Shown: positions 1 to 64,000 of the stretch, piece by piece | How positions within the stretch are numbered: position 1 is the stretch's first letter | How the letters are laid out: each line of letters starts with the position of its first letter | Origin: Lutimonas saemankumensis | Lineage (GTDB): Bacteria > Bacteroidota > Bacteroidia > Flavobacteriales > Flavobacteriaceae | Direction of reading: 5' to 3' | Length of the DNA stretch: 64,000 bases | Assembly: GCF_020171465.1 (NCBI RefSeq) | Contig: NZ_JAIUZR010000006.1 | Span: forward strand, 124,001-188,000 | The notes under the pieces: model-generated | Databases searched by the model: none | Told to the model about the DNA's origin: nothing | What the model saw: the letters and a program-made list of their open reading frames with translations, nothing else | Program-made: the position numbers and the translations under genes

Positions 1-1361
1 CAGATGATATTGGATGGGGTGAACTTGGCTGGCAGGGAGGAGGAAAGCACAGGGGTACACCAACTCCTACTTTGGATAAAATGGCATTTAGCGGAATGCG
101 ATTTTGGTCAGCCTATGCGGAACCATCCTGTACACCCACTCGAATAGCAATTAACACCGGAAGGCATCCGATAAGAACAGGATTGCTCAGTGTGCTCTGG
201 CCAGGACAAAAGGAAGGACTGAGCCCTAACGAGGTGACCACTGCTGAACTGTTATCAGATGCGGGTTATCACACGGCTATGTGGGGAAAATGGCACATGG
301 GGGATGAGCCCAAACACGCTCCGGAAAATCAAGGTTATGATTATGCGTACTATGGCCTTTTTAATGGTGCTCCGGATGCCTGGCAGGATTCGAAGGATTT
401 ATATGATTCGCCGATGCCGGTAAATGCATCTTTTCATGATTTTCCAGGATATGATGAATATGAAGCCCGCACCGGAATAGACCTAAGTGTGGCAGGTTAT
501 ATTGGAGAAAAGGGTAAGGGAAGGGAGCCCATTGAAGGAATTGCCGGAAAACTTGGGTTCAACAGGCAGGAGGCTTTTGAAAATGAGGCTAACCGTCAAA
601 TGATCAGTTTTATCAAAGAAAAAAATAAGACGGACCAGCCCTTCTACATTTATTGGGCGAGCTATGCGCTGCAGATAACAGGGTCAAAAGAACATCAGAA
701 TGATCCTGGAGTTGATAAAAGAAATGCCCAGGCTTCGATGATGGTTCTGCACAACAAGCATGTGGAGAATGTTCTAAAAACCTTAGAGGAGGAAGGCATT
801 GAAGAGAATACTCTCGTCATCTGGATAAGTGATAACGGGCCCATGTATGCATTTTATCCTACCTCAGGATACACTTTGCTGAGAGGAGCAAAAGGAGACG
901 TACTTGAAGGTGGAGTAAGGGTTCCTGCCATGGCTTATTGGCCGGGTATGATAGAGCCTAATCAGGATCCGAATGACATTCTTCATGTGACTGATCTTTT
1001 TACAACGGCATGCAGGGTGGCAGGTATAAAGGATAAGATACCAACCGACAGGATAACGGATGGAATAGACCAGACGGCTTTATTGTTACTTGGTGAGGGT
1101 AACGGACGAAGAAATTATATAACGCATTACAGTGGTTCCCAGCTGGGTGCTATCCGTTATGAGGATTTTAAAGTACATATTAAAGAGTCACACGGAGGAT
1201 TACCGGGAATGGATTTTTATAATGTTAAGAGGGATCCGGGTGAAAAATACGGTAAACTTTACCCTGGATTATTCGCGGTAACCCCGATTCAAATGTTTAT
1301 GAAAAGTCATATGGAGTTGATTCAGAAATATCCTCACCGGGATCCTAAAGAGTCGCATTAA
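1..1361 (+). CDS. Sulfatase, 5' end missing
   Basis: This is the C-terminal bulk of a type I sulfatase that hydrolyses sulfate esters, probably of sulfated polysaccharide, outside the cytoplasm. The reading frame is open from base 3, and the first codons give DDIGWGELGW, the N-terminal metal-binding Asp pair of the family, so only the signal peptide and a few residues are lost. The sulfatase signature C-T-P-T-R is at bases 129-143; its Cys is the residue converted to formylglycine. GKWHMGD and ISDNGP follow as expected metal and sulfate-binding elements. The substrate cannot be told from the sequence. A strong terminator follows 35 bp after the stop. The family assignment is secure. Confidence 0.93.
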   Translation, partial: DDIGWGELGWQGGGKHRGTPTPTLDKMAFSGMRFWSAYAEPSCTPTRIAINTGRHPIRTGLLSVLWPGQKEGLSPNEVTTAELLSDAGYHTAMWGKWHMGDEPKHAPENQGYDYAYYGLFNGAPDAWQDSKDLYDSPMPVNASFHDFPGYDEYEARTGIDLSVAGYIGEKGKGREPIEGIAGKLGFNRQEAFENEANRQMISFIKEKNKTDQPFYIYWASYALQITGSKEHQNDPGVDKRNAQASMMVLHNKHVENVLKTLEEEGIEENTLVIWISDNGPMYAFYPTSGYTLLRGAKGDVLEGGVRVPAMAYWPGMIEPNQDPNDILHVTDLFTTACRVAGIKDKIPTDRITDGIDQTALLLLGEGNGRRNYITHYSGSQLGAIRYEDFKVHIKESHGGLPGMDFYNVKRDPGEKYGKLYPGLFAVTPIQMFMKSHMELIQKYPHRDPKESH

Positions 1362-1395
1362 ATAATTGGATGATCATTTATTGATCCTAATTATT

Positions 1396-1442
1396 GAAAC
1401 AGGTCTCAAATGGCAATGGCTGTTTGAGACCTGTTTCTTTTT
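1396..1442 (+). terminator. Rho-independent terminator after sulfatase
   Basis: A perfect 15-bp stem (GAAACAGGTCTCAAA at 1396-1410 pairing with 1423-1437) with a 12-base loop is followed directly by five T residues. It lies 35 bp beyond the sulfatase stop and separates that gene from the next transcription unit. Confidence 0.9.
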
Positions 1443-1671
1443 GAAAGAAGGTCAATTCTTCAGGTTCTAATGTTATTTTTATGTTAAATAGGGTTCTTTC
1501 CATTTATCTCACTGTAACCCGGGGTTAAGTTCTTCGTCTATTTTTAAAAGGGCCACTTCAAATCTCGATTTGTTTGAGGTGTTAATTGGAGCGAATCGCT
1601 CGTCTTTTAAAAATTTAAGTTTAACCTGTATAACAAGAAATTGTTTCATACGATCCCCCAATTGTGAAACG
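1443..1671 (+). other. Non-coding stretch with nested inverted repeats
   Basis: Between the sulfatase terminator and the SRPBCC gene there is no credible coding frame. It holds a TATTTTTA box (1474-1481, one base off the Bacteroidota -7 consensus) and several dyads: TAACCC-G-GGGTTA (1515-1527), CACTTCAAA/TTTGAGGTG (1554-1562 with 1573-1581, one G-U pair), GAGCG-AAT-CGCTC (1589-1601), and an outer pair TTTTTAAAAG/CTTTTAAAAA (1541-1550 with 1604-1613) that encloses the previous two. As RNA this could fold as a three-way junction in a leader of about 190 nt. Function unknown. Confidence 0.5.
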
Positions 1672-2322
1672 ATGAAAGCCAATGTAAAATTATCCATAAA
1701 GCTGTTTCTGTTAATGTTTTTAATGGTAACAACGTCAGTTTACCCGCAAGTTCATAGTGATTTTAATAAAAGTAAAACCATTCTGAATCAAGTAATTGTT
1801 GAGGGTAGTCCTCAGCAAGTCTGGAAGGTACTGAAGGCTTATGGAACGGTCAGTAATTTTAACGCCACCATTGATGAATCCTATATGCTTGATCAAAGTA
1901 CGGGTGAAGCCAAACTTGGAGCAGAAAGAGAAATTCATATCCCGAACGGAATCAATAATATAATTAACAAAGAGAGAATTGTAGCGTATGTTGATGGTGT
2001 TTATTATACCTACGATGTTTACGAAACGGAGAACTTCCCAACCAAACAGATGGAAGTCACGTATGGGGTTCGACGCAACGGATCGGGACAAACTGTTTTG
2101 TTTAGCCGAATGGAATATGAGATGAATAATTACCTCAATACCAGAATGTTCAAAGGCAAACTAAAAAAATCAAATTTTGACAGCCTGTTGTCTTTTAAAA
2201 ATTATATTGAGACCGGTGAGATGAATACGGACCTGAAGGAACTCCGAAAGCGATATAGTGAAACAGAATCAGAGGATGAGGATACAGCTGATTTTGCGAT
2301 AAGAGTAGAACCTACCGATTAA
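1672..2322 (+). CDS. Secreted SRPBCC (START/polyketide-cyclase-like) protein
   Basis: A protein of 216 residues with an N-terminal signal peptide (MKANVKLSIKLFLLMFLMV, processed near VYPQ) and one SRPBCC-type ligand-binding fold. The start of the domain, VEGSPQQVWKVLKAYG, is the usual helix-grip opening, followed by alternating beta strands and a long C-terminal helix. The tail after residue 185 is acidic (SETESEDEDTAD). The frame is open further upstream, but the ATG at 1672 gives a proper signal peptide and leaves the structured leader outside the gene. The ligand is unknown; related proteins are annotated only as polyketide cyclase/dehydrase-like. A terminator follows. Confidence 0.75.
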   Translation: MKANVKLSIKLFLLMFLMVTTSVYPQVHSDFNKSKTILNQVIVEGSPQQVWKVLKAYGTVSNFNATIDESYMLDQSTGEAKLGAEREIHIPNGINNIINKERIVAYVDGVYYTYDVYETENFPTKQMEVTYGVRRNGSGQTVLFSRMEYEMNNYLNTRMFKGKLKKSNFDSLLSFKNYIETGEMNTDLKELRKRYSETESEDEDTADFAIRVEPTD

Positions 2323-2343
2323 AAAAACAAGATTTTAAAATGA

Positions 2344-2372
2344 ACAAAACTCCAATGAAATTGGAGTTTTGT
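2344..2372 (+). terminator. Hairpin terminator after SRPBCC gene
   Basis: A perfect 13-bp stem (ACAAAACTCCAAT, loop GAA, then its complement) lies 22 bp after the stop codon, flanked by A-rich sequence upstream and CATTTCTT downstream. The T-run is short, so it is a good but not ideal intrinsic terminator. Confidence 0.75.
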
Positions 2373-2419
2373 CATTTCTTATAGGAGTGAGATTTAGTAA
2401 AAACTAACCAAAGTCATAG

Positions 2420-2447
2420 TTGAGATCTAATATGATGAGTACTTTTG
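2420..2447 (+). promoter_or_regulatory. Bacteroidota-type promoter of the repeat-protein gene
   Basis: TTG at 2420-2422 and TACTTTTG at 2440-2447, 17 bp apart, match the TTG / TAnnTTTG promoter form. The -7 box is the left half of a 15-bp palindrome TACTTTTGAAAAGTA (2440-2454). The start codon is at 2471. Confidence 0.65.
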
Positions 2448-2470
2448 AAAAGTATTGATAAGGTAATCTC

Positions 2471-3049
2471 ATGAGGTCTGTGATTCATTTTTGCGCGTTG
2501 TTACTATTACTTTTCCTGACTTTTTCAGGTCGGGCACAAGAAGGTCGATACGAAGTTCAGACGGATGTAAATCAACAATTTATCTGGCATGTCAAAGCCT
2601 TGCACCCTGATGGTTATACATTAGATGTTAAGGCATTTGATGAGGATGGAAATATCTATGACGTAAAAGCTCTCGAAGATTCCAATCAGAAGTATATCAT
2701 GGAAATAAAGGCATTTGTAAGGGATGAGCAATTACCGGTCAAGGTTTTGGTAAGTGAGGAACAATTTAAACCGGTTGTTGCCATAGACACTAAAGGGCAA
2801 GTGTATCCTATCAAGGCCATTACAAAAGATGGTTCCACTCTGGAGGTTCGGGGGGTTCGTAAATCAGGACATATCGTTCATATAAAGGCAGTTGCCGGTA
2901 AAGAGACCTTTTTTGGAGTAAAAGCTATTTCTCAAAAAGGGAAACTCAACGATATAAAAGGCATTAAAATGTATGACAAAAGATTGGAATTAAACCTGAA
3001 CGGGATTGAAGTTCATGCTCATGTGGTTGCATTGCCACAGATCCAGTAA
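2471..3049 (+). CDS. Secreted short-repeat protein (xVKAhxxxG repeats)
   Basis: A protein of 192 residues with a clear signal peptide (cleavage near GRAQ, residue 23). The rest is about ten tandem units of 10-20 residues built on the pattern hydrophobic-x-V/I-K-A/G-hydrophobic, often followed by DxxG: WHVKALHPDG, LDVKAFDEDG, YDVKALEDS, MEIKAFVRD, YPIKAITKDG, VHIKAVAG, FGVKAISQKG, NDIKGIKM. This suggests a regular beta-rich solenoid or propeller-like fold. It resembles a domain-of-unknown-function family in Bacteroidota, possibly DUF7486, a name given from memory and not checked. No catalytic residues stand out. It has its own promoter; a methyltransferase gene follows. Confidence 0.65.
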   Translation: MRSVIHFCALLLLLFLTFSGRAQEGRYEVQTDVNQQFIWHVKALHPDGYTLDVKAFDEDGNIYDVKALEDSNQKYIMEIKAFVRDEQLPVKVLVSEEQFKPVVAIDTKGQVYPIKAITKDGSTLEVRGVRKSGHIVHIKAVAGKETFFGVKAISQKGKLNDIKGIKMYDKRLELNLNGIEVHAHVVALPQIQ

Positions 3050-3070
3050 ATACGATTGTTGAGAATAAAG

Positions 3071-3700
3071 ATGGAACAATTCAAAGAAAAAAAACGATTC
3101 TGGAACAAGGTTTACAAGGAGAAACCACTTGAGCACTCGGGCTGGTATCAAAGGGTTCCAAATGATTCATTGGATTTGATAATTCCGACCCGGATAGATA
3201 AGTCCGCCAGGATTATCGACATCGGAGGAGGTGACAGTTTGCTTGCCGATCACTTACTTCTTCATGGTTTTGAAAATATAACTGTTCTCGATATATCTTC
3301 AAGGGCGATAGAAAGGGCAAGAAAAAGACTCGGTCCTCTAAGTGAGAAAATTACATGGATATGTACTGATATCAGGGAGTTTCATCCCAGTGAAACCTAT
3401 TCAGTATGGCATGATCGGGCATGCTTACATTTTTTAACGGATGATGAAGATATTAAAATATATAAGAAGGTTGCAAGTTCAGCATTGAGCTTTGGAGGAA
3501 ATTTGATTCTCGGAACCTTTTCAAAGACGGGGCCGTTAAAGTGCAGTGGCCTTCCTGTCAGACAATACGATGCACAAGACCTGAATGAATTGTTTTCAAG
3601 CGATTTTGAAAGCTGTAAAGATTATGAAACTATTCATACTACCCCGACAGGTATGATTCAGAATTATGTATTTTGTACTTTTAAGAAAATAACCATCTAA
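3071..3700 (+). CDS. Class I SAM-dependent methyltransferase
   Basis: A cytoplasmic protein of 209 residues with the Rossmann-type methyltransferase core. Motif I is IIDIGGGDSLLADHLL (about residues 48-63), followed by the acidic strand end ITVLDIS that binds the ribose, and CTDIREF. The methyl acceptor is unknown; the overall look is that of the small methyltransferases often annotated as thiopurine/tellurite-type (TehB-like). The start was set at the ATG at 3071 rather than the TTG at 3056, because homologue-like sequence begins MEQFKEKKRFWN. It follows the repeat-protein gene by 21 bp and could be co-transcribed with it. Confidence 0.8.
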   Translation: MEQFKEKKRFWNKVYKEKPLEHSGWYQRVPNDSLDLIIPTRIDKSARIIDIGGGDSLLADHLLLHGFENITVLDISSRAIERARKRLGPLSEKITWICTDIREFHPSETYSVWHDRACLHFLTDDEDIKIYKKVASSALSFGGNLILGTFSKTGPLKCSGLPVRQYDAQDLNELFSSDFESCKDYETIHTTPTGMIQNYVFCTFKKITI

Positions 3701-3711
3701 ATATAGATCCA

Positions 3712-4410
3712 ATGAGAATTACTTTTTTAATTATTTGTTTTATTCTGACTTTATCATGTGAAAATAAAAAGAAAGAATACATCCCTGTTAAAAATGAAAT
3801 CGCCCAGAATGAGGTGATTGTTAAGGAAATACAACAAACGAGTGGATATACGTATGTATTGGTAACCGAATCTGGCAAGGAGTTTTGGCTGGCCGTATCA
3901 AAAACAGATGTTGAGGTGGGAGAGAAGCTGTATTTTACCCAGGCCATGAAAATGAGTGATTTTGAAAGCAAGGAACTGAACAGGGTTTTTGAGAGCATAT
4001 ATTTCGTTGATCAGATCAGTAAGGAACCCATTGATGCCGAATCAAAAAAAGCTGAAGCAATTTCAAAACGAAAAAATGAAATTAAGCGTATGCTGGACAG
4101 TATTAAGATCAGTCCGGCAGAAGGAGGTCAAAGTATTGGCCATCTGTACGCTAATTCAAAGGATTTCAACAAGAAAAAAGTACGTGTCAGGGGTCAGGTG
4201 GTTAAGATAAACAGGGATATTATGGACCGAAACTGGGTGCATCTGATGGATGGAACCGCAGGTGATTCGCGTTCTGACCTGACATTTACCACACAGGAAA
4301 ATGTACAGGTGGGGGACACAGTTGTTTTTGAGGGTATATTGGCAATTGACAGAGAGTTTGGAGCAGGATATGTTTACCCGCTCATCGTAGAGGAAGCGGT
4401 TTTAAGATAA
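3712..4410 (+). CDS. Lipoprotein with NrfJ-like and OB-fold segments
   Basis: A lipoprotein of 232 residues: MRITFLIICFILTLSC carries a lipobox ending at Cys16. Residues about 30-105 (SGYTYVLVTESGKEFWLAV...GEKLYFTQAMKMSDFESKELNRVFESIYFV) look like the small beta-barrel found in NrfJ-type proteins. Residues about 140-230 (GHLYANSKDFNKKKVRVRGQVVKI...WVHLMDGT...VGDTVVFEGILAIDREFGAGYVYPLIVEEA) look like a nucleic-acid-type OB fold reused in the periplasm. Between them lies a charged helix. No nitrite-reductase genes are adjacent, so the NrfJ resemblance is structural only. Role unknown. Confidence 0.7.
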   Translation: MRITFLIICFILTLSCENKKKEYIPVKNEIAQNEVIVKEIQQTSGYTYVLVTESGKEFWLAVSKTDVEVGEKLYFTQAMKMSDFESKELNRVFESIYFVDQISKEPIDAESKKAEAISKRKNEIKRMLDSIKISPAEGGQSIGHLYANSKDFNKKKVRVRGQVVKINRDIMDRNWVHLMDGTAGDSRSDLTFTTQENVQVGDTVVFEGILAIDREFGAGYVYPLIVEEAVLR

Positions 4411-4432
4411 GCTTATCAAAGCGTTTAAGTCG

Positions 4433-4464
4433 TTGCATTTTTTCATATTTTTAGAGTAGAATTG
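4433..4464 (+). promoter_or_regulatory. Possible promoter of TolB-like gene
   Basis: TTG at 4433-4435 and TAGAATTG at 4457-4464 (one mismatch to TAnnTTTG), 21 bp apart, precede the start at 4504. It is a weak match and is offered as a candidate only. Confidence 0.35.
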
Positions 4465-4503
4465 ATAAAAGCAACTACAATGACCCAACTAAATCTACGA
4501 ACC

Positions 4504-6015
4504 ATGAAACGACTGAGCACACTCATTCTACTATTTTTTTGTTCTCTTATGCCGAATCAAAAATTAAATTCTCAAGCCGACCCAACAGGAATTTTTTTCA
4601 GTAATACGGATATTGGTGCCGTCAAACATCAGGGAAATGTTTCCTATCTAAGTGATGATCAAGAATATTTGATCGAGGGATCAGGGAAAAACATGTGGTT
4701 TGATGACGATCAGTTTCATTATTTGTGGAAGAGTATACAAGGTGATTTCATTCTAAGGGCTCAGATAAAATTTGTTGGTTCAGGTGTAGATCCACATAGA
4801 AAAATTGGCTGGATGGCCCGAAACAGTTTCAGACCTGATTCCGAACATGTCAGTGCCGCAGTGCATGGGGACGGCCTGGTGTCTTTACAATTCAGGGATT
4901 CACTTGGAGGTGATACAAACGAGTTACCGTCTAAAGATACTGCTCCTGATATCATTGAACTCGAAAGGCGAGGCAGTACATTTATTATGGGGACGGCTAA
5001 ATTAGGTCAGCCTCTGAATAAAATAGTTTATGAGAATTCAAAGTTAAAGAATGAAGTATTTATAGGATTATTTGTTTGCTCTCACAACCCGGACGTTGTG
5101 GAAAAAGCCATATTTAGAAATGTCAGGATCATCAAACCCTTTGATGAATCGGGTGAACGCTACCAGGATTATTTAGGAAGTCATATGGAAGTGCTGGACG
5201 TGGAAACACTGCATCGTAAAATACTTTTTTCCTCTGCACACTCCATCCAGGCTCCAAACTGGACACCTGACGGTAAAGCACTGATTTACAATTCCAATGG
5301 CTATTTACACAGATACGATCTGAAAAGCGGGAAAACATCTACCATCAATACAGGTTTTGCCGTAAGAAACAATAATGATCATGTACTGTCATTTGACGGC
5401 AAGCAACTGGCCATAAGTCACCATGATGATCAGGATAACGGAGATTCAGCAATATATACGCTACCTGTCGAGGGTTCTTCACAACCTGTACGGGTTACAA
5501 AAAAAGGGCTTGGGCCTTCTTATTTGCATGGCTGGTCGGTAGATGCCAGGGAATTGGTTTTTACGGGAAGTAGAAATGATCAGTATGATATTTATAGTGT
5601 GGATATAGCTACTGGTAAAGAAACTCAGCTTACGAATACTGAAGGATTGGATGATGGACCGGAATATGACCCTTCCGGAAAATTTATTTACTTTAATTCA
5701 AACAGGTCCGGGACCATGCAGTTGTATCGAATGAAGCCTGATGGAAGTGAAGTGGAGCAACTAACCTTTGATGAACTGAATGACTGGTTTCCACATATTT
5801 CTCCGGATGGAAAGAAAATTCTGTTTCTGTCTTTTGGAACCGATGTTGAGTCTGGGGACCATCCTTTTTATAAGCATGTTTACTTGAGAATGATGTCTGT
5901 GGATGGTGGTGATCCAAAAATACTGAGTTATGTTTATGGTGGACAGGGTACTATCAATGTGCCAAGTTGGTCCCCGGATAGCAAGAAGGTTGCGTTTGTC
6001 AGCAATTCCAACTAA
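4504..6015 (+). CDS. Secreted TolB-like beta-propeller protein with N-terminal lectin-like domain
   Basis: About 503 residues. The signal peptide is MKRLSTLILLFFCSLMPNQKLNSQ; the ATG at 4504 was preferred over upstream starts at 4462 and 4480 because it opens the signal peptide. Residues about 30-210 form a concanavalin-like/DUF1349-type beta sandwich (WFDDDQFHYLWKSIQGDF, IGWMARNS, FIGLFVCSHN). The C-terminal half has TolB/PD40 propeller blades with repeated W/SPDGK elements (NWTPDGKALIYNS, GWSVDARELVFTG, EYDPSGKFIYFNSNRSG, HISPDGKKILFLS, SWSPDSKKVAFVSNS). Propellers of this sort bind proteins or glycans; no enzymatic function can be claimed. The esterase gene starts 25 bp downstream, so the two are probably co-transcribed. 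Confidence 0.78.
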   Translation: MKRLSTLILLFFCSLMPNQKLNSQADPTGIFFSNTDIGAVKHQGNVSYLSDDQEYLIEGSGKNMWFDDDQFHYLWKSIQGDFILRAQIKFVGSGVDPHRKIGWMARNSFRPDSEHVSAAVHGDGLVSLQFRDSLGGDTNELPSKDTAPDIIELERRGSTFIMGTAKLGQPLNKIVYENSKLKNEVFIGLFVCSHNPDVVEKAIFRNVRIIKPFDESGERYQDYLGSHMEVLDVETLHRKILFSSAHSIQAPNWTPDGKALIYNSNGYLHRYDLKSGKTSTINTGFAVRNNNDHVLSFDGKQLAISHHDDQDNGDSAIYTLPVEGSSQPVRVTKKGLGPSYLHGWSVDARELVFTGSRNDQYDIYSVDIATGKETQLTNTEGLDDGPEYDPSGKFIYFNSNRSGTMQLYRMKPDGSEVEQLTFDELNDWFPHISPDGKKILFLSFGTDVESGDHPFYKHVYLRMMSVDGGDPKILSYVYGGQGTINVPSWSPDSKKVAFVSNSN

Positions 6016-6040
6016 AAGTCAAATTCATAAGAATCGTACC

Positions 6041-6913
6041 ATGAAAGAGGAGAAAATAATTTTTTACGTTTTATCCATTTTGTTTTGGACCATGACCATT
6101 TCAGCTCAAAATGGTAAAGTTTATGATAATTTAAGTTTACAGAGCAAGATTTTGGACAGCGAACGCAAATTTGCCATTTATTTACCACCTGATTATGAAG
6201 TCTCAGAACGAAGCTATCCGGTATTGTATCTGTTACACGGTGCGGGAGACGATCAAACGGGATGGGTGCAGTTTGGCGAGGTATTGCATATCACGGATAA
6301 GGCTATCAAAGAGGGCAAGGCTACCCCTATGATCATTGTAATGCCGGATGCGAATACGGGTCAAAGGGGTTATTTCAATAATATTGACGGAAAATGGAAC
6401 TATGAAGATTTCTTCTTTGAGGAACTGATGCCTTATGTTGAAAAAAACTTCCGTATCAAAAAAGAGAAACGGTATCGAGCCATCTCAGGCCTTTCCATGG
6501 GAGGTGGGGGAACATTTATGTACGCCTTGCATCATCCTGAGCTGTTTTCTTCGGCAGCTCCCTTGAGCGCCTATGTGGGGCCTTTGACCATGGAGGATTT
6601 TAAGGAGCGTTTTAAAGACTCGGATAAGGAGGCCTATGAAGAAGACCAACTCCAAAATTATTTTGAGCATCATAATGCGGTATCACTTGTCAATAACATG
6701 GATGTCAAAGAAACAGCTTCTGTTCGCTGGTATATTGATTGCGGGGATGACGATTTCCTGTTTGAAGGAAATAGCCTGGTACACATTGCTATGAAGAAAA
6801 AGGAGATCCCCCATGAGTACAGAGTGCGTGACGGTGCCCATAACTGGACGTACTGGCGAGAATCCCTTCCGGAAGTTCTTGAGTTTGTTTCACAGGCCTT
6901 CCACCAGTATTAA
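6041..6913 (+). CDS. Secreted esterase (esterase D / feruloyl-esterase-like)
   Basis: An alpha/beta hydrolase of 290 residues with signal peptide (MKEEKIIFYVLSILFWTMTISAQ). YPVLYLLHGAGDD is the oxyanion-side HG motif. GLSMGGGG carries the nucleophile Ser (G-x-S-x-G), CGDDDF gives the likely acid, and DGAHNWTYWRE the catalytic His, as in the esterase D/putative esterase family that also includes feruloyl and acetylxylan esterases. The ATG at 6041 was chosen because a signal peptide starts there; the open frame further upstream overlaps the propeller gene. The substrate is probably a carbohydrate ester, by inference from family and secretion only. Confidence 0.85.
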   Translation: MKEEKIIFYVLSILFWTMTISAQNGKVYDNLSLQSKILDSERKFAIYLPPDYEVSERSYPVLYLLHGAGDDQTGWVQFGEVLHITDKAIKEGKATPMIIVMPDANTGQRGYFNNIDGKWNYEDFFFEELMPYVEKNFRIKKEKRYRAISGLSMGGGGTFMYALHHPELFSSAAPLSAYVGPLTMEDFKERFKDSDKEAYEEDQLQNYFEHHNAVSLVNNMDVKETASVRWYIDCGDDDFLFEGNSLVHIAMKKKEIPHEYRVRDGAHNWTYWRESLPEVLEFVSQAFHQY

Positions 6914-7038
6914 TCCTGAAAAAAGGAGATTTGGCATCTCAGATTCGTGGTGAAATATACACGAATTATAATCCCAATATGCTGAATTTTAGCAGTAAAA
7001 GAGTTAAATTTATACGAATTAATTCTGAGTTCAATTCT

Positions 7039-7800
7039 ATGAAATTATTACGGATATTCATATTGATAATCGTTCTTGTGGCAGCAGGATCAACTCTTTA
7101 CGCTCAAGGTACATTATCAGCAAAAGAAATTATAGAAAAGGCGGATGAAAAAATAAGAGGGAAAACAAACAATTCTGTTCTGGAAATGCAGATCATCAGA
7201 CCCACCTGGCAAAGAGATATATCGATGAAATCCTGGTCCAATGGCCTGGATTATTCCATGACTTACATTACATCTCCTGCACGGGATAAAGGTCAGGTTT
7301 TTATGAAACGAAAAACAGAAATGTGGAATTGGATGCCATCAATAGGAAGAATGGTGAAAATTCCGGCTTCCATGATGTCACAGGGATGGATGGGGTCTGA
7401 TTACACCAACGATGATATTTTAAAAGAAAGCTCTATAGTAGTAGATTACAACCACAGCCTGGTTGGGGAGGAAGAAGTGGAAGGACTGAACTGTTATAAA
7501 ATTGAAATGAAACCCAAGGAGGAAGCAGCAGTCATCTGGGGTAAAGTTTATAAATGGATCACCAAAGATGAGTTCATCCAAATTAAATCAGAATATTTTG
7601 ATGAGGAGGACGAACTGGTAAAAAGTGATTTTGGCTATGATTTTAAAAAGATGGATGGACGATTGATTCCTACCCGTATTGAAATTGTGCCCACTGGAGA
7701 GGAAGGTAAAAAGACAGTTTTATTTTTAAAAGAAGTGAAGTTTGACATTCCGATAGAAGAATCCTTTTTTTCACAGCAGAATATGAAACGAATCCGTTAA
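7039..7800 (+). CDS. LolA-like outer-membrane lipoprotein-sorting protein
   Basis: A periplasmic protein of 253 residues with signal peptide MKLLRIFILIIVLVAAGSTLYAQ. After cleavage it shows the half-barrel LolA-like pattern: KEIIEKADEKIRGKTNNSVLEMQI, then strands such as FMKRKTEMWNWMPSIGRMVKIPASMMSQGWMGSDYTNDDI, which is typical of the TP0789-type lipoprotein-sorting family, and LIPTRIEIVP near the end. Such proteins carry hydrophobic cargo (acyl chains) across the periplasm. It is first in a tight five-gene run with two FtsX-type permeases, an ATPase and a barrel, the context expected for a shuttle. The ATG at 7039 opens the signal peptide; the frame is open further up to 6931 but without one. 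Confidence 0.82.
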   Translation: MKLLRIFILIIVLVAAGSTLYAQGTLSAKEIIEKADEKIRGKTNNSVLEMQIIRPTWQRDISMKSWSNGLDYSMTYITSPARDKGQVFMKRKTEMWNWMPSIGRMVKIPASMMSQGWMGSDYTNDDILKESSIVVDYNHSLVGEEEVEGLNCYKIEMKPKEEAAVIWGKVYKWITKDEFIQIKSEYFDEEDELVKSDFGYDFKKMDGRLIPTRIEIVPTGEEGKKTVLFLKEVKFDIPIEESFFSQQNMKRIR

Positions 7801-7812
7801 TATTAAATTGTA

Positions 7813-9036
7813 ATGAAAACCATTGTTAAAATAGCCTGGAGAAATATCTGGAGAAACAAAAGAAGAACACTGATCACGGTGGCCTCAATTATGTTTGCCT
7901 TGTTTTTTGCCATTATTATGCGAGGTTTTCAAAAGGGGTCTTATGCCAAAATGAAGGAAAATGCGGTAGAATCCTATTCAGGATATCTTCAAATACAAAA
8001 CAAAGACTACTGGGATGATAAAAATATAAACAATACCATGGACTTTGATGCTGAACTTATTGAAGAATTCAGAAAGGACAGCAGGGTTCGAGTGGTTTTT
8101 CCAAGACTGGAGTCGTTTGCCCTTGCATCTTCGGGAGAGTCTACCAAAGGTATTGCTGTCATGGGTATTGACCCCGAGCGAGAAGATCAGATGACCCGGG
8201 TTAAATCGTATTTGCAGGAAGGAGAATTTATCGGGCAAGATGACAGGAGTATCCTGGTGGCGGAAGGTTTGGCAAAATTCCTGGGTATTAAGGTGAATGA
8301 TACCCTGATATTATTTTCTTCCGGTTATCATGGCGCAACTGCTGCGGGGCTTTATCCTGTCAAAGGGATACTAAAACTGCCTACGCCTGAAATGAACCGC
8401 AGTACAGCCTATTTACCACTGCTGGAGGCCCAGAATCTTTTTTCGGCCTATGATCGTTATACTTCTTTGATCTTTGACCTCCATGATATGGACCAGGTTA
8501 AGGAAGTAGAGTCCATGGTGGGATCAAAAATCGATAAGGACCGATACCGTGTCATGGGATGGGAGGCCATGAATAAGGAACTCTTGCAGATGATCGAGAC
8601 AGACAATGCGGGTGGGGTCATTATGATTGCCATCCTGTATATGGTCATTGCCTTTGGAATTTTTGGAACGGTATTGATGATGACCAACGAAAGAATAAGA
8701 GAATTTTCAGTGATGATATCAGTGGGCATGCAAAGAATCAAACTGGCAACAGTAGTGGTGGTAGAACTTTTCTTTTTGACTGCCCTTGCTGTTTTGGCGG
8801 GAATCATAATCAGTTTGCCGGTCATGTTTTATTTCTATTATAACCCCATTGAATTTTCAGGCGATGCGGTTGAAGTGATGCAGGATTTTAACTTTGAGCC
8901 TGTAATGCCTATGAGTATAGAGCCGAATATCTTTATTTTTCAGGGTATTGCTATAAGTATTTTGAGTTTAATTGCGATGTCATATCCTACGATTAAAATA
9001 TTAAAGTTGGATGTGGTCAACGGTTTAAGATCTTAA
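7813..9036 (+). CDS. ABC transporter permease, FtsX/LolC type (1)
   Basis: An inner-membrane permease of 407 residues with MacB/LolCE topology: one N-terminal membrane helix (residues about 17-37, after the KIAWRNIWRNKRRT motif), a large periplasmic domain (about 45-270), then three helices in the C-terminal FtsX domain (about 270-400; GVIMIAILYMVIAFGIFGTVLMMTNERIREFSVMISVGMQ is the conserved cytoplasm-facing ERxxEF coupling segment). It starts 12 bp after the LolA-like gene and ends 4 bp before a paralogous permease, so the pair probably forms a heterodimer like LolC/LolE that extracts lipidated cargo. Confidence 0.87.
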   Translation: MKTIVKIAWRNIWRNKRRTLITVASIMFALFFAIIMRGFQKGSYAKMKENAVESYSGYLQIQNKDYWDDKNINNTMDFDAELIEEFRKDSRVRVVFPRLESFALASSGESTKGIAVMGIDPEREDQMTRVKSYLQEGEFIGQDDRSILVAEGLAKFLGIKVNDTLILFSSGYHGATAAGLYPVKGILKLPTPEMNRSTAYLPLLEAQNLFSAYDRYTSLIFDLHDMDQVKEVESMVGSKIDKDRYRVMGWEAMNKELLQMIETDNAGGVIMIAILYMVIAFGIFGTVLMMTNERIREFSVMISVGMQRIKLATVVVVELFFLTALAVLAGIIISLPVMFYFYYNPIEFSGDAVEVMQDFNFEPVMPMSIEPNIFIFQGIAISILSLIAMSYPTIKILKLDVVNGLRS

Positions 9037-9040
9037 GAAT

Positions 9041-10267
9041 ATGGTGTTGACTAAAATTGCCTGGCGCAGTATCTGGAGAAGCAAACTAAGAAGTTCCGTT
9101 GTTATTTTTGCCATTGCTTCGGGCTTGCTGGGAGGATTGTTTTCCAGTGCCTGGATGAACGGAATGGCTAAACAACGTGTGGAAAATACCTTTGTTTATG
9201 AAACGGGTCACATGCAAATGCACCATCCCGACTATGCCGAGAATAAAGATGTTAAGAAAACCATTACGGAGGTTAACACGAAAATAAGGGAGCTCCTGGA
9301 TTATCCGGGAGTAAGGGCGGTCACCAAAAGAGTATTGGTTACGGGAATGTCGGCTACGGCCAACAAAAACATGGGCGTAAACATAGTAGGTGTGGATCCC
9401 CTGGAAGAAAAGGAGGTCTTCAGGATTTACCAGAGAATTGATTCTTTATCCGGAAATTTTTTTGATGCGGAAAAGAAAAACTCAATCGTTATTTCCAAAG
9501 CACTGGCAGATGAGTTGAAGGCCAGACTCAAGTCAAAGATCGTCCTGACCTTTCAGGATTATAATGGGGAAATAACCGGTGCAGCCTTTAAAGTGGTTGG
9601 CCTTTTCAAAACCGATAATAATCCATGGGATCAAACCCATGTTTTTGTACGGAATCAGGACCTTGCACGTGTCTTGGAGATGCCGGAAAATCAGGCACAT
9701 GAAATTGTCATGGTCCTGGATGATTTTGAACAGGCTGGAGCCATGGTGACGGGATTGCAGTCAAAATTCCCTGATGACAAGGTGGAGGACTGGGCCGAGA
9801 TATCTCCCTATCTGAGCCTGATGTCTGGATATATGGACACCATGATGGGATTGTTTATGGTCATCATATTAGGTGCCCTTGGCTTTGGGATCGTGAATAC
9901 CATGCTCATGGTGGTGCTCGAACGCACAAAGGAATTAGGGATGCTTATGGCCATAGGGATGACCAGGAAAAGAGTATTTATGATGATCATGCTTGAAACC
10001 ATTTTTCTGGCCATGGTAGGAGCTATAGTAGGGGAATTAATCAGCATGTTTGTTATCAATTATTATAATGAGTCAGGGATCGACCTGACATTTGTTGGTG
10101 AAGGCATGGAGTCAGTAGGCTATGCGGCAATTACTTACCCCATGCTGGAGGGATACAGATATATACAGATAACGATCCTGGTTGTTGTTACTGCAGTGAT
10201 CGCATCCATTTATCCAGCTATAAAAGCCTTAAAGCTTCACCCGGCAGAAGCGATCCGTTCAATATAA
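9041..10267 (+). CDS. ABC transporter permease, FtsX/LolC type (2)
   Basis: A paralogue of the preceding permease, 408 residues, with the same layout: KIAWRSIWRSKLRSS before helix 1, a periplasmic domain, and a C-terminal FtsX domain with the coupling segment VLERTKELGMLMAIGMTRKRVF (residues about 288-309) and a final helix ending IKALKLHPAEAIRSI. It is separated from permease 1 by 4 bp and from the ATPase by 24 bp. The role is inferred to be the second half of a LolCE-like heterodimer that uses the ATPase encoded next. Confidence 0.87.
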   Translation: MVLTKIAWRSIWRSKLRSSVVIFAIASGLLGGLFSSAWMNGMAKQRVENTFVYETGHMQMHHPDYAENKDVKKTITEVNTKIRELLDYPGVRAVTKRVLVTGMSATANKNMGVNIVGVDPLEEKEVFRIYQRIDSLSGNFFDAEKKNSIVISKALADELKARLKSKIVLTFQDYNGEITGAAFKVVGLFKTDNNPWDQTHVFVRNQDLARVLEMPENQAHEIVMVLDDFEQAGAMVTGLQSKFPDDKVEDWAEISPYLSLMSGYMDTMMGLFMVIILGALGFGIVNTMLMVVLERTKELGMLMAIGMTRKRVFMMIMLETIFLAMVGAIVGELISMFVINYYNESGIDLTFVGEGMESVGYAAITYPMLEGYRYIQITILVVVTAVIASIYPAIKALKLHPAEAIRSI

Positions 10268-10291
10268 TCAAATAGTTCAAGTAGGAAGCAT

Positions 10292-10978
10292 ATGAGCATA
10301 ATTCAAATTAAAAATCTAACAAAAACCTATCATGATACAGAAGTACCTGTTCATGCTGTAAATGGTATTGATCTCAATTTTGAAGAAGGAGAATTTACTG
10401 CCATTGTAGGACCCTCAGGATGTGGAAAGACGACCTTGATGAATATGATCGGAGGGCTGGAAAAGCCCACCTCCGGAAAGGTTCTGATAGGAGGAAGTGT
10501 CATGTCGGAATTGTCTTCAGGTAACCTGATCGATTTTAGATTGAAGAATATTGGATTTGTGTTCCAGGCCTATAACCTGATTCCGGTTTTAACTGCCAAG
10601 GAAAATGTAGAGTTTATTATGCAGCTGCAAAATTGGGACCGAAAGAAAATGGACGAAAGAACCATTGCCCTGCTTGAATCCGTTGGGCTGGGCGATAAAT
10701 TGAACAGTAAGCCGAATCAATTGTCTGGTGGTCAGCAGCAACGAGTTGCAGTGGCAAGGGCTTTGGCCTCTAAACCGAAATTTATTCTCGCTGATGAACC
10801 CACGGCCAATCTAGACTCTAAGGCCACTACGCAATTACTCGACATCATGGAAAAGCTGAACAAAGAGGAAAATATAACCTTTATTTTTGCCACCCACGAC
10901 CAAAGGGTAATGGACAAAGCCAGGCGTGTTATAACACTTGACGATGGTAAGGTAATTTCGGATACTGGAAAATTGTAA
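10292..10978 (+). CDS. ABC transporter ATP-binding protein, LolD/MacB type
   Basis: An ATPase of 228 residues with all canonical elements: Walker A GPSGCGKTT (about residues 40-48), Q-loop VFQAYNL, signature LSGGQQQR (about 144-151), Walker B FILADEPTANLD and the H-loop ATHD. Length and motifs are those of LolD/MacB/FtsE-type ATPases that serve FtsX-fold permeases. It is the fourth gene of the run and is followed at once by the barrel gene. It should power the two permeases; the cargo is unknown, so no symbol is assigned. Confidence 0.9.
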   Translation: MSIIQIKNLTKTYHDTEVPVHAVNGIDLNFEEGEFTAIVGPSGCGKTTLMNMIGGLEKPTSGKVLIGGSVMSELSSGNLIDFRLKNIGFVFQAYNLIPVLTAKENVEFIMQLQNWDRKKMDERTIALLESVGLGDKLNSKPNQLSGGQQQRVAVARALASKPKFILADEPTANLDSKATTQLLDIMEKLNKEENITFIFATHDQRVMDKARRVITLDDGKVISDTGKL

Positions 10979-11012
10979 ATTGATCCTGGATCTTTCAGTC
11001 AAAAAATCAGAT

Positions 11013-12176
11013 ATGTTGAAATATCAATTTCTTGTCATCTTATTTTTCTTCACTGCATATACGGTTTTTGCGCAGGAAAACTGGATGTTAAAAGGATATG
11101 TCAAAGGAATGACGACCATGCAAACCATTGGTGATGATGGAGAAATCGCCATTGAAAACCTGGTGCATAATCGTTTTGATATCAATTGGTATATCAGCGA
11201 TAATTTTACTTTTAGGGCCGGACTTCGAAACAGAATCATTATTGGAAACAATGTAACCCTGATTCCCGGATATGCTGACTTTGTGAGTCGTGATTTTGGA
11301 TATTTTGACCTGTCCTGGGTATGGGCAGAGAATAATTCCTGGATCGGATTGTCACAACTCGATCGATTTATGCTGGATTATACGGCCGGTAACCTTCAGA
11401 TTACCCTGGGCAGGCAAAGAATCAACTGGGGTCAAACTTTTGTCTGGAATCCAAATGACCTTTTTAATACCTATTCTTACTTTGATTTTGACTATGAAGA
11501 AAAACCAGGCAGTGACGCACTCCGATTACAATATTACGTAGGTGAATCCAGCAAATTGGAATTATCCACTTCTTTAAATTCGGAAAGTGAGGTGACCTCT
11601 GTATTACTGTATCGATTTAATACGAGAGGTTTTGACATCCAGTTTTTAGGAGGAATGTACACCCAAACCGACTATATTCTTGGAGGCGGATTCTCAGGAA
11701 GTATTGCAGGAGGTGGCTTTAGTGGGGAATTTACTTATTTTCACCCCATGGAAGACAATAATGAAGGAGGAAAAGCGACGGCCACCCTTCATTATGACTA
11801 CACTTTTAAGAGCTCTTTAAACCTTCAATTTGAAACGCTTTACAATGGGTTTGGAGCAGAAAATTTTGAAAGTGGAATTGCTGATATTTTGTTTCTTGAT
11901 CTGAGCCCCAAAAACCTCTTTCCAACGAGACTCGCCTTTTTCGGCAGCGGGGCCTATGACGTAAGTCCTTTGTTCCGTGTCATGCTTGCGGGTATGTACG
12001 GCCCTGAGGGAAGCTTTGTGTATGTTGGCCCCACACTAACTTATTCCATATCCAATTCCATGGAGCTGGCTGGAATTGGTCAATATTACAGCATGGATGA
12101 AGTGGAAGATTCAGAGGGGAATGCCTTGGTTAACACAGGAACGGCTATATTTGTCAGGTTCAAATGGTCTTTTTAA
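11013..12176 (+). CDS. Outer-membrane beta-barrel, DUF1302/porin-like, partner of the LolA-like/ABC set
   Basis: A protein of 387 residues with signal peptide MLKYQFLVILFFFTAYTVFAQ, then a barrel with alternating aromatic/polar strands and a C-terminal aromatic (FVRFKWSF), the usual signal for BAM insertion. The segment ITLGRQRINWGQTFVWNPNDLFN (about residues 131-153; split here: GRQRINWGQTF, then NPNDLFN) is characteristic of DUF1302/alginate-export-like barrels, which in other bacteria co-occur with LolA-like proteins and are linked to lipid transport. The frame opens with a TTG at 10980, but the ATG at 11013 begins the signal peptide. It is the outer-membrane end of the five-gene run. Confidence 0.72.
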   Translation: MLKYQFLVILFFFTAYTVFAQENWMLKGYVKGMTTMQTIGDDGEIAIENLVHNRFDINWYISDNFTFRAGLRNRIIIGNNVTLIPGYADFVSRDFGYFDLSWVWAENNSWIGLSQLDRFMLDYTAGNLQITLGRQRINWGQTFVWNPNDLFNTYSYFDFDYEEKPGSDALRLQYYVGESSKLELSTSLNSESEVTSVLLYRFNTRGFDIQFLGGMYTQTDYILGGGFSGSIAGGGFSGEFTYFHPMEDNNEGGKATATLHYDYTFKSSLNLQFETLYNGFGAENFESGIADILFLDLSPKNLFPTRLAFFGSGAYDVSPLFRVMLAGMYGPEGSFVYVGPTLTYSISNSMELAGIGQYYSMDEVEDSEGNALVNTGTAIFVRFKWSF

Positions 12177-12184
12177 ACTATGTT

Positions 12185-13651
12185 ATGAAAAAAAATCGAG
12201 TTCTCTTATATACAGTTTTATCTCTTTTCGCTTTGTTGATCGCTTATATATTGATCAATACATTTAAGCTCAGTTCAAAGCAATTAAGTGTTGCTAAGGT
12301 GGATAAAATTGAGATCAGTGATATGGCCATAGACCGTTTTTCCCAGGCCATTCAAATTCAGACCGTTTCTCCGGAAGATATTTCAAATTTTGATTCACTG
12401 CAGTTCGTCAGATTCAACCAATACCTGAAAAATAGTTATCCACTTGCTGATTCCCTGCTTGATCATCTGGTCTTTAATAAATTCAGTCATCTTTACCGTT
12501 GGAAAGGAACTCAATCTCAAGAAAAACCCATCATATTGATGGGACATCTTGATGTAGTGCCTGTAATTGAGGGCAATTTGAAATACTGGAAGCAGCCCCC
12601 GTTTGGAGGACAGATCATCAGGGATACATTATGGGGCAGAGGAAGCATTGATGACAAGATAGGGGTCGTTGGAGTTTTAGAAGCCATTGAATTATTGCTT
12701 GCTCAAAATTACCAACCCAATCGAGATGTTTACCTTGCTATTGGACATGATGAAGAAATAGGAGGAAATCTGGGAGCAAGAGCAATGGCCAATTATCTGA
12801 TTGAAAAGGGTGTACAAGCAGAATTTATCATGGATGAAGGAGGCAGTATTACCCAAGGTATGATTCCCGGGATGGATCAGGATGTAGCATTGGTCGGGGT
12901 GGCTGAAAAGGGATCTGTTTCTATCGAGCTTACTGTAGAACTCGAAGGAGGACATTCTTCAATGCCTGGGAAAGAAACGGCAATTGATGTTTTGTCAAAG
13001 GCAATTTCAGCGTTGAAGTCAAATCCTTTTAAGGCCCAAATAAGTAAACCCATAGAGGGTTTTATTGAATATCTTGGGCCCGAAATGCCCTTTTTCAACA
13101 AAATGGCTTTTGCCAATTCAGGTTTATTCGAACCTATGATTCTTAAAAGTTATGAAGCATCGTCTTCGGGAAATGCGTTGATCAGAACTACCACGGCTCC
13201 TACCATTTTCAACAGTGGGGTAAAGGATAATATCATCCCCCTGAGTGCCAGGGCTACGGTAAATTTTAGAATTATTTCCGGTTCAAGCATTCAGGAGGTC
13301 ATTGATCATGTTAAGAATGTTATTGATGATGAAAGAATTTCAGTCAAAGAATCAGGGTTTAATACAGAACCCTCAAAAGTTTCTTCTACAGAAGCATTTG
13401 GTTTTGAGGCCATACACAAATCCATTGCAGAGATTTATCCGGGAACCATTGTCAGCCCCTACCTGGTTGTTGGAGCAACAGACGCAAGACATTTTAATGA
13501 GATCTCTGAAAATATTTATCGATTCCTTCCGGTTCGAATTACCAAATCAAATATTAAATCCTTCCATGGAATCAATGAAAGAATATCTACTGATGAGTTT
13601 GAAAACGCTGTCAGGTTCTACATTCAGTTGATCAAAAACAGCGATCAATAA
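12185..13651 (+). CDS. M20 family metallopeptidase (carboxypeptidase S-like)
   Basis: A protein of 488 residues with an N-terminal membrane anchor (NRVLLYTVLSLFALLIAYILINTF), so the catalytic part faces the periplasm. Zinc ligands are visible in order: MGHLDVVPV (His, Asp), WGRGSIDDK (bridging Asp), GHDEEIGG (catalytic and ligand Glu), DEGG, and ATDARHF near the C-terminus with a final His in SFHGINE. Length and order fit the carboxypeptidase S/aminoacylase branch of M20. The ATG at 12185 is 8 bp after the barrel stop, so it may be transcribed with the transport genes, though a functional link is not evident. Confidence 0.88.
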   Translation: MKKNRVLLYTVLSLFALLIAYILINTFKLSSKQLSVAKVDKIEISDMAIDRFSQAIQIQTVSPEDISNFDSLQFVRFNQYLKNSYPLADSLLDHLVFNKFSHLYRWKGTQSQEKPIILMGHLDVVPVIEGNLKYWKQPPFGGQIIRDTLWGRGSIDDKIGVVGVLEAIELLLAQNYQPNRDVYLAIGHDEEIGGNLGARAMANYLIEKGVQAEFIMDEGGSITQGMIPGMDQDVALVGVAEKGSVSIELTVELEGGHSSMPGKETAIDVLSKAISALKSNPFKAQISKPIEGFIEYLGPEMPFFNKMAFANSGLFEPMILKSYEASSSGNALIRTTTAPTIFNSGVKDNIIPLSARATVNFRIISGSSIQEVIDHVKNVIDDERISVKESGFNTEPSKVSSTEAFGFEAIHKSIAEIYPGTIVSPYLVVGATDARHFNEISENIYRFLPVRITKSNIKSFHGINERISTDEFENAVRFYIQLIKNSDQ

Positions 13652-13668
13652 AATTATTTTATTAGCCC

Positions 13669-13676
13669 TATCTTTG
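13669..13676 (+). promoter_or_regulatory. -7 promoter box of ygiQ, possible leaderless start
   Basis: TATCTTTG matches TAnnTTTG exactly and ends only 4 bp before the ATG at 13681. A start site 5-7 bp past the box would coincide with the initiation codon. No TTG is found at the usual -33 distance. Confidence 0.55.
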
Positions 13677-13680
13677 CAAA

Positions 13681-15612
13681 ATGGAAAAACACAGGCTGAG
13701 TGACTGGTTACCTACAACTAAAAAGGAGGTAAACATAAGGGGATGGGAAGATCTGGATGTAATTATATTCAGTGGTGACGCCTATGTTGACCACCCGGCA
13801 TTTGGTCCTGCGGCACTGGGAAGAATACTTGAAAGTTACGGATTGAGAGTAGCTATTGTACCTCAGCCCAACGTAAACGACAATCTCCAGGATTTTGAAA
13901 AACTGGGTACACCCAACCTGTTTTTCGCTGTTACCTCAGGGGCTATGGACTCAATGGTCAGTAATTATACGGCCAGTAAAAGACGCAGGGATAAAGATGC
14001 TTATACCCCCAATGGGGACAAAGGTTTCAGGCCCGATTATGCCACCACGGTTTACAGTAAAATCTTAAAGGATAAATTCCCGGATGTACCTGTGGTCATA
14101 GGAGGAATTGAAGCGTCCCTGAGGCGTGTAACACATTATGATTACTGGAGTGATTCTTTAAAACCCAATATTCTTGAAGATTCTCAGGCTGATCTGCTGG
14201 TATATGGAATGGGGGAGCAGCCCCTCAGAGAATTGGTACATCTTCTTAAAAAAGGAATTCCTTTTGATTCGATAAAAACCATCAGACAAACGGCCTTTTT
14301 ACAGGAGAAATGGGAGACTTTGCCCAAAAATAAGAACTGGGAGGACGTGGAGATTAACTCGCATGAAGCTTGTTTAAAGGATAAAAAAACCTTTGCCTCG
14401 AATTTCAAAATCATAGAGCAGGAGTCAAATAAAATTAAGGGTAGAAGGATTTTACAGAAAACAGGTTCTCGATTGCTGGTGATCAATCCCGTGTTTCCCA
14501 CCATGACCGAGAAGGAAATGGATGCCTCTTATGACCTGCCTTTTACGAGATTGCCTCATCCAAAATACGATAAAAGAGGCCCCATTCCGGCCTATGAAAT
14601 GATCAAGTTTTCCATCAACACCCACCGCGGATGTTTTGGAGGATGCAGTTTTTGCACGATTTCCGCACATCAGGGAAAATTTATTGCGAGCCGAAGTCAG
14701 GAGTCAGTATTGAAAGAAGTTGATCTCGTAAGTAAAATGCCGGATTTTAAAGGTTATCTTTCTGATGTTGGCGGACCTTCGGCCAACATGTATCAAATGA
14801 AGGGAAAGGTCCAGAGCATATGCGACAGTTGCGTGGCTCCTTCTTGTATATCCCCCGTCATATGCCATAATCTGGATACCTCACACAAACCCATGACAGA
14901 CCTTTATCAGGCCATTGATAAGAACCCAAGAGTTAAAAAATCCTTTATTGGAAGTGGTATACGATATGACATGTTGGTGCCTGAATTTAATAAGAATACG
15001 GATCCAAAAGAGCTGGATGATTATACCGAAGAGGTGATTACAAATCATGTTTCAGGAAGATTGAAAGTTGCTCCAGAACACACCTCCGACCCGGTTCTAA
15101 AACTGATGAGAAAGCCTTCCTTCTCCTATTTTCATAAGTTTAAAAAGACCTTTGACAGGATCAATAAACGAAAAAATCTGAACCTTCAGTTGATCCCTTA
15201 TTTTATTTCCAACCATCCGGAGAGTCGGCTTGAGGATATGGCGAATTTAGCGGCTGAAACCAAGGATATGGGATTTCAACTGGAACAGGTACAGGGTTTT
15301 ACACCGACTCCAATGACAGTAGCGACGGTTATTTACTACAGTGGATACCATCCTTACACCTTGAAGAAGACCTATGTTCCGAAATCAAAGAAGGAAAAAC
15401 AGGAACAGCACAGGTTCTTTTTTTGGTACAAAAAGGAAAACCAGCAATGGATCAGAAATACCCTTCAACGTGTAGGAAGATCTGATTTGGTATCCAGATT
15501 ATTGCCAAATGAGAAAAAGTCTAGTTTCAGAAAAGGTCGTAAACAAGAGGCGAATAAATCAACTTCAGAGTTTAAAAGTGTCTGGAAGAATAAAAGGAAG
15601 CCAATACGATAG
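13681..15612 (+). CDS. ygiQ: YgiQ family radical SAM protein
   Basis: A cytoplasmic radical-SAM enzyme of 643 residues and unknown reaction. The [4Fe-4S]/SAM motif is CFGGCSFC (about residues 318-325, CxxxCxxC) within NTHRGCFGGCSFCTISAHQGK. Upstream are the YgiQ N-terminal blocks (DVIIFSGDAYVDHPAFG, GGIEASLRRVTHYDYWSD), and downstream SDVGGPSANMY, a cysteine group CDSCVAPSCISPVICHNL, and KVAPEHTSDPVLKLMRKPS. All match the UPF0313/YgiQ family and its usual length of 600-740. The tail after residue 610 is basic and low-complexity. The -7 box ends only 4 bp before the ATG, suggesting a leaderless message. Confidence 0.93.
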   Translation: MEKHRLSDWLPTTKKEVNIRGWEDLDVIIFSGDAYVDHPAFGPAALGRILESYGLRVAIVPQPNVNDNLQDFEKLGTPNLFFAVTSGAMDSMVSNYTASKRRRDKDAYTPNGDKGFRPDYATTVYSKILKDKFPDVPVVIGGIEASLRRVTHYDYWSDSLKPNILEDSQADLLVYGMGEQPLRELVHLLKKGIPFDSIKTIRQTAFLQEKWETLPKNKNWEDVEINSHEACLKDKKTFASNFKIIEQESNKIKGRRILQKTGSRLLVINPVFPTMTEKEMDASYDLPFTRLPHPKYDKRGPIPAYEMIKFSINTHRGCFGGCSFCTISAHQGKFIASRSQESVLKEVDLVSKMPDFKGYLSDVGGPSANMYQMKGKVQSICDSCVAPSCISPVICHNLDTSHKPMTDLYQAIDKNPRVKKSFIGSGIRYDMLVPEFNKNTDPKELDDYTEEVITNHVSGRLKVAPEHTSDPVLKLMRKPSFSYFHKFKKTFDRINKRKNLNLQLIPYFISNHPESRLEDMANLAAETKDMGFQLEQVQGFTPTPMTVATVIYYSGYHPYTLKKTYVPKSKKEKQEQHRFFFWYKKENQQWIRNTLQRVGRSDLVSRLLPNEKKSSFRKGRKQEANKSTSEFKSVWKNKRKPIR

Positions 15613-15671
15613 GCAGAGGAGCGGTTTAATAACGATTAATTATTAAATTAGCGATAACCAAATCACCTGTC

Positions 15672-17342
15672 ATGAAAAAAATTTCCTTTCTGTTAATTTT
15701 TGTGAGCTTTTTAGGATACGGACAAAACACTGTAAAAGCTGACTTAAGTTCTCCAAACACCACTTTATATACGCATATTTATTTTTTGTTACCCGAAAAT
15801 TATGATCTCGACAAAGCGGCAACCACGGTAAGAGAAAGGAATAGGGCCGAAGCTCAGTTCATAGCCAAAAGGATCAAGGAAATCTACGATGGTAATGGTT
15901 TGATACTTGATTTTTCAAAAATACCAACAGATCCTAGCTATGTGGATACTGTTGATTTTGGTGTAAGAACCCTAAAGCATAATGCGAATAGATACGCTCC
16001 GTTCCCGGTCAGGCTTCCTGAAGTGTATATCGAAAAATATAATAACAAATGGTATTATTCCCAGGAAACAATAGATAATCTTGAAAAAATATACAGTAAA
16101 ACCTTTCCTTTGGAATTTACATGGTTCAATAAGAAATTTCCCGAATTTTTTACAATAACGGTAAATGATGTTCTGATTTGGAAACCCGTTGCACTGTTGA
16201 TAACACTGATATTATCGGTCATCTTGTTTTTCATTCTTGAGCCTATCATGTTTTTTCTTCTCAGGTTACTACAAAGAATTTTCTTTAAGAACATTTCTGA
16301 TTCGAAGACCATGGCCGTTTTACACGAACTGGCTAAGCCCATTGTTTTTATCATTATAATACGGTTTATTAAGAAAGTGCTTCCTTCACTGCAAATGGTT
16401 AAATTAAACGCCTTGTTTCTGACCGGACTTAAAATTGCTGAAACCGTATTCTGGATCTTTGTCATATTGAAATTGTTGAAAACCATTTTAAATTTCTACC
16501 ATGAGCATCATCCAGAGAAAAAAACAAAACTTGATAAACAACTTGCCCCAATTTTGAACAAGGTAGTTCAGGGAATCGTGATTTTTATCGGATTTTTGCA
16601 CATCCTGACGGTTTTTGGGGTGGATCCAACCACGGTCCTTGCAGGAGCATCCATCGGTGGCGTTGCCGTTGCATTTGCAGCACAGGATTCGGTAAAAAAT
16701 TTAATCGGTACTATGGTCATATTTTTAGATAAGCCCTTTCAACTTGACGATTGGGTTCAGTTTGCCGGGGTGGAGGGTTCGGTTGAAAGAGTGGGTCTGA
16801 GGTCAACGCAAATACGTGCTGCAGACACAACACTATATCAAGTACCCAACAGTAAAATTTCAGAGGCGGATATTAATAACAAGGGATTACGTGTTTTTAG
16901 AAGGTATACCACAGAACTGGGGATACGATATGATACACCTCCAGATCTGATCGAAACTTTTGTCGAGGGCATTAAAGAGATCATTGCCCTGCATCCATCT
17001 ACAAAAAGCCAGTCATATAATGTCAGTTTTATCGGTTTTGGTGCCTCTTCTTTGAACATTATGGTCAATGTATATTTCAAGGGCCTTGACTGGGGTCAGG
17101 AACAGGAATCCAAGCATATCCTTCATCTGGGAATTGTCAGGCTGGCTGCTGCCCTGGGGGTTGAGTTTGCCTTCCCGTCTACAACGATGATGATCGAACA
17201 GTTCCCTGGCCAGGAATCACTGGCCCCGACTTATATGAAAGATAAAGCTAGAATAGAGGGTGAAGTCAAAAAAATAATGGATGCATTTGACAAAGAGGAC
17301 CATGAAATGGATCCGAATGCCTCTACCTTGCCTGGAGGTTAA
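15672..17342 (+). CDS. MscS-family mechanosensitive channel with periplasmic N-domain
   Basis: A protein of 556 residues. A signal peptide (MKKISFLLIFVSFLGYG) is followed by a periplasmic region of about 145 residues, then four or so membrane helices (about 168-200, 218-240, 245-275, 297-320). The MscS pore helix and beta domain follow: PTTVLAGASIGGVAVAFAAQDSVKNLIGTM, FQLDDWVQFAGVEGSVERVGLRSTQIRA and VPNSKISEADINN (about 318-400), and then the cytoplasmic cage. The pore helix keeps the Gly/Ala packing of the family. It probably releases osmolytes on hypo-osmotic shock. Its stop codon abuts the stop of the opposing DUF4294 gene. Confidence 0.9.
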   Translation: MKKISFLLIFVSFLGYGQNTVKADLSSPNTTLYTHIYFLLPENYDLDKAATTVRERNRAEAQFIAKRIKEIYDGNGLILDFSKIPTDPSYVDTVDFGVRTLKHNANRYAPFPVRLPEVYIEKYNNKWYYSQETIDNLEKIYSKTFPLEFTWFNKKFPEFFTITVNDVLIWKPVALLITLILSVILFFILEPIMFFLLRLLQRIFFKNISDSKTMAVLHELAKPIVFIIIIRFIKKVLPSLQMVKLNALFLTGLKIAETVFWIFVILKLLKTILNFYHEHHPEKKTKLDKQLAPILNKVVQGIVIFIGFLHILTVFGVDPTTVLAGASIGGVAVAFAAQDSVKNLIGTMVIFLDKPFQLDDWVQFAGVEGSVERVGLRSTQIRAADTTLYQVPNSKISEADINNKGLRVFRRYTTELGIRYDTPPDLIETFVEGIKEIIALHPSTKSQSYNVSFIGFGASSLNIMVNVYFKGLDWGQEQESKHILHLGIVRLAAALGVEFAFPSTTMMIEQFPGQESLAPTYMKDKARIEGEVKKIMDAFDKEDHEMDPNASTLPGG

Positions 17343-18041
17343 TTACTTCAAATATTTATCGATATATATAGTCAGTTCATGTTCAATATCAATGTCCTGG
17401 TATTGATTGAGCAACTGGTAGTAATCAATAGGTATTTTGGGTTCCCTTTTGTCGAGTGTTCCGCTTATAAAGGATCGTTGAAGAATATCCTCTACAATAA
17501 AGTCAAGGGCTTCTTCTTTGGGTTTGTATTCCTTTTTGAGTGAGAGGCGGAACATTTTTGCAGATGAATTGTACCAGAAAGCCTTCCAGCCGCTTCTGTA
17601 TTCTTTGATCAGATCATACATGGTTTCCCCTGTTTGCCGATATATAAGTTTGATCAGGATCCGGCCCTCTGTCCTTGTCAGTTTTTTTAATTGCCCCGCA
17701 AATTCACCTTCCATAAAGTCCTGAATTTCCTTTACCTTCTTTTTCCGTTTACGTTTGGATTTGATGCCTTCAAGTTCTTTATTTATCTCAACCAGGGTGT
17801 CCGAGGCGATACGGGCAAAGGGATAGGCTTTCTGTACTTTTTTATAGTACCAGTAATAATAGCGCCGTTCTGTATCAGATGAAAACTCGCGTTTATCCAA
17901 AACAATCACCTCATCCAAAGGAATAGTTAAGGAGTCATTTTTTATGATATACAACTCCTCCAGGGATTGCTTTTTCTTTGGATTTTGGGAGAAAAGCAAT
18001 ATCGGTAGCAAAAAGAGTAAAACCAGAATTTTCTTTTCCAT
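17343..18041 (-). CDS. DUF4294 secreted protein
   Basis: A protein of 232 residues with signal peptide MEKKILVLLFLLPILLFSQ. The body contains the DUF4294 pattern: LDEVIVLDKREFSSDTERRYYYWYYKKVQKAYPFARIASDTL, a basic stretch KSKRKRKKKVKEIQDFMEGEF and LTRTEGRILIKLIYRQTGETMYDLIKEYRSGWKAFWYN. The family is confined to Bacteroidota and has no known function. Its stop abuts that of the MscS gene, tail to tail. Confidence 0.85.
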   Translation of the reverse strand: MEKKILVLLFLLPILLFSQNPKKKQSLEELYIIKNDSLTIPLDEVIVLDKREFSSDTERRYYYWYYKKVQKAYPFARIASDTLVEINKELEGIKSKRKRKKKVKEIQDFMEGEFAGQLKKLTRTEGRILIKLIYRQTGETMYDLIKEYRSGWKAFWYNSSAKMFRLSLKKEYKPKEEALDFIVEDILQRSFISGTLDKREPKIPIDYYQLLNQYQDIDIEHELTIYIDKYLK

Positions 18042-18100
18042 AGTATCTTCTCAAATTATTGTAATTATATCCAAATCTGAGGCCGGTTAAAATGACTTTA

Positions 18101-18108
18101 CAAATTTA
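18101..18108 (-). promoter_or_regulatory. -7 promoter box for DUF4294 gene
   Basis: Read on the minus strand, TAAATTTG matches TAnnTTTG exactly. It lies about 60 bp upstream of the DUF4294 start. No TTG is seen at 17-23 bp beyond it. Confidence 0.45.
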
Positions 18109-18174
18109 GTAATATGTAAGATGAATCCTTTCATTTTAGGTGATATTTCTTAATTTAGAAGAAAATATTAAACA

Positions 18175-19263
18175 ATGACTCAAAAGAAAATTCTCACCAA
18201 GAAATCAATAACATTTTTAGAAAAATACCTAAATAATGCCTCCCCAACAGGCTATGAATCAGAAGGTCAGAAGATATGGATGGAGTATTTAAAACCTTAT
18301 GTAGATACCTTTATAACTGACAATTACGGAACAGCGGTAGGTGTAATTAATCCCGAGGCTGAATTCAAGGTAGTGATTGAAGGGCATGCAGATGAGATTT
18401 CCTGGTACGTAAATTATATTACTGAGGACGGATTGATCTACGTGATAAGAAACGGAGGAAGTGACCATCAGATTGCTCCTTCTAAACGTGTAAATATTCA
18501 CACGAAAAAGGGAATCGTTAAAGGAATTTTTGGATGGCCTGCGATTCACACCCGATTAAGAGATAAAGAAGCCACTCCTAAACTCGATAATATTTTTATC
18601 GATGTGGGATGCAAGAAGAAGGAGGAAGTTGAAGCCCTGGGCGTTCATGTTGGATGTGTGATTACCTACCCTGATGAGTTCATGATTTTGAATGAAAATA
18701 ATTTTGTTTGCAGAGCCCTTGACAATCGTATTGGAGGATTCATGATCGCTGAGGTGGCCAGATTATTGAAACAAAATAAAAAAGAATTGCCTTTTGGGCT
18801 GTATATTACCAATTCGGTTCAGGAAGAAATAGGGCTGCGAGGGGCCGAGATGATCACCCATACCATTCAGCCAAGTATGGCGATCATTACTGACGTGTGT
18901 CATGATACGACAACACCCATGATTGATAAAAAGAAAGAAGGAGAGACGAAATCTGGTGATGGACCGGTTATTTCATACGCCCCTGCGGTTCAGAACAAAG
19001 TGAGAGAGTTGGTTATTGAAACCGCTGAAAAACATAAAATACCTTTTCAGAGGCTGGCTTCTTCCAGAGCGACAGGTACGGATACAGATGCTTTTGCCTA
19101 TTCAAACGGAGGGGTCCCATCGGCCTTGATTTCACTGGCATTACGTTATATGCATACGACGGTTGAAATGGTCCATAAGGAAGATGTGGAAAATGTGATT
19201 CGACTTATTTATAACTCTTTATTGGAAATTGATCCGAAAAAAGGATTTAGTTATTTTGATTAA
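18175..19263 (+). CDS. M42 family metallopeptidase (glutamyl aminopeptidase-like)
   Basis: A cytoplasmic dinuclear-metal aminopeptidase of 362 residues. Landmarks are SPTGYESEGQ near the N-terminus, EGHADEISWYV (first His/Asp metal site), CRALDNRIGG (bridging Asp), TNSVQEEIGLRGAEM (catalytic Glu and ligand), IITDVCHDTTTP and a C-terminal LRYMHTTVEMVHKEDV (His ligand). This is the standard order for M42 proteins (FrvX/YsdC, cellulase M-like), which trim peptides after endoproteolysis. Its stop overlaps the stop of the opposing cobA gene within the palindrome TTAA (19260-19263). Confidence 0.92.
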   Translation: MTQKKILTKKSITFLEKYLNNASPTGYESEGQKIWMEYLKPYVDTFITDNYGTAVGVINPEAEFKVVIEGHADEISWYVNYITEDGLIYVIRNGGSDHQIAPSKRVNIHTKKGIVKGIFGWPAIHTRLRDKEATPKLDNIFIDVGCKKKEEVEALGVHVGCVITYPDEFMILNENNFVCRALDNRIGGFMIAEVARLLKQNKKELPFGLYITNSVQEEIGLRGAEMITHTIQPSMAIITDVCHDTTTPMIDKKKEGETKSGDGPVISYAPAVQNKVRELVIETAEKHKIPFQRLASSRATGTDTDAFAYSNGGVPSALISLALRYMHTTVEMVHKEDVENVIRLIYNSLLEIDPKKGFSYFD

Positions 19264-20024
19264 GATGCTTTTTCCAGATTTAAGCTGTGAATAATGGAAT
19301 TGAATTGAGACTCTTTTCTTGCTACTTCTCCAAAGAGAATAATGGCAGGTGAGGAAAGACCTTTTGATTCAACTTTATCAATAATGGAGTCTACGTTTCC
19401 TACTACAGATTTTTCATTGTCCAGGGTTCCATTCTGAATAACAGCCGCAGGAAGTAAGCCTTTGTCTAATTCCTGAAAAACGCTTACGATCTGGGGAAGT
19501 TTATGCATTCCCATAAGCACAACGATGGTTGCCGAAGACTGAGCCGCGAGTGCCAGATCCTGACTGAGCTGTCTCTCAGAGTTACATCCTGTTATGACCC
19601 AGAAACTTTCGGATACGCCCCTTTTGGTAAGTGGAATACCTATACTCGAGGGAACTGCGATACTGGATGAAATTCCAGATATTATTTCGGTGCGTATACC
19701 GAAGTTTTCTGCGTGGTCAATTTCTTCTGATCCCCTTCCAAAAACAAAGGGATCCCCTCCTTTTAGCCTGATAACATGACCAAAGGAAAGAGCTTGTTCT
19801 ACGATGATATCATTGATCTCGTCCTGGGTATAACGATGAAAGCCCTTTCTTTTTCCTACAAAGATCTTCTTTGCCTGAGGAGCATGCTCCAGAATTTGCG
19901 GATTAACAAGGGCATCATATAATATGACGTCAGCGGATTTAAGGGCCTTAACCCCTTTTAGGGTGATAAGGTCAGGATCCCCCGGACCCGCACCAACCAG
20001 AGTCAATTTCGCTTTAGGATTCAT
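19260..20024 (-). CDS. cobA: Uroporphyrinogen-III C-methyltransferase (SUMT)
   Basis: An enzyme of 254 residues that methylates uroporphyrinogen III twice with SAM to give precorrin-2, the first step to siroheme. The family blocks are present: VGAGPGDPDLITLKG (residues about 10-24), VLYDALV, RLKGGDPFVFGRGSEE (about 84-99), PGITS-like ISGISSSIAVPSSIGIPLTKRG, and VVLMGM. It lacks the CysG N-terminal half, which is encoded separately at 49445-50032. It overlaps the sulfite reductase gene by 11 bp, so the siroheme-making and siroheme-using genes are coupled. Confidence 0.94.
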   Translation of the reverse strand: MNPKAKLTLVGAGPGDPDLITLKGVKALKSADVILYDALVNPQILEHAPQAKKIFVGKRKGFHRYTQDEINDIIVEQALSFGHVIRLKGGDPFVFGRGSEEIDHAENFGIRTEIISGISSSIAVPSSIGIPLTKRGVSESFWVITGCNSERQLSQDLALAAQSSATIVVLMGMHKLPQIVSVFQELDKGLLPAAVIQNGTLDNEKSVVGNVDSIIDKVESKGLSSPAIILFGEVARKESQFNSIIHSLNLEKAS

Positions 20025-22122
20025 CGTTCAAGGCATTTGTTCTTAAATTATCGATCATCTCATAAAACCTTTTTGCCCCCTTTAGATACGATTGGGCAAA
20101 AGAAGGTTCGGGCTTGTTGGATTTTATTTGATATGCCAGATCACTCAGGGTTCCGTCCATTTGAATTAATCCGCTTTCAACAAAATACTGATCAAAATCC
20201 TTTATGATTCCTGACTGCGTATTGGTTTTGATATTCTCTCCGATCAATACAGCTTTTGCCGTATTTACTATCGCCGCGTAAGAATGATAAATACTGTCGG
20301 CCCATCTTTCCTGGTCAATGCCCAAAGAAGCATTCTCCAACTTTTCTTCTGATTCAAATAACAGCGTACTGACCAGATCAATGACCACGCCGGCACATTC
20401 CCCAACTCCAATGGCTTTGATGTATGCCTCATTGTGTCCCCAGTCAATAAAAAGGTCTTTATCGTCTTCATTGATTTCACTGACCGGTTTTAAAAGAGAA
20501 TAGAAATAACTTTTTCCCTGTTCAAGATAATAGGCATTAAAACTTTGCCCCTCTGATTTATGATCTTCAAAATCATAAATTAAACGTCGCAAAGCATCGG
20601 GAGCTTTTTTACTCGGAATTTTAATAATTTTATCCGCAAATCTTCCCTGGCCATCACCTTGGTTTCCACCGCCGAGTAAAACCTGGAAAGCGGGAATAAC
20701 CAAATTTCCTTTTTTCATGGACATACCATAAAATCCGATTTGAGCGATACTGTGCTGACCACAGGCATTCATACAGCCACTGATCTTGATCGATATATCT
20801 TTACGATCCACATACATGGGAAACTCTTCAGAAAGGGTTTTCTCAAGTTCTCGAGCGAGCCCGGTACTACTTGCAATACCCAGATTACAAGTATCAGTTC
20901 CCGGGCAGGAAGTTACATCCATAATACTGCCATAACCCAGGTCGGTGAATCCTAATTCCTTTAATTTGACATAGAAAAAGGGTAGAAAAGAATCCTGTAC
21001 TCCCCGGATCAGTATGTCCTGGCTGATGGTCAAACGCAATTCATCCTGGGCATAATCCCTGATAAGATCAGCTAGTTTTCTGGCATTGTCCGTATAGAAA
21101 TCTCCAAGCCTTACCTTGATTCCTATGGCAAAATATCCTTCTTGCTTTTGAGCGATGACATTGCTTTTTTTCCAATTTTCAAACTCAATCTCACTTTCTA
21201 ATTGTACTTCAGGAGCTGTTATTTTAGCATCTTTCTTTTCAATATCGAATTCATGGGTGTCAATCCTTACTGAGTTGTTCGAAATAGCAAGTTTTTCATC
21301 TTCTACCAGCGCTATGAATTTTTCCAATCCAATTTTAAGGACCAGGTGCTTTAAACGTGCTTTTGCCCTCCGGTTTCTTTCACCATGCCGATCAAAAATT
21401 CTGAGCGTACTTTCAATAAAAGGAATGATCTTATCGGTCTCAAGAAAATCATAAAGAATGTCGGCCTGCCTCGGCTGTGCCCCGAGGCCACCGGCAATCA
21501 TTACCTTGAACCCTCTAATTTCCTTATTGTTCTCATGTTTAACTTTTGCTATAAAACCCAGATCATGTATAAAACTTAGAGCAGTGTCTTTTTCACTGGA
21601 GGAAAAAGAAATCTTGAATTTTCTTCCAAGTTCCTGACAAATAGGATTCCTTAGGAAGAATTTGAACACAGCATCGGCATAAGGACTTACGTCAAAAGGC
21701 TCCTCAGGATCAATTCCGGCAGTCTCAGAGGCGGTTACGTTCCTGACCGCGTTTCCGCAGGCCTCTCTGAGGGTAATGTCACTTTTCTCCAGTTCGGCCC
21801 AAAGTTCGGGAGTTCTGTCAAGGCTTACATAATGGATCTGAATATCCTGCCTTGTTGTGATATGCAATCGTCCTTTGGAATATTCATCGGACACGTCAGC
21901 TATACGATGTAATTGCTCTGAAGTTAACCTGCCAAAGGGCAGTTTAATTCGGATCATTTGAACACCTTCCTGTCGTTGACCGTAGATTCCACGGGCGAGC
22001 CTCAAAGACCTGAAGCCATCTTCATCGATTTTTCCGTTTTGATATAACTGGATTTTTTTATCAAGTTCTATAATGTCTTTTTGGACCACAGGGTTTTCGA
22101 TTTCGGTTCTGAAGCTTAGCAT
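20014..22122 (-). CDS. Sulfite (nitrite/sulfite) reductase hemoprotein with C-terminal HEPN-like extension
   Basis: A protein of 702 residues. The first ~560 are a siroheme/[4Fe-4S] reductase with two ferredoxin-like repeats. Cluster ligands are in TSCPGTDTCNLG (C-x5-C) and SGCMNACG (C-x3-C) (about residues 410-460). HITTRQDIQIHYV and the substrate-site Arg/Lys pattern also fit. The reaction is six-electron reduction of sulfite to sulfide, though nitrite cannot be excluded for this family. The last ~130 residues (WGHNEAYIKAIGVGECAGVV...SIYHSYAAIVNTAKAVL...SYLKGAKRFYEMIDNLR) form a helical HEPN-like domain not present in E. coli CysI. It lies 60 bp downstream of cysH and overlaps cobA. No flavoprotein subunit is nearby, so ferredoxin is the likely donor. 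Confidence 0.88.
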   Translation of the reverse strand: MLSFRTEIENPVVQKDIIELDKKIQLYQNGKIDEDGFRSLRLARGIYGQRQEGVQMIRIKLPFGRLTSEQLHRIADVSDEYSKGRLHITTRQDIQIHYVSLDRTPELWAELEKSDITLREACGNAVRNVTASETAGIDPEEPFDVSPYADAVFKFFLRNPICQELGRKFKISFSSSEKDTALSFIHDLGFIAKVKHENNKEIRGFKVMIAGGLGAQPRQADILYDFLETDKIIPFIESTLRIFDRHGERNRRAKARLKHLVLKIGLEKFIALVEDEKLAISNNSVRIDTHEFDIEKKDAKITAPEVQLESEIEFENWKKSNVIAQKQEGYFAIGIKVRLGDFYTDNARKLADLIRDYAQDELRLTISQDILIRGVQDSFLPFFYVKLKELGFTDLGYGSIMDVTSCPGTDTCNLGIASSTGLARELEKTLSEEFPMYVDRKDISIKISGCMNACGQHSIAQIGFYGMSMKKGNLVIPAFQVLLGGGNQGDGQGRFADKIIKIPSKKAPDALRRLIYDFEDHKSEGQSFNAYYLEQGKSYFYSLLKPVSEINEDDKDLFIDWGHNEAYIKAIGVGECAGVVIDLVSTLLFESEEKLENASLGIDQERWADSIYHSYAAIVNTAKAVLIGENIKTNTQSGIIKDFDQYFVESGLIQMDGTLSDLAYQIKSNKPEPSFAQSYLKGAKRFYEMIDNLRTNALNDES

Positions 22123-22160
22123 TTTTTATTTTAATAAGGTTAAATTATAATTGCAATCAA

Positions 22161-22198
22161 CATTTAAAGGTGCAGTCCACATTTAAAGGTGCAGTCCA
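22161..22198. repeat. 19-bp tandem duplication across the cysH stop
   Basis: CATTTAAAGGTGCAGTCCA occurs twice back to back (22161-22179 and 22180-22198) and begins a third time (CATT at 22199). In the minus sense one copy encodes the last codons of cysH and its TAA; the other lies just past the stop and is untranslated. Confidence 0.95.
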
Positions 22199-22824
22199 CA
22201 TTCTCTTTTCGCAAGGACTTTTGTCGGATCATAATACTTCTTTTCATTAGGTAAGGCAAACTCCTGAAGATATAGTTCCATCTCAAATTCGGAGTGATAA
22301 AAGAAAGGACTAACTTTTAAGATCCCGTTTTTATCAAAGTGCAGAATATCGAGCGAACTTCGAAAATCACTTTGATCTTTTCTTAAATTCGTAAACCATA
22401 CATCAGGATTGTGTTCTTTAAGAGCTCGTCTAAAGGGTTCAAGCTTGACCTCTTCAGTAAATTGTTTGTGCTCTACAGTATTAATTTGAGGAATTCCTGT
22501 TGTAATATCACGAAATCCTGCTGTAAGTTTTGGGCTGTAGATATGCATGTTGAGACCAAACCTTTTTATCAGGTCGTTGGCAAACCTGTAAGTATGTGGC
22601 GTATTGTATCCTGTATCACACCAAATAACCTTTATATCTTTAGCTACCGTGTTCACTGCATGTACCAGGCTTGCCGAATAGGGTCCAAAATTTGTGGTAA
22701 GAATTGGACGTTCTGCCTGACCCAATGCCCATTGAATGATTTCAGCAGGATCTTTTGCCCGTAAATAGGCATTTGCTTTATCTAGTTCTTTTTGTAAAAT
22801 GCTATCATTCATAACTATTTCCAT
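22183..22824 (-). CDS. cysH: Phosphoadenylyl-sulfate (PAPS) reductase
   Basis: A protein of 213 residues that reduces PAPS (or APS) to sulfite with thioredoxin. It is of the ATP-pyrophosphatase fold: NFGPYSASLVHAV is the PP-loop region, then VIWCDTGYNTPHTYRFAN and WFTNLRKDQSDFR. The C-terminal ECGLHL holds the single catalytic Cys. The two Cys pairs that ligate [4Fe-4S] in APS reductases are absent, which points to the PAPS type. The ATG at 22824 overlaps the DUF2061 gene by 10 bp; an alternative ATG at 22812 gives MNDSILQKELDK. No cysD/cysN (ATP sulfurylase) gene lies in this operon, which is unusual. Confidence 0.9.
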   Translation of the reverse strand: MEIVMNDSILQKELDKANAYLRAKDPAEIIQWALGQAERPILTTNFGPYSASLVHAVNTVAKDIKVIWCDTGYNTPHTYRFANDLIKRFGLNMHIYSPKLTAGFRDITTGIPQINTVEHKQFTEEVKLEPFRRALKEHNPDVWFTNLRKDQSDFRSSLDILHFDKNGILKVSPFFYHSEFEMELYLQEFALPNEKKYYDPTKVLAKRECGLHL

Positions 22825-23048
22825 TTAATCATATTCCAAATCCTTTCATGTCCGTAATAGAGAAAAAACTTTGAAAAAAGTTCTATGGACCCAATGGATA
22901 ATGCAAGGGTTAGCGTACCTGTCAGAATCCAGGAAATAACAATGGTATCTAATGTTCCTATGATTCTCCAGCTAATCGCCTTGACAAAACTTTTGCCCTG
23001 CGAGTCTCTATCTGAAGGTTTCGTCGTATAAAATTTATCAACTAACAT
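22815..23048 (-). CDS. DUF2061 small membrane protein
   Basis: A protein of 77 residues with the DUF2061 core KSFVKAISWRIIGTLDTIVISWILTGTLTLALSIGSIELFSKFFLYYGHERIWNMIKW: two membrane-embedded hydrophobic helices and the conserved YYxHERxW end. Family members are recurrently the first gene of sulfate-assimilation operons in Bacteroidota, which is the position here, overlapping cysH. Function unknown; a role in sulfate/sulfite handling is inferred from context only. Confidence 0.88.
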   Translation of the reverse strand: MLVDKFYTTKPSDRDSQGKSFVKAISWRIIGTLDTIVISWILTGTLTLALSIGSIELFSKFFLYYGHERIWNMIKWK

Positions 23049-23070
23049 ATTTTAACATACTTTAACTATA

Positions 23071-23093
23071 TATCCTATCGGAATAGTAGGATA
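23071..23093 (-). promoter_or_regulatory. Putative Rrf2-type operator of the sulfur operon
   Basis: An inverted repeat TATCCTA-N9-TAGGATA whose centre contains a second small dyad CTAT-CGGA-ATAG. It begins just downstream of the -7 box, covering roughly +1 to +23 of the expected transcript. That position suits a repressor. The Rrf2-family gene lies immediately upstream and is the obvious candidate to bind it. Confidence 0.6.
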
Positions 23094-23099
23094 AAGATG

Positions 23100-23129
23100 C
23101 AAATGTATAGAAAAAAATGAAAGTTGCAA
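23100..23129 (-). promoter_or_regulatory. Promoter of the DUF2061-cysH-sulfite reductase-cobA operon
   Basis: On the minus strand TTG (23129-23127) is followed after exactly 19 bp by TACATTTG (23107-23100), a full match to the Bacteroidota promoter consensus. The operon start codon at 23048 is about 50 bp downstream. Confidence 0.8.
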
Positions 23130-23151
23130 GTTTTGAAATGTTAAAATGTAT

Positions 23152-23556
23152 TTATTTTAAATCTTCGAGAGTAGTATTTCTAAAGACATTAAGGTTGGCA
23201 TCCCGGACCTGAATCATGAGTTTATTTAAGCTGCAGGTCTTTTCATCCGCGCAGTCATCACACTTTTCATAATAATTCAAACTGACACATGCCACAGGAG
23301 CAATGGGCCCTTCCAGGATGCGCATCAGATCCGTCATATAAATTTCAGAAGCGTCCTTTCTCAGGTAATATCCTCCTCCTTTTCCTTTTTTTGAACCAAG
23401 AAATCCAGACTTTTTCAGCAGCAACAAGATACTTTCTAAAAATTTATGCGGGATATTTTCTTCCTCAGCAATATGAGCAATCGGAACCATTTGATCAGGA
23501 TTTCTGGCAATATAAGTCATTGCCTTTAGCCCGTATTTAGTTTTTTTAGAGATCAT
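23152..23556 (-). CDS. Rrf2 family transcriptional regulator
   Basis: A regulator of 134 residues with an N-terminal winged helix (KYGLKAMTYIARNPDQMVPIAHIAEEENIPHKFLESILLLLKKSGFLGSKKGKGGGYYL, residues about 6-64) and a cysteine-bearing C-terminal half, CVSLNYYEKCDDCADEKTC (Cys at about 91, 100, 103 and 109). That spacing resembles Fe-S-binding Rrf2 proteins such as IscR/NsrR, though the fourth cysteine means the ligand set is not certain. It sits directly upstream of the sulfur-assimilation promoter and its inverted repeat, so control of that operon by sulfide, cysteine or Fe-S status is likely. It could also sense redox or NO for the neighbouring nitrate genes. Confidence 0.9.
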   Translation of the reverse strand: MISKKTKYGLKAMTYIARNPDQMVPIAHIAEEENIPHKFLESILLLLKKSGFLGSKKGKGGGYYLRKDASEIYMTDLMRILEGPIAPVACVSLNYYEKCDDCADEKTCSLNKLMIQVRDANLNVFRNTTLEDLK

Positions 23557-23625
23557 AAAGAAAAATAAATCAAAATATTGCTATTATGTAAAGATAACTG
23601 AAAATTAGCACTTGTTTATGATCTA

Positions 23626-24843
23626 TCAATCCTTCTTATTTTTATAAGAAAGCTGTCCTAATTCAATAGCGATTCCGGTTCTCGCCAAAATTGAAAAAAT
23701 AAAGGCTCCCATGGCCCAGATTCCAATAGTGACTCCTATTTCCACAAGGGTAGGGAAGTACTCGGCAATTTTACCCCAGGGACCAGGAATAAATCCTGGT
23801 ACGATTAATCCGAATCCTTTCTCAATCCAAATCCCAAGAAACAGGAGACCACAGGCAATGTAAAGTATGGTCAGGTTATTCCTCAGTTTATGAAACGTGA
23901 GCGCTATTGTAGCGATCACGTTCATCGAAATGGCTGTCCAGATCCAGGGAACAAGTTTGGATTTTCCATGAAGTCCGAAGTAGAGGTAATAGGCACTCTC
24001 ACTGTGATGTGTAGGTGCATAGAATTCTTTAAATAACTCTGAAATAAGCATGATCAGATTGATCTGTGCCGCCACGGTAACCACCATCGCAATTTTCTTT
24101 ATGGTTTTATCCTCTATTTTAAAATCTGTATATTTTCTTATTATGGCAAGAGCAATTATAATTAATGCAGGACCTGCGGCAAAGGCTGAAGCCAGGAATT
24201 TAGGACCGAGCAGGGCATTGTTCCAAAATGGCCGGGCCTGCAGTCCCTGGTAAAGAAATGCAGTAACGAGATGAATAGCAAAGGCCCAGAAAACAGAAAT
24301 AAAGACACCAGGAATATAAATTTTTGGATTCGGGGTTTTTCCCTGATACCTCTGGTATAAAATATAGAAGGGTATTGATAAATTGATAAATAAATATCCA
24401 TTTAATACCAGTACGTCCCAGGTTAACATGGAATTGGGAAAATTAAAGACCCCTATAAAGGGTATGATGTGCCATAATCTCGCAGGGCCACCCATATCGG
24501 CCACAACAAATGCGAGGCACATGATCAGCGCCGCAACGGCCATTCCTTCACCAATCAAGACAGCTTGTTTAAAGTCAAAATCCTCTAACACATAGGTTGG
24601 CAGCACCAGCATCACGGCAGCGGCAGCCACTCCAACCAAAAATGTGAAATTTGAAATGTAAAGTCCCCAGCTCACCCTGTCATTCATTCCTGTTACACTT
24701 AGCCCCTCGTCAAGTTGTAAAAAATAACAGAACATACCCAGGAGCATCAGTGCCGTCAGCAGGGCCATCCAGATATGATAATAGATGCCCCCATGCGTTA
24801 CATATACGATACTGTCTTTGACTAGTTTTCTAAATACTTTCAT
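23626..24843 (-). CDS. NrfD/PsrC-like membrane quinol-oxidising subunit
   Basis: A protein of 405 residues with about ten hydrophobic helices and the NrfD-family feel (GMNDRVSWGLYISNFTFLVGVAAAAVML near the N-terminus, GPARLWHIIPF, ADMGG, LTWDVLVLNGYLF, the C-terminal LLFLGIWIEKGFGLIVPGFIPGP). Such subunits bind menaquinol and pass electrons to a partner Fe-S protein. Here the partner is encoded 19 bp upstream, so the pair should feed the cytochromes and NapA. The ATG at 24843 was chosen over 24900 because the longer frame would overlap the previous gene and adds no homologous sequence. It closes the nap operon. Confidence 0.87.
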   Translation of the reverse strand: MKVFRKLVKDSIVYVTHGGIYYHIWMALLTALMLLGMFCYFLQLDEGLSVTGMNDRVSWGLYISNFTFLVGVAAAAVMLVLPTYVLEDFDFKQAVLIGEGMAVAALIMCLAFVVADMGGPARLWHIIPFIGVFNFPNSMLTWDVLVLNGYLFINLSIPFYILYQRYQGKTPNPKIYIPGVFISVFWAFAIHLVTAFLYQGLQARPFWNNALLGPKFLASAFAAGPALIIIALAIIRKYTDFKIEDKTIKKIAMVVTVAAQINLIMLISELFKEFYAPTHHSESAYYLYFGLHGKSKLVPWIWTAISMNVIATIALTFHKLRNNLTILYIACGLLFLGIWIEKGFGLIVPGFIPGPWGKIAEYFPTLVEIGVTIGIWAMGAFIFSILARTGIAIELGQLSYKNKKD

Positions 24844-24862
24844 TTTTTTCGAATTACTGAGG

Positions 24863-25918
24863 TTAATCCATATAATACCAGAACTTTGGCTCTGTACCAA
24901 GGTCTTCTTTGAGTCTGAACACTTTCTTATTGGCCAGGACCCATCTTATTTCGCTATCCGGATCCAGAAGATTTCCAAATATCCTTGCTCCTGTAGGGCA
25001 GGCATCAACACATGCCGGGTTTTTCCCGTTTCTGCTTCGCTGAATACAGAAGGTGCATTTTTCCATGACTCCTTTTTTCCTCAATCGATTTCCCAAATAA
25101 TGCTGATTCTTGTTAACCTCTTCCTCGGGAACCTGCGGAGTACTCCAGTTAAACCTTCGTCCGTCATAAGGACATGCAGCCATACAATAGCGGCAACCAA
25201 TGCACCAGTCATAATCAATGACAACCAGCCCGTCCTCCTCCCGCCAGGTAGCCTCAACGGGACAGACTTCAATACATGGAGGATTATCGCAGTGATAGCA
25301 CTGTGTACCCAGATAAAAATGGCCTTCAGCAGGTACTTCGTGATAATAGGTGTCGTCTGCTTCACCAAAATCCAGCCCTTTACCGTCCTTCATTTCATGG
25401 ATCCTGATGTACTGCATCTGAGAATCTCGGTCTTGGTTATTCTCTTCAACACAGGCATTGACACAGTCCATATAGCCCTGACACTGAGAAATATTGAACG
25501 CATATCCAAAAAGGACATCTGGTTCAGCGTCTTTGGAAGAAATATTTATTTTTTTACCCGTCCTGAGTTCATAGGACCTTACTAATCTGTCCACAGTTTT
25601 ATTCTTTTCTTCCTCGGACATCAGTTTATAATTACCTTTAAAGTATTCTTCCCATTCAATTTCAGATTTCTCTTTACTGCTGTCACTCGCCGTTACGCTG
25701 CATGAGGCATTGGCGGCTCCGGCACCGATCAACAGCCCGGCTGTAATTTTCCTAAATGCCTGCCTTCTGTTCATATTAACGTTGAAGACCTGGTCAATAC
25801 CATCCTTAGGTTGCGAACTGCTCTCACCGGAGCACGAACCTCCGGAGCATCCACAAGCCTTTTCTTTTTTTTGCCCGAGGTCCAGGGAAAACCATTTTTT
25901 TATATCCTTTTTTATCAT
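24863..25918 (-). CDS. NrfC-like ferredoxin subunit (four Fe-S clusters, Tat signal)
   Basis: A protein of 351 residues. Residues 1-45 include a Cys-rich stretch (ACGCSGGSCSG, Cys 22, 24, 29), followed by an RR motif and hydrophobic run (MNRRQAFRKITAGLLIGAGAA, about 49-69) that looks like a Tat signal. Then come four cluster motifs: CQGYMDCVNAC (CxxYxxCxxxC, Tyr in place of the second Cys), CYHCDNPPCIEVCP, CIGCRYCMAACP and CTFC...CVDACP. This is the DmsB/NrfC/ActB layout and should carry electrons from the NrfD-like subunit toward the cytochromes. The start at 25918 was chosen because sequence upstream contains only a tandem duplication. The alternative start at 25945 adds nine residues. Confidence 0.88.
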   Translation of the reverse strand: MIKKDIKKWFSLDLGQKKEKACGCSGGSCSGESSSQPKDGIDQVFNVNMNRRQAFRKITAGLLIGAGAANASCSVTASDSSKEKSEIEWEEYFKGNYKLMSEEEKNKTVDRLVRSYELRTGKKINISSKDAEPDVLFGYAFNISQCQGYMDCVNACVEENNQDRDSQMQYIRIHEMKDGKGLDFGEADDTYYHEVPAEGHFYLGTQCYHCDNPPCIEVCPVEATWREEDGLVVIDYDWCIGCRYCMAACPYDGRRFNWSTPQVPEEEVNKNQHYLGNRLRKKGVMEKCTFCIQRSRNGKNPACVDACPTGARIFGNLLDPDSEIRWVLANKKVFRLKEDLGTEPKFWYYMD

Positions 25919-25922
25919 ATGT

Positions 25923-25952
25923 AAGGTCAAGTTTTTTAAGGTCAAGTTTTAT
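25923..25952. repeat. 15-bp tandem duplication between cytochrome and ferredoxin genes
   Basis: AAGGTCAAGTTTTTT (25923-25937) is repeated as AAGGTCAAGTTTTAT (25938-25952), differing at one position. It overlaps the stop codon of the tetraheme lipoprotein gene and fills the gap to the ferredoxin start. Confidence 0.9.
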
Positions 25953-26572
25953 TTACGTTCTTCCACCATTACTGTGTTGTACCGAGAAGGCCATCTGTTT
26001 TTAATCTGTGGTTGATGCGGATTATGGCATTCCACACACAATTTTGAAACTCTCGCACTTTTCCAGCCACTTATATTTTTACCATGGGCTCCACCAATCC
26101 AGTCTTTTTGCTGCTTGATATGACATTGCCCGCAAAGTTTATAGCTATGGTCAAAATCTATGGGATCTCCGGTGATACTATTCAAGTTGTTCATGTCTTC
26201 TCCATTGTGACACGAGGTACATTTCATGGTTTTGGTATCGGCATGGTTTATTACAATATCCCAGTGGGCTTTTTTTCCAAGACCTTCTTTCTGAAGTTGT
26301 TCCACAGGTTTATTATGACACTCACTGCAGGCATAAGACTTTATACTGCCTTTACGCTTCTTTATATAAAAATGAATGTCATTTTCATCAATGGCTACGA
26401 GGTCATTCAGGCTGTACAGGGATTGTTCCTCAATACCATCTCTGCTGTTTTCAACACTGTGGGCCTTTATTTTATCAATAATATTATGATACTCTTTTTT
26501 TCTTCCCTTACAGGAAGTAAGAAACAGAATAAGTGATAAGCCTAATATTTTAAAAGGAATTCTACTTCGCAT
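25949..26572 (-). CDS. Tetraheme cytochrome c lipoprotein of the nap operon
   Basis: A protein of 207 residues. The lipobox LFLTSC puts Cys21 as the lipidated residue, so it is membrane-anchored on the periplasmic side. Four CxxCH motifs are visible: CSECH (82-86), CTSCH (118-122), CGQCH (147-151) and CVECH (179-183), with extra His (WDIVINH, FDH, GGAHGKN) as likely distal ligands. It resembles cytochrome c3/NrfH-type carriers rather than NapC, since there is no N-terminal membrane helix with that spacing. Its place between the NrfCD-like pair and the NapB-like protein suggests an intermediate electron carrier. Confidence 0.85.
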   Translation of the reverse strand: MRSRIPFKILGLSLILFLTSCKGRKKEYHNIIDKIKAHSVENSRDGIEEQSLYSLNDLVAIDENDIHFYIKKRKGSIKSYACSECHNKPVEQLQKEGLGKKAHWDIVINHADTKTMKCTSCHNGEDMNNLNSITGDPIDFDHSYKLCGQCHIKQQKDWIGGAHGKNISGWKSARVSKLCVECHNPHQPQIKNRWPSRYNTVMVEERK

Positions 26573-26581
26573 AAGAATTAA

Positions 26582-27259
26582 CTATTTTATTGCTCTTTTG
26601 AACGTTCCTATATCTTTGGTTTTTTTATCATTGATCACATGACATTGTCGGCAATTCACCCTTTCAGGATGGGTTGTTCTAATCTCCTTGGCGGCACTGG
26701 GCCCAGCATGGCATGACAGACAGTTTTCCCTAAGCTGCAAAGGATGTGGTACTACGGGAGGGCTGTTTAGTAGGGCCTGATTGTCAAGTGTAGATCCTTT
26801 ATTTCCCGACCAGGAAGAAGCAACAAAATTGGATTGCGTTTTCACACGAACATGACACTGTACACAGTTTAATTTATCTGGGTGCGGAGTAACAGGAGTA
26901 TAGGCTTTAAATTTTTGCACAAACCCGCCGTTCTCATGACATTTTAAACAACTGCTACCACCTATTCCGCCTTCTTCAATCGGATGCGGAACTGTTGGAG
27001 GCCCTCCGTAAAAGGCCCTGTTTTTGTAATAGGTGTTTAGGTTTCTTTGATAGTCTTTATCCAAAGGCATGATCTGGTATTCCAAGGCAAACTGAGATCT
27101 TTCAAAGACTCCGGATTCAGATGGAATAGTTGAATATTCCTGGATACGCGTCGTCTTCACAGTTGCTTCTTCAAGAGATTCAAAATAACTGTAACTCCAG
27201 AGACCAATGGTAGCCGCCAAAAGCAGAACGAATAAAAATATGATAAACAATCTTTTCAT
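26582..27259 (-). CDS. NapB-like tetraheme cytochrome c (two NapB units)
   Basis: A protein of 225 residues with an N-terminal hydrophobic anchor (RLFIIFLFVLLLAATIGLWSY). Heme motifs: CLKCH (104-108), CVQCH (132-136), CLSCH (160-164) and CRQCH (183-187). The pairs sit in matching contexts, VPHPIEEG...CLKCH...TPHP...CVQCHV and VPHPLQLREN CLSCH...TTHP...CRQCHV, so the protein looks like a tandem duplication of the diheme NapB unit. NapB passes electrons directly to NapA, which is encoded 8 bp upstream. The usual NapB has two hemes. Confidence 0.87.
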   Translation of the reverse strand: MKRLFIIFLFVLLLAATIGLWSYSYFESLEEATVKTTRIQEYSTIPSESGVFERSQFALEYQIMPLDKDYQRNLNTYYKNRAFYGGPPTVPHPIEEGGIGGSSCLKCHENGGFVQKFKAYTPVTPHPDKLNCVQCHVRVKTQSNFVASSWSGNKGSTLDNQALLNSPPVVPHPLQLRENCLSCHAGPSAAKEIRTTHPERVNCRQCHVINDKKTKDIGTFKRAIK

Positions 27260-27266
27260 AACCTAC

Positions 27267-29594
27267 CTATGCTTTTTCTATTCTAACGGCACACTTTTTA
27301 AAATCCGGTTCCTTGGAAATGGGACAGAAAGCATCCAAAGTAACGTCGTTGATCATCATGTTCTCATCAAAGAAGGGTACGAAAACCTGCCCTTTGGTTG
27401 GTAAGCCACGTTCATTGATCGATGCCGGTAAAACTGTGGTTCCTCTTCTTGAAACAACCTTCACCAGTTCTCCATTTCTTATGCCATAGGCCTCTGCATC
27501 TTCCGGGTGTAATTCTACATATGCATTTGGAACTGCCTGGTGTAAGACCGGAATCCTACGGGTCATGGATCCTGTATGCCAGTGTTCGATCACACGTCCT
27601 GTGTTCAACCAGAAGGGATATTCAGTATCAGGAGATTCTGCCGGCGGTTCATAAGGCCTTTGCCAGATTACGGCTCTTCCATCCGGTTTCCCATAGAAGT
27701 GGAATTGTTTACCATTGTCACAGGCCGGATCATAGGTGGCATTAAATCTCCATTTGGTTTCCTTACCCTCAACAAACGGCCAGATGACGCCTGATCTTTC
27801 TTTTAGAACTTCCAAAGGCGCCATTCCATGTTTTTTTCCTTCATGGAATTGTCTGTATTCGTTGTAAATTTCCTCTTCATGATTGTCTTTGGAATAGGGG
27901 AACAATTCTTCATACCCCATACGTCTGGCAACCTCAATGGTCTGCCATGCATCAGGCATAGCCTGACCTGGTGGATCTACCATCTTAAACCAGTGCTGCG
28001 TCCTTCTTTCCGAATTTCCGTACATTCCATTTTTTTCAATATGCCAGGCTGCAGGAAGAATCACATCAGCAACATCTGAAGTTGGCGTCGGAAATACGTC
28101 AGATACGACGATAAATCTGTCTTCTTTTTTGGCTCCGTTGGTGAAGCGAGCCACATTAGGAAGAGAAACAAGAGGGTTCGTTACCTGGGTCCAGAGAAAT
28201 TTAATATCGCCTCTGTCAAGGGCCCTGAACATTTCCGTAGCGTGGTAAGTTGGTTTCGAAGGAATTCTTTCCACGGGGACTTTCCAGATTTTAGCCGCAA
28301 ATTCTCTGTTTTTTTCATTCATCACAACTCCTTTGGGAAGCTTATGAGTAAAGGTTCCGACTTCCCTTGCTGTTCCACATGCACTCGGTTGCCCAGTCAA
28401 AGAAAATGGTCCGTTTCCAGGTTGAGATATTTTACCTGTGAGAAGATGTATATTATAGATCAAGTTATTCATCCATGTCCCCCTTGTGTGCTGGTTGACT
28501 CCCATGCACCAGTAAGAGACTACCTTTTTATTCGGATCTCCGTATAAATTTGCCAGATATTTGATATCCTTTACAGATACACCCGATATATTTGAAACTT
28601 TTTCGGGGCTATAGTCATTCAGAAAAGTTTTGTAAGACTCAAAATCGATTTTTTCCGGTACATCATTAAAATTAAATTTATCCTCGGTTCCGTACCCAAT
28701 CTCTGTAAGTCCCTTAAAGAAATTACAGTGATCCTCAACAAATTTCTCATTGACCCATCCGTTCTTTATAATTTCAAATGCGATGGCATTGGCTACGGCA
28801 AGATCCGTTTGGGGATGGAACAGAATCGATCTGTTTGAAGCCGTACTGGACCTGCTTGTTCGTGTAGCAAAATCGATAATTTCCGCGCCCCTTTTCAATT
28901 GCTGATCAAGCATTCTTGAAAAGAGAACAGGATGCATTTCTGCCATATTATTTCCCCAGGTAATAAAGACATCCGCCTGATCAATGTCATCATAACAACC
29001 CATAGGCTCGTCGGCACCAAAGGTGGATAAAAATCCTGTTACGGCACTCGCCATGCAAAGTCTTGCATTGCAATCCAGGTTATTTGTTCCTATGGCACCT
29101 TTCATAAATTTAGAAGCCACATAGCCCTCCGGAATTGTAGACTGGCCCGAAGTATACATCGCCACGGCATCTTTACCGTGTTTTTCAATGGTCTCCTTCA
29201 TTTTTGAGGCCACCAGATCCAAAGCCTCTTCCATGCTTGTCTCAACATAAGTTCCGTTCTTCTTCACCAGGGGTTGGGTAAGTCTGTCTTCCGCATACAT
29301 ACAGATGGTCTGATGATATCCTTTTACACAGCATAAACCTTTGTTTACAGGAGAATTTGGATCGCCTTTAACTGCAACCGCTTTGTTGTCCTGCATTCCG
29401 ATCAGGACACCGCATCCCACACCACAGAACCTGCAAGGCGCTTTGTTCCATTCAAGGTCTCCCAATGATTCTGCATTTGCGATTTGTTCTTCGGCAAATA
29501 CAATTCCTGGGAAAAGTGAAGCTGCTGCTGTCATAGCAGAAACAGCGGCAATTTTCTTTAAAAATTCTCTTCTGCTTTTTACTTGTTTGATCAT
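27267..29594 (-). CDS. napA: Periplasmic nitrate reductase catalytic subunit
   Basis: A molybdenum enzyme of 775 residues that reduces nitrate to nitrite in the periplasm. The Tat signal is [16 protein letters not shown] (residues about 6-21). The [4Fe-4S] cluster motif is CRFCGVGC...GLCCVKG (Cys 54, 57, 61 and about 89). The Mo-bis-MGD ligand Cys is in [14 protein letters not shown] (about residues 171-184), and the region [16 protein letters not shown] follows. C-terminal [18 protein letters not shown] and [15 protein letters not shown] are typical of the family. It is shorter than proteobacterial NapA (about 830) but all cofactor sites are there. Confidence 0.95.
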
Positions 29595-29609
29595 AATTGA
29601 TTTTGGTTA

Positions 29610-29843
29610 TTAAGAATCAACCTCAAAACCTGAAACCATTGAAAGCATTTTTAAGCTTTCAATGGAATTGATTTGGGATAAAAGTTTATTGTCTTCTAAT
29701 TCAGTTTCTGTATCAGTTACCAAAACGGCAACCTCCTGATTTGTTGAGGGAATAATATCACAGCCTTCAATCTGGGAAAGTTCATGTAAAAGTTCACTGA
29801 ATTTCCCGTTATGAGGACGGGCAAGGTAACTTTTGACGGGCAT
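29610..29843 (-). CDS. napD: NapD chaperone for nitrate reductase maturation
   Basis: A small cytoplasmic protein of 77 residues with the ferredoxin-like fold of NapD: SYLARPHNGKFSELLHELSQIEGCDIIP, then EVAVLVTDTE and ESLKMLSMVSGFEV. NapD binds the Tat signal of NapA and holds back export until the cofactor is inserted. It is the first gene of the operon, 15 bp before napA, and sits beside a dyad that may be an operator. Confidence 0.88.
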   Translation of the reverse strand: MPVKSYLARPHNGKFSELLHELSQIEGCDIIPSTNQEVAVLVTDTETELEDNKLLSQINSIESLKMLSMVSGFEVDS

Positions 29844-29853
29844 AGTTTGGTTT

Positions 29854-29875
29854 TTGTGTGACCTAAGTTACACAA
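29854..29875 (-). promoter_or_regulatory. CRP/FNR-type dyad upstream of napD
   Basis: TTGTGTGAC-CTAA-GTTACACAA is a 22-bp inverted repeat with one mismatch between the arms (TTGTGTGAC against TTGTGTAAC). It contains TGTGAC-N4-GTTACA, the form bound by CRP/FNR-family regulators including HcpR-like proteins that control nitrate/nitrite genes in Bacteroidota. It ends 11 bp before the start codon. No regulator of this family is in the window. Confidence 0.6.
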
Positions 29876-29971
29876 AACTTTTTACAAAATAAAACACAAT
29901 CCATGGGGTTCTTATTTGATTCCCAAATCGAATTGTCAGCAAAAAGGCAGCCTGAAAATTGTAAATGATCT

Positions 29972-31882
29972 CTACAAGGATCCCGCTTTGATTTCTTCAA
30001 CCACATCGGGATTGAGAAGCGTTGAAATATCTCCGAGATTATCTGCTTCATTGGAAGCAATTTTTCTTAGGATACGTCGCATGATTTTTCCTGATCGGGT
30101 TTTTGGCAATCCGGAAACGAACTGGATCTTATCAAGTTTAGCGATGGCACCAATCGTGGATGAAATAAGTTGATTGATTTCTGTTTTTAAATCCTCATTC
30201 GAAGTTTTGCATTCATCATATTTAGTGACAAACGCATATAATGCATTTCCTTTAACATCATGTGGAAATCCAACTACGGCACATTCTACGATATCGGTAT
30301 GCTCGTCAATTGCATTTTCAATAGGTGCAGTTCCAAGATTATGCCCGGAAACGATCACAACATCATCTACTCTTCCTGTAATTCTGTAGTTTCCCGAAGC
30401 ATCTCTATAGGCTCCATCCCCGGTAAAGTACATATTTTTATAGGCTGAAAAATAAGTGTCCTTATATCTTTGGTGATCACCATAAATCGTACGGGCTATT
30501 GACGGCCAGGGAGCTTTCATGGCCAGTCTTCCTTCTGCGGGTTCCATATTCTTCGGTTTTATCTCCTTTCCATTTTCATCCATCAAAACGGGCTGAACCC
30601 CAGGCAAAGGGAGGGTTGCAAAAGTAGGTCGGGTAGGAGTTATCCCTGCAATGGGAGATATCATCATAGCACCCGTTTCGGTTTGCCACCAGGTATCGAC
30701 GATAGGGCATTTGGTTTTTCCAATGTTGTCGTTATACCAGTGCCAGGCTTCTTCATTAATAGGTTCACCCACAGAACCCAAAACTTTTAACGAACTCAGA
30801 TCATGCTTCTCGACCAGACTCAAAGGGTGTTTTGCAAGGGCCCTGATGGCGGTTGGAGCCGTGTAAAAATGTGTTACGTTTAATTTGTCAACAATTTCCC
30901 AAAATCGACCGTAATCGGGGAAAGAAGGAACACCTTCGAACATCACCGTTGTAGCACCTGCACTTAAAGGGCCGTAAATAATGTAAGAATGTCCCGTGAT
31001 CCACCCTATATCAGCGGTACACCAGTAGACGTCATCTTTTTTGCACTGGAACACATTTTCGAAAGTATAAGTGGACCCTACCATATAACCTCCTGTTGTA
31101 TGCACCATTCCCTTGGGCCTTCCGGTAGAACCGGAAGTATAAAGTATAAATAACATATCTTCCGCATCCATCGACTCAGCTTCACAGTTGTTGTCAACCT
31201 TTTGCAGCTCGTCAAACCAGAATTTATCCCTTCCTTCAGTCATTTCAGTGGGTTCAACGGTCCTGCGATATACGATTACAGATTCCACTGACGGACAACT
31301 CTCAAGTGCCTGATCGCAAACTTTCTTCAGATTAATCGGTTTTGTACCTCTGTATACTTCATTGGCCGTAATCAGCATTTTACATGCTGAATCATTGATC
31401 CTGCTCGACAGTGCCGTAGATGAGAATCCTGCAAAAACAATGGAGTGAACCGCTCCTATTCGTGCACAGGCAAGCATCGCAATGGCCAGTTCGGGTATCA
31501 TGGGCATATATAAACACACACGATCTCCTTTTTTGATACCATTGTTCTTCAGTACATTGGCAAATCGGGAGACTTTGACATACAATTGTCTGTAAGTAAT
31601 ATATCGCGATTCTTCGTCTGGGTCATTGGGTTCCCAAATAATGGCTGTTTTGTTACCGATGGTTTCCAGATGCCTGTCCAGGCAGTTTTCTGTTATATTG
31701 AGTTTACCACCCTGAAACCATTTGACTTCGGGCTTTGTAAAATCCCATTCCAACACCTTATCCCATTTTTTCTTCCATTGAAACTGTTCGGCTACCTCCG
31801 ACCAAAACGCTTCAGGATCGGAAACGCTTTTTTCATATTTCTCTTTATACTCTTTAAAGGTGTTGATTTGCAATGGATTCAT
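29972..31882 (-). CDS. acs: Acetyl-CoA synthetase, AMP-forming
   Basis: A protein of 636 residues that converts acetate, ATP and CoA to acetyl-CoA, AMP and PPi. Family blocks: SIVFAGFSSTALSSRINDS, the P-loop-like LFILYTSGSTGRPKGMVHTTGG (about residues 250-270), WCTADIGWITGHSY, DTWWQTETGAMMIS, YFTGDGAYRD, ITGRVDDVVIVSGHNLGTAPIE and LPKTRSGKIMRRILRKIA, whose Lys is the acetylation site. Length is normal (about 635-650). An acetate-type symporter and its DUF4212 partner lie just upstream on the same strand, so uptake and activation of acetate are paired. Confidence 0.96.
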   Translation of the reverse strand: MNPLQINTFKEYKEKYEKSVSDPEAFWSEVAEQFQWKKKWDKVLEWDFTKPEVKWFQGGKLNITENCLDRHLETIGNKTAIIWEPNDPDEESRYITYRQLYVKVSRFANVLKNNGIKKGDRVCLYMPMIPELAIAMLACARIGAVHSIVFAGFSSTALSSRINDSACKMLITANEVYRGTKPINLKKVCDQALESCPSVESVIVYRRTVEPTEMTEGRDKFWFDELQKVDNNCEAESMDAEDMLFILYTSGSTGRPKGMVHTTGGYMVGSTYTFENVFQCKKDDVYWCTADIGWITGHSYIIYGPLSAGATTVMFEGVPSFPDYGRFWEIVDKLNVTHFYTAPTAIRALAKHPLSLVEKHDLSSLKVLGSVGEPINEEAWHWYNDNIGKTKCPIVDTWWQTETGAMMISPIAGITPTRPTFATLPLPGVQPVLMDENGKEIKPKNMEPAEGRLAMKAPWPSIARTIYGDHQRYKDTYFSAYKNMYFTGDGAYRDASGNYRITGRVDDVVIVSGHNLGTAPIENAIDEHTDIVECAVVGFPHDVKGNALYAFVTKYDECKTSNEDLKTEINQLISSTIGAIAKLDKIQFVSGLPKTRSGKIMRRILRKIASNEADNLGDISTLLNPDVVEEIKAGSL

Positions 31883-32038
31883 AAACTCAATATTTAAATT
31901 ATATAGTAATTCAGACTGCAGAATATAAGTTAATCTCAGCCGATTAAAACGTTTTTATTATTACGAAGTGAACTAGACGAAAATAAAATTAACGATAAAA
32001 TTTCTAAAAAAAAATCGACGAACGACTCAATAATCGTA

Positions 32039-33727
32039 TCAATGACTATGTGCTTTTCCGGAACCCGATGGAATTCGAATATTTTCAACCATGTCCTGAA
32101 TGTTCCCGGGTGGGGCAGGAGTAACCAGGGAAATCAGCAAGGAAATGGAAAAATTGACCAGCATGGCAACTGTTCCAAACCCTTCGGGAGAGATGCCAAA
32201 CCACCAGTCTTCCTGGGTTCCGCCTCCAAACCAGTCAAATTTAAATCGCATCATATAATAAAGCATCAGCAACATTCCTATGACCATCCCTGCAATGGCT
32301 CCTTCTTTGTTCATGCGCTTGACGAAAATCCCCAGAATAATTGCGGGAAAAAAAGAAGCAGCCGCTAATCCGAAGGCGAGTGCCACTGTGGCAGCCACAA
32401 AATCAGGGGGGTTAATTCCAAAGTATCCGGCAATGGAAACCGCAATGATGGCTGAGATTCTTGCAGCTATCAATTCCCCTTTTTCAGAAATATTCGAATT
32501 GATCATCTTTTTGATGAGGTCATGGGATACTGAGGACGAAATTACCAATAACAGGCCTGCGGCCGTTGAAAGAGCTGCAGCAAGTCCACCGGCCGCCACC
32601 AAAGCTGCCACCCAGTTTGGCAATTCAGCTATCTCGGGATTAGCCAAAACCATGATATCTTTATCTACGGTTAATTCGTTCAGCATGGGGTCTCCAACAT
32701 ATTGTACAAGGCCGTCTCCATTTTTATCTACAAATTTCATGAGCCCTGTTTTCTCCCAGTTACTTACCCATGGAGGTAATTCAGAATAGGGTTTGTTGGA
32801 TACAGTTTCAATCAGGTTCGTTCGGGCGAAAACGGCAATTGCAGGTGCCGTAGTATAAAGAACCGCAATAAATAAAAGCGCCCATGCCGCTGATTTACGG
32901 GCATCACTTACTTTCTTAACGGTAAAGAATCGCACGATTACATGGGGCAATCCTGCTGTTCCCACCATCAAGGCAGCTGTAATGAAAAATACATCTAGTT
33001 TACTTTTGGCCCCTGAGGTATATTCATGAAACCCAAGATCACGGTGAAGTTGATCAAGCTTATCAAGGAGATATATTCCGTCCGTTCCGGTGCTTCCAAA
33101 CCCAATCTGTGGAATTAAAATACCGGTCATTTGAATCGATATAAAAATGGCCGGTACCATAAAGGCAAAAATAAGCACACAGTATTGGGCTACCTGGGTA
33201 TACGTTATTCCTTTCATACCACCGAGTACAGCATAAAAAAGAACAATGATCATCCCGATGAGTACTCCGGTAGTTATATCTACCTCCAGGAATCGTGAAA
33301 ATACAAGACCTACACCTCTCATCTGCCCTGCTACATAGGTAAAAGAAACTATAAGAGCACAAAATACAGCAACGGATCTTGCTATGTTTGAATAATAGCG
33401 ATCACCTATAAAGTCAGGAACGGTAAATTTTCCAAACTTCCGCAGATAAGGAGCCAGCAATAATGCGAGTAAGACATATCCACCGGTCCAGCCCATTAAA
33501 TAAACTGAGGCATCATAACCATTAAAGGAGATCAGTCCTGCCATTGATATAAACGAAGCCGCAGACATCCAGTCGGCAGCAGTTGCCAAGCCGTTTGCCA
33601 AAGGAGAGACACCTGCTCCGGCAACATAAAATTCTTTGGTAGAAGAAGCCCTGGACCATATGGCGATCCCAATATAAAGTGAAAAGGTAATGGCTATCAA
33701 AAGCCAGGTCCAGATTTGTAAGGTCAT
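32039..33727 (-). CDS. Sodium:solute symporter, acetate (ActP) type
   Basis: A transporter of 562 residues of the SLC5/SSS family with about thirteen hydrophobic helices: FYVAGAGVSPLANGLATAADWMSAASFISMAGLI near the N-terminus (the core SSS signature), GMKGITYTQVAQY, MVGTAGLPHVIVRFFTVK and LAAALSTAAGLLLVISSSVSHDL. A loop of about 60 residues (YSELPPWVSNWEKTGLMKFVDKNGDGLVQYVGDP) separates helices in the middle. Together with the DUF4212 protein 4 bp upstream and acs downstream, uptake of acetate or another short-chain acid is the natural reading, but the substrate is inferred. Confidence 0.88.
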   Translation of the reverse strand: MTLQIWTWLLIAITFSLYIGIAIWSRASSTKEFYVAGAGVSPLANGLATAADWMSAASFISMAGLISFNGYDASVYLMGWTGGYVLLALLLAPYLRKFGKFTVPDFIGDRYYSNIARSVAVFCALIVSFTYVAGQMRGVGLVFSRFLEVDITTGVLIGMIIVLFYAVLGGMKGITYTQVAQYCVLIFAFMVPAIFISIQMTGILIPQIGFGSTGTDGIYLLDKLDQLHRDLGFHEYTSGAKSKLDVFFITAALMVGTAGLPHVIVRFFTVKKVSDARKSAAWALLFIAVLYTTAPAIAVFARTNLIETVSNKPYSELPPWVSNWEKTGLMKFVDKNGDGLVQYVGDPMLNELTVDKDIMVLANPEIAELPNWVAALVAAGGLAAALSTAAGLLLVISSSVSHDLIKKMINSNISEKGELIAARISAIIAVSIAGYFGINPPDFVAATVALAFGLAAASFFPAIILGIFVKRMNKEGAIAGMVIGMLLMLYYMMRFKFDWFGGGTQEDWWFGISPEGFGTVAMLVNFSISLLISLVTPAPPGNIQDMVENIRIPSGSGKAHSH

Positions 33728-33730
33728 TAT

Positions 33731-33985
33731 TTAATCGTTTACACCATATTTTTTATCCAACCGGTTCATGAGCCCTATATAGATCACTATGATAAGCACA
33801 AAAAAGTAAATAGATCCTTGTTGGGCGAACCAAAAACCGAGCTTGAAACCTCCTAATTTGAACGTATTGAGTTCGTCTACTAAAACAATACCCATAATAT
33901 AGGAAACCAGAAACCAGAAGCTCAAAAGGATTCCAAGGTATTTAAGATTGGTTCTCCAGTATTTTTTTAAATCTTTGTGAGGCAT
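33731..33985 (-). CDS. DUF4212 small membrane protein, symporter partner
   Basis: A protein of 84 residues with two hydrophobic helices (LGILLSFWFLVSYIMGIVL and QQGSIYFFVLIIVIYIGLMNRL) and the family ends KKYWRTNLKYL and RLDKKYGV. DUF4212 proteins are paired with SSS-family acetate symporters, and this one is 4 bp from such a gene. The ATG at 33985 was chosen over 34027; the latter adds residues overlapping the divergent promoter region. Confidence 0.9.
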   Translation of the reverse strand: MPHKDLKKYWRTNLKYLGILLSFWFLVSYIMGIVLVDELNTFKLGGFKLGFWFAQQGSIYFFVLIIVIYIGLMNRLDKKYGVND

Positions 33986-34119
33986 CGATATTGTAATTGT
34001 CAGTTGACTAATATAGAAAAAAATCAATGTTAAAATTAAAATCGAACAAAATTAGACAGGAATTTTTGGGCTGGAACTTTCGTCCGTCAATTAAATCTGA
34101 TTTTTTATTTTTATTTGGA

Positions 34120-34127
34120 TATTTTTG
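34120..34127 (+). promoter_or_regulatory. -7 promoter box for L,D-transpeptidase gene
   Basis: TATTTTTG matches TAnnTTTG exactly and lies 22 bp before the ATG at 34150. It lies inside the longer open frame and so supports the internal start. Confidence 0.5.
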
Positions 34128-34149
34128 TGATGAACTCAACCAACTTATT

Positions 34150-35787
34150 ATGCAAAAGCTTTTCTCTAGAATTTGGATTTACTTGATTTTTTTGCCATTA
34201 TTGAGCCTTAATTCTCAGAATATTTCTGTTGAACAATGGATCGAAAACAAGGTTCAGCCCCAAGAGGAAGATATTGTTGCGGTGGACGGGATCGAATTGT
34301 TTTCGCAGGTTGAGCTGCCAAGATTTTACAGTAACAGAGCTTTTAAACCTGCCTGGAGGGATGCAAAGAACAGAAATGACCTTATCGAGAGTTTGAAGGC
34401 ATCTTTTGATGAAGGGCTCATGCCAAAAGATTATCATCTTGAGAGAATTGAGGGGTTGATAATGAAATCTGACCACTCCAGTCTTAGCAGGGAAGAGATG
34501 GCAGATCTTGATCTGTTAATGACAGATGCTTTGATCATTTATGCTTCTCATTTACTTGATGGAAAACTTGATCAATCTGAAATTCGAAAAAAATGGGACG
34601 TTGAAAGAAATGAAGGGCCTTCGAATCCTGATAGTCTCTTAACAGCCACCCTTCACAACAGGAATATCAAAACTGTTCTGGAAGATTTGAAACCCAAGCA
34701 TTACATGTATAAATTGATGAAGTTTCATCTCAAGAAACTGAGAAACGAAGCAGAAACCGGTGGCTGGCCCATGGTTAGCGAGGGAGAAACTTTAAAACCG
34801 GGTGATACTTCTTCACGCATCCCGGAAATCAGAAAGTACCTTACTGCGGTTGGAGACCTGAAGGACCTTGAATCAGAGAATTCTGAAGTTTTTGACGAGG
34901 AACTGGAGGAGGCTGTTAAGAAATTTCAGTGGAGGCATCGGCTCACAAGTGATGGAATAATAGGAAAAGGTACAATTGAACAGATGCAGGTTCCCATTGA
35001 AAAACGGATCGAAAACCTTATTCTAAATCTTGAAAGAACCAGATGGATCCTGCAGGAATTCGACGAGGATTTCTTAATTGTAAATATTGCAGGATTCCAT
35101 GTTAAGAGGATTACGAACAAAAAGGAAGTGTTCGATTCCAGAGTTATTGTTGGTAAATACCATAAAGAAACACCGGTTTTCAAGGGAGTCATGAAGTATA
35201 TTGTCATGAACCCTACCTGGACCCTTCCTTATTCCATAGCGACCCATGAAACGTTACCCCGATTAAAGAAAGATCCCGGATATTTATCGGCGAAGCATAT
35301 GGAGGTCATGGATAGAAATGGAAAGGTAATTGATCATTCCTCAATAGACTGGAGCCAGTATTCGGCCGGAAATTTTCCCTTTATCATCCGACAAAAAGCG
35401 GGTCCCTGGAATGCCCTGGGGGAGGTTAAATTTATGTTCCCCAATAAATATGCGGTATACCTGCACGACACGCCGTCCAGAGGTTTGTTTAACCAACAGG
35501 ATAGAGCCTTTAGCCATGGATGTATCAGAACAGAAGATAAATGGGGTCTGTTGATGAGTCTGATGGATGATCCGGAAGTCTGGAACATGGATAAGATCAA
35601 TGAGATCTTAAAGTCTGGAGAAACGACAACCATAACTTTGCCGGAACCCATCAATATCTATCTGATCTATTTAACCGCCGCGGTGGATCAGGATAACAAT
35701 CTCATGTTTATGAAAGATGTATATAAAAGGGATAAGGACATCGCTAAAGCGATGAAGAAACCTTTTCACTTTGAAAAAGCGAATTGA
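34150..35787 (+). CDS. L,D-transpeptidase (YcbB/LdtD-like)
   Basis: A protein of 545 residues that forms 3-3 cross-links in peptidoglycan. Signal peptide: MQKLFSRIWIYLIFLPLLSLNSQ. It has a scaffold domain with YSNRAFKPAW and LKASFDEGLMPKDYHLE, a peptidoglycan-binding repeat (EELEEAVKKFQWRHRLTSDGIIGKGTIEQMQ, about residues 240-285), and the YkuD catalytic domain with HDTPSRGLFNQQDRAFSHGCIRTE, whose SHGCIR holds the catalytic Cys. The whole matches the YcbB branch. The frame opens at 34027, but a promoter box at 34120 and the signal peptide support 34150. A convergent phosphatase gene ends 19 bp away. Confidence 0.92.
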   Translation: MQKLFSRIWIYLIFLPLLSLNSQNISVEQWIENKVQPQEEDIVAVDGIELFSQVELPRFYSNRAFKPAWRDAKNRNDLIESLKASFDEGLMPKDYHLERIEGLIMKSDHSSLSREEMADLDLLMTDALIIYASHLLDGKLDQSEIRKKWDVERNEGPSNPDSLLTATLHNRNIKTVLEDLKPKHYMYKLMKFHLKKLRNEAETGGWPMVSEGETLKPGDTSSRIPEIRKYLTAVGDLKDLESENSEVFDEELEEAVKKFQWRHRLTSDGIIGKGTIEQMQVPIEKRIENLILNLERTRWILQEFDEDFLIVNIAGFHVKRITNKKEVFDSRVIVGKYHKETPVFKGVMKYIVMNPTWTLPYSIATHETLPRLKKDPGYLSAKHMEVMDRNGKVIDHSSIDWSQYSAGNFPFIIRQKAGPWNALGEVKFMFPNKYAVYLHDTPSRGLFNQQDRAFSHGCIRTEDKWGLLMSLMDDPEVWNMDKINEILKSGETTTITLPEPINIYLIYLTAAVDQDNNLMFMKDVYKRDKDIAKAMKKPFHFEKAN

Positions 35788-35805
35788 TGTAAAATTCAAA
35801 AATTC

Positions 35806-36294
35806 CTATTTATAATATCTTGGAAATTCGGTAAATAAAGTTTTACCGTCTTTAATATTTTTCCAGTGCTTGGTGTCGAATTCAATCGCAACGACTCCAC
35901 AGGTGGGCACGTGATCAATAACTTTGCTGCCAAACTTGTTCACAAAATCACTGATTCCGTGATCATGACTGAAAATAATAGCCGAGTCAAAACCGTCATC
36001 CAGTGCTTTGACCGTTTTAATCAAATAACCATCGCTAAAGCTGTAAAGCGATTTGCTAATCTTAAGGTTGGCCAATGGATAGTTGAATGAATAGCTAAAA
36101 ATCATGGCTGTGTGTAATGCCCTGTTGGCACAGCTGGAAACAAATACAGAAGGGGTTTCAATTTTTTTCTGAAGTTGTTTGGAGATAAGATAAGCATCAT
36201 TGATGCCTCTTTTTTTCAAAGGGCGATCGATATCTTTGATTCCTTCATATTTCCAAGAGGACTTGGCATGACGAACAATGAACAGTGTTTTCAT
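35806..36294 (-). CDS. SixA-like histidine phosphatase
   Basis: A protein of 162 residues of the histidine phosphatase superfamily. The RHG-type motif is LFIVRHAKSSW (catalytic His8 or nearby), then RPLKKRG, CANRALHTAMIFS and IIFSHDHGISDFVNKFGSKVIDHVPTCGVVAIEF with the second catalytic His. Small single-domain members of this type include SixA, which dephosphorylates His-phosphotransfer domains; many others act on small molecules. The function of this one is not defined by context. Confidence 0.87.
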   Translation of the reverse strand: MKTLFIVRHAKSSWKYEGIKDIDRPLKKRGINDAYLISKQLQKKIETPSVFVSSCANRALHTAMIFSYSFNYPLANLKISKSLYSFSDGYLIKTVKALDDGFDSAIIFSHDHGISDFVNKFGSKVIDHVPTCGVVAIEFDTKHWKNIKDGKTLFTEFPRYYK

Positions 36295-36324
36295 TTTTTC
36301 AAATCACAATAATGATCAATGAGA

Positions 36325-36355
36325 TAAAAGTATAATCAAATTAAGGAACGAGCAA
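36325..36355 (-). promoter_or_regulatory. Promoter of the SixA-like phosphatase gene
   Basis: On the minus strand TTG (36355-36353) is followed after 20 bp by TACTTTTA (36332-36325), one mismatch to TAnnTTTG. It lies about 30 bp upstream of the start codon. Confidence 0.55.
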
Positions 36356-36399
36356 ATAATTGAAATATTTTTTTTCATTCTGATGAATCTGATTCATGA

Positions 36400-37047
36400 T
36401 CAAGGCTGCAAACGAGATTTTTTCCAACTAAAATCTTCTTGTAAAGAATAAAGTATTCTGTCATGCATCCTATTGGGTCGACCCTGCCAAAATTCAATGG
36501 AGCTGGGTTTTACAATATAACCACCCCAGTATTCAGGCCTCAGTATTTCTTTGTCCTTATATTTCTCCTCTATTTCTTTTAGTTTCGCATCTAGAGAGGC
36601 TCTGGAATCGATCTCTTCACTTTGATCTGAGGCTATTGCTCCAAGTTTGCTACCGTCGGGCCTTGATTCAAAATAACCATCCGAGAGGTTTGAAGCGATT
36701 TTTTCAACTTTACCTTTGATAATGATCTGCCTTTCCAGGCCATGCCAGAAAAAATTCAGGCAAACCTTGGGATTGGCCTGTATGGCCTTACCTTTTTCAC
36801 TGTTGTAATTTGTAAAGAATATAAAACCTTCCCATGTTATTTTCTTGAGAAGAACGATTCTGGTTTTTGGAAATCCATCAAGCCCGATCGTTGATACACT
36901 CATGGCATTGGCTTCTTCAAGCCCGTCAAAATCATCGGCTTCATGAAACCATTTTTGAAATAACTCCATGGGATTCTCCGGTACATCCTCACGTATCAAT
37001 GGATTCCTTTCGTAACTTTTTCTATAATGACTAAGGTCTTTTTCCAT
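36400..37047 (-). CDS. pdxH: Pyridoxamine 5'-phosphate oxidase
   Basis: An FMN enzyme of 215 residues that makes pyridoxal 5'-phosphate from pyridoxamine or pyridoxine phosphate. Family sequence is plain: NPMELFQKWFHEADDFDGLEEANAMSVSTIGLDGFPKTRIVLLKKITWEGFIFFTNYNSEKGKAI, LERQIIIKGKVEKI, YFESRPDGSKLGAIASDQS and the C-terminal EFWQGRPNRMHDRILY with the conserved Arg-x-His ending RLQP. Length is normal. It lies 15 bp after the symporter gene on the same strand, so they are probably one transcript. Confidence 0.95.
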   Translation of the reverse strand: MEKDLSHYRKSYERNPLIREDVPENPMELFQKWFHEADDFDGLEEANAMSVSTIGLDGFPKTRIVLLKKITWEGFIFFTNYNSEKGKAIQANPKVCLNFFWHGLERQIIIKGKVEKIASNLSDGYFESRPDGSKLGAIASDQSEEIDSRASLDAKLKEIEEKYKDKEILRPEYWGGYIVKPSSIEFWQGRPNRMHDRILYSLQEDFSWKKSRLQP

Positions 37048-37061
37048 ACTTCAAAAATAAG

Positions 37062-38534
37062 CTAAATTTTACTTTGAACCCTTTTTTGTCGAATCAGAAA
37101 CAAGCCAATAAATGTGAATAGGCCGTTTACCAATAAAATTTCATATCCAAACTGATAGCCATCAAATAACATTTCAGCATATTCATTTAATAAATAGCTC
37201 AGGATAATGGATAATACAGAAATCAACCATACCCAGTTTTCTCTAACCATGAACCTGGTGAAAAGGCCAAAAGAAAACAAGCCCAACAAAGGCCCGTAGG
37301 TATAAGAAGATACAAGTAAAAGGCTGCTGATCACATTATCTTCAAGAATATATTCATAGGCGATGATGATCAGTATCAGGAGCCCTGAGAAAAGAAGGTG
37401 GATCAGTTTCCTTATCTTTTTCTTGTTTTTGGTTCTGGATTCGATATTTAAAAAATCAATGCTAAAAGAGGTGGTTAAAGAGGTCAAGGCACTGTCTGCA
37501 CTTGAATAAGCCGCGGCAATAAGTCCAAGGATAAATACGAGGCCAAATCCTATGCCCAGTTCCTGGTTCAGGGCTATTTCAGGAAACAAAAGGTCTGTTT
37601 TTACGCTGCCATTGACCTTTGGAATTTCTACCTGAAATTGGTTCGCATAGGTAAATAGCAGGGTCCCTAAAAACAGAAAGATTAAATTCACGGGAATAAG
37701 CACAAAGCCCAGGGAAACCATATTTTTTTGTGCGTCTTTTAAGTTTTTACAGGTTAAGTTTTTCTGCATATTGTCCTGATCCAGGCCGGTCATGGCGATG
37801 GCAATGAACATTCCGCCAAGCAGCGATTTGAACCAGTGACTTTTTTGACGAATATCCTCGGTAAAAATGGTTTTACTGTATCTTTTGTATTGGTCTGTTG
37901 CTACAAAATCGCTGAGAGAGAAGGACAGCTGGTCCAAAATCATAAAGGTGGCTGTGACAACTGCGGCCAGCATAAAAAAAGTTTGAAGTGTATCCGTCCA
38001 TACGATGGTTTTTATACCTCCCCGAAAGGAATAAAGCCAAATGAACATCACTGAAAGAACAACCGTAATTTCAAACCTTACACCAAGGGCATCCAGGACA
38101 AAATACTGTAAAACAGAGGCCACCAGAAAGAGCCTGAATGAGGCAATAAGTATCCTTGAAAGTAAAAAGAAAAATGCCCCGGTTTTATGACTGCCATTTC
38201 CAAACCGTATCTTGAGGTACTCATAGATTGAGATAAGGTTCATTTTGTAATAAAGCGGCAATAAAACATAGGCAATTACCAGATAGCCAAGAAAATAACC
38301 AATAACAATTTGCAGATAACTGAACTTTGTCGAATCTACCCATCCCGGAACAGAAATAAAAGTGACCCCTGACAGTGAAGCTCCTATCATACCAAATGCC
38401 ACCACATACCAGGGAGAATTCTGGTTGGCCTTGAAAAAAGTCATGTTGCTGTCATCAGAGGAAGTGAAATAGGTGACTCCCAAAAGTAATCCGAAATAAA
38501 GCAGGATGACACACAATAAAAGCAGGGGCGACAT
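37062..38534 (-). CDS. Sodium:solute symporter (second SSS-family member)
   Basis: A transporter of 490 residues with about thirteen helices: [25 protein letters not shown] near the N-terminus (the SSS signature region), [61 protein letters not shown] and [22 protein letters not shown]. It is distinct from the acetate-type symporter at 32039. The substrate is unknown; family members move sugars, amino acids, sialic acid or vitamins with sodium. Co-transcription with pdxH hints at no clear substrate. An exact -7 box precedes it. Confidence 0.88.
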
Positions 38535-38551
38535 TCTTAGAATTTAATGAG

Positions 38552-38559
38552 CAAAAATA
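38552..38559 (-). promoter_or_regulatory. -7 promoter box of the symporter-pdxH unit
   Basis: On the minus strand TATTTTTG matches TAnnTTTG exactly, 17 bp before the symporter ATG at 38534. No TTG is found at the expected -33 position. Confidence 0.5.
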
Positions 38560-38648
38560 GCAGATTTTTCTTTGATAAAAAGGCATATTCAACTTTAATT
38601 AAGACGCGAGTCCAATGAAAAAAAACTACTTAAAAAGTGAAAAAAGCT

Positions 38649-38656
38649 TACATTTG
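38649..38656 (+). promoter_or_regulatory. -7 promoter box of recR, possible leaderless start
   Basis: TACATTTG matches TAnnTTTG exactly and ends 4 bp before the ATG at 38661, as for ygiQ. The box lies inside the upstream extension of the reading frame, so translation starting at 38637 would be ruled out if it is used. Confidence 0.55.
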
Positions 38657-38660
38657 CCTA

Positions 38661-39281
38661 ATGGATTTTTCTTCAAAATTATTACAAAACGCAGTTGACG
38701 AAGTGGCGCAGTTGCCGGGAATTGGCAAAAGAACCGCTCTAAGACTTGTATTGCATCTTTTAAAGCAGCCCAGGGAACGGACTCAATATCTTTCAAAAGC
38801 CTTACTTGATTTTAGAGAAGGGATCAAATTGTGTAGAAATTGTCATAATATTTCAGATGTTGATCTGTGCGAAATTTGCAGCAGCAGCCGAAGAGATCCT
38901 GAAGTTATTTGCGTGGTTGAGGATATAAGAGACGTTATGGCCATTGAAAATACATCTCAGTTCAAAGGACTTTATCACGTGCTTGGAGGAAAGATTTCCC
39001 CGATTGAAGGGGTTGGTCCTCATAATCTAACGATTGATAACCTGATAGAAAAAGTCGATAAGGGTGGGGTTAGGGAGATTATTCTGGCACTGAGTTCCAC
39101 CATGGAAGGTGATACCACAAATTTTTATATCTACAGGCAACTGCAAAAGTATGAACTAAAGCTTACCACGATTGCCAGAGGTATTTCGGTGGGTGATGAG
39201 ATCGAATATGCCGATGAGGTTACCCTGGGGAGAAGTATCATTAACAGGGTTCCGTTTGCCAGTAGTTTAAAGGGGCTTTAA
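38661..39281 (+). CDS. recR: Recombination protein RecR
   Basis: A protein of 206 residues that works with RecO and RecF to load RecA at gaps. In order: the helix-hairpin-helix [17 protein letters not shown], the C4 zinc finger [18 protein letters not shown] (about residues 54-71), the Toprim domain [14 protein letters not shown] and [18 protein letters not shown], and the C-terminal [31 protein letters not shown]. The frame is open to 38637, but the ATG at 38661 gives the canonical [15 protein letters not shown] start and a promoter box ends 4 bp before it. Confidence 0.96.
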
Positions 39282-39300
39282 TGAAATAACTGCCCTTAAA
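39266..39300. terminator. Possible bidirectional terminator between recR and SDR gene
   Basis: TTTAAAGGGGC (39266-39276) can pair with GCCCTTAAA (39292-39300), with two bulged bases, around a 15-base loop between convergent genes. The stem is imperfect, so this is a weak call. Confidence 0.3.
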
Positions 39301-39307
39301 AGAATAG

Positions 39308-40150
39308 TTAATTAAGGCCGATAGCTCTCTTTAATTGCCTCATTTTTTTTAAGGGATGATTTCGTATGAATCTTCTTAATAACCAGGGGGATAACCTGTT
39401 TAGAAATAGGGTTACTCCTTCTGATCCTCCAATAAATGCAGATTCTTTTCTCTTCATCACTGCATCTGCAATTTTAGTTGCGGCTTTATCAACGGGATAG
39501 GCAGTTTGAAAAGTTTTATCAATTTTTCCGAATTTGTTACCACTGCCGGTTAAAGCATGAGCAGTGATTTCAGTTTTAATTATTCCAGGGATAATAATTG
39601 ACAGAAAGATATTATAGTTTACGATTTCACTTCTTAGCGTTTCATAAAACCCATGAAGGGCATGTTTGGATGCGGCGTAAGAGGCAATTTTGGGTACTCC
39701 GTATTTCCCGGACAAACTGCTTGTTACAACAATATGCCCTGCATTTCTTTTTATAAAATGAGGGAGTAAGGCTTTAGAAATCAAAATTGAAGAAAAATAA
39801 TTAATATTCATTAGTTTAACATCAATTTCCAAAGGAGTATTTAAGGCAAAATCTTTCACAGCAACCCCTGCATTACTGATAAAGAAATCTATTTTACCAA
39901 AAAAAGAAAGTGCTTTTTCTACCTTTTTTACTAATTCATTCAATTGTTCTAAATCAAGAGGCAATACTTTGGCTTTATCCTTATTTAAAGGAAGATTTTT
40001 CTTCACCTCTAAGAGCTTGGATTCAGACCGTGAGGATAGGATAAGAAAGGCACCTCTTTTTGAAAACTCATAACTTAGTGCCTCTCCTATTCCAGAAGAT
40101 GCTCCGGTTATCCAAATAACTTTGTTTAAAAAGGGTGAATTTTTATCCAT
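39308..40150 (-). CDS. Short-chain dehydrogenase/reductase (SDR)
   Basis: A classical SDR of 280 residues. NAD(P)-binding TGASSGIGEAL (about residues 15-25), ISNAGVAVKDF (NAG motif), VTSSLSGKYG (catalytic Ser) and YAASKHALHGF (catalytic YxxxK). The C-terminal part is basic and hydrophobic (LSPWLLRRFIRNHPLKKMRQLKRAI), as in SDRs acting on lipids or ketones near membranes. It is 25 bp downstream of the acyl-CoA ligase gene on the same strand, so a joint role in fatty-acid or lipid metabolism is possible. The substrate is not defined. Confidence 0.87.
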   Translation of the reverse strand: MDKNSPFLNKVIWITGASSGIGEALSYEFSKRGAFLILSSRSESKLLEVKKNLPLNKDKAKVLPLDLEQLNELVKKVEKALSFFGKIDFFISNAGVAVKDFALNTPLEIDVKLMNINYFSSILISKALLPHFIKRNAGHIVVTSSLSGKYGVPKIASYAASKHALHGFYETLRSEIVNYNIFLSIIIPGIIKTEITAHALTGSGNKFGKIDKTFQTAYPVDKAATKIADAVMKRKESAFIGGSEGVTLFLNRLSPWLLRRFIRNHPLKKMRQLKRAIGLN

Positions 40151-40175
40151 TTTTTAGCAGAAATTTAAGTTTTCT

Positions 40176-41819
40176 TTATTTTTCCCAGGAAACCAATTCA
40201 TCATTGTTATAGATATCCTTTAATTTCCTTTCATATTTTTTGGAGATTAAGCTTCTTTTTAGTTTTAACGTTGGGGTCAAAAGACCATTTTCAATGGTCC
40301 AGGGATTTTTCGATACGATGACTTTCTTAAGTCGCTGATATTCCATCACCCCTTCATTTTGCTGGTTTAATACTTTTTCAAGACTCTTTACAATTTCGTT
40401 TTTTGAAAGTGTTTTAGCCAGATGTGACAACGAAATGAGCACAAAAGGTTGAGGATAGAAGGTTCCCATTATGCATACCTGTTCGATAATTTTTAATTCT
40501 AAAAAAGGAATTTCAAGAAGGGATGGGGAAATATATTCACCTTTTGTTGTTTTAAAAATATCTTTTACACGTCCTGTAATTTTTAAATATCCGTCTTCAG
40601 TAAGCTCACCCATATCTCCCGTTAACAGGTAATCATGAACAATTGTTTCCGCGGTTTGTTTTGGATTCCTGTAGTAGCCTTTCATCAGCCAACTGCATTT
40701 CTGTTTAATCTCATTTGTTCGCTTATCAATGATTACTTCCTGTCCGGGGAATAATTTGCCAACTGAACCAATTTTGATTGCTCCTGCCGGATTCATCGAG
40801 ATCACGTTAAAATTTTCGCTCATTCCATAAGCTTCACGGATATTGATTTCTAACTTCATGAACCACCGTATAATATCAGGTGCAAGAGGTGCTGCACCTG
40901 AAAGAATTATCTCTGCATTTGACAATCCGAGAGAAGTTTTTATTTTTTTGATCAAGATTTTGTTGATAAACGGAATATTCAATAAAATATCCATTCGGTT
41001 TTGCGGTATTTTTTCTAAAATTTTAATTTGAAACTTTTCCCATATTCTTGGTACACCAAAAAAATGAGTAGGCTGTGTGTCTTGAATATTTTTCGAGAAT
41101 GACTCCAGGGATTCAACAAAGGATATCGTCCCGCCACAGTAAATGCCTCCGCATTCAATAAGTCCCCTTTCTGCCGCATGACTAAGGGGAAGATAAGAAA
41201 CGAATTTGTTACCTTTTTGGTTCAATCCCACTTCATCTGAAGCTACCTTGACGGCGGTTATTACAGAACCAAATGTATGAACAACTCCTTTGGGGTCACC
41301 AGTGGTTCCGGAAGTGTAAATAATTGTCATTGTATCTTCACAACTAATTTCAATCGGCTCAGGTATAGGGTAGCTCTGGCAAAATTCTGACCATAAGACA
41401 CACCCTTTTCGATCATGCCCATCCATTGACATAACCTTCATTTCTTTTCCTATCACCTCTTTTTGAAGTAACCAGTCTTCAGGATTCAGTTTACCTGTAA
41501 TTATAGCTTTACAACCTGAATCTTTCAAGATTTTTTTCATCGATGCCGCATTGATATTTGCATACAATGGCACCGAAATATAGCCTCCCATCATAAGTGC
41601 CAGGTCACAAATGATCCATTCTGCACAATTTGCAGATAATATTGAAATTCGATCGCCTTTTTCAAATCCTTGAGCTTTTAAGGCAGCCAGAAGTTGACGG
41701 GCTTTAATTCCGCAGTATTTCCATGAATAGTTCTTCCAGTCAGCATCTTTTGGTTGCCTGAGGAATATGTTATTTGGTGTTTGCTCTTCCCAGGACAGAA
41801 AATAATCTAAGATTGTCAT
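40176..41819 (-). CDS. AMP-dependent long-chain acyl-CoA synthetase-like protein
   Basis: An adenylate-forming ligase of 547 residues. MTIIYTSGTTGDPKGVVHT is the ATP-binding P-loop motif (about residues 166-184), then SYLPLSHAAERG, FFGVPRIWEKFQIKI, ILSGAAPLAPDIIRWF, REAYGMSEN, LLTGDMGELTEDGYLKITGRVKDIFKTTKGEYISPS and the A10-like C-terminal Lys in ENGLLTPTLKLKR. These place it with long-chain fatty-acyl-CoA synthetases (FadD15/ACSL-like, short form of about 550-600 residues). It is probably co-transcribed with the SDR downstream. Confidence 0.9.
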   Translation of the reverse strand: MTILDYFLSWEEQTPNNIFLRQPKDADWKNYSWKYCGIKARQLLAALKAQGFEKGDRISILSANCAEWIICDLALMMGGYISVPLYANINAASMKKILKDSGCKAIITGKLNPEDWLLQKEVIGKEMKVMSMDGHDRKGCVLWSEFCQSYPIPEPIEISCEDTMTIIYTSGTTGDPKGVVHTFGSVITAVKVASDEVGLNQKGNKFVSYLPLSHAAERGLIECGGIYCGGTISFVESLESFSKNIQDTQPTHFFGVPRIWEKFQIKILEKIPQNRMDILLNIPFINKILIKKIKTSLGLSNAEIILSGAAPLAPDIIRWFMKLEINIREAYGMSENFNVISMNPAGAIKIGSVGKLFPGQEVIIDKRTNEIKQKCSWLMKGYYRNPKQTAETIVHDYLLTGDMGELTEDGYLKITGRVKDIFKTTKGEYISPSLLEIPFLELKIIEQVCIMGTFYPQPFVLISLSHLAKTLSKNEIVKSLEKVLNQQNEGVMEYQRLKKVIVSKNPWTIENGLLTPTLKLKRSLISKKYERKLKDIYNNDELVSWEK

Positions 41820-41966
41820 GATTTACTGTTAATAATCCTTTTAATTCAAGATACTTGGAAAGAAGTATCGATTGAGCCGCAAAGATTATATCGTAACAAT
41901 AAAGATAATTTATGAGCAATTTATCACCAATGATCGAGATCATGAAATATTTTGATACGTATCAAT

Positions 41967-42437
41967 CTAAAGCCTTTCAAGCTCGCGAATAAAATCATAC
42001 TGAAGGTCCTCATGAAGCAATCCGATTTTTTTTCTGCAATCTTCCTTTAATCGGTTATAAAGGGTTAAAACTTTCCGGTTGTATTTTATGGAGGGCTGGA
42101 AGTATTTTAGCTTATGGCAAAAGTACAATAGCAATTCAAGTTCCGTTTCTTTATTCTGGGAATAACGAATATATTTTTTTGTAAGATTCAATATGGAACG
42201 AATACTTTTTTTGACAAAATAGGGGCTCTTGCGATTCACACGATCGAATTTTTCATCAATTTCCTCTTTTACGCTTTCTATATAACCTTCCTCATCTTCT
42301 ATTTCGAAAAGCAAATAGGTGAGTAATTCCTTATTTTCTTTCTTAAACCGGGAAAGTCGTAAACAAAGCTCAAGAATTTCCTTTGGGGACCTCTCCTGCA
42401 ATTCCTTTTTTAATTCTCTGACTGTAGCTGATTTCAT
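41967..42437 (-). CDS. Hypothetical helical protein
   Basis: A protein of 156 residues, not recognised. It is rich in Glu, Lys and Leu with heptad-like helices (VRELKKELQERSPKEILELCLRLSRFKKENKELLTYLLFEIEDEEG; SPYFVKKSIRSILNLTKKYIRYSQNKETELELLLYFCHKLKYF) and no signal peptide or membrane segment. A soluble all-helical scaffold is likely. It has an exact -7 box (42454-42461) and shares a compact divergent promoter region with the GT2 gene. Confidence 0.75.
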   Translation of the reverse strand: MKSATVRELKKELQERSPKEILELCLRLSRFKKENKELLTYLLFEIEDEEGYIESVKEEIDEKFDRVNRKSPYFVKKSIRSILNLTKKYIRYSQNKETELELLLYFCHKLKYFQPSIKYNRKVLTLYNRLKEDCRKKIGLLHEDLQYDFIRELERL

Positions 42438-42453
42438 CGGATCGAATATATCA

Positions 42454-42461
42454 CAAATATA
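42454..42461 (-). promoter_or_regulatory. -7 promoter box of the helical-protein gene
   Basis: On the minus strand TATATTTG matches TAnnTTTG exactly, 16 bp before the ATG at 42437. It is back to back with the GT2 promoter that begins at 42472. Confidence 0.5.
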
Positions 42462-42471
42462 AAGCTATGTC

Positions 42472-42501
42472 TTGAGTAAATGGGAATTTGTCCTATTTTT
42501 G
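42472..42501 (+). promoter_or_regulatory. Promoter of the GT2 gene; overlaps a false TTG start
   Basis: TTG (42472-42474) then 19 bp then TATTTTTG (42494-42501) is a full consensus promoter. The same TTG opens the longest reading frame of the glycosyltransferase, but as a promoter element it cannot be the translation start. Confidence 0.75.
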
Positions 42502-42519
42502 CGTCAAAAATACCTGTCC

Positions 42520-43641
42520 TTGATCAGCGTCTCAGTTATCATTGTCAATTTTAACGCCCGATACTTCTTAAAGAATTGTATTGAAAGTTTACTTGAATCA
42601 GATATAAAAAATCAGGTTGAGATCATTGTTGTGGACAATAATTCCACCGATGGTAGTTGTGACATGCTGAGGGAGGAATTTCAAGGGGTTTCCTGGATTG
42701 AAAACAAAGAGAATATAGGATTTTCCAAAGCGAATAACTTAGGTGTAAAAATTGCCAAGGGGAAATATGTTTTGATTTTGAACCCGGATACAATTCTTAA
42801 ATCGAATACAATATCAGAGTTCTATTCTTTTGCCGAAAAGCAGGAAGATTTTGGCGCAGGGGGGCCACAGTTTATTGATGGGTCAGGAAAATACCTTCCT
42901 GAAAGCAAGCGAAATTTTCCCACTTTGAAAGTTGCAGGAACCAAATTACTGGGTTACTCAAAACTTTATTATTCCAATCATATTGAACGAGATGAAATTG
43001 CTGAAATTGATATACTGACCGGGGCGTTTATGTTTATCAAAAAAAGTGTTTATGATGAGGTTGGTGGTTTCGATGAGGATTTTTTTATGTATGGCGATGA
43101 TATCGATTTGAGTTACAGGATTCTCAAATCAGGTTATAGAAATTTTTATCTGGGTAACACCAGAGTTCTGCATTTTAAGGGAGAGAGTACCGTAAAGGAC
43201 CAGATGTATTTGAAGAATTTTTATGGGGCCCTAAGTATATTTTACAGAAAACATTTTCCAGAAAAGAAATGGCTTTATAAACCCATTGACCTTTTTATCA
43301 AAGGTATTATTTCGGTAAATTCAATTGGGGTTCCCAAGAAAACGAAACAGACCTCCGAAATCAAATCTTTTGTGCTTATTGGAAAAGATAAGGACTGCTA
43401 TGCGCGGTTGGTAGATACAATAAAACCTCTAAAGAGTGCATTTATAAAGGATATTGATTTCCAGCCACATGATTATGACTTTGTTTTTTTTGATTCCAAG
43501 AGCTTAGGCTATTCAGAGGTTATTGAACATATTGGAAATCCAGAGTTTTCAGTCATAAAGAAAAGATTTCTCTCGAAGGATCGAAGTTATTATCTCGGTA
43601 GTGATTATTCTGATCGTAGGGGTGAGGTAGTGCAATTATAA
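42520..43641 (+). CDS. Glycosyltransferase family 2 (rhamnosyltransferase-like)
   Basis: A GT-A fold glycosyltransferase of about 373 residues. It opens ISVSVIIVNFNARYFLKNCIESLL, with EIIVVDNNSTDGS (about residues 38-50), ENIGFSKANNLG, LILNPDT, DILTGAFMFIKKSVYDEVGGFDEDFFMYGDDIDLSYRI (acceptor/base region with the conserved ED-type Asp) and a C-terminal part not conserved. Such enzymes build surface polysaccharide or O-antigen. The start was set at the TTG at 42520, since the frame's upstream TTG is the promoter -33 box. Donor and acceptor are unknown. Confidence 0.88.
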   Translation: MISVSVIIVNFNARYFLKNCIESLLESDIKNQVEIIVVDNNSTDGSCDMLREEFQGVSWIENKENIGFSKANNLGVKIAKGKYVLILNPDTILKSNTISEFYSFAEKQEDFGAGGPQFIDGSGKYLPESKRNFPTLKVAGTKLLGYSKLYYSNHIERDEIAEIDILTGAFMFIKKSVYDEVGGFDEDFFMYGDDIDLSYRILKSGYRNFYLGNTRVLHFKGESTVKDQMYLKNFYGALSIFYRKHFPEKKWLYKPIDLFIKGIISVNSIGVPKKTKQTSEIKSFVLIGKDKDCYARLVDTIKPLKSAFIKDIDFQPHDYDFVFFDSKSLGYSEVIEHIGNPEFSVIKKRFLSKDRSYYLGSDYSDRRGEVVQL

Positions 43642-43649
43642 AGAGAAAT

Positions 43650-45704
43650 CTATTCTGTCATGATCCGGGCATCAACAGCCGTTATGCCTTTTTCATTAAG
43701 AATAAGGGGGTTTAAATCCAGTTCCGTGATTTGAGGGTTTTGAAGCATCAGATCTGAGACCAGCTCAATCGATTTACGGAACGCTTCCAGGTTACAAGGC
43801 GCTTCACCCCGAAGCCCGTTAAGAATAGGAAAAATCCGCAACGATTCAATCATTTTTCCGGCTTCTATGTTGTCAATAGGTGCGAGGGACTGAGTACGGT
43901 CATTTAATGCTTCCACATATATTCCCCCAGCGCCGCACATGATCAGGGGAGGAAACCCTTCTTCTCTTTTGGCGCCCACAAAAACCTCTTTTCCGTCGAC
44001 CATTTCCTGAATCAAAACCCCTTCTGCTGCATTGATCTTCATCAGTGAAGAAAAATTTTCAAAAAGCTCCTGCTTGTTTCTTACATTGAGAATAACACCT
44101 TTTTCATCCGTTTTGTGCAAAGGGCCAATTATCTTCTGCGCAACCGGAAAATTAATCACTTCACAGCAATTTTCAAGTTCTGATTTCGAGCGCACTATAT
44201 GTTGCTTGGCAGCAGGTATACCTATTACTGACAGAACCTTAAAACATGCCTCCGGGGCAAGAAATCCTTTTTTTTCTGATGCAATCAAAGAAGAAACAGC
44301 CCTGAATTCATTTTTTTTGGCAGCTGATTCCTGGGAATCGAAGAAATCAACTCCCGCAATTCGAGATAGACAGGAGCCAAACAAATACTCATCATAAAAA
44401 GCAATATTCCCTTTTTCAATAAAGAACTGGATTTCTTTTTTGACGTTGACCACTGAAGGCATAATCGCAAAAATGGGTTTTTTGCATTGAGACCTCATTT
44501 CATGAATGACCTCGTAGGGTTTTTTCACGCTACCCAGGCCAGGGCTGCCAAAGATCACTGCGATGGCATCAATATCTTTGACCTCATTTTCACAATATTT
44601 GACAACTTCTCTAAGTTGATCCGCATTGCCCGTGGCTAACATATCAATGGGATTACCGGTAGCTGCCCCTGGATAAAGCATTGAAGCCAGGTTATTTTTG
44701 TGCTCTTCTGAAAGGTCAGGTACTAAAAGGTTGTTTTGGGTCAATACATCCGTTAAAATTACAGCTGGCCCCCCTGCATGGGTTATGATGCCAATACTTT
44801 TAGGAACAGATTTTAAAGGTTGAAGAATCGCCCCGATGGTTACCAGCTCATACCTGCTCTCACAAACTACAATTCCTGCCTTCTTAAACAGGGCTTGAAT
44901 AAAAACTTCGGGATTTGCCATTGCCCCTGTATGCGAAGCTGCTGCATGCTGGCCTTTTCTTGTTTTGCCGGCTTTCAGGGCTACCAGGGTACAGCCTTTC
45001 TTTTTTAATGACAGCGCATGTTTTAAAAGTTTTTCAGGATGTTTCAGGCCTTCTATATAGAGTAATTTTACCCTGCTGCTTTCTTTCGGGGTATAAGAGA
45101 TATCCAAATATTCCAGTATTTCTTCCACGCCTATCTGGGCACTGTTTCCAACCGTGTAGAGCCCGGAAAAGGATAATCCGATCTGTTGTGCGGCTTCAAT
45201 GGTAAATACGGCCGTTGCACCCGAGGCAGAAATAAAATCGGCCCCGTATTTTGTTATTTTTGGGACGGGTCGTGTAAAAATTCCGGCAAAATTTTCATTG
45301 ATCATCCCTATATTATTCGGTCCTAGAAGACTTCCACCTGCTTCATCAATCACTTTAGTGATTTCCAGTTCCATTTTTTTTCCTTCTTCATTGAGTTCTG
45401 CAAATCCGGCCGAGTAGATCATAAACCCTTTGGTGCCTTTACGCTCAACGAGTTCCAATACGGAAGACAGTATTTCTGATGCCGGAATTGCAAAAATTGC
45501 CAGATCAGTTTGAGGTAATTCTGTTACATCTGAGAATGCTCTGATTCCCTGAACGATTTTCTTTTTTGGGTTTACCACAAAAAGGTCTCCGGGAAAAGGT
45601 TGATCTATAAGGTTTTTTAGCACGCTTCCTCCTATATGATCAATATGTTCAGACCCTCCGATGACGGCAATACTTGACGGATTGATAAGTTTTGAATGTA
45701 ACAT
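43650..45704 (-). CDS. ADP-forming acyl-CoA synthetase, fused alpha-beta (Acd)
   Basis: A fused enzyme of 684 residues that converts an acyl-CoA, ADP and phosphate to acid, CoA and ATP, so it conserves energy. The CoA-binding Rossmann domain starts PSSIAVIGGSEHIDHIGGSVLKNL, the middle has AAASHTGAMANP with the phospho-His of the family, then IITHAGGPAVILTDVL, and the ATP-grasp beta part follows (VLIQEMVDGKEVFVGAKREEGFPPLIMCGAGG, ITELDLNPLILNEKGITAVDAR). The ATG at 45704 was preferred to 45752, which lies inside the promoter. Next to aminotransferase and IorAB it probably works on aryl-acetyl-CoA or branched acyl-CoA, but acetyl-CoA is equally possible. Confidence 0.9.
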   Translation of the reverse strand: MLHSKLINPSSIAVIGGSEHIDHIGGSVLKNLIDQPFPGDLFVVNPKKKIVQGIRAFSDVTELPQTDLAIFAIPASEILSSVLELVERKGTKGFMIYSAGFAELNEEGKKMELEITKVIDEAGGSLLGPNNIGMINENFAGIFTRPVPKITKYGADFISASGATAVFTIEAAQQIGLSFSGLYTVGNSAQIGVEEILEYLDISYTPKESSRVKLLYIEGLKHPEKLLKHALSLKKKGCTLVALKAGKTRKGQHAAASHTGAMANPEVFIQALFKKAGIVVCESRYELVTIGAILQPLKSVPKSIGIITHAGGPAVILTDVLTQNNLLVPDLSEEHKNNLASMLYPGAATGNPIDMLATGNADQLREVVKYCENEVKDIDAIAVIFGSPGLGSVKKPYEVIHEMRSQCKKPIFAIMPSVVNVKKEIQFFIEKGNIAFYDEYLFGSCLSRIAGVDFFDSQESAAKKNEFRAVSSLIASEKKGFLAPEACFKVLSVIGIPAAKQHIVRSKSELENCCEVINFPVAQKIIGPLHKTDEKGVILNVRNKQELFENFSSLMKINAAEGVLIQEMVDGKEVFVGAKREEGFPPLIMCGAGGIYVEALNDRTQSLAPIDNIEAGKMIESLRIFPILNGLRGEAPCNLEAFRKSIELVSDLMLQNPQITELDLNPLILNEKGITAVDARIMTE

Positions 45705-45739
45705 GGTAAGGCCAAAAAGTTTTATGTAAAATACGTATA

Positions 45740-45769
45740 AAAAAGTAGTCATAAACTGACATTTATCAA
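45740..45769 (-). promoter_or_regulatory. Promoter of the ADP-forming acyl-CoA synthetase gene
   Basis: On the minus strand TTG (45769-45767), 19 bp, TACTTTTT (45747-45740, one mismatch to TAnnTTTG). It lies about 35 bp upstream of the ATG at 45704 and excludes the longer frame starting at 45752. Confidence 0.55.
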
Positions 45770-45824
45770 TTCTTTTCGTTGTAAAAAGTCCTTACTTTGA
45801 ATAGCCTAATGTAAGTTCTAAGCG

Positions 45825-47042
45825 ATGTATGAATTCTCAAGATCGGTCAATTCGATGCATTCCGAAGATATTAAGCAATTGATGAAACAATCCTCGCGAA
45901 GCGGATTGATTTCTTTTGCAGGAGGAATGCCTAATAACGATCTTTTTCCCATTAAGGAAATTGATGAGATATACAATAATTTAAGCGATGACATAAAGAA
46001 ACTTTGTTTTCAATACGGCCCAACAACAGGGTATCCTCCATTGGTGAGCTCTCTTCATAGAATGATGCTAGGGAAAGGGATGCAATCAGGAAAAGATAAA
46101 ATTCTAATTACTACAGGCTCTTTACAGGCTATAAGTATTATCACACAGGAATTTGTGAATGAAGGAGACCTTATTTTAACAGAGAATCCCTGTTTTGTGG
46201 GGGCCATTTCGGTTTTTGAAACCTTTGGGGCAAAAATGGTGAGCGTTCCAATTGATGAAAATGGAATAATAATCGATAAGCTCAGGGAAGTTATTTCCCA
46301 GCAGAAAACAAAACCTAAATTTTTATATATAACTCCAAATTTTCACAATCCTGCAGGAATTATTTATTCTCAGGAAAGAAGAAAACAACTACTTGAAGTA
46401 TTGTCAGGGACGGATATCATTTTAATTGAGGACGATGCTTATGGAGATCTCTATTTCAAAGATGAATATAAGCCCTTGACCGGATCAATAAAGGCCATGG
46501 CCTCACCGGATGTTGAGGTAATTTACACGGGTTCATTTTCAAAGATTCTGGGTCCGGGATTTAGACTTGGATATATGGTTGCCTCCCCTGAAATTTTTGA
46601 AAAAGCAGAATCAATTAAACAGGCACAGGATGCCTGTACCTCAAATTTCACTCAGATCCTTGCAAATGAATTTGTTTCCAAGGGTTATCTTGAAAAATAT
46701 TTGGTATTTCTTAGAAAAGAATACACGGAAAGAAAAGAAATTCTCCAAAGAAACTTAAAACAATACATGCCAGCTGAGATTAGCTGGATAGAGCCAAAAG
46801 GAGGTTTCTATGTGTGGCTCAAATTACCTGCTCCTTTAAGAGCAACTCCTGTTTTTAATGATTGTCTGAAAAAGGGTGTGGTATTTGTTACCGGAAGGAC
46901 TTTTGATCCCAATAATGTCAGAGACGATCATATAAGGCTTTCCTTCTCCAATATGCCAAAGCGAGATATTGGAAAAGGAATTAAATTGCTCTCTAAAGTC
47001 ATCAAAAAACATATGGAACCGAAAACAGTTCAGTTTCAGTAA
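45825..47042 (+). CDS. PLP-dependent aminotransferase (LysN/ArAT-like)
   Basis: A class I fold aminotransferase of 405 residues. SRSGLISFAGGMPNNDLFP at the N-terminus, FQYGPTTGYPPLVSSL, TTGSLQAI, PNFHNPAG (Asn/Pro near the cofactor), LIEDDAYGDLYF (Asp to pyridine N), and YTGSFSKILGPGFRLGYMV with the Schiff-base Lys. This branch contains 2-aminoadipate, aromatic and branched-chain aminotransferases and is often shared with MocR regulators, but there is no DNA-binding domain here. Its neighbour genes make an aromatic or branched 2-oxoacid route plausible. It overlaps the convergent iorB gene by 7 bp at the stops. Confidence 0.9.
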   Translation: MYEFSRSVNSMHSEDIKQLMKQSSRSGLISFAGGMPNNDLFPIKEIDEIYNNLSDDIKKLCFQYGPTTGYPPLVSSLHRMMLGKGMQSGKDKILITTGSLQAISIITQEFVNEGDLILTENPCFVGAISVFETFGAKMVSVPIDENGIIIDKLREVISQQKTKPKFLYITPNFHNPAGIIYSQERRKQLLEVLSGTDIILIEDDAYGDLYFKDEYKPLTGSIKAMASPDVEVIYTGSFSKILGPGFRLGYMVASPEIFEKAESIKQAQDACTSNFTQILANEFVSKGYLEKYLVFLRKEYTERKEILQRNLKQYMPAEISWIEPKGGFYVWLKLPAPLRATPVFNDCLKKGVVFVTGRTFDPNNVRDDHIRLSFSNMPKRDIGKGIKLLSKVIKKHMEPKTVQFQ

Positions 47043-47629
47043 ACAAATTCTGTAAAATCTTTTGCTTTTTTCTGCCCAAGCCTGAAGGCTTCTATATTCT
47101 TTTGGCGAACTTTTTCGCTTTTTTCTCTAAAGAAGTAATTGATTGCTGCTTCAATTTTTTCTTCTTTGACAGGTAATTTTGAAGAAGCGGCTCCCAGAAG
47201 AACCATGTTGCAGATTTTTGAATTTCCAAGATCTTTTGCACAGCTTTTGGCATTGATGATCATATGATGCCAGTGTGTTTTGATTTGCTTGTAAAGTTCG
47301 TGTTTGTCAGGGTAGTTCACAATGTTTTCAAAAGTACTTGAGTCGGTAATGATCCAGCCCTTTTTCCTTAAAGAAGGAATGTGTCTTAATAATTCCATAG
47401 GTTCGGCGGAGAGAATCAGGTCAGTTTCTCCTTCCGGTATAAGATCAGAATAGATCTGTTTATCAGCTATCCTGATGTGACATTGAACCGCGCCTCCGCG
47501 CTGGCTCATGCCATGAACCTCAGACTGTTTAACAAATAAATTGTCATTAAGTGCAGCGATGTCGATAATTGAAGCCAGGGTGAGGATCCCTTGTCCTCCT
47601 ACTCCTGATAAGATAATATTGAAGGTCAT
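47036..47629 (-). CDS. iorB: Indolepyruvate oxidoreductase subunit beta
   Basis: A protein of 197 residues of the gamma-type 2-oxoacid:ferredoxin oxidoreductase domain: FNIILSGVGGQGILTLASIIDIAALNDNLFVKQSEVHGMSQRGGAVQCHIRI (about residues 3-54), then SAEPMELLRHIPSL and KICNMVLLGAASSKLPV. It pairs with the alpha subunit encoded 9 bp upstream to decarboxylate aryl- or branched-chain 2-oxoacids to acyl-CoA. Length is normal for IorB (about 190-200). Confidence 0.9.
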   Translation of the reverse strand: MTFNIILSGVGGQGILTLASIIDIAALNDNLFVKQSEVHGMSQRGGAVQCHIRIADKQIYSDLIPEGETDLILSAEPMELLRHIPSLRKKGWIITDSSTFENIVNYPDKHELYKQIKTHWHHMIINAKSCAKDLGNSKICNMVLLGAASSKLPVKEEKIEAAINYFFREKSEKVRQKNIEAFRLGQKKAKDFTEFVY

Positions 47630-47638
47630 AATTAGGTT

Positions 47639-49252
47639 TTAGTTAAGAGAGGCTAATTTTTGTTTAATCTGTTCTTTGCTTTCCCTGCTTAATCTAACGC
47701 AGGGCCTTTCCGATATGATAACCGAGACACCTTTATATTTGATTTCTTTTTTGAGTATCTCTACATTCGATTCAAAGTTTTTCTTTAGTGGAACGATTTG
47801 TTTTAGGTGATCGGCATGGACTCCTAATCCCAGACAAATTTCTTTGAGTCTTCCTGTTGCGGATGATTCCTGTGCGCCTGTCATGGCTACGGCAGAATTA
47901 TCTGAAATTACGACCGTGATGGGAGAATTGTCATTGACGGCTTCCAATAATCCTGTCATTCCGGAATGTGTAAAGGTTGAATCACCTATTACTGCAATGG
48001 CATGATCAAGTCCTGCATCTGCGCCTCCTTTGGCCATTGTAATAGATGCGCCCATGTCAATGAGTGTATTGATCGTATTCATTGGCGCCAGGGCTCCCAG
48101 AGCGTAACATCCGATATCTCCAAAAACCTTTTTTTGACCAATTGAAGGAATCAATTCCTGAATGACCTTGAAGAGATCAATATGTCCGCATCCTTCACAG
48201 AGTTGAGGAGGGCGACCAACAACAAGTTCGGATACCGGTATGGGTTCCTTTCTGTATAGTCCTATGGCCTTGGCAACAAGGTTTGGTGTCAATTCTCCTG
48301 TTTCCGGAAGGTGCCCTGTAAGTTTTCCGGTAATCTTTCTTGAATTGCCAAAATAATCACTAAGTATCTCTTCTACAAGCGGATATCCTTCCTCAACTAC
48401 GAGTACTTCGTCACAATCCTTATAAAGTTTTTTAAGCTTTTTCTTAGGAATCGGGTATTGTGAGATTTTGAGCAAAGAGAAAAATTCAAGATCATCAGCC
48501 AGATTTTCCATGACATAATTATAGCCAATACCACAAGCAACTATTCCAAGAGACCTGTCTTTGTGCTGTCCCAATTTGTTCCATGGAGATTTTTCAGAGG
48601 CCTTTAGTAAGAGGTCTCCTTTATTTACCAGTTTTTTGTATTGCTTTTTGGCGTTGGCAGGAATCAAAGCAAAGCGATCGGTATTAACCGGTAATTGAAT
48701 TCCGTTCTGGCATCTTCTTTCTTTGAAAATCACTCCGGATTTCGAGTGGGATAAGCGCGTTACCAGGCGCAAGAGAACTGGAAGCTGCAATTCTTCTGAA
48801 AGATCAAAAGCATAATGCATCATGTTATAGGCTTCCTGCTGATTAGAGGGTTCAAGGATAGGGACCTTTGCAAACTTCCCGTAGAACCTCGAATCTTGCT
48901 CGTTTTGTGAAGAATGCATTGATGGGTCATCCGCTACTACGACAACCAGACCTCCATTTATTCCTGAAACCGCCATGTTCATAAATACGTCAGACGCAAC
49001 ATTCAGTCCAACATGTTTCATGACGGTTAGCGCTCTTTTACCACAATAGGACATTCCCAGAGCAGCTTCCATGGCTGTTTTTTCATTTACGGACCAGGTA
49101 GCATGTAAACCAAGTTCTTTTGCAATTTTAGAATTTTGAATATACTCTGTTATTTCCGTTGAAGGTGTGCCCGGATAGGCATAAACCCCGGAAATACCAG
49201 CATCTATAGCACCTTGAGCCAGCGCTTCATTGCCAAGAACTAAATTTTTCAT
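47639..49252 (-). CDS. iorA: Indolepyruvate oxidoreductase subunit alpha, without ferredoxin tail
   Basis: A thiamine-diphosphate enzyme of 537 residues. The alpha part has YAYPGTPSTEITEYI and WSVNEKTAMEAALGMSY (about residues 23-70), the TPP-binding part has RPPQLCEGCGHIDLFKVI, GDIGCYALG, GASITMAKGGADAG and IGDSTFTHSGMTGLLEAVNDNSPITVVISDN. The protein ends SERPCVRLSRESKEQIKQKLASLN, whereas usual IorA proteins (about 600 or more residues) continue into a C-terminal two-cluster ferredoxin domain that is absent here. The ATG at 49252 was chosen over 49324, which has no homologous sequence. Confidence 0.9.
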   Translation of the reverse strand: MKNLVLGNEALAQGAIDAGISGVYAYPGTPSTEITEYIQNSKIAKELGLHATWSVNEKTAMEAALGMSYCGKRALTVMKHVGLNVASDVFMNMAVSGINGGLVVVVADDPSMHSSQNEQDSRFYGKFAKVPILEPSNQQEAYNMMHYAFDLSEELQLPVLLRLVTRLSHSKSGVIFKERRCQNGIQLPVNTDRFALIPANAKKQYKKLVNKGDLLLKASEKSPWNKLGQHKDRSLGIVACGIGYNYVMENLADDLEFFSLLKISQYPIPKKKLKKLYKDCDEVLVVEEGYPLVEEILSDYFGNSRKITGKLTGHLPETGELTPNLVAKAIGLYRKEPIPVSELVVGRPPQLCEGCGHIDLFKVIQELIPSIGQKKVFGDIGCYALGALAPMNTINTLIDMGASITMAKGGADAGLDHAIAVIGDSTFTHSGMTGLLEAVNDNSPITVVISDNSAVAMTGAQESSATGRLKEICLGLGVHADHLKQIVPLKKNFESNVEILKKEIKYKGVSVIISERPCVRLSRESKEQIKQKLASLN

Positions 49253-49359
49253 TGATAGATGATATAAATCTTTTGAAAAGTAAATGTATAAGTTACGTGT
49301 GCTAAATTTTATGATTTTCATCATGGTTGTTTGAAAATCTTAATTAAATATGAATCCAG

Positions 49360-49393
49360 TTGATAAAGTGTTTGATAAAATCAAGTATTTTTG
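49360..49393 (+). promoter_or_regulatory. Promoter of the siroheme synthase gene
   Basis: TTG (49360-49362), 23 bp, TATTTTTG (49386-49393, exact -7). The start codon TTG at 49445 lies about 50 bp downstream. The spacing is at the long end of the range. Confidence 0.5.
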
Positions 49394-49444
49394 TTCCTTG
49401 GTTGGATTTTTTTCAAATAAAGTATTTAAATAAATCTCAGAGTT

Positions 49445-50032
49445 TTGGAACGAAATGAACTTTATCCTGTCTTTTTAAAAGTTGCATCCTTGGATGTTCT
49501 GATTGTTGGAGGAGGGAATGTAGGGCTGGAAAAATTGACCTTTTTATTGAAATCCAGTCCAAGTGCCAGGGTGACGATGGTCTCCAAGGATTATATTCCC
49601 GAAGTAATTGCGCTGGCAGAAGGATATGAGGTTGAGTTGATAAAATCAGCCTACAAAAAAAGTTTTTTGAAGGGTAAACAGATAGTTATTGCAACTACGG
49701 ACAATTTGGAAGTAAATCTTGAAGTCCACCGTGATTGTAAGGAGGAGAATATTCTGGTAAATCTGGCGGATAATCCTAAATATTGCGATTTTTATATGGG
49801 AGGAATCGTTACAAAGGGGAATGTAAAAATTGCCATTTCAACCAACGGAAAATCTCCGACGGCTGCCAAAAGGTTAAGGCAGTTTTTCGAGGAAATACTG
49901 CCTGAAAACATCAATGAACTCGTAGAGAATCTTAATGCTTACCGAAAAACAATTAAAGGTGATTTTGAAGACAAAGTCTCAAAACTTAATGACCTGACCA
50001 AGGAAATGATCAGGATGAAGAAGGATTCCTGA
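49445..50032 (+). CDS. Precorrin-2 dehydrogenase / sirohydrochlorin ferrochelatase (Met8/CysG-N type)
   Basis: A protein of 195 residues. ELYPVFLKVASLDVLIVGGGNVGLEKLTFLL is the NAD-binding Rossmann start, KGKQIVIATTDNLEVN and VNLADNPKYCDFYMGGIVTKGNVKIAISTNGKSPTAAKRLRQFFEEILP follow, with the catalytic Asp and the family's KSPTAA block. It oxidises precorrin-2 and inserts iron to make siroheme. The SUMT half is encoded 29 kb away beside the siroheme-using sulfite reductase. No ATG fits the start; TTG at 49445 is used. Confidence 0.9.
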   Translation: MERNELYPVFLKVASLDVLIVGGGNVGLEKLTFLLKSSPSARVTMVSKDYIPEVIALAEGYEVELIKSAYKKSFLKGKQIVIATTDNLEVNLEVHRDCKEENILVNLADNPKYCDFYMGGIVTKGNVKIAISTNGKSPTAAKRLRQFFEEILPENINELVENLNAYRKTIKGDFEDKVSKLNDLTKEMIRMKKDS

Positions 50033-50150
50033 GAATTCTGAGCTGTATGAAATGGATGCGGAATTCGTAAAAATTTTTCATTTTGATTGAATTTAATTTA
50101 GAAAATATTTATCTAGTTAAAAACTCCTAAATTTTATCTTTTTTATTTAC

Positions 50151-50158
50151 TAAATTTG
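50151..50158 (+). promoter_or_regulatory. -7 promoter box of the E2 gene
   Basis: TAAATTTG matches TAnnTTTG exactly, 19 bp before the ATG at 50178. No TTG is seen at the -33 distance. Confidence 0.45.
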
Positions 50159-50177
50159 CCTCAAAAATTACCAGTAA

Positions 50178-51518
50178 ATGTCAAAATTTGAGTTGAAATT
50201 ACCAAAAATGGGCGAGAGTGTTGCTGAGGCAACGATAACTTCATGGCTCAAAGAGGTGGGAGATACCATAGAAATGGATGAACCGATTGTTGAAATTGCG
50301 ACAGATAAGGTTGATTCTGAGGTTCCCAGTGAGGTAGAAGGTGTGTTGCTGGAACGATTTTTTGAGGTGGATGATGTAGTTGGGGTAGGCCAGGTAATTG
50401 CAGTGATAGAGACCGATGGAGATGTTTCTTCAGGTGAGGTCGTACCGAAAGAATCGGAAAAAACAGAAGAAAAAGAGATGGAATTGCCGGAGGATCTTCC
50501 AACGGTAGAGAAAGTAAAAGAAAAAATTGAAGAGCCAGCTCCCGTTTCAGTTGATATGAGTTCTCCTTCGGGAAAATTTTATTCTCCACTGGTACGTAAT
50601 ATAGCAAAAAAGGAAGGCATAAGTCTTCAAGAGCTCGAATCTATCCAGGGAAGCGGTAAGGATAACCGAGTAACAAAAAATGATATTCTGGCTTATCTGA
50701 AAAATGGCAAACAGCAGGCTCCTGAAACTGCCGAGCCAGGCATTAAAACTGCGACACCTGAACCGGCGAAGGCCAGTACAAGGCCTCCGTCACCTGTTCA
50801 GCCTGTACTAGGAGATGAAGTTATAGAAATGACACGCATGGGGAAACTAATTTCCAAGCACATGGTGGATTCTTTGAGAACTTCAGCTCATGTTCAAAGT
50901 TTTGTGGAGGTAGACGTTACCAACATTGTGAAGTGGAGGGAGCGTATTAAGGATGAATTTTTTAAACGAGAAGGAGAAAAAATTACCTACACGCCGATTT
51001 TTATGGAGGCTGTCGCAAAAGCTATCAGAGATTTCCCAATGATGAATATCTCGGTAGACGGAGACAAGGTGATCAAATATAAGGATATCAATCTTGGAAT
51101 GGCTGCAGCTTTGCCGGATGGAAACCTGATCGTTCCGGTAATTAAAAAGGCAGATCAATTGAATCTTGTGGGCATGACCAAGGTTGTGAACGACCTTGCG
51201 GTCAGAGCGCGAGGAGGTAAGCTCAACCCTGATGATATTCAGGGAGGAACATTTACCGTGACTAATGTTGGTTCTTTTGGAAGTATCATGGGAACTCCAA
51301 TAATAAATCAACCCCAGGTAGGCATCCTGGCATTGGGTTCAATAAGAAAAATACCTGCAGTAATTGAAACTCCGGAAGGGGATTTGATAGGTATCAGGCA
51401 TAAAATGATCCTATCACATTCCTACGATCATAGGGTAGTCAATGGAGCACTGGGAAGTATGTTTGCGAAAAGAGTCGGGGATTATCTTGAAGCCTGGGAT
51501 CAGAACGCAGGATTCTAG
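50178..51518 (+). CDS. 2-oxo acid dehydrogenase E2 (dihydrolipoamide acyltransferase)
   Basis: A core protein of 446 residues of a pyruvate-, branched-chain- or oxoglutarate-type dehydrogenase complex. The lipoyl domain is residues 1-80 with lipoyl-Lys in EIATDKVDSEVPSEVEG. A Glu/Lys-rich linker, a peripheral-subunit-binding domain (SPLVRNIAKKEGISLQELESIQGSGKDNRVTKNDILAYL, about 135-173), a Pro-rich linker and the catalytic domain (about 215-446) follow. The catalytic motif reads SYDHRVVNG, where the usual Asp of HxxxDG is Asn. E1 and E3 are not in the window. An exact -7 box precedes it. Confidence 0.93.
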   Translation: MSKFELKLPKMGESVAEATITSWLKEVGDTIEMDEPIVEIATDKVDSEVPSEVEGVLLERFFEVDDVVGVGQVIAVIETDGDVSSGEVVPKESEKTEEKEMELPEDLPTVEKVKEKIEEPAPVSVDMSSPSGKFYSPLVRNIAKKEGISLQELESIQGSGKDNRVTKNDILAYLKNGKQQAPETAEPGIKTATPEPAKASTRPPSPVQPVLGDEVIEMTRMGKLISKHMVDSLRTSAHVQSFVEVDVTNIVKWRERIKDEFFKREGEKITYTPIFMEAVAKAIRDFPMMNISVDGDKVIKYKDINLGMAAALPDGNLIVPVIKKADQLNLVGMTKVVNDLAVRARGGKLNPDDIQGGTFTVTNVGSFGSIMGTPIINQPQVGILALGSIRKIPAVIETPEGDLIGIRHKMILSHSYDHRVVNGALGSMFAKRVGDYLEAWDQNAGF

Positions 51519-51556
51519 CCAACCTTTAACATTAATATCAATTTTACATCATTCAG

Positions 51557-52375
51557 ATGAACATTAAATTAGAAAGACCAATTGTTTTTTTTGATCTTGA
51601 GACGACTGGAATTCAGATTGCAACAGATCGGATCGTGGAGATTTCCGTTTTAAAGGTATACCCCAACGGAAATAAGGAGAGTTGGACCAAACTAGTAAAT
51701 CCAGAGATTGAAATTCCAAAAGAAGCATCGGATATTCATGGTATTACCAATGAAAGGGTTGTAACCGAACCGAAGTTTTCTGAACTGGCTCCAAAAATAA
51801 GTACTATGATCGAGGGTTGTGACCTTGCCGGATTTAATTCCAACAGATTTGATATTCCGCTGCTTGCCGAGGAAATGCTCAGAGCGAATGTGAATTTTGA
51901 CATGGAAGACAGGAAGGCCATTGATGTGCAGGTCATTTTTCACAAAAAAGAACAGCGGAATTTAAGTGCAGGATATGAATTTTATTGTGGTAAAACGCTG
52001 GATAATGCCCACTCGGCGGAGGCCGACACACTTGCAACCTTTGAAATACTTGAGGCACAGATTGAGAAATATGAAGATATTGAGGCCGATGTTGATTTTT
52101 TAAGTAACTATTCCTCACATCAGAAGAGAGCTGATTTTGCAGGGTTTATTCTATTTGATCAGGAGTCAGAAGAAATATTCTCTTTTGGAAAGTACAAGGG
52201 GAGAAAGGTCAAGGATGTTTTCAGGGAGAATCCGGGATATTACAGCTGGATGCAAAATGCAGATTTTCCCTTGTATACGAAAAAGATTTTAACTGATGTT
52301 AAAGAACGAATGTCCGTAAAAAAGCAAATCAATACGCTGGAGGACCTTCAAAATAAATTCAATAAAAAAATTTAA
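51557..52375 (+). CDS. DnaQ-like 3'-5' exonuclease
   Basis: A nuclease of 272 residues with a DEDDh RNase T/DnaQ fold in residues 1-170: VFFDLETTGI (Asp and Glu metal ligands), GFNSNRFDIPLLAEE (second Asp) and NAHSAEADTLATFEIL (His and Asp). The C-terminal ~95 residues (LFDQESEEIFSFGKYKGRKVKDVFRENPGYYSWM) are a small domain found in Bacteroidota exonucleases of this kind. It may act in repair or RNA processing. An unknown-function gene starts 2 bp downstream. Confidence 0.9.
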   Translation: MNIKLERPIVFFDLETTGIQIATDRIVEISVLKVYPNGNKESWTKLVNPEIEIPKEASDIHGITNERVVTEPKFSELAPKISTMIEGCDLAGFNSNRFDIPLLAEEMLRANVNFDMEDRKAIDVQVIFHKKEQRNLSAGYEFYCGKTLDNAHSAEADTLATFEILEAQIEKYEDIEADVDFLSNYSSHQKRADFAGFILFDQESEEIFSFGKYKGRKVKDVFRENPGYYSWMQNADFPLYTKKILTDVKERMSVKKQINTLEDLQNKFNKKI

Positions 52376-52377
52376 TC

Positions 52378-52863
52378 ATGTTTGTAGATTTTGATACGCT
52401 TGGGCCGGATGCAAGAATATGGATTTATCAGTCTAACAGGGCTTTTACTGATCAGGAACTTGATGCTGTTTCGAACCAGTTGAGATCTTTTGTAGAGGAT
52501 TGGACCCGACATGGTGATGACCTCAAGGCTTCATTTGATATCAGGTATGATCATTTTATCATCCTGGCAGTTGATGAGAACTTTACGCAGGTATCGGGTT
52601 GTTCCATTGATGCTTCCACGCACGTTTTTAAGAACTTCGAACAACAGTTCCAGGTGGAACTGCTAAATAAATTAAACACGGCATTTCGAAATGGAGACCA
52701 TATCAATATAGTCTCCCTTTCTGATTTTCAACGATTTGTTCAGGAAGATAAGATCAAGCCGGATACCCTGGTTTTTAACAACATGGTTCAAAACAAAGGA
52801 CAGTTAGAAAATTCCTGGGAGGTACCTGCAAATAAAAGCTGGCACAGCCGATATTTTAACTAA
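52378..52863 (+). CDS. Conserved protein of unknown function (often mislabelled ABC ATPase)
   Basis: A protein of 161 residues: MFVDFDTLGPDARIWIYQSNRAFTDQELDAVSNQLRSFVEDWTRHGDDLKASFDIRYDHFIILAVDEN, then SGCSIDASTHVFKNFEQQ and WEVPANKSWHSRYF. There is no Walker A, Walker B or ABC signature, so the ABC-transporter ATPase name that I recall being used for similar proteins is not supported. No signal peptide. It is 2 bp from the exonuclease gene and probably co-transcribed with it. Confidence 0.78.
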   Translation: MFVDFDTLGPDARIWIYQSNRAFTDQELDAVSNQLRSFVEDWTRHGDDLKASFDIRYDHFIILAVDENFTQVSGCSIDASTHVFKNFEQQFQVELLNKLNTAFRNGDHINIVSLSDFQRFVQEDKIKPDTLVFNNMVQNKGQLENSWEVPANKSWHSRYFN

Positions 52864-52956
52864 TCTTTTTTAATTTGCAGCAACTTATTTTTTTTGAAAG
52901 ATTTTTCAGAAATCCGGATAAGTTAACTACGAATATTTCATCTTAAAACGTGCTTT

Positions 52957-55863
52957 ATGAATAAGATCATGGTGTTCCTTGCTTTGATTGTTGGTCTGAC
53001 CCTCCAGGCTCAGACAGATCCTTTAAAAACGAAAGATAGTATTGCTCAGGATCAGTGGGTTGATAGTATCATGAAAACCATGAGTGTTGAGCAGAAAATT
53101 GGCCAGTTGTTCATGGTGGCCGCTTACAGTAATAAAGATGAGGCCCACGAAAAATTCATAAGTGACCTGATCACCAAACATCATATTGGTGCCTTGATTT
53201 TCTTTCAGGACCAGGCGGTAAAACAGGTGGAACTTACAAATCGCTATCAAGCTCTTTCAAAAATTCCGCTGTTGATTGGGATTGACGGAGAATGGGGGCT
53301 AAGGATGCGGCTAAAAAACACGGTAGCTTTTCCGTATAACATGGCTTTGGGGGCCATAAGAGATAATCGTCTGCTCTATGATATGGGAAAGCAAATGGGA
53401 AAGCATATGAAAAGAGAAGGAGTACATATTAATTTTGCTCCTGTGGTTGATGTAAATACGAACCCGTTAAATCCTGTGATTGGAAACAGGTCCTACGGAG
53501 AAGATGTGCAGAACGTAACGAGGAAGGCAGTTGCCTTTATGAAAGGGATACAAAGTGAGAATATCATGGCATGTGCCAAACATTTTCCGGGTCATGGGGA
53601 CACCTCACAGGACTCACACAAAACATTACCTTCCGTCAATCATGACAGAGCCAGACTGGATTCTGTTGAGCTCTATCCCTACCGCGAAATTTTTAAAGAA
53701 GGAATTGGAGCAGCCATGGTAGGGCACCTTAGCGTACCTGCCCTGGAACCAAATGAATCGCTGCCCTCTTCTTTGTCTCACAACATCATTACAGGATTGT
53801 TGAAAGAAGAAATGGGATTTAAGGGGTTAGTCGTTACGGATGCATTGAATATGAAAGGTTCGACAAACTTCGCATCCTCAGAAGAAATTAACCTGCAGGC
53901 GATTCTTGCCGGAAATGATCTCCTTGACGTGCCACTTGAAGTTGCAAAATCGATAGAACTCTTTAAAAAAGCCTATTCAAAAGGCGCACTGACAAAAGAA
54001 AGACTGGATGAGTCCGTCAGAAAGATACTGAAAACAAAGTACAGGGCTGGATTGAACAATTATCAACCAATTGCAACCGATAATCTCATGAAGGACCTCA
54101 ATACAATTGAGGATGACCTGATGAACCGCAGGCTCGTGGAAAGTTCGATTACCTTGGTTCAGAATAAAAACGAGGTACTTCCCGTAAGCGATCTCGAAAA
54201 GAACAGAGTAGCCTATATCAAGATCGGTAAACATAACAACCGGACTTTTGTTAAACGATTAAATGATTATACAAAAGTAGATGTGATCACGGCAAGAAGC
54301 CTTTCTGAGTATTTGAATAAGTTAAAAAACTATGAAACTGTTATTGTTGGGTTTCATACCAGTTTAGGAGCCTATGCAAATTATAAGATAGCAGACGATG
54401 AACTTGCCCTTCTTGAAGGAATAGCCGAAAAGCACAAGGTTATTTTGAATGTGTTTGCCAGCCCGTATAGCTTGCTTAAGCTGGAGTCTTATGAACATAT
54501 TGACGGAATCATCGTTTCGTATCAAAACACAGCTTTGGCTCAGGACCTATCGGCCCAGATGATTTTTGGAGCACTTGATATCAAGGGAATGCTCCCGGTA
54601 AACATCAAGGATGAATTTAAGTATGGCTATGGCCTTCAATTATCTTCCATAGACCGTCTGGGATATTCCATTCCCGAGGATGTAGGTCTCGACAGGTCGA
54701 AACTGAAAAAAATTGATTCTGTTGCTGCAATGGTCATCGATTCGGCCATGGCTCCCGGGCTTCATGTTTTAGTTGCACGTCACGGTAAGGTGGTATTTAG
54801 AGAGAGTTACGGTTACTATACCTACGATCAAAAAAAAAAGGTAGACAATAACAGTGTTTATGATTTAGCCTCTGTAACCAAGATCCTGGGAGGTCTTCCC
54901 ATGATCATTAAGGCAGAAGAAGATGGTAAATTTGATCTTGATTCACCATTAGGGGAGTTGATGCCCGTATTGAAAGGAAGTAACAAGGATACCGTAACGG
55001 TGCGGGAAGCCTTGTCTCATTATGCAAAGCTCAAACCCTATATCCCATATTATGAGACCATGGTTGAGGGGGATGATAATACCCCCATGGAGAAATATTT
55101 CAGTTCGAAACCTTCCTCTAAATACAGTATTAAGGTTGCTGAAAACCTCTTTTTAAGAACCGATTACCGAGACACCATTTATAAACTGATTGCTGAGGCA
55201 CCACAAAGGGAGGAGCTGGAATATAAGTACAGTGGTTTACCATTTTATCTTTTTAAGGATTATCTGGAAAAGGCTTATGGCCAATCTCTGGATGAATTGA
55301 ATGCGAACTATTTTTACAAACCTCTCGGGGCTACCACCCTGGTATACAACCCCTTGAATAAGATACCGAAATCGACTATTGTACCCACCGAAGATGATTC
55401 CTTCTTCAGGCATCAATTGCTTCATGGTAACGTACATGACGAAGGTGCGGCCATGATGGGTGGCGTTAGTGGAAATGCCGGACTGTTTGGAAATTCCAAT
55501 GATGTGGCGAAAATGATGCAGATGTATCTTCAAAAGGGTTACTATGGAGGGAAGAGTTACTTCAAACCGGAATCTTTTGACAAGTTCAACAGAAGGTATT
55601 TCGAGGAAAAGGGAGTGAGAAGGGGCTTAGGGTTTGACAAGCCTCAATTGGATGAATCTATGGCCACATGCGGCTGCGTTTCCTTTAAAAGTTTTGGGCA
55701 TAGTGGTTATACCGGTACCTATACTTTTGCAGATCCGGATTCTGGAATCGTTTATGTATTCCTTTCTAACAGAGTGTATCCAACTCGTGAAAACAATAAG
55801 CTCGGAGATGCTGATATAAGAACGGTTGTCCAGGGTTTGATCCAGGAATCCATCATGGATTAA
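52957..55863 (+). CDS. GH3 glycosidase fused to beta-lactamase-like serine hydrolase
   Basis: A secreted protein of 968 residues with signal peptide (MNKIMVFLALIVGLTLQAQ). Residues about 30-370 are a GH3 domain of NagZ type: KHFPGHGDTSQDSHKTLP with the catalytic Asp/His dyad and VVTDALNMKG with the nucleophile Asp. Residues about 370-570 are the GH3 C-terminal-like domain. Residues about 580-968 are a class C beta-lactamase/esterase fold: SVYDLASVTKILGG gives S-x-x-K, YKYSGLPFYLF the YxS/N box, and GHSGYTGTY the third box. It probably trims muropeptides or glycans at the cell wall; the paired activities suggest glucosaminidase with amidase or peptidase. Confidence 0.92.
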   Translation: MNKIMVFLALIVGLTLQAQTDPLKTKDSIAQDQWVDSIMKTMSVEQKIGQLFMVAAYSNKDEAHEKFISDLITKHHIGALIFFQDQAVKQVELTNRYQALSKIPLLIGIDGEWGLRMRLKNTVAFPYNMALGAIRDNRLLYDMGKQMGKHMKREGVHINFAPVVDVNTNPLNPVIGNRSYGEDVQNVTRKAVAFMKGIQSENIMACAKHFPGHGDTSQDSHKTLPSVNHDRARLDSVELYPYREIFKEGIGAAMVGHLSVPALEPNESLPSSLSHNIITGLLKEEMGFKGLVVTDALNMKGSTNFASSEEINLQAILAGNDLLDVPLEVAKSIELFKKAYSKGALTKERLDESVRKILKTKYRAGLNNYQPIATDNLMKDLNTIEDDLMNRRLVESSITLVQNKNEVLPVSDLEKNRVAYIKIGKHNNRTFVKRLNDYTKVDVITARSLSEYLNKLKNYETVIVGFHTSLGAYANYKIADDELALLEGIAEKHKVILNVFASPYSLLKLESYEHIDGIIVSYQNTALAQDLSAQMIFGALDIKGMLPVNIKDEFKYGYGLQLSSIDRLGYSIPEDVGLDRSKLKKIDSVAAMVIDSAMAPGLHVLVARHGKVVFRESYGYYTYDQKKKVDNNSVYDLASVTKILGGLPMIIKAEEDGKFDLDSPLGELMPVLKGSNKDTVTVREALSHYAKLKPYIPYYETMVEGDDNTPMEKYFSSKPSSKYSIKVAENLFLRTDYRDTIYKLIAEAPQREELEYKYSGLPFYLFKDYLEKAYGQSLDELNANYFYKPLGATTLVYNPLNKIPKSTIVPTEDDSFFRHQLLHGNVHDEGAAMMGGVSGNAGLFGNSNDVAKMMQMYLQKGYYGGKSYFKPESFDKFNRRYFEEKGVRRGLGFDKPQLDESMATCGCVSFKSFGHSGYTGTYTFADPDSGIVYVFLSNRVYPTRENNKLGDADIRTVVQGLIQESIMD

Positions 55864-55873
55864 TAAACAAGGC

Positions 55874-56899
55874 CTAACGGGATTTTACATATAGAAATAC
55901 GACCACAAAACTGAACATCAGGTAAAAATAGGCGGCAGTGCTTCCAAGAAGAAGGGATATAACTAAGGCCTGGAAAAGATAAAATAAGGGAAAAATTGTG
56001 ATACCCATTGAAAACCGGTATGTCGCAATAAATTCTTCTTCTGCGATTTTGGGATAAAACTTTCGCCATATCAGTAAGGGGAAAAAGCTATTCACCTGGA
56101 TCAAAGGTTTTAGCAGGTGAAAATCACTTTCAACAGATCTTTCTATTTCCTCTTCATGATGCAATTCACTAATCTTTTGATTTACCTCGTTGGGATGCAG
56201 AAATTCATCCTCTTTGAATTTAGCCGTTATTTTATCATGATGTTCGGTATTTTCAATGTGGGTAATGAGCTTTTTCATGGCATTGCTTACATCTGTTTTC
56301 AACTCAGACGATGCCCCGTTTAAAGCCGTTTCTTTATGATGATCATTGACGATGATGGGTTCGCCAAAAATCAGGTGAACACTGCTGGCATATTTCTTGG
56401 CGTTTGAATAATTAATCCCAATGGGCACAACAACAATTTCCAGGTCCGGATTGGTCTTTAAGGTGCCAAAAATAATTCGGGTGAACCCTTTGCTTAAAAT
56501 TCTTAGTCTTCTTTGAATATTGTGATTTCCTTCGGGAAAAATGAGTACCGTCCCTTTGTTGTTTAAAATTTTATAACATTTCTCAAATACTTCTTCATTC
56601 CTTGAAAGACTGTTGAGCCCGTCTTTGATCCTGTAAATAGGAAGCATGTTCACAGTAGACAGCAGCCATCTGACCAGTTTTTTGTTAAATACATCTGCAC
56701 GCGTTAAAAAATTTAATTCACGTGGAGAAACTGACCCGATCAAAAGGGGGTCTATCAGGGCATTTTGATGATTGGCAACAAACAGGATAGCTTTATCTTT
56801 TGGTACATTTTCTTTACCTGAGACCAGTACTCTTTTGAAATAAAAAGCAAAGCCAGTTCGAATATAGAACTTTACAAAAAGATACCAGAGTTTCTTCAT
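55874..56899 (-). CDS. PlsC-type glycerophosphate acyltransferase
   Basis: A membrane-associated acyltransferase of 341 residues. ANHQNALIDPLL carries the HX5D variant of the HX4D catalytic motif (about residues 43-53), LSTVNMLPIYRIKDG and LIFPEGNHNIQRRLRILSKGFTRII supply the substrate-binding blocks (FPEG). Two or three hydrophobic helices end the protein (GITIFPLFYLFQALVISLLLGSTAAYFYLMFSFVVVFLY). It transfers an acyl chain to (lyso)phosphatidic acid or a related lipid. Its start overlaps the BASS symporter gene by 4 bp, the last gene of the rsmE run. Confidence 0.87.
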   Translation of the reverse strand: MKKLWYLFVKFYIRTGFAFYFKRVLVSGKENVPKDKAILFVANHQNALIDPLLIGSVSPRELNFLTRADVFNKKLVRWLLSTVNMLPIYRIKDGLNSLSRNEEVFEKCYKILNNKGTVLIFPEGNHNIQRRLRILSKGFTRIIFGTLKTNPDLEIVVVPIGINYSNAKKYASSVHLIFGEPIIVNDHHKETALNGASSELKTDVSNAMKKLITHIENTEHHDKITAKFKEDEFLHPNEVNQKISELHHEEEIERSVESDFHLLKPLIQVNSFFPLLIWRKFYPKIAEEEFIATYRFSMGITIFPLFYLFQALVISLLLGSTAAYFYLMFSFVVVFLYVKSR

Positions 56900-57807
56900 C
56901 TTTTATCTTTAACCGTTTTTTCGGACCAAAAATAAGCAATCAAAAGTCCCGAGGCAATATCCCATATTGCCCAGAAGGCCACAAGCAAAGCCATCCCTCC
57001 AAGCCCGTCAAAAAAACTAAATACGAGCAGAAGCCCCAATCCGGAATTCTGTATCCCGGTTTCAATGCTGAGGGTTTTCTGATCAAGATAAGAAAGTTTG
57101 TTCAGCCTGGCGAAATAAAATCCTGTAAGCAGCAAAAGAGTGTTATGCGCAATGACTAAAAAGAAAACATAATGAATGTGTTCCATAAAAATATCCAGGT
57201 TATTGTAAAAGGCTCCTGCGATAAAGGACAGGAATATGATTATAGAAACGGGCTTTAATACCCTGGAGGCTTTGGAAGCGAAATTTGGATGATAATTCTT
57301 AATAACCATACCAAGGATCAGTGGAATTCCAAGTATCAGAAGGACAAAGCGAGCCACTTCAGTGGGGGAGACCTGAACAGATTTTAGGATTTCCTTTGTT
57401 GGCGCGTAAAAACTTCCCCAAATTGCAAAATTTAATGGTGTCATGATAAGGGCCGCAAGCGATGCAAAAGCCGTAAGGCTCACAGATAAGGCGGCATTTC
57501 CACCTGCTAATTTAGTCATGAAGTTCGAAATATTTCCACCCGGACATGCTGCAACCATGACCATTCCCAAGGCCACACTTGGGTAAGGGTTTATTAAAAT
57601 AATCATTAAGAATGTAACCAGGGGAATCAATATAAACTGTGAAATAACACCGACGATAACCGGTTTGGGCGATTTTAAAAGATTCGTAAAATCCGAAACT
57701 TTTATGTCCAGTGCCACCCCGAACATCACCAGAGAAAGCGTCAGGTTCACCACCCACAAATTATCTGAATTAAAATGAATCTGAATGCTGTCTATGGAGT
57801 TTATCAT
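56896..57807 (-). CDS. Bile acid:sodium symporter family (BASS) protein
   Basis: A transporter of 303 residues with about ten helices: LVMFGVALDIKVSDF, MVAACPGGNISNFMTKLAGGNAALSVSLTAFASLAALIMTPLNF (about residues 90-133, the sodium-binding core with the conserved GGNxSN) and IETGIQNSGLGLLLVFSFFD. Bacterial members move pantoate, pyruvate, arsenite-like or steroid compounds; the substrate is not evident. It overlaps the acyltransferase by 4 bp. Confidence 0.9.
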   Translation of the reverse strand: MINSIDSIQIHFNSDNLWVVNLTLSLVMFGVALDIKVSDFTNLLKSPKPVIVGVISQFILIPLVTFLMIILINPYPSVALGMVMVAACPGGNISNFMTKLAGGNAALSVSLTAFASLAALIMTPLNFAIWGSFYAPTKEILKSVQVSPTEVARFVLLILGIPLILGMVIKNYHPNFASKASRVLKPVSIIIFLSFIAGAFYNNLDIFMEHIHYVFFLVIAHNTLLLLTGFYFARLNKLSYLDQKTLSIETGIQNSGLGLLLVFSFFDGLGGMALLVAFWAIWDIASGLLIAYFWSEKTVKDKR

Positions 57808-57825
57808 TGAAATATTTTTAAGGAA

Positions 57826-58500
57826 CTAGTTTTTGAAGGCGAAGGAAATAATGTTAGCACCCATCTGAAGGGCTTTTAACCTGACTTCAGGGGGGTCATT
57901 ATGAACGGATTCATCTTCCCATCCATCGCTGAGATCACTTTCGTAATCATAAAAACAAATGAGCCTTCCTTCATAAAACAGTCCATAGCCCCTGGCTGGT
58001 TTTTTATCATGTTCATGAATCTTTGGAAGACCCTCAAAATCGTAAGATTGATGATAAATAGCATGATCAAAAGGAATTTCAATGAATTCAATTTCAGGAA
58101 AAACTTTTTTCATCTCCCTGCGAATATAACTGTCCAGACCATAATTGTCAGAAATATGAAGAAACCCGCCAGAAATAAGATAATTCCTTATATTATCGAT
58201 TGCATCTTCGGAAAAATACACATTGCCATGTCCTGTCAGAAAGACAATGGGATAATTGAATAATTCCTTGCTCTGAGGTTCAACATTGTCCGGTTTTTCA
58301 TCAATATTGGTTCGGATGTTTTCATTGCAGAACCGTATTAAGTTTGGGATTGCTGTTGGGTTTGCATACCAGTCTCCCCCTCCGTCATATTTTAGAATTC
58401 CAACTTCCTGGGCATAACCGATATTACAGATCATCAATAACAGAAATAAATTCTTTAGCTGTTGAAAGGGCACCAGATTTTTGTTGTTCTTAAGCTTCAT
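57826..58500 (-). CDS. DUF4159 secreted protein
   Basis: A protein of 224 residues with signal peptide ending ...NLFLLLMICNIGYAQ. The DUF4159 pattern is plain: VGILKYDGGGDWYANPTAIPNLIRFCNENI, PIVFLTGHGNVYFSEDAIDNIRNYLISGGFLHISDNYG (a GATase-like strand-loop), and FPEIEFIEIPFDHAIYHQSYDFEGLPKIHEHDKKPARGYGLFYEGRLICFYDYESDLSDGWED. Function unknown; these occur with aerotolerance (Bat) genes elsewhere, which are not seen here. The ATG at 58500 overlaps the end of rsmE by 11 bp. Confidence 0.87.
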   Translation of the reverse strand: MKLKNNKNLVPFQQLKNLFLLLMICNIGYAQEVGILKYDGGGDWYANPTAIPNLIRFCNENIRTNIDEKPDNVEPQSKELFNYPIVFLTGHGNVYFSEDAIDNIRNYLISGGFLHISDNYGLDSYIRREMKKVFPEIEFIEIPFDHAIYHQSYDFEGLPKIHEHDKKPARGYGLFYEGRLICFYDYESDLSDGWEDESVHNDPPEVRLKALQMGANIISFAFKN

Positions 58501-59218
58501 GATTTGATACTTCTTCATTGAAAACGGAAACCGTATGACAGGCAACAATCCCTGCGGTTTCTGTTCTTAACCGGCTTTTTCCAAGACTGACAGGTTTGAT
58601 GTCTAATTTCTGGGCCTCTTCTATTTCTCTGGGAGAAAAATCTCCTTCAGGGCCAATCAATATCAGAATTCTTTTTTTGAAAGGTAAGAAATTCCTGAGG
58701 TTTGTTTTATCCCCTTCCTCACAATGCGCAATCAAACCCAGGTCCCAGTCGCATTTCTTTATAAATTCACGAAAACCCATTGTGGGATTTAATTTGGGCA
58801 GCCTAAATTTAAGCGATTGCTTCATGGCTGAAATAATCACTTTTTCCATGCGTTCGTGCTTAATTTCTTTTCTTTCTGATCGGTCACAGCGAATGGGTGT
58901 AATTTCGTCAATTCCTATTTCAGTGGCCTTTTCCAAAAACCATTCCATTCGATCATTGAGCTTTGTTGGCGCTATTGCAACATGAAGATAATAGAGCCGT
59001 TCTCGGGGTTTTTCTTCAAAATTCCGAATTCGACCCGTACATTTTTTGTCATGAGCCTGTTCGATTTCAACTGAATATAAAAAGCCATTTCCATTTGTGA
59101 TCTGAAGCAGATCCCCAGTTTTTTTTCGCAAAACTTTTACAATATGACGGCTCTCTTCCTTTGAAAAAGTTATGTATTCCTCTGAATTGGATATGTCAGG
59201 ACTATAAAATAATTGCAT
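58490..59218 (-). CDS. rsmE: 16S rRNA (uracil(1498)-N(3))-methyltransferase
   Basis: A SPOUT-class methyltransferase of 242 residues that modifies U1498 of 16S rRNA. The N-terminal PUA-like part has SKEESRHIVKVLRKKTGDLLQITNGNGFLYSVEI; the knot part has IAPTKLNDRMEWFLEKATEIGIDEITPIRCDRSERKEIKHERMEKVIISAMKQSLKF and ILIGPEGDFSPREIEEAQ...VSLGKSRLRTETAGIVA (GPEGG- and LG.RILR-type SAM sites). It is first in a four-gene overlapping run with its own promoter. Confidence 0.95.
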   Translation of the reverse strand: MQLFYSPDISNSEEYITFSKEESRHIVKVLRKKTGDLLQITNGNGFLYSVEIEQAHDKKCTGRIRNFEEKPRERLYYLHVAIAPTKLNDRMEWFLEKATEIGIDEITPIRCDRSERKEIKHERMEKVIISAMKQSLKFRLPKLNPTMGFREFIKKCDWDLGLIAHCEEGDKTNLRNFLPFKKRILILIGPEGDFSPREIEEAQKLDIKPVSLGKSRLRTETAGIVACHTVSVFNEEVSNHEA

Positions 59219-59236
59219 ATGGAATCTAGTGAGTGT

Positions 59237-59266
59237 TAAAAGTAATTAATTCCCCTCACTTTACAA
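59237..59266 (-). promoter_or_regulatory. Promoter of the rsmE run
   Basis: On the minus strand TTG (59266-59264), exactly 19 bp, TACTTTTA (59244-59237, one mismatch to TAnnTTTG). The start codon of rsmE is 19 bp beyond the box. Confidence 0.6.
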
Positions 59267-59273
59267 TCAATGA

Positions 59274-60401
59274 TCATTTTTTAGCGATGTCCTTTCTCAT
59301 GGTACATCTCCTTTTATGAATTTCGGGTTTGAAATTTTTCCAGATGAGCTGAATGTCTTTATTCTCCTCAAGTTCAGGTGTGATAATCATTTTTGAAACA
59401 CCCTTTTGACTGTAGGTTTTAAAAAATTCGTCAAATACAATGGCTGTAACTCCCTTTTTCTGGTATTCGGGAGCTATCCCGATGAGGAAAAAGACAGAGG
59501 ACTTGGAGTATTTTTTTGCATACAAAAGATGAAGGAATCCTGTCGGGAACAACTTTCCGTTCGCCTTTTGGAGTGCTCTGGCAAATGAAGGCATGGTTAT
59601 GGAAAAGGTTACAAGCTTACCATTTTCATCAACAATGAACTTAATGTATTCGGGATTTACAAAACTTATAAACTTCTTTTTTAAATAAGCGATTTGTTTG
59701 TCGCTTACCGGAACAAAAGAAGATAATCTCGCATAAGAGGTATTAAAAAGTTCAAACATTTCTTCAACATAGGGCAGGACCTCTTTTGAAGATTTGAAAT
59801 TTATGGCCTTGAGTTTATACCTCCTTTTGATCAATGAGGCATATTTCTGATATTTTTCAATATCCACGTCTTCCAGTTTGAAATTTGTTTCCAGAAATTT
59901 TTGCCCTGGAACCAGGCCTAGTTTTTTAAAATGTTCAGCATAGTATGGATAATTATACCAGGTTACCATGGTACTCAAAATATCAAATCCTTCCGTAAGG
60001 ACCCCAACCTTATCCAGATTAGAGAATCCAAGAGGCCCTTCAATAAAATCAAGGTTCGCTTCTTTTCCTATTTCTTCAACTTTATCAAGTAAAGCCTTGC
60101 TCACTGACAGGTCATCGATAAAATCGATCCAGCCAAAACGCATTCGTCTGACTTTTTGCTGATTGACTTCAAGATTATTGATAATTGCGGCTACCCTTCC
60201 AACGATCTCCTCACCTTTCATCGCAAGAAAAAATCGAGCATCAGCATGTTCAAAAACAGGGTTGGTAGCTTTGTCAAAACTGGCTACTTCCTGGTTAATG
60301 ATAGGCGGTACCCAGTAGGGATTTCCCTTGTATAATCTAAATGGGAATTTTACAAATTCCTTGAGCTCCTGATTTGTCGAAATCTCCTTAATTTGAATCA
60401 T
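59274..60401 (-). CDS. GNAT-like acyltransferase, two-unit
   Basis: A protein of 375 residues that looks like an acetyltransferase-fold protein, possibly with two GNAT units. The first part has FPFRLYKGNPYWVPPIINQEVASFDKATNPVFEHADARFFLAMKGEEIVGRVAAI, IDFIEGPLGFSNLDKVGVLTEGFD; the second part has FIVDENGKLVTFSITMPSFARALQKANGKLFPTGFLHLLYAKKYSKSSVFFLIGIAPEYQKKGVTAIVFDEFFKTYSQKG, where the Q/RxxGxT-type loop and following helix are the acyl-CoA-binding segment. The substrate is unknown; similar proteins are annotated only as GNAT family. An exact -7 box ends 4 bp before the ATG. Confidence 0.75.
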   Translation of the reverse strand: MIQIKEISTNQELKEFVKFPFRLYKGNPYWVPPIINQEVASFDKATNPVFEHADARFFLAMKGEEIVGRVAAIINNLEVNQQKVRRMRFGWIDFIDDLSVSKALLDKVEEIGKEANLDFIEGPLGFSNLDKVGVLTEGFDILSTMVTWYNYPYYAEHFKKLGLVPGQKFLETNFKLEDVDIEKYQKYASLIKRRYKLKAINFKSSKEVLPYVEEMFELFNTSYARLSSFVPVSDKQIAYLKKKFISFVNPEYIKFIVDENGKLVTFSITMPSFARALQKANGKLFPTGFLHLLYAKKYSKSSVFFLIGIAPEYQKKGVTAIVFDEFFKTYSQKGVSKMIITPELEENKDIQLIWKNFKPEIHKRRCTMRKDIAKK

Positions 60402-60405
60402 TCGG

Positions 60406-60413
60406 CAAAATTA
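60406..60413 (-). promoter_or_regulatory. -7 promoter box of the GNAT-like gene, possible leaderless start
   Basis: On the minus strand TAATTTTG matches TAnnTTTG exactly and ends 4 bp before the ATG at 60401, the same spacing as at ygiQ and recR. Confidence 0.5.
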
Positions 60414-60428
60414 GTGGATTTCTAATTT

Positions 60429-61577
60429 TTATCCTGATTTTTTTTGGGCTTTTTCTCGTTGTTTTCTTTCTTTTTCGGCTTGTTTACTCGCCTTTTTTCT
60501 GGCTTTCTGAGCTTTTTTATTCACGGGAGCCTGCAGTTCTCTGGTTTTTACTTTTGCACTTTTAACCTCTCTCATCTTGCCATTATTGGAAGATTTGTTC
60601 CCGGCAAACAGGCCAAAAGTAATGGTATCAAAGAAACTTTTCTTTTGTTTAGGAACATTGATTTCGTCGTTTTCAGGCTTGGTCACAATAACCTGGTCTT
60701 TGTGTTTATCCAGCCTCCAGGAAACGCCACCGCCGAATAAATAGGTGTTGTCCCCTCTGGAGTCTACTATGATACGGCCCGAAAAATCAACTTGCATGTT
60801 CGGATTGACCAGGTAAGCACCTCCGGCTCCGAATTGAAAATCATTGGGAACATTTTTTCTGAAAAACCCTTGATTTTCACCAAAAATCGACCAGTTTTCA
60901 AATAAGGAATAGGTCACGGTAATGATATATGAATTTTCGGCTTCATTGGTAAAAGCCTTGTCGGCAATAAAATTAAGAAGAACGATCAGTCGTTCTGAAA
61001 GATCGTTTTGGGTATAAATGGCAAATCTTGGGCTGATTCCTTCAGGGTTCTTATGAAGGTCCGTCAGTAAGTTTGTATTCAGCCCGGCATAGACGCCAAC
61101 AGCAGGTATAAGCCTTTTTTTATCAAAACTATGTCTGGCCTTCCAGCTGCGTATCTCTTTTGATTTATCCGCGTATTCTGGTTTGTAAACAAGGTATTTT
61201 GCTCCAAGGGTAAGTTTACTGAATCCGAAGCCGGAATCACTGTAAACTGCCGGCCTGGTGTAATCTCTGTTTTCACTGACCACTGCCATGTCCAGATTAA
61301 ATTCAAGCTTTTCGAAGAACTGTCCCGTTCTTAGCATGATATCCGAACCAAAACTTGATGAACTATAAGTAATGGTTTGTTCCAGGATTGGATCCCAATA
61401 CTCGAATCTCCCTACATTTTTATAAAATAATCCACCCTCAACCTGATATACCTTGGTACCTACGCTATAGGGACTATCCGAAAATCCAGGCCGTCGGGAA
61501 TTGATGACCTCTGTGTATTGTGCATGGCAGATTTGTGTCAAAAGTATGACAAGTAGGGAGCTAAGAAAAGATTTCAT
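60429..61577 (-). CDS. Outer-membrane beta-barrel protein with basic C-terminal tail
   Basis: A protein of 382 residues. After a signal peptide (MKSFLSSLLVILLTQICHAQ) there are about 270 residues of alternating strand pattern resembling porin/phenol-pathway 'transporter' barrels: RPGFSDSPYSVGTKVYQVEGGLFYKN, FGFSKLTLGAKYLVYKP, RLIPAVGVYAGLNTNLLTD, WSIFGENQGFFRKN, FGAGGAYLVNPNMQVDFSGRI. The last ~90 residues are not barrel-like and end in a Lys/Arg-rich helix (NKKAQKARKKASKQAEKER, then KQREKAQKKSG). The ATG at 61577 was chosen over a TTG at 61583. Function unknown. Confidence 0.72.
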   Translation of the reverse strand: MKSFLSSLLVILLTQICHAQYTEVINSRRPGFSDSPYSVGTKVYQVEGGLFYKNVGRFEYWDPILEQTITYSSSSFGSDIMLRTGQFFEKLEFNLDMAVVSENRDYTRPAVYSDSGFGFSKLTLGAKYLVYKPEYADKSKEIRSWKARHSFDKKRLIPAVGVYAGLNTNLLTDLHKNPEGISPRFAIYTQNDLSERLIVLLNFIADKAFTNEAENSYIITVTYSLFENWSIFGENQGFFRKNVPNDFQFGAGGAYLVNPNMQVDFSGRIIVDSRGDNTYLFGGGVSWRLDKHKDQVIVTKPENDEINVPKQKKSFFDTITFGLFAGNKSSNNGKMREVKSAKVKTRELQAPVNKKAQKARKKASKQAEKERKQREKAQKKSG

Positions 61578-61596
61578 GTTCAACTTAATATATGAT

Positions 61597-61628
61597 CAAA
61601 AGTAAGTTTTCAATATATAAACGCTCAA
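61597..61628 (-). promoter_or_regulatory. Promoter of the basic-tail outer-membrane gene
   Basis: On the minus strand TTG (61628-61626), 21 bp, TACTTTTG (61604-61597, exact). The start codon is 20 bp beyond the box. Confidence 0.65.
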
Positions 61629-61644
61629 GTTGCCTGCAAATTGT

Positions 61645-61652
61645 TATTTTTG
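61645..61652 (+). promoter_or_regulatory. -7 promoter box of the DUF4834 gene
   Basis: TATTTTTG matches TAnnTTTG exactly, 19 bp before the ATG at 61672. It is divergent from the preceding promoter with their -33 regions overlapping. Confidence 0.5.
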
Positions 61653-61671
61653 AAAATTAAATTTTATAATT

Positions 61672-61944
61672 ATGCAGGAGGCTTCAATTCAGGGTTTATG
61701 GTTCATTTTGTTCCTGATTCTTGGGTATTATGCTTTCAGGTGGCTGGCACGGGTTTTACTGCCCGTTTTGATGCAGAAAGCGGTACGGAATTTTGAAAAA
61801 AAAGCGAGAGAACAACAAGGGTATTCAAATCATAATGATAATATTCGGGAAGGTGAAACGATCATCGATAAAAAACCGGTTAAACAAAGAGAAAGCAATA
61901 AAGATGTTGGCGAATATATTGACTTCGAAGAGGTTGATGAATGA
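61672..61944 (+). CDS. DUF4834 small membrane protein
   Basis: A protein of 90 residues with one N-terminal membrane helix (GLWFILFLILGYYAFRWLARVLLPVLM) and a charged cytoplasmic tail ending DVGEYIDFEEVDE, the family's conserved acidic end. DUF4834 proteins are restricted to Bacteroidota and usually lie directly upstream of a YfhO gene, as here. Function unknown. Confidence 0.88.
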   Translation: MQEASIQGLWFILFLILGYYAFRWLARVLLPVLMQKAVRNFEKKAREQQGYSNHNDNIREGETIIDKKPVKQRESNKDVGEYIDFEEVDE

Positions 61945-61984
61945 TAGGCTGGTTGTCATATTTAAATAGAAATAAGCTTAGTTT

Positions 61985-64000
61985 ATGAATATCAAGAAAT
62001 TCCTGCCGTTTCTTATCCCGATTTTGAGTTTTGTGGTAATTGCCCTGGCGTATTTTTCTCCGGTTCTTGAAGGAAAGGAACTTTACCAATCTGATATTGC
62101 ACAATTCAGGGGGATGTCAAAGGAGGTCAAGGAACACAGAGCTGAGTTTCAAGAAGAACCTTATTGGACAAACAGAGCATTTGGAGGGATGCCTACCTAT
62201 CAGTTAAGTACTTACTATCCGCATGATTATGTTAAAAAAGTGGATAGTTTGCTGCGATTTTTACCCAGGCCTGCCGACTATTTGTTTTTGTATTTTCTGG
62301 GATTTTTTGTTTTGTTATCTGTTCTGAAAGTGGAATGGAAATTGGCCTTTATAGGAGCGTTGGGCTTTGGTTTTTCTACCTATCTTATCATCATTCTGGG
62401 TGTCGGACATAATGCCAAGGCTCATGCAATAGCCTACATGCCAATGGTATTGGCCGGATTGCTTCTGGTTTTCGATAAAAAATATTTGCAAGGATTTATC
62501 CTTACAGCGGCAGCCATGGCATTGGAAATTAATGCGAGTCACCCTCAAATGACCTATTATCTGCTTTTTGCCGTACTGATCTTTGGGATCATTTATCTGA
62601 TAGAAGCCTATAAGGAAAGAAAGTTGCCAGAATTTGCAGGACAAATAGGATTACTAATGGTTGCGGTAGTTTTGGCCGTTGGAGTAAATGCAACGAGTTT
62701 ACTGGCAACCAAGGAATATGCGGACCATAGCACGAGGAGCCGAAGTGAATTAACCATTAATCCTGATGGCAGCCCAAAGGAGATCAGTTCAGGGCTTTCG
62801 AGAGAATATATTACGCAATACAGTTTTGGGTTTCTGGAAACTTTTGACCTTTTTATCCCTCGTTTTATGGGAGGGTCCAATAATGAAAAATTAGACAAGG
62901 AGAGTTATACGTACAGATTCTTGAAGGATAAGGCTGGGAGAAAACAGGCACTTAATTTTGCGGAAAATGCACCAATGTACTGGGGAGATCAGCCTATAGT
63001 AGCAGCTCCGCCTTACTTAGGTTCGGTTTTGATTTTCCTTTTTGTGCTCGGTGCCATTTTAATAAAGGGTCCGATGAAGAAATGGTTAATTGCAGTTACT
63101 GTATTTTCCATTGTTTTGAGTTGGGGGAAGAATTTCAGTTTAATAACGAATTTCTTTATTGATTACGTTCCGCTATACAATAAGTTCAGGGCAGTTTCTT
63201 CAATACAGGTTATAGCTGAACTGGCTGTTCCGCTTCTTGCCATTTTGGGATTACAAAAATTTTTAAGTGAGAATACAAAGAAGGAAGAACGCTTAAAGGC
63301 CTTTAAATGGGCAGGGATTTCAGTGGCAGGTCTGGCTCTGTTCTTTACCGCCTTTGGAGCTAATTTATTCTCGTTTGAAAGCTTTAGAGATCCTGGTTAT
63401 GAAAATATGCTGGCAGGATTATCGGATATTTTGATAGAAGACAGAAGAACCATCTTCTTTCAGGACAGTTTGCGATCCTTGGTCTATGTGGTCATAACAG
63501 CCTGTTTGTTATGGTTGTTTCTAACGGATAAAATTAAACGGAATGTTGTCATTGGAGGGATTTTGATACTTGTTGTTGTTGACCTGGTTGTTGTGGATCA
63601 GCGTTATGTCAACAATGATGATTTTATAACAAAATCAAGGCTTGAGAAGCCTTTTGATTTAAGCCCCATGCAATCTGAGATCTTAAAGGATAAAGGGCAT
63701 TACAGGGTCCTCAATTTTATGGTGGATCCTCTGAATGACGGAAGTACTTCATTTTTTCATAATTCAATCGGTGGATATCACGCTGCCAAGCCCAGAAGGT
63801 ATCAGGAACTTTATGAGTTTCAGATTGCGAGAAATAATATCGAGGTTTTAAACATGCTCAACACCAAGTATTTTATTTTTCCGGGCGAGAATAATGTTGA
63901 GAATGTTCAGTTGAATCAGGAGGCCAACGGGAATGCCTGGTTTGTTGACCAGATTGAATTTGTTGATACTGCCAATGAAGAAATAAGAGCTCTGGACAGT
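61985..64000 (+). CDS. YfhO family membrane protein, 3' end missing
   Basis: The first 672 codons of a large polytopic protein, running off the window. It opens MNIKKFLPFLIPILSFVVIALAYFSPVLEGKELYQSDIAQFRGM, has the YfhO motif EEPYWTNRAFGGMPTYQLS, and at least eleven hydrophobic helices to residue about 540, then an extracytoplasmic part (RVLNFMVDPLNDGSTSFFHNSIGGYHAAKPRRYQEL). YfhO proteins are GT-C-like and in Firmicutes act in lipoteichoic acid glycosylation; a role in surface-glycan decoration is a family-level inference here. It is 40 bp after the DUF4834 gene. Confidence 0.92.
   Translation, partial: MNIKKFLPFLIPILSFVVIALAYFSPVLEGKELYQSDIAQFRGMSKEVKEHRAEFQEEPYWTNRAFGGMPTYQLSTYYPHDYVKKVDSLLRFLPRPADYLFLYFLGFFVLLSVLKVEWKLAFIGALGFGFSTYLIIILGVGHNAKAHAIAYMPMVLAGLLLVFDKKYLQGFILTAAAMALEINASHPQMTYYLLFAVLIFGIIYLIEAYKERKLPEFAGQIGLLMVAVVLAVGVNATSLLATKEYADHSTRSRSELTINPDGSPKEISSGLSREYITQYSFGFLETFDLFIPRFMGGSNNEKLDKESYTYRFLKDKAGRKQALNFAENAPMYWGDQPIVAAPPYLGSVLIFLFVLGAILIKGPMKKWLIAVTVFSIVLSWGKNFSLITNFFIDYVPLYNKFRAVSSIQVIAELAVPLLAILGLQKFLSENTKKEERLKAFKWAGISVAGLALFFTAFGANLFSFESFRDPGYENMLAGLSDILIEDRRTIFFQDSLRSLVYVVITACLLWLFLTDKIKRNVVIGGILILVVVDLVVVDQRYVNNDDFITKSRLEKPFDLSPMQSEILKDKGHYRVLNFMVDPLNDGSTSFFHNSIGGYHAAKPRRYQELYEFQIARNNIEVLNMLNTKYFIFPGENNVENVQLNQEANGNAWFVDQIEFVDTANEEIRALDS

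Follow-up and report, generated by a model that had tools for sequence, protein, structure and literature searches.

Marine Flavobacteriaceae are mostly seen as aerobic polymer degraders. A stretch of 64,000 nucleotides of the Lutimonas saemankumensis genome (contig NZ_JAIUZR010000006.1, positions 124,001 to 188,000; hereafter the window) carries genes for an aminotransferase, an indolepyruvate oxidoreductase and an ADP-forming acyl-CoA synthetase side by side. This raises the question of whether such a bacterium could gain ATP from aromatic amino acids at low oxygen, as the initial annotation of this DNA had proposed by comparison with archaea.

Organization of the Locus and Identity of the Encoded Enzymes

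The fused ADP-forming acyl-CoA synthetase (ACD; 43650..45752, minus strand), the KAT-II/LysN-like aminotransferase (AT; 45825..47042, plus strand), and the beta (IorB; 47036..47629, minus strand) and alpha (IorA; 47639..49252, minus strand) subunits of indolepyruvate oxidoreductase were all located where the initial annotation had placed them. AT and ACD are transcribed away from each other, and AT and IorB converge, with a 3′ overlap of 7 bp. The "cluster" described initially holds in that the genes lie side by side, but they form three transcription units (ACD, AT, and IorB–IorA) rather than one operon. The AMP-forming Acs (29972-31882) and the nearby nitrate reductase gene (NapA, 27267-29594) mentioned in the same annotation were also verified in the window.

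ACD contains the domains CoA_binding_2, Succ_CoA_lig, Ligase_CoA_2 and ATP-grasp_5, each above its Pfam cut-off, and its conserved start is probably at 45704 (alignment A1). His274 and His546 of ACD matched His256 and His535 of Nmar_0206 in the alignment, and both phosphohistidines were invariant across 12 aligned rows. The domain set and the two retained catalytic histidines uphold the assignment to the ADP-forming type made earlier. One archaeal ACD (ACS2) accepts phenylacetyl- and indoleacetyl-CoA (excerpt of PMC3942289). AT showed a match to Aminotran_1_2, and its closest solved structures were 1x0m and 3aov (aminotransferase II homologue/PH0207), followed by the Thermus 2-aminoadipate transaminase.

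IorB passed the NF005324 model with 247 bits (cut-off 222). IorA scored 521 bits against TIGR03336, below the cut-off of 650.9, which no genome exceeded among the 247 of the phylum sample or the 397 of the family sample. A C-terminal ferredoxin-like domain was not found in IorA: the match spans positions 1–542 of 595, and Cys518 is the final cysteine of the 537-residue protein. Cys352, Cys355, Cys382, and Cys518 were invariant in 10 aligned rows, and we take them to be cluster-type cysteines next to thiamine diphosphate, with a role as in related oxidoreductases. The score below the curated cut-off and the lack of a ferredoxin domain count against an aromatic catabolic reading.

Conservation of the Gene Set

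In a genus sample of 22 genomes, 14 with and 8 without ACD, the ACD and AT genes were divergent neighbors in all 14 that carried ACD, with a small ORF between them once. Among the 397 genomes of the Flavobacteriaceae family sample, IorA was present in 26, ACD in 39, and both in 23, with the two adjacent within 3 kb in 17 genomes. ACD was thus found in 23/26 IorA-carrying genomes against 16/371 others (Fisher p 7e-24, kinship ignored). The set was kept in distinct genomic settings, both with AT (loci L051, from Gramella sp. KN1008, L236, L237, L247, and L248) and without it (L052, L147, and L148). The initial annotation had made its proposal depend on conservation in relatives, and the trio is conserved: the three enzyme types of archaeal-type aromatic amino acid fermentation are present, linked, and retained.

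A Shared Palindromic Box Upstream of the Three Transcription Units

Promoters were scanned by a palindromic box, TGAY-N4-RTCA, plus its spacing to a -7-like element; the pattern CTGAYNTTTRTCAN{18,28}TTNTTTGA gave no match in the window because it did not fit the real promoter. One box, TGACATTTATCA (45757..45768), is located between the divergent ACD and AT genes. The -7-like element of AT, TTACTTTG (45792..45799, plus strand), lies 23 nt from it, and on the ACD side an element with one mismatch (45727..45734, minus strand) lies at 22 nt, a geometry by which the single palindrome would serve both directions. The box survey placed another, TGATGAAAATCA (49312..49323), upstream of iorA, again 23 nt from a -7-like element, TACATTTA (49281..49288, minus strand). 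Two boxes (41931-41942 and 41953-41964) were also present upstream of an AMP-forming acyl-CoA synthetase-like gene (40176..41819, minus strand, assigned by profile match), which is a possible further member of the putative regulon.

The box was found upstream of AT in 18/18 loci and of iorA in 25/34 (window included), and a mismatch-free -7-like element stood exactly 23 nt from 17 of the 18 AT boxes and 21 of the 25 iorA boxes. The other nine iorA upstream regions were without a box, which counts against shared regulation. The flavobacterial -7 box covers -12 to -5 (excerpt of PMC9723704), so that a spacing of 23 nt would put the box center at -41.5. Judged from the geometry of the -7-like element only, this predicted center is the class II position used by Crp/Fnr-type activators. 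The occurrence of the box at a fixed spacing before AT and iorA, and its bidirectional arrangement for AT and ACD, is a new finding. With one operator type at -41.5 of the AT, ACD, and iorAB promoters, a Crp/Fnr-type activator would co-activate them; we infer the identity of this activator and its signal from sequence.

Occurrence of the Box Elsewhere in the Genome and the Candidate Regulator

In a first 400-kb sample of the genome, the box and -7 architecture occurred eight times at 23 nt, three times at 22 nt, and 15 times over all other spacings, i.e., 11 matches at 22–23 nt from 50 boxes. Five control palindromes in the same 400 kb gave 0, 2, 0, 0, and 0 matches at 22–23 nt from 14, 61, 8, 17, and 9 boxes, respectively. 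In a second 400-kb sample, there was a single occurrence at 22 nt and none at 23 nt, which counts against a regulon; the two samples are unequal, as the first took in stretches chosen around earlier matches. Since the 22–23 nt spacing had been learned from the window promoters, these were omitted from the pooled count, which gave 8 matches at 23 nt and 4 at 22 nt versus 23 over 38 other spacings.

The sampled stretches carried the architecture upstream of nosZ and two [NiFe]-hydrogenase units, the targets including the [NiFe]-hydrogenase small subunit, HypA, HypB, and a diaphorase-like gene. Several other targets, namely, a GldA-like ABC protein, DoxX, prephenate dehydratase, and an acyl-CoA ligase, are not anaerobic markers and count against a low-oxygen regulon. 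As in the FNR/DNR/Crp class II regulons, the palindromic operator is centered at -41.5 by geometry and nosZ and hydrogenase genes are among the targets; here, in contrast, a single box may act on a divergent promoter pair and the regulator is putative.

Instead of a sensor of oxygen or NO, the protein that reads the box could be a Crp-like regulator responding to a shortage of carbon or energy. Carbon sensing has been predicted for Crp/Fnr homologues in MAGs of Flavobacteriales (excerpt of PMC8510549), some box targets are catabolic or housekeeping genes, and a scan by motif only, covering the window plus 40 stretches of 20 kb (∼1/4 of the genome), found no Crp/Fnr gene. Such a regulator nevertheless appears rather unlikely, as the nosZ, hydrogenase, HypA, HypB, and diaphorase-like targets are typical of anaerobic regulons. 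The half-site TGAT-N4-ATCA also argues against it, being the core of FNR-type sites, although the outer T/A of the FNR site, TTGAT-N4-ATCAA, is not kept in the box.

The suggestion of low oxygen was originally tied to the nitrate reductase. NapA was present in 7/14 genus genomes with ACD and 3/8 without it (Fisher p 0.67), and no TGAY-N4-RTCA box was found upstream of nap; a specific coupling to nitrate was therefore rejected. Where both share a contig, nap lies ∼14–17 kb from the cluster, a nearness that we read as plain synteny within the genus. The low-oxygen idea itself gains support from the shared, anaerobic-looking box; a specific nitrate reductase link does not.

Proposed Pathway and Its Direction

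Building on the observed genes, catalytic residues, conservation, and operator geometry, we propose that AT, IorAB, and ACD form a catabolic module that is probably induced under low oxygen and would convert aromatic amino acids to aryl acids with a gain of ATP (probability roughly 0.6); we infer its substrate and direction from the encoded proteins. AT would transaminate the aromatic amino acid to an aryl-pyruvate, from which IorAB, with CoA, would form aryl-acetyl-CoA and CO2 while reducing a low-potential carrier, and ACD would free the aryl acid, yielding one ATP through its two phosphohistidines. Under oxygen, the same 2-oxo acid may enter the O2-dependent homogentisate route, a possibility arising from the presence of HPPD (above cut-off in 17/22 genus genomes). 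The Crp/Fnr-type activator would also turn on N2O reductase and the hydrogenases.

Phenylacetyl-CoA catabolism by Paa was rejected, as PaaA/PaaC (phenylacetyl-CoA oxygenase) was found in 0/22 genus genomes; the window's genome had no PaaK-family match at E ≤ 1e-40. Taken with prephenate dehydratase in 19/22 genus genomes, the PaaA/PaaC result favors the formation of aryl acid and ATP over aryl-acid assimilation. Rnf, an outlet for reduced ferredoxin, was not found above cut-off in the window's genome (sub-threshold match, 24.3 bits) and exceeded it in 3/22 genus genomes, two of them strongly; the carrier outlet is therefore putative, which counts against the catabolic proposal.

The oxidative direction is further weakened by the reversibility of the IOR and ACD enzyme types and by the anabolic role of IOR in methanogens (excerpts of PMC6737245 and PMC3462420). 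Both would suit an anabolic or salvage route of the kind described for methanogens, in which ACD activates outside aryl acids with ATP, IorAB converts the resulting aryl-acetyl-CoA to aryl-pyruvate by reductive carboxylation, and the amino acid is then formed by AT. The PaaK-like acid-activating ligases that adjoin related iorAB genes in gut Bacteroidota would suit it as well. We consider this route unlikely because phenylalanine need not derive from aryl acids where prephenate dehydratase is present, the linked ligase here is ADP-forming in place of the AMP-forming kind suited to activation, and the very low-potential electrons required would have to come without an Rnf above cut-off. Similar odds apply to the same chemistry acting on branched-chain or other 2-oxo acids, for which the passing score of IorB in the indolepyruvate model is unfavorable, as is the position of the iorA clade next to a PaaK-linked clade whose ligases point to phenylacetyl-CoA. 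In its favor, ACDs of the same clade accompany VorB-type (3-methyl-2-oxobutanoate) oxidoreductases in 16/80 named loci, KAT-II/LysN-like aminotransferases have broad specificity, and IorA remains below its cut-off. That the genes are mere neighbors without a pathway is very improbable: the genus does retain much of the neighborhood (GT2, RecX-like) and several genera lack AT in the cluster, but the genes also remain grouped where the surroundings differ (L051, L236, L237, and L247), ACD and IorA co-occur in the family as given above, and one operator type at fixed spacing is common to the set.

For the catabolic module, a wider proposal is offered tentatively, at somewhat less than even odds. 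In part of the Flavobacteriaceae, an O2-responsive Crp/Fnr-type activator with a bidirectional class II operator would control N2O reductase and hydrogenases and, in concert with them, move aromatic amino acid breakdown from the O2-dependent homogentisate route to one that depends on ferredoxin, forms arylacetate and yields ATP. In this lineage, the ADP-forming synthetase replaces the AMP-forming PaaK of related anaerobes, an exchange by which the energy balance of the pathway would change sign.

Comparison With Known Systems and Implications

The aromatic amino acid fermentation of Thermococcales (aminotransferase, IOR, and Pyrococcus ACS2) has the same three enzyme types and draws ATP from acyl-CoA (excerpt of PMC3942289). 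It differs from the predicted system of the window, which belongs to a bacterium with respiratory genes, has the ACD subunits fused in one chain and an IorA without the ferredoxin domain, and is encoded by adjoining genes that share a single type of operator. The archaeal comparison of the initial annotation is apt for the enzyme types but misses the nearest kin, the iorA-iorB-paaK-ACT-aminotransferase clusters of gut Bacteroidota; overall, that reading is partly supported. Identity of these clusters to the window was mostly 55–60% for IorA, which is equally short, 44–52% for IorB, and 44–49% for AT, whereas an AMP-forming PaaK-like ligase (TIGR02155, 606 bits, cut-off 646.3) occupies the place of ACD. 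In the comparison loci, gut and other, the box was present before AT in 0/10 and before iorA in 1/20. The VorB loci of Bacteroidales likewise hold an aminotransferase, a 2-oxo acid oxidoreductase, and an ACD of the window's clade close together, but with a 3-methyl-2-oxobutanoate-type oxidoreductase and a different aminotransferase family member.

Within the literature library searched, no paper joined these enzyme names with the bacterial group of the host. That ACD takes the place of a PaaK-like ligase while the iorAB core is kept suggests that the ligase reveals the direction of a reversible pathway, and the operator is a concrete starting point for studying a putative anaerobic regulon, few of which have been mapped in this phylum. 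If the proposal is true, a conserved, co-regulated anoxic route to ATP from amino acids would change the view of Flavobacteriaceae in particles and sediments, and marine members of the family would be a source of aryl acids.

Genes of the Locus and Their Predicted Products

All the genes named by the initial annotation were found in the window, and its outer coordinates are correct. They encode a fused ADP-forming acyl-CoA synthetase, ACD (43650–45752, minus strand, start probably at 45704 by alignment), a class I/II aminotransferase, AT (45825–47042, plus strand), and the indolepyruvate oxidoreductase subunits IorB (47036–47629, minus strand) and IorA (47639–49252, minus strand); NapA and the AMP-forming Acs are likewise encoded in the window. 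Since AT and ACD are divergent and AT and IorB are convergent, with a 7-bp overlap, the four genes do not form a single operon.

The ACD scored over the cut-offs of PF13380, PF13607, PF19045, and PF13549, and its closest solved structure was 8WZU, the Nitrosopumilus 4-hydroxybutyrate-CoA ligase. His256 and His535 carry the phosphate in the Nitrosopumilus enzyme (PMC11494057); these align with His274 and His546 (long-start numbering) of the window ACD, and both columns were invariant in an alignment of 12 rows. AT is similar to solved enzymes of the KAT-II/LysN type, and IorB scored over the cut-off of the indolepyruvate model NF005324. The match of IorA to TIGR03336 (521 bits, cut-off 650.9) ended at position 542 of 595, so the C-terminal ferredoxin domain is absent. 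IorA exceeded this cut-off in 0 of 247 phylum genomes and 0 of 397 family genomes; the curated cut-off misses the phylum Bacteroidota because most of its other strong IorA matches likewise end ahead of the ferredoxin domain. Two divergent IorA proteins, from genomes G160 and G657, extend to position 592. Cysteines 352, 355, 382, and 518 of IorA were invariant (10 rows) and, by related oxidoreductases, are presumably the ligands of the cluster next to thiamine diphosphate.

Conservation of the Gene Set

Conservation of the gene set in relatives was borne out. ACD was detected in 14 of 22 genus genomes, including that of the window, and adjoined AT in all 14, with a 202-codon ORF between them in one; IorA–IorB adjoined AT in 11 of 11 genus loci whose fetched stretch reached that far (of 12 further loci). 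Among 397 family genomes, IorA (E ≤ 1e-60) was present in 26, one of them divergent (G657, 300 bits), and ACD (E ≤ 1e-100) in 39, three of them weak or partial. Both occurred in 23 genomes, adjacent on the same contig within 3 kb in 17, 20 kb apart in G652, and on different contigs in G668, G746, G879, G882, and G894; IorA occurred without ACD in G657, G721, and G828. Co-occurrence in the 2 × 2 table of these genomes gave p = 7e-24, a value not corrected for kinship. In the order, ACD was rare (6 of 296 genomes, E ≤ 1e-100). AT lies within the cluster in the genus of the window and at loci L051 (Gramella sp. KN1008), L236, L237, L247, and L248, the last with a fragmented adjoining ACD, and is missing from the cluster at L052, L147, L148, and several others. 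Another genome of the family, G562, shares its gene order around the cluster with Gramella sp. KN1008.

Ligases and Oxidoreductases in Other Bacteroidota

Neighborhoods of strong phylum IorA matches (20 picked by hand, with a further two taken from the same class) and an iorA tree of 36 rows suggested that the ligase beside iorAB has been exchanged between clades, being either PaaK-like or ACD. In this quick tree, the 16 Flavobacteriaceae-type rows formed a single clade (support 100), whose sister was a PaaK-linked clade (support 99; joint support 88). A PaaK-like AMP-forming ligase was nearby in 10 rows, all outside the Flavobacteriaceae-type clade, with AT near in nine and an ACT-domain protein in six; the ligase tested scored below the cut-off of its model (606 versus 646.3 bits). 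Nine of the 36 rows had none of the PaaK-like ligase, AT, ACT-domain, and ACD partners. In one row of the tree, L173:2617–6989 (G140, another Bacteroidota family), iorAB lies beside an unrelated ACD type of beta–alpha order that is 27% identical, probably a second, independent pairing.

With the ACD alignment, 80 named loci were collected. A VorB-type oxidoreductase with at least 64% identity to that of locus L056 was on the stretch in 16, of which 14 also had another class I/II aminotransferase, and a distant VorB-type enzyme was present at L110. Two loci (L051 and L052) carried iorAB and one (L066) the fused form; no 2-oxo acid oxidoreductase was seen at the remaining 60, many of them short contigs. 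In the ACD tree (FastTree, 112 rows), the 24 iorAB-linked rows required two label changes. Hence, the ACD clade of the window repeatedly adjoins 2-oxo acid oxidoreductases. At L066:551–6587, an ACD of the window clade is followed directly by the fused IorA–IorB, which matches the whole IorA model with the ferredoxin domain kept, and then by an aminotransferase.

A Shared Palindrome and Its Putative Regulon

The palindrome TGAY-N4-RTCA, one of few conserved blocks in 13 aligned AT–ACD intergenic regions, lies between ACD and AT (45757–45768) and before iorA (49312–49323). The window holds 12 matches against 5.6 expected, and 1 of 100 shuffles was as high. This box was found upstream of AT in 18 of 18 loci, including the window, and of iorA in 25 of 34 Flavobacteriaceae-type loci; in gut and other Bacteroidota it preceded AT in 0 of 10 loci and iorA in 1 of 20. 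A −7-like element, T[AT]nnTTT[GA], followed at 23 nt without mismatch in 17 of 18 AT boxes (at the 18th, L143, the called start is too near for scoring) and 21 of 25 iorA boxes, the other four having one mismatch. On the ACD side, an element lies 22–23 nt from the same palindrome in 13 of 13 loci, nine mismatch-free and four, including the window, with one mismatch. The sigma-A −7 box of Flavobacterium psychrophilum, TAnnTTTG, is placed at −12 to −5 (PMC9723704). With that span and a spacing of 23 nt, the geometry would center the palindrome at −41.5. Activators of the Crp/Fnr type bind class II promoters at this position.

The same genome was scanned for the box with its element in 20 stretches of 20 kb, chosen partly around earlier matches and otherwise arbitrarily. 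Outside the window, the spacing was 23 nt in eight matches and 22 nt in three, whereas the remaining spacings between 5 and 44 nt together accounted for 15. In a second set of 20 stretches, a spacing of 22 nt occurred once and one of 23 nt did not occur; pooled, there were eight at 23 and four at 22 versus 23 over 38 other spacings. Thus, the putative regulon is small and clustered. Its targets include a nos cluster with a fasciclin-like first gene (by reading), cytochrome c, a Sec-type NosZ over the cut-off, and NosD; a [NiFe]-hydrogenase small subunit and HypB, both over the cut-off, and HypA (87.5 bits, cut-off 88.1); a NuoEF/HoxF-like gene, with one mismatch in the element, followed by HoxU-like and VhuA-like genes; a VOC protein, DoxX, and a GldA-like ABC protein; prephenate dehydratase, at a distance of 223 nt; and an acyl-CoA ligase inside the window, which has a pair of boxes. 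The two boxes, at 41931–41964 before this AMP-forming acyl-CoA synthetase-like gene, are exactly 22 nt apart, a spacing shared by box pairs at loci L137 and L146.

At L262:12718–19541 (G000:C5:275001–295000, the window's own genome), the box lies between the nos cluster, which would provide N2O reduction, and a divergent Rrf2 regulator. At L274:11972–19668 (G000:C5:200001–220000), the [NiFe]-hydrogenase small subunit is divergent from HypA, NuoEF/HoxF-like, HoxU/VhuG-like, VhuA-like, and HypB genes; boxes precede several units, and two kinds of hydrogenase seem to be encoded. A box also lies upstream of L271:16761–18509 (G000:C4:300001–320000), whose product is oxidoreductase-like, with a cyclic-nucleotide-binding domain at the C-terminus and, by reading, an FAD-type N-terminus.

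Signal and Direction of the Pathway

The presence of hydrogenases and nosZ among the targets suggests that the putative regulator senses oxygen or nitrogen oxides. Alternatively, the box may be served by a carbon-responsive Crp/Fnr type; PMC8510549 predicts carbon sensing for Crp/Fnr homologues in Flavobacteriales MAGs. A motif search for a Crp/Fnr gene in the window and in 40 stretches of 20 kb yielded no candidate. As for direction, the indolepyruvate oxidoreductase of methanogens runs in the carboxylating direction (PMC6737245 and PMC3462420), which speaks against oxidative release of acids. Prephenate dehydratase was found in 19 of 22 genus genomes, so phenylalanine can be made de novo, and PaaA/PaaC in 0 of 22, leaving no oxygenase route for phenylacetyl-CoA; because of both, release of the aryl acid with ATP formation would be its likeliest fate. 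4-Hydroxyphenylpyruvate dioxygenase was over the cut-off in 17 of 22 genus genomes. PaaK-family matches occurred in six of 22, none over the cut-off, and the window's genome had none at E ≤ 1e-40.

The initial annotation had proposed energy-conserving breakdown of aromatic amino acids, tied to low oxygen and to the nearby nitrate reductase. The specific link to nitrate was not borne out; the cluster itself is real, conserved, and under one shared operator type. The best reading is that it would convert aromatic amino acids to aryl acids with a yield of ATP at low oxygen, as a variant of the archaeal pathway that is built on a Bacteroidota iorAB core.
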